Origin: Archaeoglobaceae archaeon
GTDB lineage: Archaea; Halobacteriota; Archaeoglobi; Archaeoglobales; Archaeoglobaceae
Assembly (NCBI GenBank): GCA_015520485.1
Contig: WAPX01000019.1
Span: 1 to 37,558, forward strand
Direction of reading: 5' to 3'
DNA length: 37,558 nucleotides
Below are positions 1 to 37,558 of the stretch, one piece after another (the stretch's first letter is position 1; every line of letters begins with the position of its first letter). Below the pieces are notes generated by a model that was not told where the DNA came from, searched no databases, and saw only the letters and a list, made by a program, of their open reading frames with translations. The translations under genes and the position numbers were made by a program.

Positions 1-518
1 CAACCAGCTCTGCATTCGAAAGAACTTTTAAGGAAACCTGTTCCAGAACCTCTTCGCCCCTTAAACCTCGAAAAGAAACTTTCTACAGCATTCTCCGAAC
101 GTGCCTGTATTTTAATCCCAATATTTTCAGAGCCAGAGATACCAGCATCCCACGTCAACAACGACTTCTGGCCTGTTTTCGTGCTTAAGACTTCTCTCAA
201 AACATAGGCTTCAAAGCTTCCCCTTCCTTCAGAAGCCCATGTCAGGCATTCCTTCGAAATCTACAGCAGTCCAGACGAAGATTTGTTTCTTCTCCAGCTT
301 TTTTTCTTCTTTTTTGGCTGTTTTAGAACTCTGGGTTTGTGGTAGTATATTCTTAACTGATTCGTGACTTATTTCTTCAAATAGGGAGAGGAAATTGCTT
401 GTTTTTCTGAAAGGCCGAAGAAGTATAGTAATGTAGCAATTACTTTAGGCTCTATATCTTTCTTATTCCTCCAAAACTTGTAGCCTTGACTACCAACTGG
501 CTTATTGAGGGTTACATA
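1..518 (-). pseudogene. Decayed IS6-like DDE transposase gene, edge-truncated
   Basis: Reading the minus strand and switching frames recovers a transposase. Near 515-375 the peptide contains PKVIATLLYFFGLSEKQ, typical of the N-terminal region of archaeal IS6/ISA0963-like transposases. Around 355-240 another frame gives a lysine-rich linker and IFVWTAVDFEG, which fits the block around the first catalytic Asp. At 180-1 two further frames give PEVVVDVG (second Asp block) and ENAVESFFSRFKGR followed by RFWNRFP (the catalytic Glu block NAVE and the basic C-terminal part). At least three frame changes and several in-frame stops show that the gene is dead. The C-terminal end runs off the window, and no terminal inverted repeat is visible. 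Family assignment rests on motif memory, so the exact IS group is uncertain. Confidence 0.72.
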
Positions 519-639
519 ATGTTATATATTTTTGATCATTAATTATTTTTGTTGTTATTCTTGACGGCGCCAGTTAGAGCCTAAAACAATATAGCTTTAA
601 CAGAAAAATTTTAGTGAGCAGGCAGTTTAAAATATTACT

Positions 640-990
640 ATGAGAAAACTCTTTGTCGCTTTATGCATCGCACTCGTTCTGTCAGCTGTGGTAATTCTTG
701 CAATTGCTGACGAACAAGTCGTTGTAGCAGGTGAAATGGGAAGCTCACACCGATCAAACGTTCTGCCAGTTAACGGCACGTGGAAGCGTGCTCCGCAGAA
801 CCCGAATACCGCTTACATAGCAGTCTATTCTCCTGAAAAGAAGTTTAGCACGTGTGTGGAAAACGCTCTCATTAAAGCTGTTCGCGCGCACGGACTTAAA
901 CCGGTTCCCGCTGAAAACGTGTCTGAATACGACCTGAAGGGCAGGATTGTGTGGATATTTCACCGCCAGCACGAGCGGACGCGCAGTTAA
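640..990 (+). CDS. Small secreted or membrane-anchored protein, possibly a truncated fragment
   Basis: A 116-residue protein that begins with a clear signal peptide or membrane anchor: basic MRK followed by a hydrophobic stretch to about residue 23. The rest (residues 25-105) is a soluble, mixed alpha/beta-looking segment with VVVAGEMGSS near the start and YIAVYSPEKKF in the middle. I do not recognise the family. The last ten residues (FHRQHERTRS) look unlike the preceding sequence, and the stop overlaps the 3' end of the convergent AI-2E permease gene by four bases. The gene may therefore be the 5' part of a longer gene that has lost its 3' end. It sits beside a dead transposase, which fits local rearrangement. 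An AT-rich stretch just upstream (626-637) may hold promoter elements. Confidence 0.55.
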   Translation: MRKLFVALCIALVLSAVVILAIADEQVVVAGEMGSSHRSNVLPVNGTWKRAPQNPNTAYIAVYSPEKKFSTCVENALIKAVRAHGLKPVPAENVSEYDLKGRIVWIFHRQHERTRS

Positions 991-1997
991 GAGAATTCAG
1001 CAGTTAATCCGGCGTTTCCGTAGTGGGAGTAAATTGCGGTCAAAACAGCAACAACTGTTGGTGCAGCAAAAAAGCCGAGAATGCCTCCGGCCATGGCACC
1101 CCCTATGAAGGAAATTAACAGCAGTAGAGGGTGGATTTTGCTCGCGTATCCGACGAAGTAAGGTCTCAGAATAAGCTCTGGAACGATGTACATGAACACA
1201 ATTCCTGTTACCAAAAACCACATGGCAGTAACAAAATTTGTAACTGCGAGAAATGCAGCGATGGGCAAAATCACCATCCACTCAGCAAATACGGGAATTA
1301 AAGCGGCTAAAAACATCAGACCGCTGAGCATCGGTATGTACGGAACTCCAAAAATCAGAAAGTAGGGCACGCTCAGAATGCCTATTAACACGGCAAATGC
1401 GAAATTTCCGAACCACAAGGATATGAGCGTTTCGTCTATTCTCCTGAGCAAATCCACAGCCTCTCCTCTCCACCTCTCCGGAACCATGGCAACGATACTG
1501 CTTAACAACCTGTTTCCGTCGCACAGAGCGTAAAAACAGACTATTGCCGAGACGAGAAAGTTCATCAGGAACGTTAAAAACTTTACAGTAAAATTAAAAA
1601 ATGATGTTTTAATGTAATTCTCCACAAAATTCTCAATCTTTGGCAGATAAGAGAGAATGTAGCCCGAATACCTCTGCAGCTTTGCCCCTGTCAGAATTTT
1701 TACAACAATCGCTCTCAGCTCAGTTCTGTGGGTCAGCAGGTAAACGAGCTGTGTCAATCCCTGAAAAAGCCCGTAAAACATCAGAAAGGATACCGGTAAC
1801 AGTATGATGAGCGTGGACACCAAACTTGAATAAAAGTTACCCATCCTGCTGTCAAGTTTCGTTTTCACGGGTTTTGCCACGTAGGCAAAAGCGAAGCCCA
1901 TGGCTATGCCATCGAGAAGTGGAAAGGAAAAGTACACAAAAAACAGAAAGAGGACTAACGCAGCTATTAAAACTAAAGTCTTAAAGTTCTTTTCCAT
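987..1997 (-). CDS. AI-2E family (UPF0118) membrane permease
   Basis: A 336-residue integral membrane protein of the AI-2E/TqsA/UPF0118 family (PF01594). Members of this family export or exchange small solutes, and a few act as Na+/H+ antiporters; the substrate here cannot be read from sequence. Hydrophobic segments lie at about residues 7-35, 60-85, 140-165, 195-250, 255-285 and 290-320, separated by the charged central region usual for the family (RWRGEAVDLLRRIDETL). The length matches family members of 330-370 residues. It starts 42 bases after the stop of the actin-like gene and may be the last gene of that transcript. Family assignment is firm; biological role is not known. Confidence 0.85.
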   Translation of the reverse strand: MEKNFKTLVLIAALVLFLFFVYFSFPLLDGIAMGFAFAYVAKPVKTKLDSRMGNFYSSLVSTLIILLPVSFLMFYGLFQGLTQLVYLLTHRTELRAIVVKILTGAKLQRYSGYILSYLPKIENFVENYIKTSFFNFTVKFLTFLMNFLVSAIVCFYALCDGNRLLSSIVAMVPERWRGEAVDLLRRIDETLISLWFGNFAFAVLIGILSVPYFLIFGVPYIPMLSGLMFLAALIPVFAEWMVILPIAAFLAVTNFVTAMWFLVTGIVFMYIVPELILRPYFVGYASKIHPLLLLISFIGGAMAGGILGFFAAPTVVAVLTAIYSHYGNAGLTAEFS

Positions 1998-2039
1998 GTT
2001 ACCGGATCAAATGTAAAAAATTTGTAATTACGTTTCAGT

Positions 2040-3017
2040 TTAACCTTCTCTCGTCTTCGCAGCTATTAAACAGCCTCTTGCAACGCTGAACAGCGGGTCT
2101 CTTGCAACTCTTATCTCGGAAACGTTAACAGGCAGTCCAATTTCGTTCAATCTTTCGTCAAACAGTGCTTTGAAACCTCTCGGCTTGGACGTTCCACCTG
2201 CAAGAACCACTGGAAATTCGACTGCAGGAGGTGTAACCTCTGCGAGTTTTCTTGCGAGGTTCTCGACTATGTTCGATATCAGCTGGTCGTAGTATATGGC
2301 AAGAGCGCCCTCAACGCTTCCGAGCTCGACCTCTCTTTTCAGCTCGAAACCACTCTCCTTTATCGCACACACTTGCTCTCTCGACATTCCGGTAGCCTTG
2401 GCAACGTTTTCGTCTATCCAGTCTCCACCTTTTGCTATGCTGAAGGAAACGATGGGTGCTGCGAAGTACGCTGCCGTTACGTTTGTCATTCCAGCTCCAA
2501 AGCTGATACCTATTCCGGTAAAACTTGTATCTGCGAGCTCTGAATACACAACTGCCAGCCCCTCATCTATCACGTACGGTGTGTACCCTATCTTCTTTAT
2601 CAGCGCCTCCATAGTCTTCCTGTGGTAGAGAACCTCTATGTCAGAGTCTATGGGCTTTGCCGGAGAGGATATGCAAACAGTCTCTCCAGCGTACTCCGGA
2701 GAGCCAACGACCTTTTCTATCAGCAGCTTGATAATCGGAATTGCCTCTTTCTCTTCCGGACTCAAAACACCAGATTTCATTGGTCTTCTCGTGCTCTTCT
2801 TGAAGACAGTTGCAAACCTGAGAGCGTCATCTCCAAGAACGTATATTTTGTTCCCCTTTATGACGTAAGCAACTCTCGCGTTGTCGAGCATCATCTTCGT
2901 CATTTCGTTGTAATCCAGCTCGAGAAAAGCATTCCTCTGCTGAACGAAAACGATCTCATCTCCTTCCATTTCGGAGCATATTATGTTCATAGTTCCTACA
3001 TCCAGACCCTTTGACAT
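2040..3017 (-). CDS. Archaeal actin/MreB/ParM-like ATPase
   Basis: A 325-residue protein of the actin-Hsp70 ATPase fold. The phosphate-1 loop is at residues 5-9 (LDVGT), phosphate-2 in GISFGAGMTNV at about 170-180, and the adenosine motif in VLAGGTSKPRGF at about 270-282. The size matches prokaryotic actin-like proteins such as Thermoplasma Ta0583 or ParM rather than Hsp70. Such proteins polymerise to position plasmids, organelles or the cell envelope. The start is supported by a strong GGAGGTG ribosome binding site seven bases upstream. The gene follows a four-helix membrane protein by 11 bases, so the two are very likely co-transcribed; I infer that the membrane protein anchors or regulates the filament. 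No named archaeal orthologue can be assigned from sequence alone. Confidence 0.8.
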   Translation of the reverse strand: MSKGLDVGTMNIICSEMEGDEIVFVQQRNAFLELDYNEMTKMMLDNARVAYVIKGNKIYVLGDDALRFATVFKKSTRRPMKSGVLSPEEKEAIPIIKLLIEKVVGSPEYAGETVCISSPAKPIDSDIEVLYHRKTMEALIKKIGYTPYVIDEGLAVVYSELADTSFTGIGISFGAGMTNVTAAYFAAPIVSFSIAKGGDWIDENVAKATGMSREQVCAIKESGFELKREVELGSVEGALAIYYDQLISNIVENLARKLAEVTPPAVEFPVVLAGGTSKPRGFKALFDERLNEIGLPVNVSEIRVARDPLFSVARGCLIAAKTREG

Positions 3018-3028
3018 TCGAACACCTC

Positions 3029-3817
3029 CTAAAAACTCTTACCCGAAATTTCAGAACTCTTACCCCTGATTTTGCTTTCCTCAATCATCTTCAGGACTTT
3101 GGCAGCGTCATCCACTTCTTCAACTTCTTTCTTCCTCACTCTCTTTCCACCCTCCTTCAGCTTCCTGAGCTCCTCTGCCTCAGGAACATTATCTTTGACT
3201 CTAACCACGTTTCCTCTGTAATTCCCGTCTTTCAGTGCAACACCAACCTCAAAGTCCAATTTTGGCTCTACTATTTCTATGTCGAGCAGTTTATCGAAGT
3301 CTGGCTCTATTAGCTTCGCACTTTCAAGGTCTATTTCGGACTCTATTTCCTTTTTAAGCTTCTTTTTCTCAGCATAGGTGGTTGGAGCGGGTTTCTCTCT
3401 CTTTATTTCGATTACCGGTGTTTTTTCCAGCAGCCTCAGAACAGCCTCGGCAAAGGAGCTGCTGAAGAAAAGTACGAGACCTATTGCGTAAAGCAGCGCC
3501 ACGTAAACGACCTGAGGGTAGTACCAGTAATTTGGATACATTGCAACGAACAGTACAACTGCCAGAGTCGTCAGAATGAATGCCGCTACTGTTGCTAGTC
3601 TGTATCGCTTAAAGCCGTACATTGCGTTTACTCCGTACAGTGCAAGAGGAATTGCGAGGCCGATAATTACTGCTGTAACTTCTATCTGCGTCGGATTCGA
3701 ATATCTGTTTATCTGAAAAATCGCTATGAGAGCAAGACCTATAACTACGAGAAAGACTCCAACCGCAAAAATCAGTGAGGGTAGATAGTACTCCCTGTCC
3801 CGCCGTCCCCGTCCCAT
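3029..3817 (-). CDS. Four-helix membrane protein with charged cytoplasmic tail, actin-gene partner
   Basis: A 262-residue protein with a basic N-terminus (MGRGRRDR), four predicted membrane helices at about residues 12-33, 45-67, 73-93 and 101-125, and then a soluble tail of about 135 residues. The tail is dominated by Lys and Glu (EKKKLKKEIESEIDLESAK, later KEGGKRVRKKEVEEVDD) and ends in a likely helical segment. By the positive-inside rule the tail is cytoplasmic. I do not recognise a family. The gene is the first of a probable operon with the actin-like ATPase directly downstream, which makes the tail a plausible docking site for that protein. A TATA box lies at 3842-3849, only about 25 bases before the start codon's presumed transcript start. 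Confidence 0.65.
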   Translation of the reverse strand: MGRGRRDREYYLPSLIFAVGVFLVVIGLALIAIFQINRYSNPTQIEVTAVIIGLAIPLALYGVNAMYGFKRYRLATVAAFILTTLAVVLFVAMYPNYWYYPQVVYVALLYAIGLVLFFSSSFAEAVLRLLEKTPVIEIKREKPAPTTYAEKKKLKKEIESEIDLESAKLIEPDFDKLLDIEIVEPKLDFEVGVALKDGNYRGNVVRVKDNVPEAEELRKLKEGGKRVRKKEVEEVDDAAKVLKMIEESKIRGKSSEISGKSF

Positions 3818-3841
3818 TGCAAATAGCTTGTAGAGTGTAGG

Positions 3842-3849
3842 ATATAAAG
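3842..3849 (-). promoter_or_regulatory. TATA box of the membrane protein/actin operon
   Basis: On the minus strand the sequence CCTTTATATCC lies about 28 bases before the ATG at 3817. At the usual archaeal spacing this puts transcription start a few bases ahead of the ATG, so the transcript would be almost leaderless. Confidence 0.5.
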
Positions 3850-3880
3850 GTATCGCTTTAATGGTACCTGTGATACCTTT
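3846..3880. promoter_or_regulatory. Inverted repeat overlapping a TATA box, candidate operator
   Basis: The arms AAAGGTATC (3846-3854) and GATACCTTT (3872-3880) are perfect reverse complements separated by 17 bases, with a GGTACC palindrome near the middle. One arm overlaps the TATA box of the membrane protein/actin operon, a position where a bound regulator would block or recruit the basal factors. That it is an operator is inference. Confidence 0.4.
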
Positions 3881-3954
3881 ACCAACACCTCCGCTTATTT
3901 TCTTACCTTTTATTTTGCTTTTTTACTTTTTACTTTTCGTTTTCTCCCTTTTAA

Positions 3955-4680
3955 CTATTCAGACCTGTCAGAATTAGCGTATTTTCTGTACTCTTCCACT
4001 GCTTTTTTCCACTCCTCATCGCTTAAAAGAGGGTCTCTAACTTCGTTGAGCAGAAAAGCTTCTGTTCTCTCCAAACAGGTGCCGCACTTAAGACACGGTC
4101 TCTCTCCGCCCTCATAACAGCTCCACGTCAGCTCGTAGGGGACTTTGAGTTTTAATCCCAGAGAAACGACTTCAGCTTTCGTCATGTCCACGAAAGGTGC
4201 CTTGAGTTCTACCGGTGTGAAGAGTGTTGCCAGATAGATTGCGGCGTCCAGAGCTTTTACGAACTCTTTTCTGCAATCGGGGTATATGGCGTAATCTGAC
4301 CTGTGAGCGGCGTAGTAAACTTCACTCTCCCCGAGCTTCACGGCATATCCAGCGGCGATGGAAAGCATGATCATGTTTCTGTTCGGAACAACTGTTACCT
4401 TCTGCCTCTCGTCGGTGTAAAATCCGTGAGGAACTTCCTCTTCTCCGGTCAGAGCTCCAGAAGAAATAAGGTGGGATATAGACGAAATATCGACAACCCT
4501 GTGGGTTAAATTAAATCCAGCTTTTTTCGCAGCTTCAACTACTTTTTTAGCGTGTTCTATTTCTCTGCTGTGCCTCTGTCCGTAGTTGAAGGTGAGAGCG
4601 TGGACTTCCGCCCCCTTACTGCACAGGTACCAGAGCAGCGTTGTTGAATCCAGACCCCCACTCAGTATCATGACTGCCAT
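3955..4680 (-). CDS. queC: 7-cyano-7-deazaguanine (preQ0) synthase QueC
   Basis: A 241-residue enzyme that converts 7-carboxy-7-deazaguanine, ammonia and ATP to preQ0, the base inserted by TgtA to begin archaeosine synthesis in tRNA. The PP-loop is at residues 7-12 (SGGLDS). The family zinc site is complete: Cys188, Cys196, Cys199 and Cys202. YAAHRSDYAIYPDCR at about 123-137 is the substrate-binding region. Length matches QueC (220-245 residues). The gene starts 26 bases after the metG stop and is probably co-transcribed with it. The tgtA-arcS pair that consumes its product is about 9 kb away in the same window. Confidence 0.95.
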   Translation of the reverse strand: MAVMILSGGLDSTTLLWYLCSKGAEVHALTFNYGQRHSREIEHAKKVVEAAKKAGFNLTHRVVDISSISHLISSGALTGEEEVPHGFYTDERQKVTVVPNRNMIMLSIAAGYAVKLGESEVYYAAHRSDYAIYPDCRKEFVKALDAAIYLATLFTPVELKAPFVDMTKAEVVSLGLKLKVPYELTWSCYEGGERPCLKCGTCLERTEAFLLNEVRDPLLSDEEWKKAVEEYRKYANSDRSE

Positions 4681-4706
4681 ATCGGATCACGCTAACAGTT
4701 TACCGG

Positions 4707-6752
4707 TTACCTGACCCTGCTTCCCGGCGGCACTTCCCGTTCCGGAGTTAGAAGAACTGCTTTTCCGTCAACGTCCGCGGCAAGCAGCATTCCTTGACTT
4801 TCCACACCCATCAATCTGGCCGGTTTCAGGTTCGCGAGAACGACGACGAGTTTTCCTGCCAAATCCTCTGGTTTGTGGTTTTCTGCAATTCCCGCAACTA
4901 TCTGTCTTACCTCATTTCCTACGTCAACCTCCAGCCTCATGAGCTTTTTGCTTTTCTTTATCCTTTCGGCTTTCAGTATTTTTCCGACTCTTATGTCCAG
5001 CCTGAGGAAGTCGTCTATGGCTACGATTTCCGGTTTTTTCTCAGCCCCGGCCTTCTCAGCTTCTTCAGCCTTCCTTATTCTTTCCAGCATTATTTTTTCC
5101 ATTTTTTCTACTTTTTCTTCTTCTACCTTTTTGAAAGGTGGCTTTGGTTTTTCCAGCACGTTAACTTTTTCGAATTTCAGTGCGTCGTCCATTTTAGAGT
5201 TTTTGACGTCAATGCCCATGGTTTTTCCTACAGCTTCCATCGAGAATGGAAGAACGGGATAGGCCAAAATTACAAGAGCTCTCACGATCTGCAGGCAGTT
5301 TGCAATCGTTTTTGCACACTCCACTTTATCTGTCTTCACCCGCTCCCACGGTTTTTTACTCTGGAAGTAGTTATTTCCGAAACCCGACAGCTCCATGAAT
5401 GCGTCACTTGCCACCTTAAACTCCCAGCTTGACACGGCTTTGACTATTTCGTTTTTAGCTTTTTCTACAGCTTTTTTTACCTCTTCATCCACGCTAAAAT
5501 CACCGGATGCATCCAGAACATCCCATACGTTTCCGCCAAAGTTCTTCCACGCGAAGTGCAGAACCCTGTAGATGAAATTTCCAAGATTGGCTATCAATTC
5601 GTTATTCACTTTTTCCATAAAAATCTTCCATGAAAAGTTCAAATCTTTTTGATGGGAGGTGTAGTTGACGATGTAGTACCTCAGATAGTCCGGATGAAAG
5701 CCCTCCTTCAGGTAATCGTCCTCGACCCAGACAACGTAACCCCTCGACTTCGAGAAAGTTTTGCCCTCAACTTTTACCATCCCGCTCGCTACCACAGCAG
5801 AAGGCAGAGCAAATTCAGCACCCTTCAGCATGGAAGGCCAGAATATGCAGTGGTGGTAAACTATGTCAAGCCCTATGAAGTGCGTCACGTCAGTCCAGCG
5901 TATACCGTTATCGGCATTCGTGCCCTCTATCCATATCTTCTCCCAGTCGCACCCCTTAACCCTGCAGGCTTCTCTTGTGTAGGATATGTAACCTATTGGA
6001 GCGTCAACCCATACGTAAACAACCAGATCTTCTCCCGGAAACTTTACGCCCCACTCGAGATTTCTGGTTATGCACCAGTCCTTTAACTCCTTTTTTACCC
6101 ACTCTCTCGCGTAGTTTAGAGCGTTCTCCGTACCTCTTAGCTTTTCGAGGTACTCGAGCAAAAACTCTTTAAAAGCTGTAAGCCTGAAGAAGAAGTGCTT
6201 CTGCTTTCTGAATTCGGCTTTACTCCCGCATATCTTGCACCTCGGCTCCTTGATCTCACCCGGCTCCAAATACCTTCCACACCCCTGATCGCACTCATCT
6301 CCTCTCGCAACTGCTCCGCAGTAAGGGCATATACCTTCAACGTACCTGTCGGGAAGAAACCTCCTGCATTTCGGGCAGTAAGCGAGTTCCACCTCTTTTG
6401 AGTAAACGTATCCGTTTTCTATGAGCCTCTTCACGAATTCAACAGTCATTTCGTGGTGGTAGTCGCTGTCAGTTCTGCCAAAAAAGTCGAATTCCACTCC
6501 CACAGCGGAGAATATCTTTTTAAAGTGTTCGTGATACCTGTTCACGAGATCTCTGGGGGATATTCCCTCTTTTTCTGCGTTTATTACTATGGGCGTTCCG
6601 TGGCAATCGCTTCCGCAGATGAAAAGAACGTTTTTCCCCATCAGGCGAAGGTAGCGAACGTAGACGTCTGCAGGTATGTACGTTCTCAGGTGTCCTATGT
6701 GTGCCTTGCCATTAGCGTAAGGCAGACCGCACGTAATCAGCTTGACCTCCAT
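4707..6752 (-). CDS. metG: Methionyl-tRNA synthetase with fused C-terminal tRNA-binding domain
   Basis: A 681-residue class I aminoacyl-tRNA synthetase that charges tRNA-Met. The HIGH motif is at residues 18-21, and KTFSKS at 331-336 is the KMSKS equivalent. Between them is the connective-peptide zinc region with four CxxC-type knuckles (about 126-175: CPKC, CPYC, CDQGC, CKIC). After the anticodon-binding helices comes a Lys/Glu-rich helical linker (about 535-570) and a C-terminal EMAPII-like OB-fold domain (about 575-681) beginning DFLRLDIRVGKIL. Several archaea encode that domain as a separate gene; here it is fused. A TATA-like AATATAC at 6774-6780 implies a near-leaderless transcript. queC follows downstream. 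Confidence 0.97.
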   Translation of the reverse strand: MEVKLITCGLPYANGKAHIGHLRTYIPADVYVRYLRLMGKNVLFICGSDCHGTPIVINAEKEGISPRDLVNRYHEHFKKIFSAVGVEFDFFGRTDSDYHHEMTVEFVKRLIENGYVYSKEVELAYCPKCRRFLPDRYVEGICPYCGAVARGDECDQGCGRYLEPGEIKEPRCKICGSKAEFRKQKHFFFRLTAFKEFLLEYLEKLRGTENALNYAREWVKKELKDWCITRNLEWGVKFPGEDLVVYVWVDAPIGYISYTREACRVKGCDWEKIWIEGTNADNGIRWTDVTHFIGLDIVYHHCIFWPSMLKGAEFALPSAVVASGMVKVEGKTFSKSRGYVVWVEDDYLKEGFHPDYLRYYIVNYTSHQKDLNFSWKIFMEKVNNELIANLGNFIYRVLHFAWKNFGGNVWDVLDASGDFSVDEEVKKAVEKAKNEIVKAVSSWEFKVASDAFMELSGFGNNYFQSKKPWERVKTDKVECAKTIANCLQIVRALVILAYPVLPFSMEAVGKTMGIDVKNSKMDDALKFEKVNVLEKPKPPFKKVEEEKVEKMEKIMLERIRKAEEAEKAGAEKKPEIVAIDDFLRLDIRVGKILKAERIKKSKKLMRLEVDVGNEVRQIVAGIAENHKPEDLAGKLVVVLANLKPARLMGVESQGMLLAADVDGKAVLLTPEREVPPGSRVR

Positions 6753-6773
6753 GTTCAGCCTCGTGAGCTTGAA

Positions 6774-6780
6774 GTATATT
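6774..6780 (-). promoter_or_regulatory. TATA box of metG-queC
   Basis: Minus-strand AAAATATACTTC is centred about 25 bases before the metG ATG at 6752, the archaeal TATA position for a transcript starting at or next to the start codon. Confidence 0.4.
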
Positions 6781-6889
6781 TTGGTTTTTGCTCTTCCTTT
6801 GCAGTCTCGACAAAGAGCTGTTTAAATCACTCCAGCAACAGAAGTTGAACTAAAAATTTAAAGTAAAGAACGTTAAAAATTTGTCAATT

Positions 6890-7456
6890 TCAGGATAGTG
6901 GCAGCACTTTCCTGCCGTAAACTGTGTTTACGAGCTCAGCCATCGCTATGTACCACGCGAGCAGTCCAGTAATGAATATCTCCGCACCCACGGGTTTGGC
7001 CGGAACCATGTTCAGTGGTAGAAGTATGAGCAGACCAAAGGCTATCCAGAGCAAAACGAAGAGCGCTGCAAGAAATTTACCAACCCTGAACGATGCAATC
7101 ATGAACGCGAATGTGAACAGGAACCACATGAGCGCAAAGCCGGCATTACCAGCAGCTCCAATTTTCACACCAAGCAGAGGTAACACAGCATCCTTGAGAA
7201 AAACAGCCCACCAAAAGGCACCGTAAGCCATGAACGCAGAACCGCCGAAAATGCTGCCCTTTCTCAGGTCAACTATACCCGCTATGAACTGAGCTGTACC
7301 ACCGAAAGCCAGAGCTAGGCAGAGCGTTGGACTTCCACCCCAGTACCCCATAACTGCTAATCCTGTTGCCATTGTTGTGAGAGCGAAACCCATTAATCCC
7401 ACTACTGCCGGATTTGCCCACCATTCTTTCATCATTCCAGCATCTTCTATGCCCAT
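6890..7456 (-). CDS. GPR1/FUN34/YaaH (SatP) family acetate or succinate carrier
   Basis: A membrane protein of 188 residues from the chosen start. It has six hydrophobic segments and the family signature NPAVVGL (variant of NPAPLGL) at about residues 14-20. Members carry acetate or succinate with protons across the cell membrane; acetate uptake would suit an acetate-oxidising member of the Archaeoglobales. The reading frame is open to an ATG at 7489, but the ATG at 7456 is preferred. A GGAGGTG site lies five to six bases before it, and the TATA box at 7501-7510 would start transcription near 7480, inside the longer version. The gene stands alone. Substrate is inferred from family. Confidence 0.88.
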   Translation of the reverse strand: MGIEDAGMMKEWWANPAVVGLMGFALTTMATGLAVMGYWGGSPTLCLALAFGGTAQFIAGIVDLRKGSIFGGSAFMAYGAFWWAVFLKDAVLPLLGVKIGAAGNAGFALMWFLFTFAFMIASFRVGKFLAALFVLLWIAFGLLILLPLNMVPAKPVGAEIFITGLLAWYIAMAELVNTVYGRKVLPLS

Positions 7457-7500
7457 TCTGACACCTCCTGAAATGTCATGATTTGGCATTATATTTTTAG

Positions 7501-7510
7501 TATTTAAAAA
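7501..7510 (-). promoter_or_regulatory. TATA box of the acetate-carrier gene
   Basis: Minus-strand TTTTTAAATA lies about 50 bases before the ATG at 7456. It predicts transcription start near 7480, leaving a leader of about 24 bases that contains the GGAGGTG ribosome binding site. Confidence 0.5.
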
Positions 7511-7937
7511 TTTCGGTTAGATTAATAAAAAATAAATACGATAATTTTAAATCTTAATTTATATTCTCATAACCTGCCATGATTCGATTATTACTTCCGT
7601 ATTTAAGCCTTTCCAACAATCAGACACTTTCGTACCGTGTAAAACATTGTCAAGGATCTGTTTTAGTCGATAGAGCCTTAGCAGTCTAATTTTAATTTAT
7701 TTTTTCTATGATTTTAATTTAAAGAGACGGCCTGAGTGGATCTGGCAGAAAGGATGTCAGGGATGACAAAAACGCTGCATTTCACATCTCTTTTGAAGAA
7801 CCGGCGGGATTTTGTTTTACTGTTCGATAATAGCAATCACTCAATCTATCGTCAAAATCCAGTTCGACAACTACCGTTTTTAGTTAGAATGATACATAAT
7901 TAAAATTTAGCAAAAACTGCAAAATATCTATATACTA
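7511..7937. other. Intergenic stretch without a supported gene
   Basis: About 430 bases, strongly AT-rich at both ends with a more GC-balanced centre (7725-7810). Short open stretches exist on both strands (up to about 35 codons), but none has a convincing start with a ribosome binding site or a recognisable product. No tRNA, repeat array or snoRNA-like C/D box pair is convincing. It may contain a small RNA or a relic, but I cannot show it. Confidence 0.4.
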
Positions 7938-8849
7938 TTATTCAAACTCAATCGTTGCCGGAGGTTTTGGAGTTACGTCGTAAACAACTCTCACAACTTC
8001 CGGGATTTCCCCGGTTATCCTGAGAGCTATTTTTCTGAGCTTCTCGTGTTCTATTCTTATGGGGTCGGCAGTCATTCCGTCTCTCGAGTCCACAGCCCTC
8101 ACCGCAATTATGTAACCGTAAACTCTCAAATCACCTTTGACGCCGGTTGCTTTACCTATCAGAGCTGCGAAGGCCTGCCACTTTTTGTAATCTTTTAACT
8201 CCTCCTCGACTATGGCGTTTGCCTTTCTCACGACCTCCACCTTTTCAGGAGTTACCTCGCCGCAAATTCTCACGGCCAAGCCCGGACCCGGAAACGGCAT
8301 TCTTTCAGAAATTTCGGGTGGAAGTCCGAGATATCTCGCCACTTCCCTGACCTCGTCCTTGTAGAGCTCTCTTATAGGCTCTATAACGTCCTTGAACTTG
8401 TACCTGATTGGAAATCCTCCAACGTTGTGGTGACTCTTTATGCCGCCCATGCTCTCGATAACGTCCGGGTATATCGTTCCCTGAATTAAATACTCCGCTC
8501 TGTGCTCCTCAGCCACTCTTTCGAACACTCTGACGAACAGCTCACCGACTACCTTTCTCTTCTCTTCGGGATCGGTTACCCCCTTCAGGGCTGAGAGAAA
8601 TTCGTCCCTCGCATCGACGAATACGAGATTCATGTGGCTGAATGTCTCCTTTATCCTCTCCGGTTCTCCGAGCCTCATGAGACCGGTGTCAACAAAAACA
8701 GGGATAAGCCTGTCCCCTATTGCCTTATAGGCTAAGGTTGCACACACCGAGCTGTCAACTCCACCAGACAGCGCTATGATGGCCTTACCGTTACCAACCT
8801 TTTCCCTTATCTCGTTTATCGCTCTTTCCACGAACTTCTCAACGTCCAT
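7938..8849 (-). CDS. guaAB: GMP synthase subunit B (ATP pyrophosphatase)
   Basis: A 303-residue protein that adenylates XMP and passes it ammonia to give GMP. In archaea this synthetase is a separate subunit from the glutaminase (GuaAA). The PP-loop SGGVDSS is at residues 28-34. Other family blocks are [13 protein letters not shown] (about 138-150), the GPGLAVR block (about 188-194) and the dimerisation end [10 protein letters not shown] to KPPATIEFE at the C-terminus. The complementary glutamine amidotransferase subunit is not in this window. A TATA-like CTTAAAA at about 8869-8875 suggests its own promoter, although it also lies 50 bases behind the moaD-like gene in the same direction. Confidence 0.96.
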
Positions 8850-8899
8850 AATCCCACTTCAAATTGCAGGTTTTAAGTTTTTGCTGATGAACGGGGCTT

Positions 8900-9136
8900 T
8901 CACCCCCCGCTGAACGGGGGCATTAAATCGACCACATCTCCCTCCTTAAGCTCCGCTTTCAACTTTGCGTCAGAAACATCAATTAACCTGTTGTTTATGG
9001 CTACCAGTATTTTATTGGCGTGAGAAATTTTTAAAGCTTTTACAACATCTCCCACGGTTCTGGCTTCGAGTTCTATCTCTTTTTCTCCAAGTTCTTCTCT
9101 TAACTTGGCAAACAGCCTTACCCTCACTCTGGCCAT
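8900..9136 (-). CDS. MoaD/ThiS-like ubiquitin-fold protein
   Basis: A 78-residue beta-grasp protein ending in the diagnostic Gly-Gly tail (PPFSGG). That tail is adenylated by an E1-like enzyme and then carries sulfur as thiocarboxylate, or is conjugated to proteins as a SAMP. The fold is supported by VRVRLFAKLREELG at the start and EGDVVDLMPP near the end, as in molybdopterin synthase small subunits. Length is typical (75-95 residues). It could serve molybdopterin synthesis (moaC is elsewhere in the window) or tRNA thiolation; context does not decide. It lies between a flippase-like gene and GMP synthase, with gaps of 44 and 50 bases. Confidence 0.85.
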   Translation of the reverse strand: MARVRVRLFAKLREELGEKEIELEARTVGDVVKALKISHANKILVAINNRLIDVSDAKLKAELKEGDVVDLMPPFSGG

Positions 9137-9180
9137 TGTTTACCCCCGGTTTTTAACTGAACGTACTGAATGTACTGGGC

Positions 9181-10200
9181 TCAAATATACCTTTTCTTCA
9201 CGACAAAAAAGCCTGTAAAGATGTTGAGGTAGTACGTTATAAATCTCCAGAGAGCAGTCAGAATACCTATTATGTGCTGCGGCACGAAGTTCGAGTAGAG
9301 GTAGCCCATGCCGAATTCAGCAATTCCACTCGCTCCGGGGGTTAGTGGTATCAGAGATATCACGATTAGAAGTAGCTGAGCCGTTATCGAGTAGAGGAAG
9401 TAAGGTCTGCATCCAAAAGCAGCCAGTATTGCTGATGGTATGAGGAATTCGGACATCCATATGAGAACGGTTATGCAGATGGATATCAGGGCACATCTGA
9501 AGTTTTTAGCCAGAATTGAGAGGGCACTTCTAAAACCCAGTATCTCGTCCTTCAATTTCTCCGCAAGACCTTCGCTCCTTTTTTTGCTGAACCTCGCAAC
9601 TATTTTTTCGAGTTTAAATGAAAGCGCGTCGATTCTCTCCGGTCTCTTCAGCAGAATCCAAAGAAAGACCAGAAAGAGGAAAAGAGAGAAAGCAAATAGA
9701 CCGCCGACTTCCATTCCAAGTTTCATTGAAAAACCGGTAAATATGACGAAAACCGGGAGGGCTATAGAGAAGAATATGGCGTCGAGGATTCTTTCAACAA
9801 GCACAACTGCCGTCGATTCTCCAGCACCAACTCCAGCGTCGTAGAGCATCTTAACTCTCAAAGGCTCTCCACCTGCGGAAGATGGCGTTATTGCCGCTAA
9901 AAACCCGCTTGCAAGCGTAATTTCAAAAGCGTAACTGAGAGGGATGTTTTTTCCCACGTAAAGCGTGAGGTACTTTATTCTTACAGCCCAGAAAAACCAG
10001 AACAGAAACTGGAGAAAGAACGCCACGGCGAGGACGTAAACGTTCGCTTTAAGTATTGCTTTCCACGTAACCTTGGTTTCTGTAAAGTGAAAGATTATTA
10101 CGAGAGCAACAGCACTTATGAGGATGCCGAGCAAACCTTTTTTTCTGAGGGATTTTTTATCAATTCTTTCGCTGGTTTCCTGTTCCGACACACGCACCAC
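9181..10200 (-). CDS. Flippase-like membrane protein (UPF0104/LPG-synthase TM family)
   Basis: A 339-residue protein of the PF03706 family (lysylphosphatidylglycerol synthase transmembrane region/UPF0104). It has about eight hydrophobic segments and the conserved loop PSSAGGEPLRVKML at about residues 101-114, with a second family block PLTPGASGIAEFGMG at about 287-301. Archaeal relatives such as AglD-neighbourhood proteins occur with glycosyltransferases and are thought to move or modify lipid-linked sugars. Two glycosyltransferase genes lie immediately upstream (20-base gap to the nearest), which supports a role in surface glycolipid or glycoprotein assembly. Exact substrate unknown. Confidence 0.82.
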   Translation of the reverse strand: MVRVSEQETSERIDKKSLRKKGLLGILISAVALVIIFHFTETKVTWKAILKANVYVLAVAFFLQFLFWFFWAVRIKYLTLYVGKNIPLSYAFEITLASGFLAAITPSSAGGEPLRVKMLYDAGVGAGESTAVVLVERILDAIFFSIALPVFVIFTGFSMKLGMEVGGLFAFSLFLFLVFLWILLKRPERIDALSFKLEKIVARFSKKRSEGLAEKLKDEILGFRSALSILAKNFRCALISICITVLIWMSEFLIPSAILAAFGCRPYFLYSITAQLLLIVISLIPLTPGASGIAEFGMGYLYSNFVPQHIIGILTALWRFITYYLNIFTGFFVVKKRYI

Positions 10201-10220
10201 CTTTACGCATCACTTTACAC

Positions 10221-11186
10221 TTAAACAACCCTCTTCGCAGCGCTCCATTCAATACCTCTTTTTCTGATGAAATTTATTAAAGCTGAGATGGCTGAAGCCT
10301 GAAGAACCAGTGAGTGAATTGCAAGTCCCGGAACGGCGATTAGCTTTTTAACGTTTCTGAATTTTGCAAAGATAAGAACTGGCGAGATTATCAGAAAGGG
10401 AAGCATTAAAACGGGTAAATACGTTAAGGTAAGAGCCGCATACCAGGAATACCTGAATTTTCTATTTTTACACTTGCTCACGAGCTTTCTGTACCTCCAG
10501 AGCTGCAGTCCACCGTAGTACCACCTCTTTCTCTGATTGTAAAGCTCTCTCCAGCTCAGAGGTGATTGTTCGTAAACGCACGAACTTTCGCAGTACCGGG
10601 CTTTATAGCCGAGAGCGTGCATTCTCGTGGAAAAGTCCGCATCCTCCGTGATCGCATTTTCGTTCAGCCTGTACATGTACAGGTACTTCGCCCTGAGGAC
10701 GCCGATTAAACCGTTGAACTGTTTGTAACCGTTCTTCTTTATCAGGTAATTCAGCAGGTGGTATTCTACCTCGACAGTCTTGCTGACGAGGTTTACAGCA
10801 TTCGAAATTCTTCGGGGAGAGGAGGAGATGTAAACTTTCTCGTCCTCAAGCATCTTCAGGTTTTCCACCACGAAGTTTCTTTCAGGTCTGCTGTCAACGT
10901 CGAATATGGCAACGAAGTCGGGATCGAAGCTCTTCAAATACTCCATGGCATCGTTTATTGCTCCAGCCCTTTTACCTCTCGTATTCTCTCTTTCCAGAAC
11001 GCCAACTCCGAGTTTTCGAAGTTTCTCCACTCTGACATCTCTCTTTCCACGTTTATCGACCACGTAAAGTATTTTCACCTCATAGCCTCCGTAGTCCAAG
11101 TTCTTCAGGCATTCAGCAGACTGAACGAGTATCTCCTCAGGCTCAAACGGTGCCACGGGAACCACGACTGCCAGCTTCGACTTCAA
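10221..11186 (-). CDS. Membrane-associated family 2 glycosyltransferase
   Basis: A 321-residue inverting glycosyltransferase of the GT2 (GT-A) family. The N-terminal Rossmann-like half contains the metal-binding FDVDSRPE (DxD, about residues 95-102) and AITEDADFSTR (ED, about 178-188). QRKRWYYGG at about 217-225 is the Q/RxxRW motif of processive, cellulose-synthase-like enzymes. Two hydrophobic helices follow at about 245-272 and 282-305. It would transfer a sugar from a nucleotide or dolichol donor at the cytoplasmic face. It overlaps the upstream glycosyltransferase gene by four bases and is followed by a flippase-like gene, so the three form a surface-glycan operon. Substrates cannot be inferred. 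Confidence 0.9.
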   Translation of the reverse strand: MKSKLAVVVPVAPFEPEEILVQSAECLKNLDYGGYEVKILYVVDKRGKRDVRVEKLRKLGVGVLERENTRGKRAGAINDAMEYLKSFDPDFVAIFDVDSRPERNFVVENLKMLEDEKVYISSSPRRISNAVNLVSKTVEVEYHLLNYLIKKNGYKQFNGLIGVLRAKYLYMYRLNENAITEDADFSTRMHALGYKARYCESSCVYEQSPLSWRELYNQRKRWYYGGLQLWRYRKLVSKCKNRKFRYSWYAALTLTYLPVLMLPFLIISPVLIFAKFRNVKKLIAVPGLAIHSLVLQASAISALINFIRKRGIEWSAAKRVV

Positions 11187-12247
11187 CTGACCACCTCTGA
11201 ATAAACTCTCTCCAGCTTTTTCACGACCACGTCCCAGCTGTAATTCTCCTCCACGACTTTTCTGCCCTTCCTCCCGAGTTTTCTGACGAGCGAATCGTTC
11301 CCCACAAGCTCGAGTATTAGCTCCGAAAGCTCTTCATCGTTCTCAAATACGAATCCGGCTTTTGATGCTATTTCTCCAACCCCCGGCACATTTGCTCCTA
11401 TTACCGGAGTGCAGCACGCCATGGCTTCAAGCAGAACGATTCCAAAAGCCTCCAACCTCGAAAAAGACGGAAGTACGAGGACTTTTGCCCTTCTCATTCT
11501 TTCCACAACTTCTTTTCTCCTGAGTTTTCCCGTAAACCTCGCATTAACGCCGAGCTTCTTACACATCTCCTCGAAAACGGCTCTGTCCTCTCCATCTCCC
11601 ACAACAGTTAGTACGGCTTCCTCTTCAGCCTGAACGGCTTTCATTGCCCTTATCAGGTGTGCCAGACCTTTATACTCCACGAGCCTGCCAACGTATAGCA
11701 CTTCGTTTTCCTTTCTGCCGTCTTTTGAAGGTGTAAACACGGAGGTATCAACGGCGTTTGGTATTATTTCAAGCTTTTCCTGAATTGAGGAGAGAACTGG
11801 AGAAGTTTCGGCGTAGCTCCTTGTAGTTGCTATTACAGCATCTGCTCTCTCGACGAGGGGTAAAACCGTCTTTTCGGCGTACTTCTCCACGAGCCTGCCG
11901 ATTGAGCTTGGAATTGCTCTGCCGTCAACCCTCTCTGGAATCACGACGTCGTTGTGGTACGTTATGACGTGGCTGGCTTTACACTCTTTCGCAGCTTTTT
12001 CAGCTTTTAAAGCGAAGAACGGGGAAGGAACGTGAGAGTGAAATATTTCAGCTTTAATTCTGGGAAAAGACAGGGGAATAGGGGAGTAAGGTATCTGAAT
12101 GCTTCTCACCTGATAGTCCGCTCTGGAAGGTCTGGAAGAGATTACGGTTACTGGACACCTTCTGGACAACCTTTCGGCGAGGTTTGCCACGTGAATTTCA
12201 ACTCCACCTATGTGCGGCAGGTAGTAGGGTGTTACCAGGGCGAGCAT
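11183..12247 (-). CDS. Family 4 (GT1-like) glycosyltransferase
   Basis: A 354-residue GT-B retaining glycosyltransferase. The N-terminal acceptor domain starts with TPYYLPHIGGVEIHVANLAERL, the usual GT4 opening. The C-terminal donor domain carries IPNAVDTSVF (about 163-172), VLYVGRLVEYKGLAHLI (about 182-198) and the nucleotide-sugar motif EAFGIVLLEAMACCTPVIG (about 263-281) with the Ex7E spacing. It is the first gene of the leftward glycosyltransferase run, and its last four bases overlap the start of the GT2 gene, suggesting translational coupling. Likely role: addition of a hexose to a lipid- or protein-linked surface glycan. Confidence 0.92.
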   Translation of the reverse strand: MLALVTPYYLPHIGGVEIHVANLAERLSRRCPVTVISSRPSRADYQVRSIQIPYSPIPLSFPRIKAEIFHSHVPSPFFALKAEKAAKECKASHVITYHNDVVIPERVDGRAIPSSIGRLVEKYAEKTVLPLVERADAVIATTRSYAETSPVLSSIQEKLEIIPNAVDTSVFTPSKDGRKENEVLYVGRLVEYKGLAHLIRAMKAVQAEEEAVLTVVGDGEDRAVFEEMCKKLGVNARFTGKLRRKEVVERMRRAKVLVLPSFSRLEAFGIVLLEAMACCTPVIGANVPGVGEIASKAGFVFENDEELSELILELVGNDSLVRKLGRKGRKVVEENYSWDVVVKKLERVYSEVVS

Positions 12248-12298
12248 CAGAGACAGGATGGGTCAAGCTAAAAATAAAGTGTGGTTGCTGGCTGCTCA

Positions 12299-12808
12299 AT
12301 GAAAGACGAGTTCGTGCTTGAGAGTGTGAACAGAGCAAAAAAGCTGAACAGCAGGTACGGCAAAATGCTGAAAAAAGAGTTCGAAGACGAGCTGAAAAAG
12401 TTGGAAAGAGCAGTGGAGAGAACGTGGAGCTTCATGAGAGAGATAGGTCTGCCGGAAATGTGCGGGGAGTGCGCTGAAAGGGGAGAGTGCTGCTGCCGCC
12501 CGTGGGTTGCCGGGCTTTTTGACGAGTACGACTTACTGCTAAACTGCCTGCTCGACGTGGAGCTGCCAGAAAAAAGAGAGGTTGAAGGGCTGTGCTTTTT
12601 CGTCGGTAAAAACGGGTGCAGGCTAAAAGTTAGACAGGTCATATGCGTTGACTTCCTGTGTCCGGATGTTGAGAAAAAGCTCGGGGAAAAAGCTTTGAGG
12701 CTGAGAGAAATCGAAGGTGAGGAGCTTGAACTTGCGTTCGTGCTGAAGGAGAAAGTAAAAAAGCGCATTGAATCGCTTCAGGTCAACTCATCGCACCTCT
12801 CATGTTAA
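12299..12808 (+). CDS. YkgJ-like CxxCxxCC cysteine-cluster protein
   Basis: A protein of 169 residues from ATG 12299; an in-frame GTG at 12281 would add six residues. The centre has MCGECAERGECCCRPW (CxxC then CCC), and the second half has LCFFVGKNGCRLKVRQVIC and VDFLC. This is the arrangement of the YkgJ/UPF0153 zinc-or-iron chelating family (PF03692). The function of that family is not established. The N-terminal 50 residues are helical and charged. The 3' end overlaps the convergent membrane-protein gene by 26 bases. It is divergent from the glycosyltransferase operon. Family call is reasonable but based on the cysteine pattern only. Confidence 0.65.
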   Translation: MKDEFVLESVNRAKKLNSRYGKMLKKEFEDELKKLERAVERTWSFMREIGLPEMCGECAERGECCCRPWVAGLFDEYDLLLNCLLDVELPEKREVEGLCFFVGKNGCRLKVRQVICVDFLCPDVEKKLGEKALRLREIEGEELELAFVLKEKVKKRIESLQVNSSHLSC

Positions 12809-13661
12809 CGATGAAGAAGAAAGACTTTAAGGGCTGTACGATAAAGGAGTTCAGCAGAGTGGCAATCATCAGGTAAGCAAACGTCCCCTCCAGAATTTTG
12901 AGCATGGTTGGATTGCCCATGTAAAACGGAAAAGCGACAAGTCTGGCTATGCTGAAGGAAACGGATCCCAGAACACCTGCAACGATGAATATCAGAATCG
13001 TGTTCAGCAGCGTGTTTTTCGTAACTCTGGCTGAGACGGCTATGCTCTCAACAGCTCCACAGCCATCTGCAACAGCGTAATCGACGTATATCAGGAAAAA
13101 CAGTGCAAGTACCACTGCCAGAACTGCTGCGAGACCCGAGAAAATTGTCAAAGCCAGCTGCTTTGAACTGGCGAAGATTATCGCCAGCACGATGAAAGGA
13201 GCTGTCACCAGAACGACGACAACAGTTTTGAGTATCACAGCAGCCAGAAAACTGAGATACCTCCTCAGCGCGTAACCAAACGCACCTCTGAATTCAGCTT
13301 TTCCGTCCAGAGCAAGAACGCAGTACCTTATTCCGGAGAACAGAAAGTACTCGTAGATCAAGAAGGACACAATGCCGAGAACGACCATTACCTGCAAAAA
13401 CCTGAGAAGTTCTCCGGCATGACTGGCTGTGTAGCTGTGCACGGTGTAGTTTATGTAATTGCTGACGTACCCGGAATGAGCGGACAGGTTCATCGTCAGG
13501 AGATCTATCAGCTCTTTACCTGCAACGGTCCTGATTATCCAGAATGTGGCTGACGCAAAAACGAGCAGGGGTATCAGGTTTCCGAGAAAAAAGATGATGC
13601 CTACTTTGTAATTCTTTTTCCAGACTTTAAATCCTTCACTGAAGACATCTGATACATCCAT
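12783..13661 (-). CDS. Multi-pass membrane protein of unknown function
   Basis: A 292-residue integral membrane protein. Hydrophobic stretches occur at about residues 18-45, 88-112, 135-165, 175-198, 215-240 and 255-285. The N-terminus (DVFSEGFKVWKKNYKVG) is an amphipathic charged segment preceding the first helix, a pattern seen in archaeal DUF4013-like or glycerophosphodiester-phosphodiesterase-like membrane proteins, but I cannot assign a family with confidence. It has no enzymatic motif. The gene stands alone, converges with the cysteine-cluster gene and is divergent from tgtA. An AT-rich stretch at 13672-13700 probably holds its promoter. Confidence 0.6.
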   Translation of the reverse strand: MDVSDVFSEGFKVWKKNYKVGIIFFLGNLIPLLVFASATFWIIRTVAGKELIDLLTMNLSAHSGYVSNYINYTVHSYTASHAGELLRFLQVMVVLGIVSFLIYEYFLFSGIRYCVLALDGKAEFRGAFGYALRRYLSFLAAVILKTVVVVLVTAPFIVLAIIFASSKQLALTIFSGLAAVLAVVLALFFLIYVDYAVADGCGAVESIAVSARVTKNTLLNTILIFIVAGVLGSVSFSIARLVAFPFYMGNPTMLKILEGTFAYLMIATLLNSFIVQPLKSFFFIVNMRGAMS

Positions 13662-13773
13662 AAACTGGAATTAAAAATTAACTATATTAATTTTTCTCAA
13701 ATGTCTGTTTGTCAGAACCGATAAAGCTCACCAATCAAAAAACAGAAGTACATCCCACAATCTGAAAAAGGCT

Positions 13774-15267
13774 ATGAGAAGAGATTACTTCGAGGTAACT
13801 CACAGAGACGTGATGGGAAGAACAGGTAAGCTGCACACTCCTCACGGTACTGTTCAGACTCCCGCTCTGATGCCGGTTGTCAATCCAAACATAGAATTTC
13901 TCAAGCCGAAAGAGCTGAAAAGGCTTGGAGCTGAAATACTTATTACGAACTCCTATATAATTTACAGAAATGAAAAACTCAGGCTTGATGCTGTAAAGAA
14001 GGGCATTCATCGCCTCATTGGAGCCGATATGCCCGTAATGACTGACAGCGGAAGTTACCAGCTAATGGTTTACGGCGATGTGGAGGTAAACAATTCAGAA
14101 ATTCTGGAATTTCAGAAGGAAATTGGAAGCGATATAGCCGTTCCGCTTGATTTACCGACTCCACCGGATGCGGACAGGAGTTTGATAGAGAGTGACATGG
14201 AGGAGACTCTGCGGAGGGAGGAAGAGGCAGCAAAAATTTTTAGCGGCACGGAAAATCTGGTGGCTTTTCCGGTGCAGGGATCAACCGTGCCGGAGTGCAG
14301 GAGAATCTTTGCGGAGAGAGCGAGGAAAATAGCCGAAAGGTACGACGTCAAACCCGTTTTTCCCGTAGGTGCAGTAGTTCCGCTGCTCGACTCCTACAGG
14401 TTCTCCGACGTCGTGCTTGCGATAATCGAGGCGAAATCAGCTTTACCACTCTGTTCTCCAGTCCACCTTTTCGGTGCCGGACATCCGATGTTTTTTTCGA
14501 TAGCGGTAGCACTTGGCTGCGATCTATTTGATTCTGCAGCATACGCACTCTACGCGAGAGACGGGAGGTACATGACTGTGAGGGGGACTGAAAAGCTCGA
14601 GGAAATCAACGAATTTCCATGCTGCTGCCCCGTTTGTTCCGAATACACGCCGTCGGAACTCAGGAAAATGGATAAGAACGAAAGAATTAAACTTCTGGCA
14701 AAACACAACCTGTACGTCAGTTTTCAGGAAATCAGAACTGTAAGGCAGGCAGTAAGAAATAAAACGCTGTTTGAACTCGTTGAAAGCAGGATAAGGAGCC
14801 ATCCGTACCTGCTGAACGCGTGGAGAAAGCTGAAGGACTATCAGGAGATTATAGAGAAATTAGACGCAAATATTAAAAGTAGATTTTTCTATACAGGTGT
14901 TGAAAGTTTGATGCGACCCGCTGTGAAGAGGCACGAGAAAAAAGTGCTCGAAATACCGCCGGAAAAAGAAGTTCTGGTTTCAGACTTTGGATCAGGCATT
15001 AAATCGGACATATATCTCAGACCGTGCTTTGGCGTTGTCTTTCCAGAGATCGTCGAAAGCTACCCCGCAGGACACGCTGAAATGCCCGAAGATGAAGCGA
15101 TCGACAGAGAAGCCATAGAAAGGGCAGCCGAAGTTTTTGTGAATTACGCCAGAAAATACAGAGATACGACTTTCAAACTTAGAATCAGTAACAGAAAAGC
15201 CTGGAGGCCGTTGCTGAACAGGGTTAAGGAGTTAAAAAACGTGGTGGTGGAGGATGTCTGTGAATGA
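13774..15267 (+). CDS. tgtA: tRNA-guanine(15) transglycosylase, archaeosine type
   Basis: A 497-residue enzyme that exchanges guanine-15 in the D-loop of archaeal tRNAs for preQ0. The N-terminus GKLHTPHGTVQTPALMPVV is characteristic. TDSGSYQ holds the first catalytic Asp (residue 91), and FDSAAYALYARDGRYMT holds the nucleophile Asp253. The zinc site is formed from Cys283-Cys288 (CCCPVC) and His311. After the TIM barrel a C-terminal region of about 130 residues continues, but a canonical PUA domain is not obvious, so this is the short archaeal form; P. horikoshii TgtA is near 580 residues. It overlaps arcS by 14 bases. queC, which makes its substrate, is also in this window. Confidence 0.95.
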   Translation: MRRDYFEVTHRDVMGRTGKLHTPHGTVQTPALMPVVNPNIEFLKPKELKRLGAEILITNSYIIYRNEKLRLDAVKKGIHRLIGADMPVMTDSGSYQLMVYGDVEVNNSEILEFQKEIGSDIAVPLDLPTPPDADRSLIESDMEETLRREEEAAKIFSGTENLVAFPVQGSTVPECRRIFAERARKIAERYDVKPVFPVGAVVPLLDSYRFSDVVLAIIEAKSALPLCSPVHLFGAGHPMFFSIAVALGCDLFDSAAYALYARDGRYMTVRGTEKLEEINEFPCCCPVCSEYTPSELRKMDKNERIKLLAKHNLYVSFQEIRTVRQAVRNKTLFELVESRIRSHPYLLNAWRKLKDYQEIIEKLDANIKSRFFYTGVESLMRPAVKRHEKKVLEIPPEKEVLVSDFGSGIKSDIYLRPCFGVVFPEIVESYPAGHAEMPEDEAIDREAIERAAEVFVNYARKYRDTTFKLRISNRKAWRPLLNRVKELKNVVVEDVCE

Positions 15268-16879
15268 GAAAGCAAACGTAAAGTTCAACATGGAGCTCAG
15301 AGACGGCTTCTCCAGGACTGGCAGGCTAACGCTGGGTGAAGAGACTTACAGAACGCCCTGTGTCCTGCACTTCGACGCCATCAGGTCGCTGGACGTGAAT
15401 ACGTCTGTTCCTTTAGCCCTGAAATTGATAGACGAAAAAAAATTTGAGGAAATGAGGAGAGAACCTTCAGGGATGTCCGTATTCAACGCACCCCCGCAAT
15501 CTCCAAAGGACTTCGTGCACCTCGTTAAGGAGTTCGTGGTGAAACCAGTTCTCTCCGGAAGTGCGAAGGTCTTTTACGCCTCCGGAATTGCTACAGCCCA
15601 CAGCATACCGGTGCTCGCTTACTTCGGCTTCGACGTTTTTGACACGGTTCTTGCCGAAATAGCGGCCGAAACTGGTGTTTTCATGCTCGATAGCAGTGAG
15701 GTCAGGGTTGAGGAGCTGAAGGAGAATCCGTGTAACTGCAGGGTTTGCAGTGAGTACGGAGAGAGAGTTTTCGACGATAAAAAACTGCTGAGAGAGCACA
15801 ACATCAGCCTCATGCAGGCGAGAGCGAGACTTTCGAGAGAGCTGATAAGGAGTGGTGGGTTGAGGAATTTCGTTGAGAGCGAGGTGAAACACAGTCCATT
15901 CTTCACGGCCGCTCTGAGACTTTTCGATGCTATGTGGAGTGAAGAACATCCGTATCCGAGGTTTAAAAAGAGCAAAGCCATTTTCTGCTCTCAGGAGTCG
16001 TTTTCAAGGCCAGAGGTTCTGTACTTTCTGAAAAGAGTGGCTGAAGTTTACTCTCCAAAGTCGAAAACAGCAGTCGTTTTACCGTGTTCGGCGAAGAAAC
16101 CGTATTTGCTCTCGAAAACCCACCGCAATCTGAGAAGGGTGGTTTCGTTTAACGGCGTGAACGAAATCGTTGTTTCCTCACCCCTCGTAACACCAAGAGA
16201 GCTGGAACTCTGCTACCCGGCAAACAGCTACGACGTGGCAGTTACCGGTGTCTGGAGCGAGGATGAGGTTAAATTCGTCGCTGAAAGGTTAGCTATGCTC
16301 ATAAAGGAGTTTGAGGTCGTGGGAGGGTACATTTCAGGAGGTTACAGGAAGGTTTTTGAAAGAGCCTGTGAAATTGCGGGAATTGACGGTATCGTTCTGG
16401 AGTCGGTGCAGGAGTTAAGACGGTTCGTTGAAGAGAACAGGGGAAGCGGATTCAGCCTCTACGAAGAGATGTTCAGGCACATGTCGCTGTATCAGTTTGG
16501 ACTTGACCTGCTGGAGTGGTGCAGAGACAACACGGGAGATGAAGGAGAAAAAATAAGGGTCAGGAGAAAGTATCCCGAACTCGAACTTACAGGTAAAAAG
16601 AGGTTAGCCAGAGTGGATTTTCTCAGAGGAATGCTCGACGTTTACATCCCGGAGTTTTTAATGGATGCCGGTTATTCGGTGGAGATAGAAGAATTCAAGC
16701 CAAGAGGGACCATATTCGCTACAGGTGTCGTCAGGGCTGATAAAAAGATAAAACCCTTAGACCTCGTGGCCTTTTACAACGATAGCTGGAAGGGTGTTGG
16801 CGTAGCCAGAATGAGTGGAGTGGATATGGAAAAAATGGACGGGTATGCGGTGGATGTGAAGAGAGTTTTCAGCCGTTAA
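15254..16879 (+). CDS. arcS: Archaeosine synthase ArcS (TgtA2)
   Basis: A 541-residue paralogue of TgtA that modifies preQ0 already placed in tRNA, on the path to archaeosine. The ArcS-specific motif PCx3KPYx2Sx2H is perfect at residues 277-290. The degenerate TGT half retains a zinc knuckle (CNCRVC, about 157-162) but lacks the TgtA active-site aspartate arrangement. A C-terminal PUA domain (about 466-541) includes RGTIFATGVV and GVGVARMSG. The ATG follows GGTGGTGGAGG inside the end of tgtA, so the two are translationally coupled. The radical-SAM partner RaSEA, known to work with ArcS in some archaea, is not in the window. The 3' end overlaps the convergent INO1-type gene by 11 bases. Confidence 0.95.
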   Translation: MSVNEKANVKFNMELRDGFSRTGRLTLGEETYRTPCVLHFDAIRSLDVNTSVPLALKLIDEKKFEEMRREPSGMSVFNAPPQSPKDFVHLVKEFVVKPVLSGSAKVFYASGIATAHSIPVLAYFGFDVFDTVLAEIAAETGVFMLDSSEVRVEELKENPCNCRVCSEYGERVFDDKKLLREHNISLMQARARLSRELIRSGGLRNFVESEVKHSPFFTAALRLFDAMWSEEHPYPRFKKSKAIFCSQESFSRPEVLYFLKRVAEVYSPKSKTAVVLPCSAKKPYLLSKTHRNLRRVVSFNGVNEIVVSSPLVTPRELELCYPANSYDVAVTGVWSEDEVKFVAERLAMLIKEFEVVGGYISGGYRKVFERACEIAGIDGIVLESVQELRRFVEENRGSGFSLYEEMFRHMSLYQFGLDLLEWCRDNTGDEGEKIRVRRKYPELELTGKKRLARVDFLRGMLDVYIPEFLMDAGYSVEIEEFKPRGTIFATGVVRADKKIKPLDLVAFYNDSWKGVGVARMSGVDMEKMDGYAVDVKRVFSR

Positions 16880-18050
16880 CCAGCTCTCTGTACCACTCTT
16901 TCAGCACTTCAAACTGCTGGTGCGTGTTTACGATGTCACTCTCCATTGGACTCTTAAAGAAAAATCCGAGCTCCTTCACCACGCCGTAGATTCCCTTCTT
17001 CTTCGCGAACAGTAAAAACCTCGCTATGTCGAGAACTAACGGTGCCGCAACTATGGCGTCTATGCCATCCCAGATAAAGTAGAACTTCATCTTCTTCCCC
17101 AAGAAGCCCTGAAAGTGTATGAAGTCGAAAGCCGTCTTGTTGTCAACGAGACTCGGGAAGAACTGAATTTCAGTTATGCTGTAAGGTGAATAGCCGAGCA
17201 CTTTTTCGAGAACCTTATCCTTGCTCACAACCTTGCTCTCCTTGTTGTCTCTGTGCGACAACACTTTTCCGTCTAAATCGCCGAGTATGTTGTAGCTCAT
17301 CCATCCAACGATTTTCATGTTCCTGTAGAGGAACATCGGAGCTAAGGTGGTCTTTACGAGAGTTTCTCCGGTTTTTCCATCATTGCCAGCGTGAGGTACT
17401 TTGTTTTCAATTGCCAGCTCCTTCAGCGCTGGAATGCTCGACCCGGCACTTGGAGTGAAGTTTCCGTAAGGCAAGCCGAGCTTTAAAGCGGCGTAAGCGT
17501 AAAGCATGCTCGCAGTCGCAAACTCTTTTTCGTCGTTCTCTATCATCTTCTCGAACTTGTCGAGCGTTTCGTGGTACTCACTCTTCTTCGGCAGAGGTTC
17601 GGTTGAAGCCACGTTTATAACCACGGTTTCCCCGTCTGCAAAACTCTTCATGTCTTTTTTAATTCTGTCCACGATTTCCGAGAGAGTTAAATTCTCGCTT
17701 TCCAGAGTTTCTATTTTTCCAAGCTCCTCTATACCGCTTCCGCAGTTTAAAGCTGTCCCCTTACTTGCAACTATTTTTTCCAGATCTTCTCTCACGCCAT
17801 CGAGTATGTTTCTGTCGTAGTGTCTGTTCAGCTCCCAATGTTCCAGAGCCGCGTCGTAGGCATTTTTTAGCGGCCTTACATCGTGTCCGCCGAACTCGAA
17901 CTCGAGAGGTGCAAATTTTTCAATTCCCTCGAACCACGGTAACTCGGAGACCAGACCAGTTTTATCGATAATTCCTTTTTCGAGGGCTTTTCCTCCAGCC
18001 ATTGCTGTCGTTGAAACTATTCCGTATGAGCCTATTATCCAAATTTTCAT
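16869..18050 (-). CDS. ino1: Myo-inositol-1-phosphate synthase
   Basis: A 393-residue NAD-dependent enzyme that cyclises glucose-6-phosphate to L-myo-inositol-1-phosphate. The NAD-binding opening is IWIIGSYGIVSTTAM. NVASTEPLP, FTPSAGSSIPAL and GNDGKTGETLVKT are core family blocks, and the catalytic-region block WMSYNILGDLDG is present. The size matches the archaeal enzyme (about 390 residues) rather than the longer eukaryotic one. In hyperthermophilic archaea the product feeds inositol phospholipids and the heat-stress solute di-myo-inositol phosphate; the genes for that later step are not in this window. A GAGGTGA ribosome binding site precedes the ATG. The gene is divergent from the GH38 mannosidase. 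Confidence 0.96.
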   Translation of the reverse strand: MKIWIIGSYGIVSTTAMAGGKALEKGIIDKTGLVSELPWFEGIEKFAPLEFEFGGHDVRPLKNAYDAALEHWELNRHYDRNILDGVREDLEKIVASKGTALNCGSGIEELGKIETLESENLTLSEIVDRIKKDMKSFADGETVVINVASTEPLPKKSEYHETLDKFEKMIENDEKEFATASMLYAYAALKLGLPYGNFTPSAGSSIPALKELAIENKVPHAGNDGKTGETLVKTTLAPMFLYRNMKIVGWMSYNILGDLDGKVLSHRDNKESKVVSKDKVLEKVLGYSPYSITEIQFFPSLVDNKTAFDFIHFQGFLGKKMKFYFIWDGIDAIVAAPLVLDIARFLLFAKKKGIYGVVKELGFFFKSPMESDIVNTHQQFEVLKEWYRELVNG

Positions 18051-18091
18051 GCTATCACCTCTTTTGTTTTTCAGTTCTTTCGGTCAAATCG

Positions 18092-18106
18092 GCTGATCAA
18101 ATCAGC
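18092..18106. promoter_or_regulatory. Perfect palindrome upstream of inositol-phosphate synthase
   Basis: GCTGAT-CAA-ATCAGC is an inverted repeat with six-base arms and a three-base centre, 42 bases before the ATG at 18050. It could be an operator or a hairpin in the mRNA leader; the sequence does not distinguish these. Confidence 0.35.
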
Positions 18107-18244
18107 GTTATCGAGAACTTGGCTGCTACTTCTTGAGCTGTTGAGCATAAAAAACTTGCTTCTGAGGTGGATGAGAAAAATCTTCAAATTTGATAAAAAC
18201 AACAAAAATCTCCGGGTTGTACACTCATAGCTTTTCAAGAACTG

Positions 18245-18252
18245 TTATATAT
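18245..18252 (+). promoter_or_regulatory. TATA box of the alpha-mannosidase gene
   Basis: TTATATAT is centred about 27 bases before the ATG at 18276. This implies a leaderless or nearly leaderless mRNA and explains the lack of a ribosome binding site. Confidence 0.6.
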
Positions 18253-18275
18253 TTGCTCACTGCACTTCAATCACA

Positions 18276-20900
18276 ATGAGTATGGATTCCCAGGACACGG
18301 TTCTTAGTGACCTCCAAACAGAGAAAGACGTAATCTACGTCGTTCCGCACACGCACTACGATGCTGTCTGGGTGTTCACAAAAGAAGACTATTTCTACAT
18401 AAATATAGATTTCATATTAAAAAAAGTTATAGAAATAATGGAAAAACACCCTGAATACAAATTTCTGATAGAGCAAACTTTTCTTCTGGAGGAAATAGAA
18501 AACAGGTATCCGGAACTCTTTGAGAAGATCAGAAAGTACGTAAAAGAGGGCAGAATAGAAATCGCTGATGGAGAATACCTGATGCCCGACACAATGCTCC
18601 CACAGGAGGAAACCCTCGTAAGGGAAATTCTCGTGGGAAAGTGGTACCTCAGAAAAAAGTTTGGTTTCGAAGCAGTCGTGATGTGGCAGGCCGATGGTTT
18701 TGGACTCAACGCTCAGCTCCCGCAGATATACACCAAAAGCGGTTACAGATACGTTGCTTTTCGAAGGGGTTACTCTGAAAGGTCTCCTTCAGAGTTTCTG
18801 TGGGAAGGTCTCGACGGAACGAGGATAATAGCTCACAGCTTTCCTCTCGGTTACAGAGCCGGTTTATACATCAGCGGGTTTGAAGATAGCTATAGAGTTT
18901 TGAAGGAGTGTGCTTTTGGAAACCACATACTGATGCCCTCCGGCAGTGGATCCACGCCACCGCAGGAGGAAGTGATAGATGCGGTGGAAAGGTGGAACAG
19001 AACCCATGAAAGCTCGGAAATGAAAATAGCGACGCCTGTTGAATTCTTCAGAGAAGTGGAAAAGTACGCAGACAAACTGCCGGTGAGGAAGGGTGAAATG
19101 TACTGCGGAAAGTACTCCCCCGTTTTCCCGGACACGTCTTCGAGCAGGATATGGATAAAAATGAACCAGAGAGAGCTGGAGAGTGGGCTGCTAACGCTTG
19201 AAAGGTTTGATACCATAAGCCACTTAATCTGTGGTTTCAGGCAAGAAGAGGAAATAGAGAATTGCTGGAAAAAAATACTCTTCAACGCCTTTCACGACGT
19301 GATTCCGGGGACGGGTGCTGATGATGGGTATACTGAGGTTAAGTACAACATCGATTTTCTGAGGGTGAAAATTCCGCATTTGCTGAACGACACAATTGAA
19401 GAAATTCTCAAGTGCTGCGATGGTGAATACAGCGGAGATTTCGTTGTTTTCAACCCTCTATCGTGGGAAGTTGAAAACTGGGTGGAAGTCGATTTGTCTT
19501 TCGACAAGGGGAAGGTCAGAGAAATCAGAGGCGTTAAAAGCGGGAAAGAAGAAAGAAAGGTGGAAGTGATAAAAGAGAGCAGGTATTACGATGGATCAGT
19601 GAGATACGCAAAAATAGGTTTTGTGGCTAAAGTTCCTCCTCTCGGATTCAGGACTTACAGAATTATAGAGTACGAGCCGGCAGGAGATTCAAAAGAGCTG
19701 AAGGAGAAAGCCAATGTTGTATCGAACAAATTCTTTAACGTATACTACTCCCCGGAGAACGGACTGATAATGGTTTTCAAAGACGGCGAAGAAATATTCG
19801 TTGAGGGCAATGAAATAGTTATAGACAGTGAAGCTGGTAACTTGTACCACCACATCGAGGACATAGATACTCCCGTCCACACTGAGGGCGGTGAGGGAAT
19901 AAGGTTTGGAAGGTTTGACGTTGAAAACATAAGCGTTGAGAGAACACCTCTGCGTTTCATAATCAACGTTGCCACGCGCTACTATTCGTTAATTTGGCCG
20001 TACAGACTCACGGACAAGTGGAAGCCGGTTTTCTGGAGGCACAACTACATAACAATAAACAAGAAAATAATTATATATAAAGATTTACCAAGAATAGATT
20101 TTATTACAGTTATAGACAACAGACATCCAAGAACGAGGATAAGAGCTCGCTTCAAAACGAAGATATCAAATGACTGCTACGCCTGTGAAACCCAGTTCGG
20201 TACTGTTAGCAGAAGGACGAACATGTACTACTTTAATCCGGAAGGGTGGGCGGAAACACCTTCAGGGGTGTACCCGTCTCTCAGGTGGATTGATTACAGC
20301 GACGGAAGCAAGGGTTTGACGATAGTAAACAGAGGAAATCCTGAAAATGAAGTCAGAGACAATTACGTTTACATCACACTGCTGAGGAGCGTTGACCTGC
20401 TGTCGCACGGTAAAGAGGGGCCGGTAATTCCCGTTCCAGACGCAATGGAGCTGAAGAGGTACGAATTCCACTACTCTGCATACCCACACGAGGGAGACTG
20501 GAAAAGAGCAAAATCTTACAGAATAGGATACGAATTCAACTACCGCTTGATCCCGTATCAGGTAAGCGTGGATAAAAAACTCCCTGAATCGATGAGCTTT
20601 GTAAGAGTAACTCCAGATAGCGTGATATTAACGGCTTTAAAGACAGGTGTTAAAGCTGAAGATAACGAAGCTGTCATCAGAGTTTACGAGGCTGAAGGAG
20701 AGGGGAAGGAGGTAAAAATTGAGTTTTTCAAAGAGGTAGAAAGCGTAAAAGAGCTGAACCTGATAGAGGACGAAGTGGAGGGGAGAACTTTTGAAGTTGA
20801 CGGTAATACTGTGAAGTTCAGAATTGGCGAATTTGAGATTGTTACGTTTAAAGTTAAATTTTCAGAAACGGGTAAATCATGTAAATCCAGCAGAAAATAG
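18276..20900 (+). CDS. Glycoside hydrolase family 38 alpha-mannosidase
   Basis: An 874-residue retaining alpha-mannosidase. The metal-binding HTHYDAVW is at residues 25-32 (His25-Thr-His27-x-Asp29), YLMPDTMLPQEE is at about 107-118, and WQADGFG at 137-143 contains the presumed nucleophile Asp140. NAFHDVIPGTGADDGYTE at about 338-355 supplies the third metal ligand region. The following beta-rich C-terminal half (about 400-870) is the usual GH38 sandwich domain. There is no signal peptide, so it acts in the cytoplasm, perhaps on mannose-containing glycans or mannosyl solutes. It lies divergent from inositol-phosphate synthase. The mRNA is probably leaderless. Substrate is not known. Confidence 0.92.
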   Translation: MSMDSQDTVLSDLQTEKDVIYVVPHTHYDAVWVFTKEDYFYINIDFILKKVIEIMEKHPEYKFLIEQTFLLEEIENRYPELFEKIRKYVKEGRIEIADGEYLMPDTMLPQEETLVREILVGKWYLRKKFGFEAVVMWQADGFGLNAQLPQIYTKSGYRYVAFRRGYSERSPSEFLWEGLDGTRIIAHSFPLGYRAGLYISGFEDSYRVLKECAFGNHILMPSGSGSTPPQEEVIDAVERWNRTHESSEMKIATPVEFFREVEKYADKLPVRKGEMYCGKYSPVFPDTSSSRIWIKMNQRELESGLLTLERFDTISHLICGFRQEEEIENCWKKILFNAFHDVIPGTGADDGYTEVKYNIDFLRVKIPHLLNDTIEEILKCCDGEYSGDFVVFNPLSWEVENWVEVDLSFDKGKVREIRGVKSGKEERKVEVIKESRYYDGSVRYAKIGFVAKVPPLGFRTYRIIEYEPAGDSKELKEKANVVSNKFFNVYYSPENGLIMVFKDGEEIFVEGNEIVIDSEAGNLYHHIEDIDTPVHTEGGEGIRFGRFDVENISVERTPLRFIINVATRYYSLIWPYRLTDKWKPVFWRHNYITINKKIIIYKDLPRIDFITVIDNRHPRTRIRARFKTKISNDCYACETQFGTVSRRTNMYYFNPEGWAETPSGVYPSLRWIDYSDGSKGLTIVNRGNPENEVRDNYVYITLLRSVDLLSHGKEGPVIPVPDAMELKRYEFHYSAYPHEGDWKRAKSYRIGYEFNYRLIPYQVSVDKKLPESMSFVRVTPDSVILTALKTGVKAEDNEAVIRVYEAEGEGKEVKIEFFKEVESVKELNLIEDEVEGRTFEVDGNTVKFRIGEFEIVTFKVKFSETGKSCKSSRK

Positions 20901-20949
20901 TTTTAAATAAATATTCTAGATTATTTTTAATATTTTATCAATCTTACAG

Positions 20950-21023
<74 letters not shown>

Positions 21024-21045
21024 CCGGTAAGGGTTTTAACCTGAG

Positions 21046-21055
21046 AAATTTAAAA
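21046..21055 (-). promoter_or_regulatory. TATA box of tRNA-Pro
   Basis: Minus-strand TTTTAAATTT is centred about 28 bases before the mature 5' end of tRNA-Pro, the usual archaeal spacing. Confidence 0.55.
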
Positions 21056-21110
21056 GTTTGTGCTTAACAAAACTCCAAAAACTCCTTAAACTCTAAGATA
21101 TACTCAGTCC

Positions 21111-22115
21111 ATGGACAGACACATAACAGTGATAAGCGACCCGCCAGAATATCAGGTGTTTGAGATAGTTTTAAGCGGGGAATCAAAAAATCTTGGCTTT
21201 ACATACACGCTGACAAAGGGAGCTGAAGCAGATAGATGTCTGGAGGAGATAGAGAGAAGTGATGCTATTATCGTTTGCTCCAATGACCTGAGCAACGATG
21301 TAATCAACGCTGTGAGAAACTCTCAGGCGTGCTTTGTATTTTCGAACTCTGAAGAGCTGCTGAGAGGAAACGCTGGATTTCTGCAGAAGGCAGAGGAATA
21401 CTTCGCGAGAGGAGGAATACAGAACATATACAGCCTCGTAAGGCTCTCTCTGTGGGTTTGCGGAGAAAATATCACGTTTCCAGACGTGCTTGAAGTTCCG
21501 TGGCACGGCATTTACCATCCAAGAGCTGGTGTTTTTCAGGACCTGTCAAAATACCTGTGGGATTACCCCTTCTCCATATTTCCAGCAGCCGGATTGCTTT
21601 TCAGCAGGAGGAAGTGGCTGTACGGGCAGGCTAAGGAAGCAATGAACGTAATAAGCGGACTTGAGTCAAAAAGGTTTGGAGTTATACCCGTTTTCACTCA
21701 GGACGAAGGAGAACACGTCAGCGTTTCAGAAGTGGGAAAGTATTTTTCCAGAACAGGAGTAATTATAAACTTTTCCGGGCTAAAACCTGAAGAGCTGATG
21801 GAGTTTGGAATCCCCGTTTTGGACTGCAGTTCAGACAGAATAAGAGTCTATCATCCCTTAATTCCCGGATTCTCCGAGAAATCCGACTTTAGCGAAGAGA
21901 ACATTGTCGAACTGGCTGTAAAGTGGATGAAGCTGTCCGAAAAAAGATTAGAAGACGTGGTCGTGGGCGTTTACCCCGACTTAAAACTCTTCAAATATTC
22001 TGGTAGACCTCCTTTCAGAGTCGTCAGCGCTGAAGAAAACGAAGAATTCGATTTAATTTTAGATTACTCCGGAAAATGCGAAATAGAAAGCGTGGCCAGA
22101 CTGACACCTGATTGA
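21111..22115 (+). CDS. Stand-alone CobN-like N-terminal domain protein
   Basis: A 334-residue protein resembling the N-terminal part of cobaltochelatase CobN/Mg-chelatase H. The diagnostic region is PWHGIYHPRAGVFQDL (about 124-139) followed by a KYLWDYP block, AAGLLFSRRKWLYGQAKE (about 153-170) and the segment ending in VIPVFTQDE (about 187-195). In CobN these correspond to the GIYHP, GILFYRS and NVIPVF blocks. ELAVKWMKLSEKRLEDVVVGVYP near residue 265-290 corresponds to the region where full-length CobN (about 1200 residues) continues into its catalytic part. Here the protein stops soon afterwards, and no second half follows in any frame. It may be a split subunit, an accessory protein or a relic under selection. 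The frame itself is intact. Confidence 0.65.
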   Translation: MDRHITVISDPPEYQVFEIVLSGESKNLGFTYTLTKGAEADRCLEEIERSDAIIVCSNDLSNDVINAVRNSQACFVFSNSEELLRGNAGFLQKAEEYFARGGIQNIYSLVRLSLWVCGENITFPDVLEVPWHGIYHPRAGVFQDLSKYLWDYPFSIFPAAGLLFSRRKWLYGQAKEAMNVISGLESKRFGVIPVFTQDEGEHVSVSEVGKYFSRTGVIINFSGLKPEELMEFGIPVLDCSSDRIRVYHPLIPGFSEKSDFSEENIVELAVKWMKLSEKRLEDVVVGVYPDLKLFKYSGRPPFRVVSAEENEEFDLILDYSGKCEIESVARLTPD

Positions 22116-22151
22116 CTGTTTAACAGTAGCAGGTCGTTTAATTCTGTTTTT
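22116..22151 (+). terminator. Probable transcript end after the CobN-like gene
   Basis: The small palindrome CTGTTTAACAG is followed by T-rich sequence ending in a T6 run at about 22146-22151. Archaeal termination commonly uses such oligo-T tracts. Confidence 0.35.
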
Positions 22152-22231
22152 TGACATTTGATACTCAGTGAACTAATTTTATTATTTTATTACTGTTTAC
22201 AACCTGCTCACTCAACTATAGAAAACCTTAA

Positions 22232-22252
22232 TTTACGCACCGTTGCGTTAAA
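22232..22252. promoter_or_regulatory. Palindrome ACGCA-N4-TGCGT abutting the acetyltransferase start
   Basis: ACGCA (22235-22239) and TGCGT (22244-22248) form an inverted repeat, extended by TTT/AAA on the outside. It ends at the start codon of the GNAT gene, where a bound protein could block expression. Operator function is inference. Confidence 0.3.
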
Positions 22253-22677
22253 TGTCGATGCTCGAAATAGGTATCATGAAAAGTGAGGAAGTAGAGGAGG
22301 TCATCCACCTCGAATACGATGTGCTGGGGATAAGCCCTTTTGTCGCCACGTCTGTTCTTCCCGTCAAAAGGAAGGTCGTTGTTGCGAGAGTGGACGGAAA
22401 AATAGCCGGATGCGCAACACTCTGCTGGAACGACAGGTTTGAAATTGCATCTCTCGCAGTTAAAGACGAATACAGGGGTTCTGGAATTGGTGCGGCAATA
22501 ATAGAGAAGTGCTTCGAGGTGGCGAAAGAGCTTGGTTTTGACAGCGTATGGCTGGAAACGCCAGAAAACGGCCCGGTGGAATTTTACCTTTCACACGGTT
22601 TTTGTGTTAAATCACACGTCAGGAACATGTACGGAGATGGTGTGTCGGGTTTGAAGATGGTAAAGCATATAAGTTAA
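22252..22677 (+). CDS. GNAT family N-acetyltransferase
   Basis: A 141-residue acetyl-CoA-dependent acyltransferase. Motif A is EYRGSGIGAAIIEKC at about residues 75-89 (R/QxxGxG/A pyrophosphate loop), preceded by the beta-4 strand RFEIASLAV. The block EFYLSHGF at about 111-118 is the usual motif B end. Size is normal for single-domain GNATs. The substrate cannot be predicted; the acidic N-terminus (KSEEVEEVIHLEYD) gives no clue. There is no clear ribosome binding site, and a second ATG at 22258 could also be used. The gene ends just ahead of the decayed cas6, so it marks the left border of the CRISPR-associated island. Confidence 0.85.
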   Translation: MSMLEIGIMKSEEVEEVIHLEYDVLGISPFVATSVLPVKRKVVVARVDGKIAGCATLCWNDRFEIASLAVKDEYRGSGIGAAIIEKCFEVAKELGFDSVWLETPENGPVEFYLSHGFCVKSHVRNMYGDGVSGLKMVKHIS

Positions 22678-22679
22678 TT

Positions 22680-22868
22680 ACAAACTTTAATGATACTGTA
22701 AATCTTGAAGTCGAAGTCTTGGCGGTTAAAGAAATTAAAATTAAAAATACCAACCAAGTATTAATTTATAGATAGTCTTTAAAGCCGAAGGTATTGAAGA
22801 TTTGCTTGAGCTAGGTTACAGGGTTGGGTGAGAGGAATAGCATGGGGTTTGGGATGGTGAATGTATGA
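22680..22868 (+). pseudogene. cas6: Decayed cas6 (CRISPR RNA endonuclease) C-terminal remnant
   Basis: About 63 codons of a Cas6-type C-terminus can be read if the frame is changed twice. Frame 1 (from 22680) gives DTVNLEVEVLAVKEIKIKN to a stop at 22773. Frame 2 (22772-22817) gives IVFKAEGIEDLLELGY. Frame 1 again from 22821 gives GLGERNSMGFGMVNV and a stop at 22866-22868. The last part is the glycine-rich loop (GLGEKNSMGFG) that defines Cas6 proteins, preceded by the expected EG-EDLL-LGY helix. The N-terminal two thirds of a normal Cas6 (about 240-280 residues) is missing. The surviving stop codon overlaps the cas8 ATG as ATGA, showing that cas6 once headed the operon. Confidence 0.78.
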
Positions 22869-24361
22869 GCAAGATTGCAACGCTTGATGAATTCTTTGAG
22901 AGAGAGCGAAAAGTAGTAGAATATTCAGAAGATAGCGAGTTTACATCGGAAAAGAACAAGCGATTTTATTGGACGGGACATCCGTTTGTCGATGCCGGTT
23001 TAACTGCTATACTACTCATCGCGAATAAAGAGAAACCAGAAGAATTAACGGAAGAGGATATTAAAAAGGCTATTGAATTCGTTTCAAACGTTTATACCAA
23101 AAAAGAATGGGCAAGCAAGTATTTGCACGGGATGATATTCCCAAATAATGGGATAATAATGGCAAATCCAAGTATGAGTAAAAAAAGAACTCCAGAAGGT
23201 ATTGCGAACAATCTTTTGAAGCTATACTATAGCATTCCCAATGTATTGGACAAAAGTAATCCAGAAAGTAGATGTGTGATCTGTGGTAGAAGAAAACCTG
23301 CTCACAATAAGTATAATTTGTTCATGTCAGTATTTCCACTGTTAGGAACTGGCGGTGTGCCAAACTTCTTTCACTCAGCGAATTCAAAGGGCGTCGATAT
23401 CTGTGCACATTGTTTATTTTTAGTTCAGTTTATGCCTATAGCTACTTGTAACTTGCCTCGTGTTTTGGTAATTCACGCTTATCCATACCAGAAAATGTTA
23501 GAATTGTGCGAAGAAGCCGTAAGAGACGTTAAACTGAGAGAGTTGGCTTCAAATGCCAGAGGTTTCAAAAAGCCTGAAAACTTTCTATTTAGGAAAATCG
23601 CAGAGATAACGCAAAAGATAGTAGGAGGTTACAAACAATGGGAAAACGTCTCTATAACGCTCTACTATTTCATCTGCAACAATCAGAATCAGAGTATTGA
23701 TGTAATTCCAATACCAAACCCCGTTTTGAGATTTATAGCATTCGCTGAGAGTGTCGATCCGAAAGGCTGGAGAAACATACTGAATATTGGATGGCAAATA
23801 AATAAAAACAACAAGAAGAGAAAAAAGCTAAGCTTTGAAGAACTCGAAAGGAAATACACAAATGAAGTTTATATGAAACTTCTCAACTACGAAAGTATTT
23901 TACCGTATTTTTACGACAAAAGGAAACGAAACGTGAATGCATCTTGGAGACTTCTGGAATTTTACTGTGTGGAGGTGTTGGGTTTGAATAAAGAAACATT
24001 AGAATTTATCAAAAATGTTGGGGATAAGATAGTAGAAACAATCGAAGAACTCCCAAATAATCAGCTGAGAAGAACTGTCAGAGAGCTTGAAAATGCGAAC
24101 AAACTATGGGAATTCGAGAACTTTTTTGTTAGAGTTGAAAAGATTAGACAGGACAAAAAATTGCAGAACGCTTTATTAACTTTTGACGAATTTGCAAGAC
24201 TTTTGACGGCCTACGGTGAAGATATTAACGTTTCTTGGAAAACTGTTAGGGATCTATTATTGTTTAGGATTTACGAGAAATTACACGACAGATTAGGTGG
24301 TATTGGAAAAGAATCAGAAGAGGGAGAAGAATTCGAACATTGGAGAGGTGAGGAAGAATGA
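22865..24361 (+). CDS. cas8: CRISPR effector large subunit Cas8, Cst1/CXXC-CXXC type
   Basis: A 498-residue large subunit of a type I Cascade complex of the Tneap (I-B) kind. Two CxxC pairs, CVIC (about residues 138-141) and CAHC (about 179-182), are the signature of the CXXC-CXXC (Cst1) family; the latter was placed in Cas8a1 in an older scheme, so the subtype letter depends on the classification used. GTGGVPNFFHSA between them is the expected linker. Large subunits recognise the PAM and recruit Cas3. The C-terminus is acidic and glycine-rich. GGTGA precedes the ATG, and its start overlaps the dead cas6 stop while its stop overlaps the cas7 start. Codons are richer in A and T than in neighbouring genes. 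Confidence 0.85.
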   Translation: MSKIATLDEFFERERKVVEYSEDSEFTSEKNKRFYWTGHPFVDAGLTAILLIANKEKPEELTEEDIKKAIEFVSNVYTKKEWASKYLHGMIFPNNGIIMANPSMSKKRTPEGIANNLLKLYYSIPNVLDKSNPESRCVICGRRKPAHNKYNLFMSVFPLLGTGGVPNFFHSANSKGVDICAHCLFLVQFMPIATCNLPRVLVIHAYPYQKMLELCEEAVRDVKLRELASNARGFKKPENFLFRKIAEITQKIVGGYKQWENVSITLYYFICNNQNQSIDVIPIPNPVLRFIAFAESVDPKGWRNILNIGWQINKNNKKRKKLSFEELERKYTNEVYMKLLNYESILPYFYDKRKRNVNASWRLLEFYCVEVLGLNKETLEFIKNVGDKIVETIEELPNNQLRRTVRELENANKLWEFENFFVRVEKIRQDKKLQNALLTFDEFARLLTAYGEDINVSWKTVRDLLLFRIYEKLHDRLGGIGKESEEGEEFEHWRGEEE

Positions 24362-25512
24362 GATTTGCGGTTGGAATGGTTTTGATAGATGCTCCACACT
24401 CAGCTTTGAACATGCTTGGTATAGATGAAAGCAGACCAGAAAGAAACGTAACAGTCGTTAAGAAGCTTAGACGTGGAAGGGATCAGTACGTCTATGTTTC
24501 GGCTCAGGCTTGGAGGTATTGGTGGAGAAAAACGTTGGAAGAAAAGTTTGGATGGGTAGTGTCCCCATTAACGAGAGCCGAAAAACAAGTTTTTACATCT
24601 GCAAACCCAATAAAATATGACGATGATGATGTGTTCGGGTATATGAGGGCTGAAGGTGATATTACAGTTACAAGGATTTCACCGCTTAAAAACACTCCAT
24701 TAGTTTCGGTATTACCAATTTGGAATTCTTTGACTGAAGACGAAGGATACGCATCGAGACATGAAGGAGACCCCGTTCCTCATACAACCGAATTTTATTC
24801 AACCGTTCTTAAAGGTGCATTCTCTTTGGACTTGGATAATGTAGGTAAGTTTACATTTACAGACAAAGCTGGTTTTAGAAATTTAATAAATTTTGATGCG
24901 CTCATTAAAGATATTGAAAACTCTAAAATCGAAAAGAACAAAAAGAAAAAGAAAATAGAAAAAATCGAAGAACTCAGACAAAATATTAAGTGGGACGAAG
25001 ACTATGTAGGATTAGCTAAAAAACTTGGAGTTGAATTAAATGAGACTGAATGGATCATGCCAAAAGGTATTCGAGCTAAAAGGGCTGTTCAAACGATATT
25101 AGCTTTAAAATACCTCTTTGGAGGAGCAAAGCAAACTCTATTCCTTACGGATGTAACTCCAAAATTCGTAATTTTGGCTATGTTTGATGGTGGAATAAAC
25201 CCATTTATAAGCGATATCGTTTACGAAAAGGATGGAAAAGTTGAGTTAGATGAAGAAACGATAGTAGCAAGAATTAGGGAGTTCAGCGACATTTTAGAGC
25301 CGAAAAAGGTTTTCATCGGTAAGGACGAAGGATTTATGAAAGACTGGATCGACAAGCTGAAAAATATCAAAAAAGAGCTTGAAAAGTCCCAGCCAAAAAT
25401 CAAAGTTTCCATTAGTAGCGTAAGTAAAGCTTTAGAAGAATTTGCCAAAGAAGTTGCGAGATACTACGGTTTAACGGATGAAGAAATTAAGAAAATCTTT
25501 GAAGCAACATGA
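24358..25512 (+). CDS. cas7: CRISPR Cascade backbone subunit Cas7 (Cst2/DevR type)
   Basis: A 384-residue RAMP-fold protein that polymerises along the crRNA to form the backbone of the interference complex. The N-terminal block VGMVLIDAPHSALN, then ESRPERNVTVVKKLRRGRD and YVSAQAWRYWWRKTLEE, matches the Cst2/DevR family (the Sx4-RRxW-like substrate-binding block). A Lys/Glu-rich insertion lies at about 182-210 (IEKNKKKKKIEKIEELRQN), and VTPKFVILAMFDGGINPF near 265 is another conserved strand region. Translation is coupled to cas8 and to cas5 through ATGA overlaps on both sides. The sequence is AT-rich like the rest of the operon. Confidence 0.88.
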   Translation: MRFAVGMVLIDAPHSALNMLGIDESRPERNVTVVKKLRRGRDQYVYVSAQAWRYWWRKTLEEKFGWVVSPLTRAEKQVFTSANPIKYDDDDVFGYMRAEGDITVTRISPLKNTPLVSVLPIWNSLTEDEGYASRHEGDPVPHTTEFYSTVLKGAFSLDLDNVGKFTFTDKAGFRNLINFDALIKDIENSKIEKNKKKKKIEKIEELRQNIKWDEDYVGLAKKLGVELNETEWIMPKGIRAKRAVQTILALKYLFGGAKQTLFLTDVTPKFVILAMFDGGINPFISDIVYEKDGKVELDEETIVARIREFSDILEPKKVFIGKDEGFMKDWIDKLKNIKKELEKSQPKIKVSISSVSKALEEFAKEVARYYGLTDEEIKKIFEAT

Positions 25513-26153
25513 TTAGAGTAAAAATAAAAAGCTGGACAGCAACATTTAGATTTCCAACCTTCCAATCTGGTTATCAACCTACTTTACCACTTCCACCGCT
25601 TTCAACAATGCTTGGATTACTCTCAGCAACGAAGGGAGATATAGTAAGCTTAAACGACTTAGATTTTGTCGGATACATATTCAAAAGCGAAGGTAAAGGT
25701 GTAGATTTGGAAAGAACATACGCACTGGGCAAACCAGAAACAGACATTATAAAAAGGGAATTTCTCGTAAATAATACGCTATACTTGTATTTACCTGATG
25801 AATGGTCAAAATACTTCAAAAAGCCGAGATATCAGCTTTTACTTGGTAGGTCTTGTGATTTAGCCACTGTGGAGGAGATAAGAAAAGTTAAGTTAGAGCA
25901 AAAAGAGAATGTTCCTATTGGTGGAACTATCGTTCCGATTCATACAAATCTACCTGGGATTATTCATGCTTTACCCGTAGAATTCGACTATTCAACAATT
26001 CTAAGAGTCCCAAAGATAGTCAAACCGTTCATTTTAATTCCGTTTCCGAGAACACCGAGAGATAGAAGCAGATACACGTATAATGGTTCGTTGCCTTATG
26101 ATGAAGAGCTAGGGCTTGGAGTGTGGCTTTATGGTAAAGGTCTGCTTAGCTAA
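25509..26153 (+). CDS. cas5: CRISPR Cascade subunit Cas5 (Cas5t type)
   Basis: A 214-residue RAMP-fold protein that caps the 5' handle of the crRNA. The opening IKSWTATFRFPTFQSGYQPT followed by LPLPPLSTMLGLLSATKG is the typical Cas5 N-terminus (strand, loop, PLPPxSTxxGLL). The C-terminal region PFILIPFPRTPRDRSRYTY is the second RAMP half with a basic arginine cluster. Size is normal for Cas5t. The start overlaps the cas7 stop (ATGA), and the 3' end overlaps cas3 by 23 bases, so the gene belongs to the same transcript. No catalytic His is expected, since Cas6 would do processing; that Cas6 is dead here. Confidence 0.87.
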   Translation: MIRVKIKSWTATFRFPTFQSGYQPTLPLPPLSTMLGLLSATKGDIVSLNDLDFVGYIFKSEGKGVDLERTYALGKPETDIIKREFLVNNTLYLYLPDEWSKYFKKPRYQLLLGRSCDLATVEEIRKVKLEQKENVPIGGTIVPIHTNLPGIIHALPVEFDYSTILRVPKIVKPFILIPFPRTPRDRSRYTYNGSLPYDEELGLGVWLYGKGLLS

Positions 26154-28398
26154 ATTCAATCCAGACGATTTTCTTGAATGTCATGTAAACGACGCTCTGA
26201 ACGTTCTAAAGTGCTTCATGAAATATTTTACATGGATTCCCAAGCTTTCGAAGGAAAATATATGGGAACTGTTATTTTACTCGATAGTTTTACACGATTT
26301 AGGCAAATGTGCATGTGGTTTTCAAAAAAATCCCGTAAAATGGGGATACAGACATGAAATACTTTCTACCGCGTTTACTCAGTTTTTAGATCTCGATGAA
26401 GTAGATAGAAACATGGTTGCCTTAGCAATACTTACACATCACAAGTATCTAAACGATGATAAGCTTCCCAAACCAACGAAAAATGTCGAGTTTACCTGCG
26501 AAAGATACTTGGAAAAAGTCGAAGAACTCTTAGTAAACTCGGATTATATCGAAGAGATTTTTCTACCAAAAATACCCTACTGGGAATGGTCAGTTTTTGG
26601 AAAAAGATTGAAAAAGTTTAATCTTCCAAGCGATTGGAAAGATAAACTTAAGGAGTTCGATTTTATACATCTGTTGAATTGGTTCGAAGAAAATAAAAGA
26701 AAATATAAAAAAGAATTAATATTTCTTAAGGGTCTTCTAAACGCTTGTGATCACTTAGCTTCTTTCGGTGAAACCGATATCTTAGTTCTATCCGATGATA
26801 TTGAAAGCTATATTAAAGAAAGCATACTCAAGCTTAGAAGAGTTCAAGAGTTAGCTTTGCAAACGATTGGAAATGCGATCGTAAAAGCTCCTACTGGATA
26901 TGGAAAAACAGAGACAGCATTGCTTTGGGTTAGTGCAAATGTAGATAAAATTAAGCTAAAGACCAAAGTAATCAGTCCGAATAGGGTTTTCTATATTTTG
27001 CCATACAAGGTTAGCATAAACGCGATGTATGAACGACTAAAATCAAGATATTTCAAAGGAGAAGAATTAATTGGACTACTACATAGCTCATCGCATTACT
27101 ATCTGTATATCTCGGGATTGGATTACAAAAAGCTAATGACTCTTTACAGAAAGATTTACACACCCGTAAAGGTTGCGACACCTTTCCAAGTAATGAAAGC
27201 TTTCTTTGGTGTCGGTTTTTATGAAATGCAACTTTCAGAACTTGCTAAATCCCTTTTAATCTTCGATGAGATACATGCCTACGAAACAAATATCATAGGC
27301 ATTATTCTTGGTATGCTTGAGATACTGACGAAGCAGTTTGATGCTAAGGTTTTAGTAATGTCTGCAACCATACCAAGTTTTCTTGATGAGTTACTTAGTG
27401 ATGTTCTAAAACCTTGCGAACTTAAAGCTGAAAGTTTGGACAAACTCACCAGACATAGAGTTAGGTTTGTAGATGGTAATATCCTTGATGTCATAGGAAA
27501 GTTAGAACAGAAGGGTAATAATTTTGCATTAGATGAATACACTTTGGAAAAACCTGTTTTGATTACTTGCAACACAGTAGACAGAGCAATCGAAGTATAT
27601 AAGAAATTAAAAGAGCGTGGATTTAAAATTCTTTTAATTCATGGGAGATTTACGTATGGAGATAGGGAAAAACTTGAAAGAGAGCTAAAAACTAATTTAG
27701 AGAATTACGATTTTATCGTTGCAACGCAAGTCATTGAAGTTTCGTTAGATATAAGCTTTAACTCTGCAATTACTGAGCCAGCTCCATTAGATGCCTTGAT
27801 TCAAAGGTTTGGTAGAGTCAATAGACAAGGATGGAAATTTAGCAAAATAAAAGATGTTTTTATCTTGAGCGAAGGATCAGATAAAGATAAATTTGTTTAT
27901 GATGATAATCTTGTTAAAAGAACATGTAAAGCCCTAAATGAATTAGATGGCAAGCTACTGAGAGAATCAATCATTCAGGATCTCATGGATGATGTCTATG
28001 AGTCAGATTCGGATAAATATTTTGAAGAGATCAAAGATGCAAGAGAAACAACACTTGAACTTTATGAGAGTTTAACACCTCTTGAAAGAAGTATTAATGA
28101 AAGGGAGTTTTATGATCTCTTTCAAGGATTGGAAGTCATACCTGCAAGATTCCAAGATGAAGTCCTTAAACTGGTGGAGAGTGGAAAATACATAGAAGTT
28201 TATCGTTACTTAGTTCCAATATCGTTCAAAAAATACCTTGGCATTAAGAGCAGGCATGGAGATGTTTTCATTTCGGCTCAAGACATCATAGAACGTAATT
28301 GCAAGAAGCTAAAGTATCTACTATTTATTGAACTAAAATACGATGATGAGTTAGGTTTATTAATAAATGAGCAAGAGCTTGGTGATTTTATCGTATAA
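26131..28398 (+). CDS. cas3: Cas3 HD nuclease-helicase
   Basis: The 755-residue effector that unwinds and degrades the target DNA once Cascade is bound. The N-terminal HD nuclease has LHDLGK (His55-Asp56), GYRHEILS, THHKYLND (about 101-108) and NACDHLAS (about 203-210). The superfamily 2 helicase has APTGYGKTE (Walker A, about 253-261), FDEIHAYE (DExH, about 375-382), MSATIPS and the motif V-VI region TQVIEVSLDIS and QRFGRVNRQG. All catalytic residues seem present, so the protein should be active. ATG 26131 is preferred to an upstream TTG because its context (MVKVCLAK) fits Cas3 starts and shortens the overlap with cas5. It is the last gene of the operon. Confidence 0.93.
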   Translation: MVKVCLAKFNPDDFLECHVNDALNVLKCFMKYFTWIPKLSKENIWELLFYSIVLHDLGKCACGFQKNPVKWGYRHEILSTAFTQFLDLDEVDRNMVALAILTHHKYLNDDKLPKPTKNVEFTCERYLEKVEELLVNSDYIEEIFLPKIPYWEWSVFGKRLKKFNLPSDWKDKLKEFDFIHLLNWFEENKRKYKKELIFLKGLLNACDHLASFGETDILVLSDDIESYIKESILKLRRVQELALQTIGNAIVKAPTGYGKTETALLWVSANVDKIKLKTKVISPNRVFYILPYKVSINAMYERLKSRYFKGEELIGLLHSSSHYYLYISGLDYKKLMTLYRKIYTPVKVATPFQVMKAFFGVGFYEMQLSELAKSLLIFDEIHAYETNIIGIILGMLEILTKQFDAKVLVMSATIPSFLDELLSDVLKPCELKAESLDKLTRHRVRFVDGNILDVIGKLEQKGNNFALDEYTLEKPVLITCNTVDRAIEVYKKLKERGFKILLIHGRFTYGDREKLERELKTNLENYDFIVATQVIEVSLDISFNSAITEPAPLDALIQRFGRVNRQGWKFSKIKDVFILSEGSDKDKFVYDDNLVKRTCKALNELDGKLLRESIIQDLMDDVYESDSDKYFEEIKDARETTLELYESLTPLERSINEREFYDLFQGLEVIPARFQDEVLKLVESGKYIEVYRYLVPISFKKYLGIKSRHGDVFISAQDIIERNCKKLKYLLFIELKYDDELGLLINEQELGDFIV

Positions 28399-28641
28399 AA
28401 TTGTAACCAAAATTTTAGAAATTCTGAATATTATCGTCTACATTCTAATTCTTAATTTTATTATCAAACAATTTATACCAATTTTATAATCCACAGCATC
28501 GATAACAACAGTTCTCGTAAGCGTGAATCTCTTCAACCCTCCTCGACTTTAACCACTTCATCCAGTAGCAGACAAAAGTACAAACAAATCTACCTACATA
28601 TCCGATAACTTTATCACTGAGTCATTTTAAACATTATAATC
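28399..28641. other. AT-rich spacer after the CRISPR operon
   Basis: No CRISPR repeats, no direct repeats longer than a few bases and no gene are visible. Short T-rich stretches directly after the cas3 stop (for example 28438-28460) could end the cas transcript. A weak TATA-like CTTTATCA at about 28609-28616 may serve the following gene. Confidence 0.45.
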
Positions 28642-30111
28642 ATGAGAATCACATTCAGCTCACGCAAAACACTTACGTTCATAATCCTGCTCATCGCTCT
28701 CATCGCTCTGACTGCTCAGGCTCAGGCTATCAGCGTTAAGATATCGAAGTACAGAACTTTAAACCTGAACGCCAGAGGAGTTTTCTTCTCTAACGATACA
28801 GCTATAGCTTACAATTCTAACTACATCTTCGCTTACAACGCTTCTAGAATTCTCTGGAAGAAGTCCCTGTCCATTACAACAGCGAGTGCTGCCGGAAAGT
28901 ACATTGCTGTTGCCGGAAAAAAAGAAGTGATTTTGCTCGATTCAGACGGCAGACAGTTATGGAAAAGAAGCGTTAAAGGTTACGTAACCACAGTATCCGT
29001 TTCCAGAACCGGGCTTGTTGCCGTGGGAACCGATGCCGGAATTCTGTACTTGTTCAACAACAGGAGTGAGCTCGTCTGGGAGTACACACTGAAAGGTTGC
29101 GTAAAAAGCGTTAGCTGCAGAAAGGATTTCGTGGTGGCGAGCGACGTGTACGGAAACATATACTACTTCAAGAAGTTTGGGAGGTTTCCCTGGTCTTTCA
29201 CCGATGGAGACAGCGACCTGAACTGGATTTACAGAACTGGCTGGTGCATCTGGAAGTTTGACGGACTCAGCAGTCTGTGCAAGTATCCCTCAATCGTCGT
29301 TAAATGCGTGGGCAGAAACGTGCTGGCAGTTTCAAAGTTCATGCGCTACGCGTACTTGTTCACGGACACGGGATACGAAATATGGAACTGGAGCTTTTGC
29401 GGAAGTCCGATTTCAGTTTCAGCCGGAAAGAACGTTTTCGGCATAGGTAGCGGTGACAAGCTCTACGTGTTTAACGCAAACGGCAGGCTGCTCTGGACCT
29501 TAGATTTTAAAGAGCCAGTTGTGTTTGGTATATCGGAAAACGGCAATTTTACAGCTGTTTCAAGTGGAAAGCTTGTTTTTCTTCTGAACACGAGTGGAAA
29601 GCTGCTCTGGACGAGCAGCGTTCCAGAAAGCCTAAAATGCGTTGCAGTTTCAAACAGCGGAAAAGTGGCTGGAGGTGCTGATAACAGCTACTACTTTACT
29701 CCAGGTTTAATCGCACCGGTTGCACCAGCCAGGCACAACGCCAACAGCACGGTGGAGAGCCACAGCGAATCCGTCAAACTCTCTGGACTGAATAAAACTG
29801 CGGCAAAGACGCCGATAGAGAAAAAGACACAAAAACAGAAACCAGATTTAAAGCTAAAAAAGAAGTCAGAAACTTCAACTGCAGAGCAAAAGACTTCGAA
29901 GACCTATAAAGGAGCGTTTGCTTTTAACTACCTGTATCTGCTACCAGCAATCGCAGGAGCGGTGGTCGTGCTGAAATTAAAATCCGGAGCGAAGCCGAAT
30001 AAATCAAGAAAAGCCAGAAAAACCAAAAAAGTCAGCGGGTCAAAAAAGAAGGTTAAGGGAAAAACTAAGGAGAAAGCAGTAAAAGCGAAAAAGAAAACCG
30101 GAAAATCCTGA
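28642..30111 (+). CDS. Secreted, membrane-anchored beta-propeller (PQQ/WD-like) protein
   Basis: A 489-residue protein with an N-terminal signal or anchor (hydrophobic residues 12-26, AQAQA near the cleavage region). A run of about seven short repeats follows at residues 40-355, each with the pattern hydrophobic strands, then LYVFNANGRLLWTLDF or LLDSDGRQLWKRSV. This is the blade sequence of PQQ/WD40-like beta-propellers. A Ser/Thr/Lys-rich stalk (about 370-435), a hydrophobic helix (about 435-455, YLLPAIAGAVVVLKL) and a very basic tail rich in Lys close the protein, so the C-terminus anchors it with the tail inside. It probably binds a partner on the cell surface. Specific function unknown. 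Confidence 0.7.
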   Translation: MRITFSSRKTLTFIILLIALIALTAQAQAISVKISKYRTLNLNARGVFFSNDTAIAYNSNYIFAYNASRILWKKSLSITTASAAGKYIAVAGKKEVILLDSDGRQLWKRSVKGYVTTVSVSRTGLVAVGTDAGILYLFNNRSELVWEYTLKGCVKSVSCRKDFVVASDVYGNIYYFKKFGRFPWSFTDGDSDLNWIYRTGWCIWKFDGLSSLCKYPSIVVKCVGRNVLAVSKFMRYAYLFTDTGYEIWNWSFCGSPISVSAGKNVFGIGSGDKLYVFNANGRLLWTLDFKEPVVFGISENGNFTAVSSGKLVFLLNTSGKLLWTSSVPESLKCVAVSNSGKVAGGADNSYYFTPGLIAPVAPARHNANSTVESHSESVKLSGLNKTAAKTPIEKKTQKQKPDLKLKKKSETSTAEQKTSKTYKGAFAFNYLYLLPAIAGAVVVLKLKSGAKPNKSRKARKTKKVSGSKKKVKGKTKEKAVKAKKKTGKS

Positions 30112-30123
30112 AAACTCTGAAAT

Positions 30124-30168
30124 ATTTGATGGGACACTGAAAACTTTTAATAGATCATCAAATTTTTT
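30124..30168 (+). terminator. Terminator-like inverted repeat plus T-run after the beta-propeller gene
   Basis: ATTTGATG (30124-30131) and CATCAAAT (30156-30163) are perfect complements, followed by TTTTT to 30168. The T-rich and A-rich flanks would also serve the convergent carA transcript. Confidence 0.5.
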
Positions 30169-30175
30169 AATAAAT

Positions 30176-31273
30176 TTAATAATTTTTAATCATATCCGCA
30201 AACCTGTCAAAGAAAAAGTACGTGTCGTGGGGTCCGGGAGACGCTTCGGGATGGTACTGAACGCTTATCAGAGGTACATCTCTGTGCCTTAACCCCTCGA
30301 CTGTTCCGTCGTTCAGGTTTATCTGCGTTACCTCCACATTTTCGGGCAGGGTTTTTTCGTCAACCGCAAATCCGTGATTCTGACTCGATATGAACACTCT
30401 GCCCGTTTCAAAGTCCTTAACCGGCTGGTTTGCTCCTCTGTGTCCGAACCTGAGCTTGAAAGTTTTTGCTCCGAGAGCGAGGCCTATCAGCTGGTGTCCC
30501 AGACATATACCCGCCACTGGAAGCTTTCCTATCAGTTTTCTTACGGTTTCTATCGTCTCTCTAACTCTCGCCGGGTCTCCCGGGCCGTTTGAAACGAAAA
30601 CACCATCCGGATTCATTTCAAGGATTTTCTCAGCCGGATAGTTGTAGGGGACGAGGGTCACGTTTATTCCCCTCTTCAAGAGCTGCCTGGCTATGCTCAT
30701 CTTTATGCCACAGTCTATTAAAACAACTTCAAGATCTCCTCCGCTTTCAAGCCTCCTGACATCTTTAACGCAGACTCTGTCCACCAGATCGACTTCCGTA
30801 ATCGACGGCTGTTCCACAGCTCTTTTTAACATCTTTTCCCTGTCGTAATCTCCAGTTGCCAGAACTGCTTTCATTGCTCCGTAAACTCTGATTTTCCTCG
30901 TGAGCATTCTCGTATCAACACCCTCAATTCCCGGAACTCCAAACTCTTTCAGCAGCTCATCAACGCTCAGCTCGCTTCTGTAGTTGCTCGGCTTCCTGCA
31001 CAGCTCCCTGACGACGAATCCCTCCACCTTGACTCCATCGCTTTCAAAATCCTCCCTGCAAACTCCGTAGTTTCCTATTAACGGATACGTCATCATCAGT
31101 ATCTGCCCGGCGTAACTCGGATCGGTAAGGGCTTCAACGTAGCCTGTCATTGCAGTGTTGAACACGAGCTCTCCTTCAGCCCAGCAGTCCTCGTTTCCGA
31201 AAGCGTAACCTTCTACAAAAGTCCCGTCTTCGAGTGCCAGAGCAGCCGGGATTTTTTCGGAGTTTTCAGACAT
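30176..31273 (-). CDS. carA: Carbamoyl-phosphate synthase small subunit
   Basis: A 365-residue glutaminase subunit that hydrolyses glutamine and feeds ammonia to CarB for carbamoyl phosphate, used for pyrimidines and arginine. The N-terminal CarA domain contains GYVEALTDPSYAGQIL. The class I amidotransferase half has FVSNGPGDP and GICLGHQL with the nucleophile Cys257, plus QYHPEASPGPHDT supplying His341 and Glu343. Length is typical (360-390). No carB lies in the window. The gene starts nine bases after purC and is co-transcribed with it, joining a purine and a pyrimidine step. The upstream TATA belongs to purC. Confidence 0.97.
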   Translation of the reverse strand: MSENSEKIPAALALEDGTFVEGYAFGNEDCWAEGELVFNTAMTGYVEALTDPSYAGQILMMTYPLIGNYGVCREDFESDGVKVEGFVVRELCRKPSNYRSELSVDELLKEFGVPGIEGVDTRMLTRKIRVYGAMKAVLATGDYDREKMLKRAVEQPSITEVDLVDRVCVKDVRRLESGGDLEVVLIDCGIKMSIARQLLKRGINVTLVPYNYPAEKILEMNPDGVFVSNGPGDPARVRETIETVRKLIGKLPVAGICLGHQLIGLALGAKTFKLRFGHRGANQPVKDFETGRVFISSQNHGFAVDEKTLPENVEVTQINLNDGTVEGLRHRDVPLISVQYHPEASPGPHDTYFFFDRFADMIKNY

Positions 31274-31282
31274 GAAATCACC

Positions 31283-32311
31283 TCACGCAGAAATTCCGTA
31301 GTTTTCAGCGACCTCCACCATTCTGCGAATGACCTCTTTCAGGCTTTCCACGTCGAAGAATTTTCTGCCGACTACTTCGTTGCAGCAGGCCTTGTACATG
31401 TCAGATACTACCTTGAGAAGGTCCTGTGGGAGTTTTTGCGGTTTTGCCTTATCTCTCCAGTTCTCATCCCTGCCCTTCAGTTCCTCTATATCCCTGTACC
31501 ACTTCGTGGTGCGGTAGTACTTCCTCAGGACTTCTTTGCTTACCTGCACATTGCCCACTGCAAACCTGCACTCATCCGGAGTCCCCACAGCATCCACGAA
31601 AACGAGCTCCCTGTTCTCGTCGAACGCAAACTCGAATTTTCCGTCCAGGTTCTCAATTCCAGCAGATTTCGTTCTTTCACTTATGATTTCATCCATTTTA
31701 AGAGTTAAATTTTTCAGTTCTTCGATTTCCTCCTCTCTCATTCCCGAAATGTCCATTGCCTCGCTCCAGCTCAGATACCTGTCCTCGCTCTCGAGCTTTG
31801 TGCTCGCCTCCACGATTGGCCTCTTCAGCCTTTCACCCGGAGACGGATAGTGGTCGAGTCCAAGCTGTTCCAAGGTTACCAGTCCCTTTTCAAGCCTCCT
31901 GAAGACGCTTGATCCTTCAGGAAGCACGTTTCTGTATATGATTTCGAGCGGTATCAGGTAGTTTCTGCCGGCTTTTTTGACTGCAGAGTAGTCGTACTTG
32001 CTGTTGACCTTCACAGGCTTTATGACTCTGTAAAGGCTGACCTCCATCACGTCAACTGGCTGTTCTATTTCGTCCAGCCTCAGCACTCTGTTTCCTTCAA
32101 CAAGCCCTATGTAGTGAGTTTTAAACCCTCTTTTTTCAGCCAGCTCGAAGAAGTAAGCGGACATCAAGCACAAAGCTTTGCCCTTCCCTTCTATGAGGTC
32201 CGGCATTTCCCCGTAATCGAAAACTGAGTACCTGTCTGAAAACTTAAACCTGCCTCTTCCGGGCAGTTCATCTGGCTTTTTGAGAACCGTTAAGTCCTTT
32301 ACGCTACCCAT
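31283..32311 (-). CDS. purC: SAICAR synthetase PurC, long archaeal form
   Basis: A 342-residue phosphoribosylaminoimidazole-succinocarboxamide synthase, the purine step that joins aspartate to CAIR using ATP. Family blocks are FKFSDRYSVFDYGEMP (about 22-37), MSAYFFELAEKRGFKTHYIG (about 49-68), RNVLPEGSSVFRRLEKG (about 127-143) and the metal/aspartate region FVDAVGTPDECRFAVG (about 234-249). It is about 100 residues longer than the common bacterial enzyme; the extra length is in the C-terminal part. It is followed nine bases later by carA. Confidence 0.93.
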   Translation of the reverse strand: MGSVKDLTVLKKPDELPGRGRFKFSDRYSVFDYGEMPDLIEGKGKALCLMSAYFFELAEKRGFKTHYIGLVEGNRVLRLDEIEQPVDVMEVSLYRVIKPVKVNSKYDYSAVKKAGRNYLIPLEIIYRNVLPEGSSVFRRLEKGLVTLEQLGLDHYPSPGERLKRPIVEASTKLESEDRYLSWSEAMDISGMREEEIEELKNLTLKMDEIISERTKSAGIENLDGKFEFAFDENRELVFVDAVGTPDECRFAVGNVQVSKEVLRKYYRTTKWYRDIEELKGRDENWRDKAKPQKLPQDLLKVVSDMYKACCNEVVGRKFFDVESLKEVIRRMVEVAENYGISA

Positions 32312-32383
32312 CTCTACACCGTATGCCTGCAGTTTTTTAGGTTTTTTGATTGCCCGGTTGTCTAACCTTTGTTCAACTTCTGT

Positions 32384-32866
32384 CTAACAGCTCTCCACTC
32401 TTTTCTTGACCTTTTCCACGACTCTTATACCCTCTATAGCGGTATTCGGATACTGGCCGTCCACCTTTTCCATTGACTTCACCATGTCCCACACGGTCAG
32501 AAGAGCTACAGCAACGCCGGTGAGAGCTTCCATTTCAACTCCCGTTCTGGCGCTGCATCTAACCTCACACACAGCTTTTATTCCGTTCTCCTCTATTTCA
32601 AAGTCGACGTTCACGTGAGTTAAAGGGATGGGATGACACATGGGGATCAGTTCTGAAGTCCTTTTTACAGCCATAATTGCCGCTATGTTTGCCGTAGCCA
32701 GAACGTCCCCCTTTGCAACTCTGTTTTCCCTTATAGCCTTCAGCGTTTCACTGCTCAGTCTTATAAATCCCTCAGCTCTTGCCATTCTGTAAACGACTTC
32801 TTTTTCCGTTATATCGACCATGCTCACCTTACCTTCTCTTATGTGCGTAAAACCCTCATTAGACAT
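32384..32866 (-). CDS. moaC: Cyclic pyranopterin monophosphate synthase MoaC
   Basis: A 160-residue enzyme for the second half of the first molybdopterin step, converting the MoaA product to cyclic pyranopterin phosphate. Recognisable blocks are [13 protein letters not shown] near the start, [13 protein letters not shown] (about 75-87, substrate-binding histidines) and [23 protein letters not shown] (about 108-130, with the catalytic Lys region). Length is normal (150-165). The ribosome binding site is GGCGTGA. The gene precedes purC by 72 bases in the same direction. A MoaD-like gene is elsewhere in this window. Confidence 0.96.
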
Positions 32867-32962
32867 GATTTCACGCCCGCTTCATTTTCTGTTCGGTGTT
32901 CAAATTTAATTCAAATTCAACTTCAATCTACCATTACTAAGCTAAATATAAAAATTCAATAG

Positions 32963-33874
32963 TTATTCGAACTTCGAAATCAGATCCCTTAAATAAATTC
33001 TGTACTTCCCGAGCTTTCCTCCGAAGTTACCGGCCGAGATCTTCAGCACGCCGTCCACCCTGCTCGCAACCTTCATGCAGACATACATCGCTCTTTCGAC
33101 GCTTTCCAGATTAACTCCGTTTATCACTATCTCGGGTATGGATTCGACGCCTTTCGGAACTTCCGAGTCCGGTATTTTCCCCCTCAGCACAGGGCAGTAC
33201 CTGTGATTCGTCGTAGGCCCGATTTCGGGGTACTTGGTTTCAACCTTGGAACCCGCCGAGCATATGTCGAAGGACGTTATCACGCCTTCAACGTTTGCAA
33301 GGGCTTTTACAGCCATTTCTCCTGCCTCCAAAGCAGAATCTTCACCATCGCAGAAGAGCCAGATGTTTCCACCCGCCACCCCCTCTGAATAGCCTATGTA
33401 CCTCTCTATTGCGAACTCACCGAACATTATCGGCACAACTACCATTTCCCTACCCCACCTTTCCTCGAACCACTGGTAGTCATCACCGCACCTGCCGACG
33501 TTAACGTTTGAGTCGAACTTTCCGGAAACAGAACCACAGCTCACATCGAAAACTCTCGTGGTGGGAACGACGAGTATCCCCTGCCTCACTCTTTTGCCGA
33601 ACTCCCTCAGCAGAACATCCTGAAATTTTTTGCTCTTTGCAACCCATATCTGCAGAATTGCTCCCAGCCTTCCATCCGGTGTGCACTCAGGAGATACAAA
33701 CGATTCCACTCCTCCCTCAGATTCCCCGAAAACAGTGGAAGGCAGGGAGGTGGCACCATAAGCCGCTTTTTTGAGTAACCATCCGTGCTTGGCGGTTACG
33801 AGAATCCTCGTGTATATTCCCTCAAAAGCCTCGCAGTACGTATCCTCCACTTCAACCCCGTTTATTTCGAGCAT
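32963..33874 (-). CDS. ftr: Formylmethanofuran:tetrahydromethanopterin formyltransferase
   Basis: A 303-residue cytoplasmic C1 enzyme that moves the formyl group between methanofuran and tetrahydromethanopterin. In sulfate- or iron-reducing Archaeoglobales it works in the oxidative direction, taking methyl-level carbon to CO2; it also runs in the reductive acetyl-CoA direction. The opening EINGVEVEDTYCEAFEGIYTR, the segment YGATSLPSTVFGESEGGVE, and GPTTNHRYCPVLRGKIPDSEVPKGV near the C-terminus are unmistakable for Ftr. Length matches the 297-residue methanogen enzymes. This gene is the clearest single hint at the C1 metabolism of the host. Confidence 0.97.
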   Translation of the reverse strand: MLEINGVEVEDTYCEAFEGIYTRILVTAKHGWLLKKAAYGATSLPSTVFGESEGGVESFVSPECTPDGRLGAILQIWVAKSKKFQDVLLREFGKRVRQGILVVPTTRVFDVSCGSVSGKFDSNVNVGRCGDDYQWFEERWGREMVVVPIMFGEFAIERYIGYSEGVAGGNIWLFCDGEDSALEAGEMAVKALANVEGVITSFDICSAGSKVETKYPEIGPTTNHRYCPVLRGKIPDSEVPKGVESIPEIVINGVNLESVERAMYVCMKVASRVDGVLKISAGNFGGKLGKYRIYLRDLISKFE

Positions 33875-33961
33875 GTTTTTACTGCCATCGAGCAGTTAAT
33901 CAAAGTTTTCTTTGCCTTTTTGCCTGAACAGAATTTCGAGCGGGTTAAAATAATGTTAAAC

Positions 33962-34867
33962 TTAAAGAGGCACGAGTTTCAGTGTGCCATCGTGGCAGAG
34001 CATGCCAGATCCACATACGCCCAGAACCCTGCCACAGGCTTTAACTCTGCTTTTTACATCCCCGTTTGCGACCTTAAAAACTTCATCATTCGTCGCAGCA
34101 AAAATTTCACCGTCCCTGCAAAACACGTGGACAACATTCTTGTTTAACCTGACGTTCCAGATTTCCTTTAAATCCTCATCGACCAATTTCAGGTTGTTTC
34201 CGCAAACCATACACAGGTAATCATCACAAGCAACTGCAAATTCGCAGGGAACCGAAACCACGCTGTCGGTGAAGAAGTTCTGAGCGCCGGAACAGAGGAT
34301 AACTTTACCCCAGCATTCACATGCATTCTTAACCCTGCAGTTTTTACTGAACACGACCTTACCGTCTTTCGTGAGTACGCTGACTCCGCTATCCGAAACA
34401 ACAGTTATCATATCTCCAGCAAAGATTTTCTGTATGCCGTCTTTAAACTTGCGATTGAACATCCTTTCCCTTTTTAGCGTGTATGCGTAGAGGTAGTTGT
34501 GCGTGAACTGGGTTGAAGCCGTTACGAACCCGTTACCAATGGACACGGACGTCACATCCTCAGGTCTCCAGCCAAGGCTTGCAATTGTGGCAAACTGGTA
34601 CTCCCACAGTTTCTTACCGCTAATCGAAAGCAGATAGAGCTTTCCGTCCATAAAATTCGTTCCCACTGCAACGTGTTTTTCTGTCGCATCCAAGGCTGTT
34701 ATCTTTACATCCGAGTACGGATCTCTGTAAAACGTTGTTATAAACTTCTTTTTCCATTTGAGTCCGGTGGAGTCTATGCAGTACACAACGTTACCACTCG
34801 CCACAATAGCGGAACTATCTGTAAACGTAACCAGCTCTGGATTTATCCAAAATTCCAGAATTTCCAT
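33962..34867 (-). CDS. Intracellular beta-propeller (WD/PQQ-like) protein
   Basis: A 301-residue protein without signal peptide. It consists of about six to seven repeats, for example VVYCIDSTGLKWKKKF, KLYLLSISGKKLWEYQF and LYAYTLKRERMFNRKF, each a short strand set ending in an aromatic-lysine turn. This is the blade pattern of PQQ/WD40-like propellers. Six or more cysteines cluster in the second half (CRVKNACECWGKVILC region), which is unusual for a thermophile's cytoplasmic propeller. A likely GAGGTG ribosome binding site precedes the ATG. It has some likeness in repeat style to the surface propeller about 4 kb away, although no function can be assigned. Confidence 0.6.
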   Translation of the reverse strand: MEILEFWINPELVTFTDSSAIVASGNVVYCIDSTGLKWKKKFITTFYRDPYSDVKITALDATEKHVAVGTNFMDGKLYLLSISGKKLWEYQFATIASLGWRPEDVTSVSIGNGFVTASTQFTHNYLYAYTLKRERMFNRKFKDGIQKIFAGDMITVVSDSGVSVLTKDGKVVFSKNCRVKNACECWGKVILCSGAQNFFTDSVVSVPCEFAVACDDYLCMVCGNNLKLVDEDLKEIWNVRLNKNVVHVFCRDGEIFAATNDEVFKVANGDVKSRVKACGRVLGVCGSGMLCHDGTLKLVPL

Positions 34868-34926
34868 TCCCTACACCTCTATTTGCTATAATCTATTTGT
34901 TACTGTATATCTTACTTAAAATTAAG

Positions 34927-34941
34927 AAATATATAAAAAAA
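34927..34941 (-). promoter_or_regulatory. TATA box and oligo-T stretch between the YeiH-like gene and the propeller gene
   Basis: Minus-strand TTTTTTTATATATTT carries a T7 run (34935-34941) suited to ending the upstream YeiH-like transcript. It also carries a TATA box (centred near 34932) that would start the propeller transcript near 34907, with a leader of about 40 bases. Confidence 0.5.
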
Positions 34942-34954
34942 TTAAATTAAATGT

Positions 34955-36349
34955 TTAGCCCAGCGTTCCTATGCTTGACCAGTACCAGCCCAGCACTATG
35001 ACTGACATTATAAATCCGAGCACGACGTTGACGATGGCTCCTGAAGAGAATGCGATCCATGGCTTCTTGCCCGTTGCCGCAAGTTCTCTGAATCTGGTTG
35101 TTAAGCCTATGCTGAAGAACGTGAATATGAACGTCCAGGTTCTCATCGTTTTTATTGGCCCTATGAGTAATGGTTTCATGTGATGCAGATACACTTCGAG
35201 CGGGACACCGGCAGTTATGAGTGTCATTACAACAGATGCCGCAAAGAAACCAAGAACAAACTTCGGGAATCTCCACCAGATTTCCATTGCAGACGGCTTT
35301 TGACCTCTTTCTGCAACTTCCCATTTCGTTGTGGCAATTATTGCCATTACAAATGCCCAGAGACCAATCCACATATCTCTGCCTATGACCTTCATCAGTG
35401 TAAACGCCCAAACTGCTATATCAGCACCGAAGCCGTACTTGGCCTGATACATCAGTCCGTACTGCATTGCAGCAGCAAATCCAGCAGCGTCAGCGAATTC
35501 TGAGGTTCCGACCCATGCTCCAACGATTCCCGGATGTAGGTTCAGCGCCCATCCCACGTAAGGTATGACGAAAATCATCACTATAGCCCAGACGACGACA
35601 CAGGTTATACCCATGGCCACGTGCTCTTTTTTAGCCCTCACGGCAGCTGCCATTGCTATGGATGCTGAAACGCCACAAACTGCCCCTCCAGCACCGAGCA
35701 CAGCGGCAAACCTTCTGTCAAGTTTAAGCAGTTTCACACCCACGAAGTATATTGTTACGAAAGTCGATACTGCTATGGTTGTTGCCTGTGCGAATGCAAC
35801 CGGACCGGCGTAAACTATGAGCATGAAAGGTAACGTTGCCCCGAGCAGGACGATACCGGTTTTAATGTAGTATTCTACTCTGAATCCAGCATCCATCCAT
35901 TTAGGCATCCGTATAGTATTACCGATTAGCAGTCCAACTATCAATGCAAGAAGTGGAGCTTCGAGGTTGTAGTGGTGAGCTGTTTCATTTGATGAGAATA
36001 CGGCTATCAACACTGAGAATACATACACAAACGTGAACGATGGAATATACTCACTCGGCTTAAATCCAAGTATAGCACTGCTTATTGTGAACACCACGAA
36101 CCAGAAGGCAAAGTTTGCAATGTACCATACGCCGTGTTGCTGAAAGTGCTGAGCGAGCTTTGCCCACCCCTCTGCCGTGAAGCTCCATTTCGGTGGATAG
36201 ACTGCGAGCGGTTTCAGTGTCATGCCGTTGAAGTACAGCACTGCTGCAAGCACTATTACCAGGAAGGCTATCCACACTGCCCACCAGTCCTCTGTTTTCC
36301 ACAGCGTCTGTACTCCTCGTATTACTTCCACTTTTTCTTCGTCTGACAT
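34955..36349 (-). CDS. YeiH/UPF0324 family transporter (putative sulfate or sulfur-anion exporter)
   Basis: A 464-residue integral membrane protein of the UPF0324/PF03601 family, annotated in other genomes as a putative sulfate exporter. About ten hydrophobic segments are present. The conserved glycine-rich block is GAGGAVCGVSASIAMAAAVRAKKEHVAMG in the middle, and NLHPGIVGAWVGTSEFADAAGFAAA follows. The reading frame is open for another 49 codons upstream, but the ATG at 36349 has a strong GGAGGTGA site just ahead and the upstream part is not conserved-looking. It is divergent from the GPN GTPase. In a sulfate reducer a transporter for sulfite, thiosulfate or taurine-derived sulfur is plausible; the substrate is unproven. 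Confidence 0.82.
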   Translation of the reverse strand: MSDEEKVEVIRGVQTLWKTEDWWAVWIAFLVIVLAAVLYFNGMTLKPLAVYPPKWSFTAEGWAKLAQHFQQHGVWYIANFAFWFVVFTISSAILGFKPSEYIPSFTFVYVFSVLIAVFSSNETAHHYNLEAPLLALIVGLLIGNTIRMPKWMDAGFRVEYYIKTGIVLLGATLPFMLIVYAGPVAFAQATTIAVSTFVTIYFVGVKLLKLDRRFAAVLGAGGAVCGVSASIAMAAAVRAKKEHVAMGITCVVVWAIVMIFVIPYVGWALNLHPGIVGAWVGTSEFADAAGFAAAMQYGLMYQAKYGFGADIAVWAFTLMKVIGRDMWIGLWAFVMAIIATTKWEVAERGQKPSAMEIWWRFPKFVLGFFAASVVMTLITAGVPLEVYLHHMKPLLIGPIKTMRTWTFIFTFFSIGLTTRFRELAATGKKPWIAFSSGAIVNVVLGFIMSVIVLGWYWSSIGTLG

Positions 36350-36479
36350 CCGTTTTTCACCTCCTGTTGAATTCTGAACGTAACTGTGGATGTCAATTAA
36401 TATCCAGATGTCGTCAGGAAAACTGTCAGACAGTGTCAGTGGAAGCAACTGTTTTTTTCCGGAGTCGCAAGTTGTGAAC

Positions 36480-37187
36480 ATGAACCTTATAGTCATTGGC
36501 CCGGCTGGAAGCGGAAAAAGCGCTCTCGTTTCAAGTTTCTCGCAGTTTTTAAAGGAGGAGGGCTACGATACTAAAGCAGTAAACCTCGATCCCGCCTCAC
36601 CTCCAGTTTACGACGCTTTTAAAGACGTAAGAGAGTTCGTTAAAACTGAAGAAGTTATGGTGAAGGAAGGGCTTGGAATAAACGGGGCGTTGATAAGATC
36701 AATGGACATGAGTTTAAATTACATAGACGAATTAATCGTTAAATCCGATTTCACGATATACGACACGCCCGGCCAGATGGAGCTGTTCGTATACCTGAAT
36801 TCCGGTATTGAAATCGCTAAAAAAATCGGTAAATCCGATGCGAGTGTGTGCATTTTTGTGGTTGACACAGCGGTGGCATCCACTCCGGAGAACTACGTCT
36901 CCATACTTGCCCAGAACGCCGTGGTCTCTCTGAGACTTGACATGCCGACGCTTACAGTTTTCAACAAGGTGGACGTAAGAAAGGTGCCAACAATTGAAGA
37001 AGTCAGGAGCAAAATCAGGGAGGGAGGAGGCGTTCTTTCTGAGCTCATGGAGGGGTTGCTGGACTTCATGAACGTTACTACTGCGAGGTACAGAACTGTG
37101 GCCGTATCTGCCAAGAGCGGAGAGGGGCTGGACGACCTGCTCTGTGCGGTAAACGAAGTGTTCTGCTCGTGCGGAGATTTGAGTTAA
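36480..37187 (+). CDS. GPN-loop family GTPase
   Basis: A 235-residue P-loop GTPase of the GPN (PF03029) family, relatives of eukaryotic XAB1/GPN1-3 needed for RNA polymerase assembly. Walker A GPAGSGKS is at residues 7-14, the G3 motif DTPGQ at 95-99, and the G4 motif NKVD at 162-165. The family's characteristic Gly-Pro-Asn loop here reads Gly66-Ile67-Asn68 (LGINGALI), an unusual replacement of the proline. The upstream reading frame is open to 36390, but MNLIVIGPAG at 36480 fits the family start. Archaea normally carry one such protein; it presumably dimerises. It is divergent from the YeiH-like gene. Confidence 0.9.
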   Translation: MNLIVIGPAGSGKSALVSSFSQFLKEEGYDTKAVNLDPASPPVYDAFKDVREFVKTEEVMVKEGLGINGALIRSMDMSLNYIDELIVKSDFTIYDTPGQMELFVYLNSGIEIAKKIGKSDASVCIFVVDTAVASTPENYVSILAQNAVVSLRLDMPTLTVFNKVDVRKVPTIEEVRSKIREGGGVLSELMEGLLDFMNVTTARYRTVAVSAKSGEGLDDLLCAVNEVFCSCGDLS

Positions 37188-37220
37188 AGTCGAGCTGACG
37201 CGTTTATATTTTGCCAGTCA

Positions 37221-37230
37221 GTTTTTTGTT
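37221..37230 (+). terminator. Oligo-T tract after the GPN GTPase gene
   Basis: GTTTTTTGTT follows the stop codon by about 33 bases and would suit archaeal oligo-T termination. No strong hairpin precedes it. Confidence 0.3.
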
Positions 37231-37249
37231 AAAACACCATCAGGATAAC

Positions 37250-37259
37250 CTTTAAATTA
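37250..37259 (+). promoter_or_regulatory. TATA box of tRNA-Arg
   Basis: CTTTAAATTA is centred about 28 bases before the mature tRNA 5' end, the normal archaeal spacing. Confidence 0.55.
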
Positions 37260-37281
37260 CATGTAGTGCCAGCAATCTCAG

Positions 37282-37359
37282 GGGCCCGTGGCTTAGCATG
37301 GATAAAGCACCGGCCTTCTAAGCCGGGGATCGCGGGTTCAAATCCCGCCGGGTCCGCCA
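37282..37359 (+). tRNA. tRNA-Arg (anticodon TCT)
   Basis: The acceptor stem GGGCCCG/CGGGTCC has one G-T pair. The D-arm follows, then the anticodon stem CCGGC/GCCGG around CTTCTAA (anticodon TCT), T-arm GCGGG with TTCAAAT, discriminator G and an encoded CCA (37357-37359). No intron. Confidence 0.95.
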
Positions 37360-37384
37360 TTTATTTTTCCCGTGTGACTTGACG

Positions 37385-37558
37385 TTACCAGATGACCTTC
37401 TCATTAAGCACGTTTTCATAGAATTTCAAAGCAAAGTAAATACTTTTTTATGGTGGATCTGCTTTTGTTTGAAGTACTCTTTCAGCTTTATTTCTTCGAT
37501 GAGCTTGCAGATTAGCTCATGTCGCTCATGTGGCGTAAGCTTTTTAATATCTAAACTC
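37385..37558 (-). pseudogene. Frameshifted coding remnant beside tRNA-Arg, edge-truncated
   Basis: The minus strand from the window edge reads SLDIKKLTPHERHELICKL and continues IEEIKLKEYFKQKQIHHKKVFT to about 37430. A one-base frame change then gives FALKFYENVLNEKVIW and a stop at 37385-37387. The composition is protein-like (Lys/Glu helices). Loss of frame suggests decay. I do not recognise the family; a mobile-element or integrase-related origin is only suggested by its place next to a tRNA gene. Confidence 0.45.

Follow-up and report, generated by a model that had tools for sequence, protein, structure and literature searches.

What is a four-helix membrane protein with a long charged tail doing immediately upstream of an actin-like ATPase in an archaeal genome, and do the two proteins act together? 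The question is raised by a locus in the 37,558-nucleotide stretch of DNA analysed here (hereafter the window), which is contig C19 of the 1.57 Mb genome G000 of an archaeon of the family Archaeoglobaceae. The reading order on the minus strand is MetG (assigned from its sequence rather than by a profile scan), QueC, a gap of 137 bases, the membrane gene, 11 bases, the ATPase gene, 42 bases and an AI-2E-type permease gene. The features relevant to the question are as follows.

987-1997, minus strand: AI-2E-type permease, 42 bases downstream of volactin
2040-3017, minus strand: volactin (actin-like ATPase), 325 amino acids; Pfam PF25216, 446.9 bits
3018-3031, minus strand: stop codon and intergenic gap with the Shine-Dalgarno sequence AGGAGGTG; from the sequence
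3029-3817, minus strand: DUF7139 membrane protein with volactin-type tail, 262 amino acids, candidate anchor; Pfam PF23600, four hydrophobic segments
3032-3436, minus strand: putative cytoplasmic tail (residues 128-262), the kind found together with volactin; tail profile match and co-occurrence
3155-3256, minus strand: core tail motif, residues 188-221 (DFEVGVALKDGNYRGNVVRVKDNVPEAEELRKLK); order with volactin predicted from residues 181-216 at locus L156
3840-3859, minus strand: BRE/TATA-like element AAAGCGATACCTTTATATCC; similar element in loci of the same genus

The junction of the two genes reads TAG-GAGGTG-TTCGA-ATG on the minus strand, the strong Shine-Dalgarno sequence overlapping the stop codon of the membrane gene and standing five bases ahead of the volactin ATG. 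This agrees with the first-pass annotation of the locus, which had described two genes 11 bases apart with a strong ribosome binding site between them. The BRE/TATA-like element lies inside the 137-base gap, its end 22 bases from the start codon of the membrane gene, and a similar element is found upstream of the membrane gene in all five named loci of the genus of the window (L152-L156). Since this promoter-like element directly precedes the membrane gene in the genus, the gene pair probably has a promoter of its own. On the plus strand, a 116-residue open frame with a signal-like N-terminus (640-990) runs towards the AI-2E gene and shares 4 bases with its end; a family search with this frame returned no confident family.

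Judged by its sequence, the ATPase is a volactin, in the same family as the dynamic actin of Haloferax volcanii that acts in cell shape. Its residues 1-320 match positions 1-321 of the 321 positions of PF25216 with the score given above (cut-off 35), which places it in the same Pfam family as VolA of H. volcanii (HVO_2015) over the whole length. The Pfam and NCBIfam models of MreB, Salactin, FtsA and crenactin score far below volactin on this protein, that of Salactin reaching 12.7 bits, under its cut-off of 27.1. Salactin of Halobacterium salinarum, described in the accessible text of PMC10869688 and PMC10746226 as a dynamically unstable haloarchaeal actin attached at the cell poles, belongs to a separate Pfam family. 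For fold comparison, the model of the volactin of locus L156, 97% identical to that of the window, was used in its place. The predicted chain has an actin fold, with MamK as the top match (5ljv, Z 27.2, rmsd 3.0 over 296 residues) and a Z of about 25 for MreB and eukaryotic actins; FtsA and PilM structures are also among the matches, ranked under MamK and MreB. The matches include the RodZ-MreB structure (PDB 2wus).

The suggestion of the first-pass annotation that the system is undescribed is thus not valid for the actin, which is volactin (PF25216; PMC10869688). According to the accessible text of PMC10869688, volactin of H. volcanii is probably essential, dynamic and required for timely disk formation, and forms long filaments in vivo with fast growth and collapse; the filament tips are reported to bind the membrane, and unknown factors that bind volactin are invoked there. 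In compressed, tissue-like H. volcanii cells volactin is up about 1.6-fold, and the appearance of delta-volA cells in the same later paper suggests that volactin may not be strictly essential (PMC7617734, accessible part). The literature search on volactin listed no study on Archaeoglobaceae.

Residues 2-127 of the membrane protein match DUF7139 (PF23600; 51.5 bits versus a cut-off of 30). Four hydrophobic segments, at about 15-33, 45-63, 74-92 and 103-121, and a tail of 135 residues bear out the architecture first proposed for it. By the positive-inside rule, the positive charges found at the N-terminus and in the loop joining helices 2 and 3 would place the tail in the cytoplasm. Its richness in Lys and Glu, emphasized earlier, is real in the window (K or E at 33%) but is not a general trait: composition is lineage-specific, the haloarchaeal tails being acidic, and it is motifs that are conserved instead. 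In alignments read by eye, these are an acidic helix like DEEIxRDIEEA, then a core, then a helix like VDxxTxxLxEL, with a C-terminus that is often basic or hydrophobic; the core resembles GKAFxESRGxxxRVKDDIxEAxxL in many non-halophiles and RSSGVDxQVxGLKGLKGG in halophiles. Comparison of the DUF7139 membrane part with PDB folds gave no confident match (best E 0.2, leukotriene C4 synthase), and no RodZ model appeared in the Pfam and NCBIfam rows that the protein gave at E up to 1.

Volactin and tail-bearing DUF7139 proteins co-occur almost exactly. In a sample of 392 genomes of the phylum, volactin was present over the PF25216 cut-off in 90, with 13 further genomes that have weak matches to its C-terminal part alone counted as negative. 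The tail, searched as a separate profile (A3, built from 52 rows, each of a linked gene), was detected in 87 of these 90 genomes and in none of the 302 genomes without volactin over the cut-off. The tail-less volactin genomes are G134, where volactin stands at the start of a contig and is broken into pieces with stops; G307, 59% complete and with 263 bases upstream of the gene; and G328, with a 153-residue fragment. The DUF7139 family was found in 134 of the 392 genomes (E up to 0.001; 123 over its own cut-off), and 47 of the 134 lack volactin over the cut-off; as a whole, therefore, the family is not volactin-specific. The first-pass annotation had made the functional link depend on the membrane protein not being often found without the actin: the tail-bearing subfamily is not found without it (none of the 302 genomes), whereas the whole family often is (47 of 134). 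The Fisher p for the co-occurrence, 1.8e-84, is overstated, as the genomes are related and not independent; more telling are the genera g11, g47, g49, g60, g64 and g94, each of which mixes species with both proteins and species with neither. Haloferax volcanii, the control genome, has both families.

The arrangement of the genes is also far beyond chance and recurs across the phylum. The membrane gene lies upstream of volactin on the same strand in 76 of the 86 assessable volactin genomes, with gaps of -8 to 173 bases (median 80.5); the four of the 90 that could not be assessed are G376 and G307, with 91 and 263 bases upstream, and the fragments G328 and G134. The tail-bearing gene of G376 is on a different contig. 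The 10 unlinked genomes, nine of genus g47 and G281, gave no rows to the tail profile and all have a tail-bearing DUF7139 gene elsewhere, so operon inheritance alone is insufficient to account for the association. Of the 80 named loci, 76 extend far enough upstream to be judged: in 70 the membrane gene is linked within 400 bases (gaps -17 to 308), in four it lies within 3.1 kb, and the 8 kb flanks of the other two (L198, L223) contain no DUF7139. The 8 Thermoplasmatota loci in this set are all linked, and in several methanogens volactin and the membrane gene overlap by 8 or more bases. The Haloferax loci share the gene pair in seven of eight cases (gaps 105-127 bases), the eighth beginning 91 bases upstream of volactin, and the volactin literature, in its accessible text, names no upstream membrane partner of VolA. 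The same four plasmid records that carry volactin carry an adjoining membrane gene, annotated as a hypothetical protein in three and as a permease in one. The actin-like gene and the membrane gene, first brought together from a single locus, are in this way confirmed as a conserved pair for the tail-bearing protein.

The AI-2E permease, which had been considered possibly part of the same transcript, is not upheld as part of the unit. In a survey of 126 related loci, 80 of them named and 46 unnamed (tblastn E up to 1e-8, flanks of 4-8 kb where the contig allows, some loci from the same genomes), it was found near volactin in four, all from the genus of the window, of which a fifth locus ends about 290 bases past volactin; it was rejected as a third member. 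QueC and MetG occur near volactin in 5 and 4 of the 126 loci, respectively, and are likewise limited to this genus. A third generally conserved neighbour was also rejected after the 30 largest frame clusters around the 80 named loci had been read by eye: these comprise volactin, DUF7139, frames overlapping those two and neighbours mostly confined to haloarchaea, and DUF7139 is the only gene among them that accompanies volactin across lineages. A separate observation concerns Haloferax: in 8 of 8 loci (L202, L204-L207, L211, L212, L215) volactin is followed after a few hundred bases, on the same strand and about 1.5-1.6 kb past the volactin start, by a gene for a CetZ tubulin-like protein, so that this genus has cytoskeleton genes of the actin and tubulin kinds side by side. 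Two of the loci were scanned (CetZ_C, Tubulin) and the other six identified by a motif that none of the remaining 72 named loci showed.

What distinguishes the DUF7139 proteins that accompany volactin is the tail. A tail HMM was trained on the 116 linked tails and scored on 73 non-linked DUF7139 proteins, among which one protein of genome G023 is counted twice (L032 and L150). The scores are bimodal: 42-154 bits for the 116 linked tails, which are the training set, 96-119 bits for 15 of the 73 non-linked proteins and at most 1.7 bits for the other 58. Each of the 15 comes from a locus or genome with volactin, but 11 were fetched on purpose from volactin genomes, and the unbiased test is the genome search with profile A3. 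The clean split also partly reflects the definition of the class, the profile having been built solely on linked tails. The tail of the window matches the profile with 73 bits (E 2.4e-20, window 3041-3376), a score by construction, as this tail is itself a profile row; with volactin adjacent in the same genome, the protein fits the volactin-type tail subfamily as defined here. The 12 lowest linked scores (42-76 bits) all belong to the window's own family, so the tail motif is weakest there.

DUF7139 proteins without the volactin-type tail have the homologous four-helix domain and occur in genomes with and without volactin. Those listed include proteins with Cys-rich ends, long repeat proteins, short forms of 169-203 residues and an ATPase fusion; the three that were scanned carry DUF7140 (the Cys-rich end), DUF1508 (the repeats) and T2SSE modules. 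The fusion is the G023 protein (L150:229-2163), from the family of the window and a genome with no volactin over the cut-off, in which a DUF7139-like domain (27 bits in the translation used here, 32 bits in another search) is joined to a T2SSE type II/IV secretion ATPase. Haloarchaea have DUF7139 proteins of 896-979 residues, one of them read as 609 residues (L309-L313, L317-L321, L330-L336), and the DUF1508 modules are those of the scanned L313. In a tree of the membrane domain (92 of 189 rows, 130 columns) the tail state changes three times, at least two of them by well-supported branches; with so few columns the tree cannot date the origin of the tail.

Structure prediction offers a view of what the tail may do. 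At locus L156, from the genus of the window, the gap between the genes is 12 bases long and in frame, and reading one stop as glycine gives a single chain of the membrane protein, five linker residues and volactin in their natural order. AlphaFold2 modelled this chain with a mean pLDDT of 82.8 and a pTM of 0.66. Tail blocks 181-190, 191-200, 201-210 and 211-220 have pLDDT values of 80, 82, 84 and 69 and contain a six-residue strand (197-202) and a helix (206-215), compared with 45, 44, 55 and 56 and no strand for the membrane protein alone, in a comparison of one species with one run each and alignments of 63 (joint) versus 51 (alone) DUF7139 rows. In the joint chain, blocks 131-180 and 221-260 are at 36-55; a later tail helix, in block 231-240, has 47 there but reaches 69 in the membrane protein by itself. 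The ends (11-39 residues) of most separate DUF7139 rows strayed into volactin columns of the joint alignment, and the five-residue linker may favour spurious contact, the read-out being pLDDT and secondary structure. The core tail motif is predicted to become ordered on volactin, and most of the strand should pair with volactin, because the tail has just one other strand-like pair (184-185). A helix at 206-216 is also drawn for the membrane protein alone, at low confidence, and its prediction with and without volactin slightly lowers our confidence that the protein is an anchor. The contact between tail and ATPase whose prediction had been proposed as a check is favoured by this one comparison of a joined chain, judged by pLDDT and strand rather than by contact scores.

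The pairing of an actin with a dedicated anchor is already known in bacteria, as volactin is in Archaea. In the RodZ-MreB system, the actin homologue is contacted by a dedicated membrane protein through its cytoplasmic part; RodZ crosses the membrane with a single helix and has a helix-turn-helix domain. The pair described here is alike in plan and would work in a similar way, but DUF7139 differs in having four helices and an extended tail. In PilM-PilN and FtsA-FtsN, an actin-fold ATPase binds a short stretch of the cytoplasmic tail of its membrane partner; the membrane proteins and the processes are other ones, and volactin is nearer to MamK and MreB.

From the conserved arrangement, the shared distribution and the predicted ordering of the tail motif, we regard it as rather probable that the two genes encode an actin filament together with a membrane protein dedicated to anchoring or nucleating it. 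The DUF7139 protein would sit in the membrane via its four helices and offer a largely flexible cytoplasmic tail, the conserved motif of which would dock on volactin, probably by beta-strand addition. Docking would capture volactin at the membrane and perhaps nucleate or cap it. Such capture would explain why filaments in Haloferax bridge the cytoplasm with their tips on the membrane; we infer that anchoring or nucleation takes place at filament ends and that the outcome is control of cell shape as in H. volcanii.

The main rival to the anchor is a sensor or regulator. DUF7139 might sense the state of the membrane and, carrying no load itself, control volactin polymerization, for instance by holding monomers back or setting off disassembly. 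Regulation would be a fitting task for a tail that is largely flexible and has a single short binding motif, and the unrelated modules of the three scanned tail-less proteins are what would be expected of a general membrane or sensor head; the fast growth and collapse of volactin in H. volcanii (PMC10869688) and its changes under compression (PMC7617734), as given in the accessible text of these papers, point the same way. However, attachment of the tips to the membrane requires some anchor, and DUF7139 is the sole gene beside volactin across lineages in the 30 clusters read by eye around the 80 loci, so that we consider a purely regulatory role unlikely, if worth keeping in mind.

It is less likely still, and in our opinion improbable, that volactin is a local actin-fold adaptor under a DUF7139 membrane complex, its filament form being secondary. 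Actin-fold proteins that bind the tails of membrane proteins do exist, as in PilM-PilN and FtsA-FtsN, and structures of FtsA and PilM are among the fold matches, but both are outranked by MamK and MreB, and the 30 largest clusters contain no further generally conserved membrane gene beside the pair. Moreover, volactin makes long filaments in vivo (PMC10869688, accessible text). That DUF7139 is a transporter merely sharing an operon with volactin might be supposed from its several helices and from the permease annotation in the Natrinema plasmid record CP031304.1. We give this little credence: the helices are only four, the best PDB fold match (E 0.2) is not confident and the tail goes with volactin even where, as in 10 genomes, the genes lie apart.

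More distant volactin-like proteins also came to light. Eleven haloarchaeal genomes (L138-L148; ten of family f20, one of f30) encode a second, giant volactin-like protein of 711-1187 residues, whose N-terminal volactin domain shares at best 31-37% identity with the normal volactins used for comparison and is followed by a long Pro-poor, acidic, coiled-coil-like stretch and, at the C-terminus, by one to three hydrophobic segments (8 of the 11 have two). This layout resembles that of an actin which anchors itself. Normal volactin and the tail are present in all 11 genomes as well, and a large DUF7139 protein is present in all of them and in six further genomes that were fetched. Volactin relatives 33-41% identical are encoded by 65 IMG/VR loci (L232-L296), three of which were scanned and matched Pfam Volactin with 252-261 bits; DUF7139 was not found in the fetched flanks of these putatively viral loci. 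A relative also occurs in the uncultured phage records LR745208.1 and LR756511.1 (485 and 595 kb), and a weak one in a third record. Twenty-eight positions are conserved (93% or more) in 135 cellular volactins but not in 56 virus-borne ones.

Returning to the anchor, we suggest tentatively, and with less confidence than in the anchor itself, that the pair arose before Archaeoglobi, methanogens, haloarchaea and some Thermoplasmatota diverged. It would then be a general actin-membrane system in which tail-bearing DUF7139 nucleates and holds the ends of volactin filaments at the membrane and the cytoplasm-spanning cable links membrane sites mechanically or positionally, some haloarchaea having added a self-anchored fusion.

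The actin is a known one; for its membrane partner, a search of accessible literature found no description under DUF7139, HVO_2014 or HVO_2016. The DUF7139 membrane protein is a strong candidate for the partner that volactin filaments have so far lacked at the membrane. In the best-studied shape-shifting archaeon the actin is volactin, which is reported to be probably essential and attached to the membrane by its filament tips. A membrane protein that strictly accompanies it and carries a defined candidate binding motif would turn the tie between actin and membrane in Archaea into a direct experiment in Haloferax, and may provide a non-homologous counterpart to RodZ for comparing the evolution of actin anchors.
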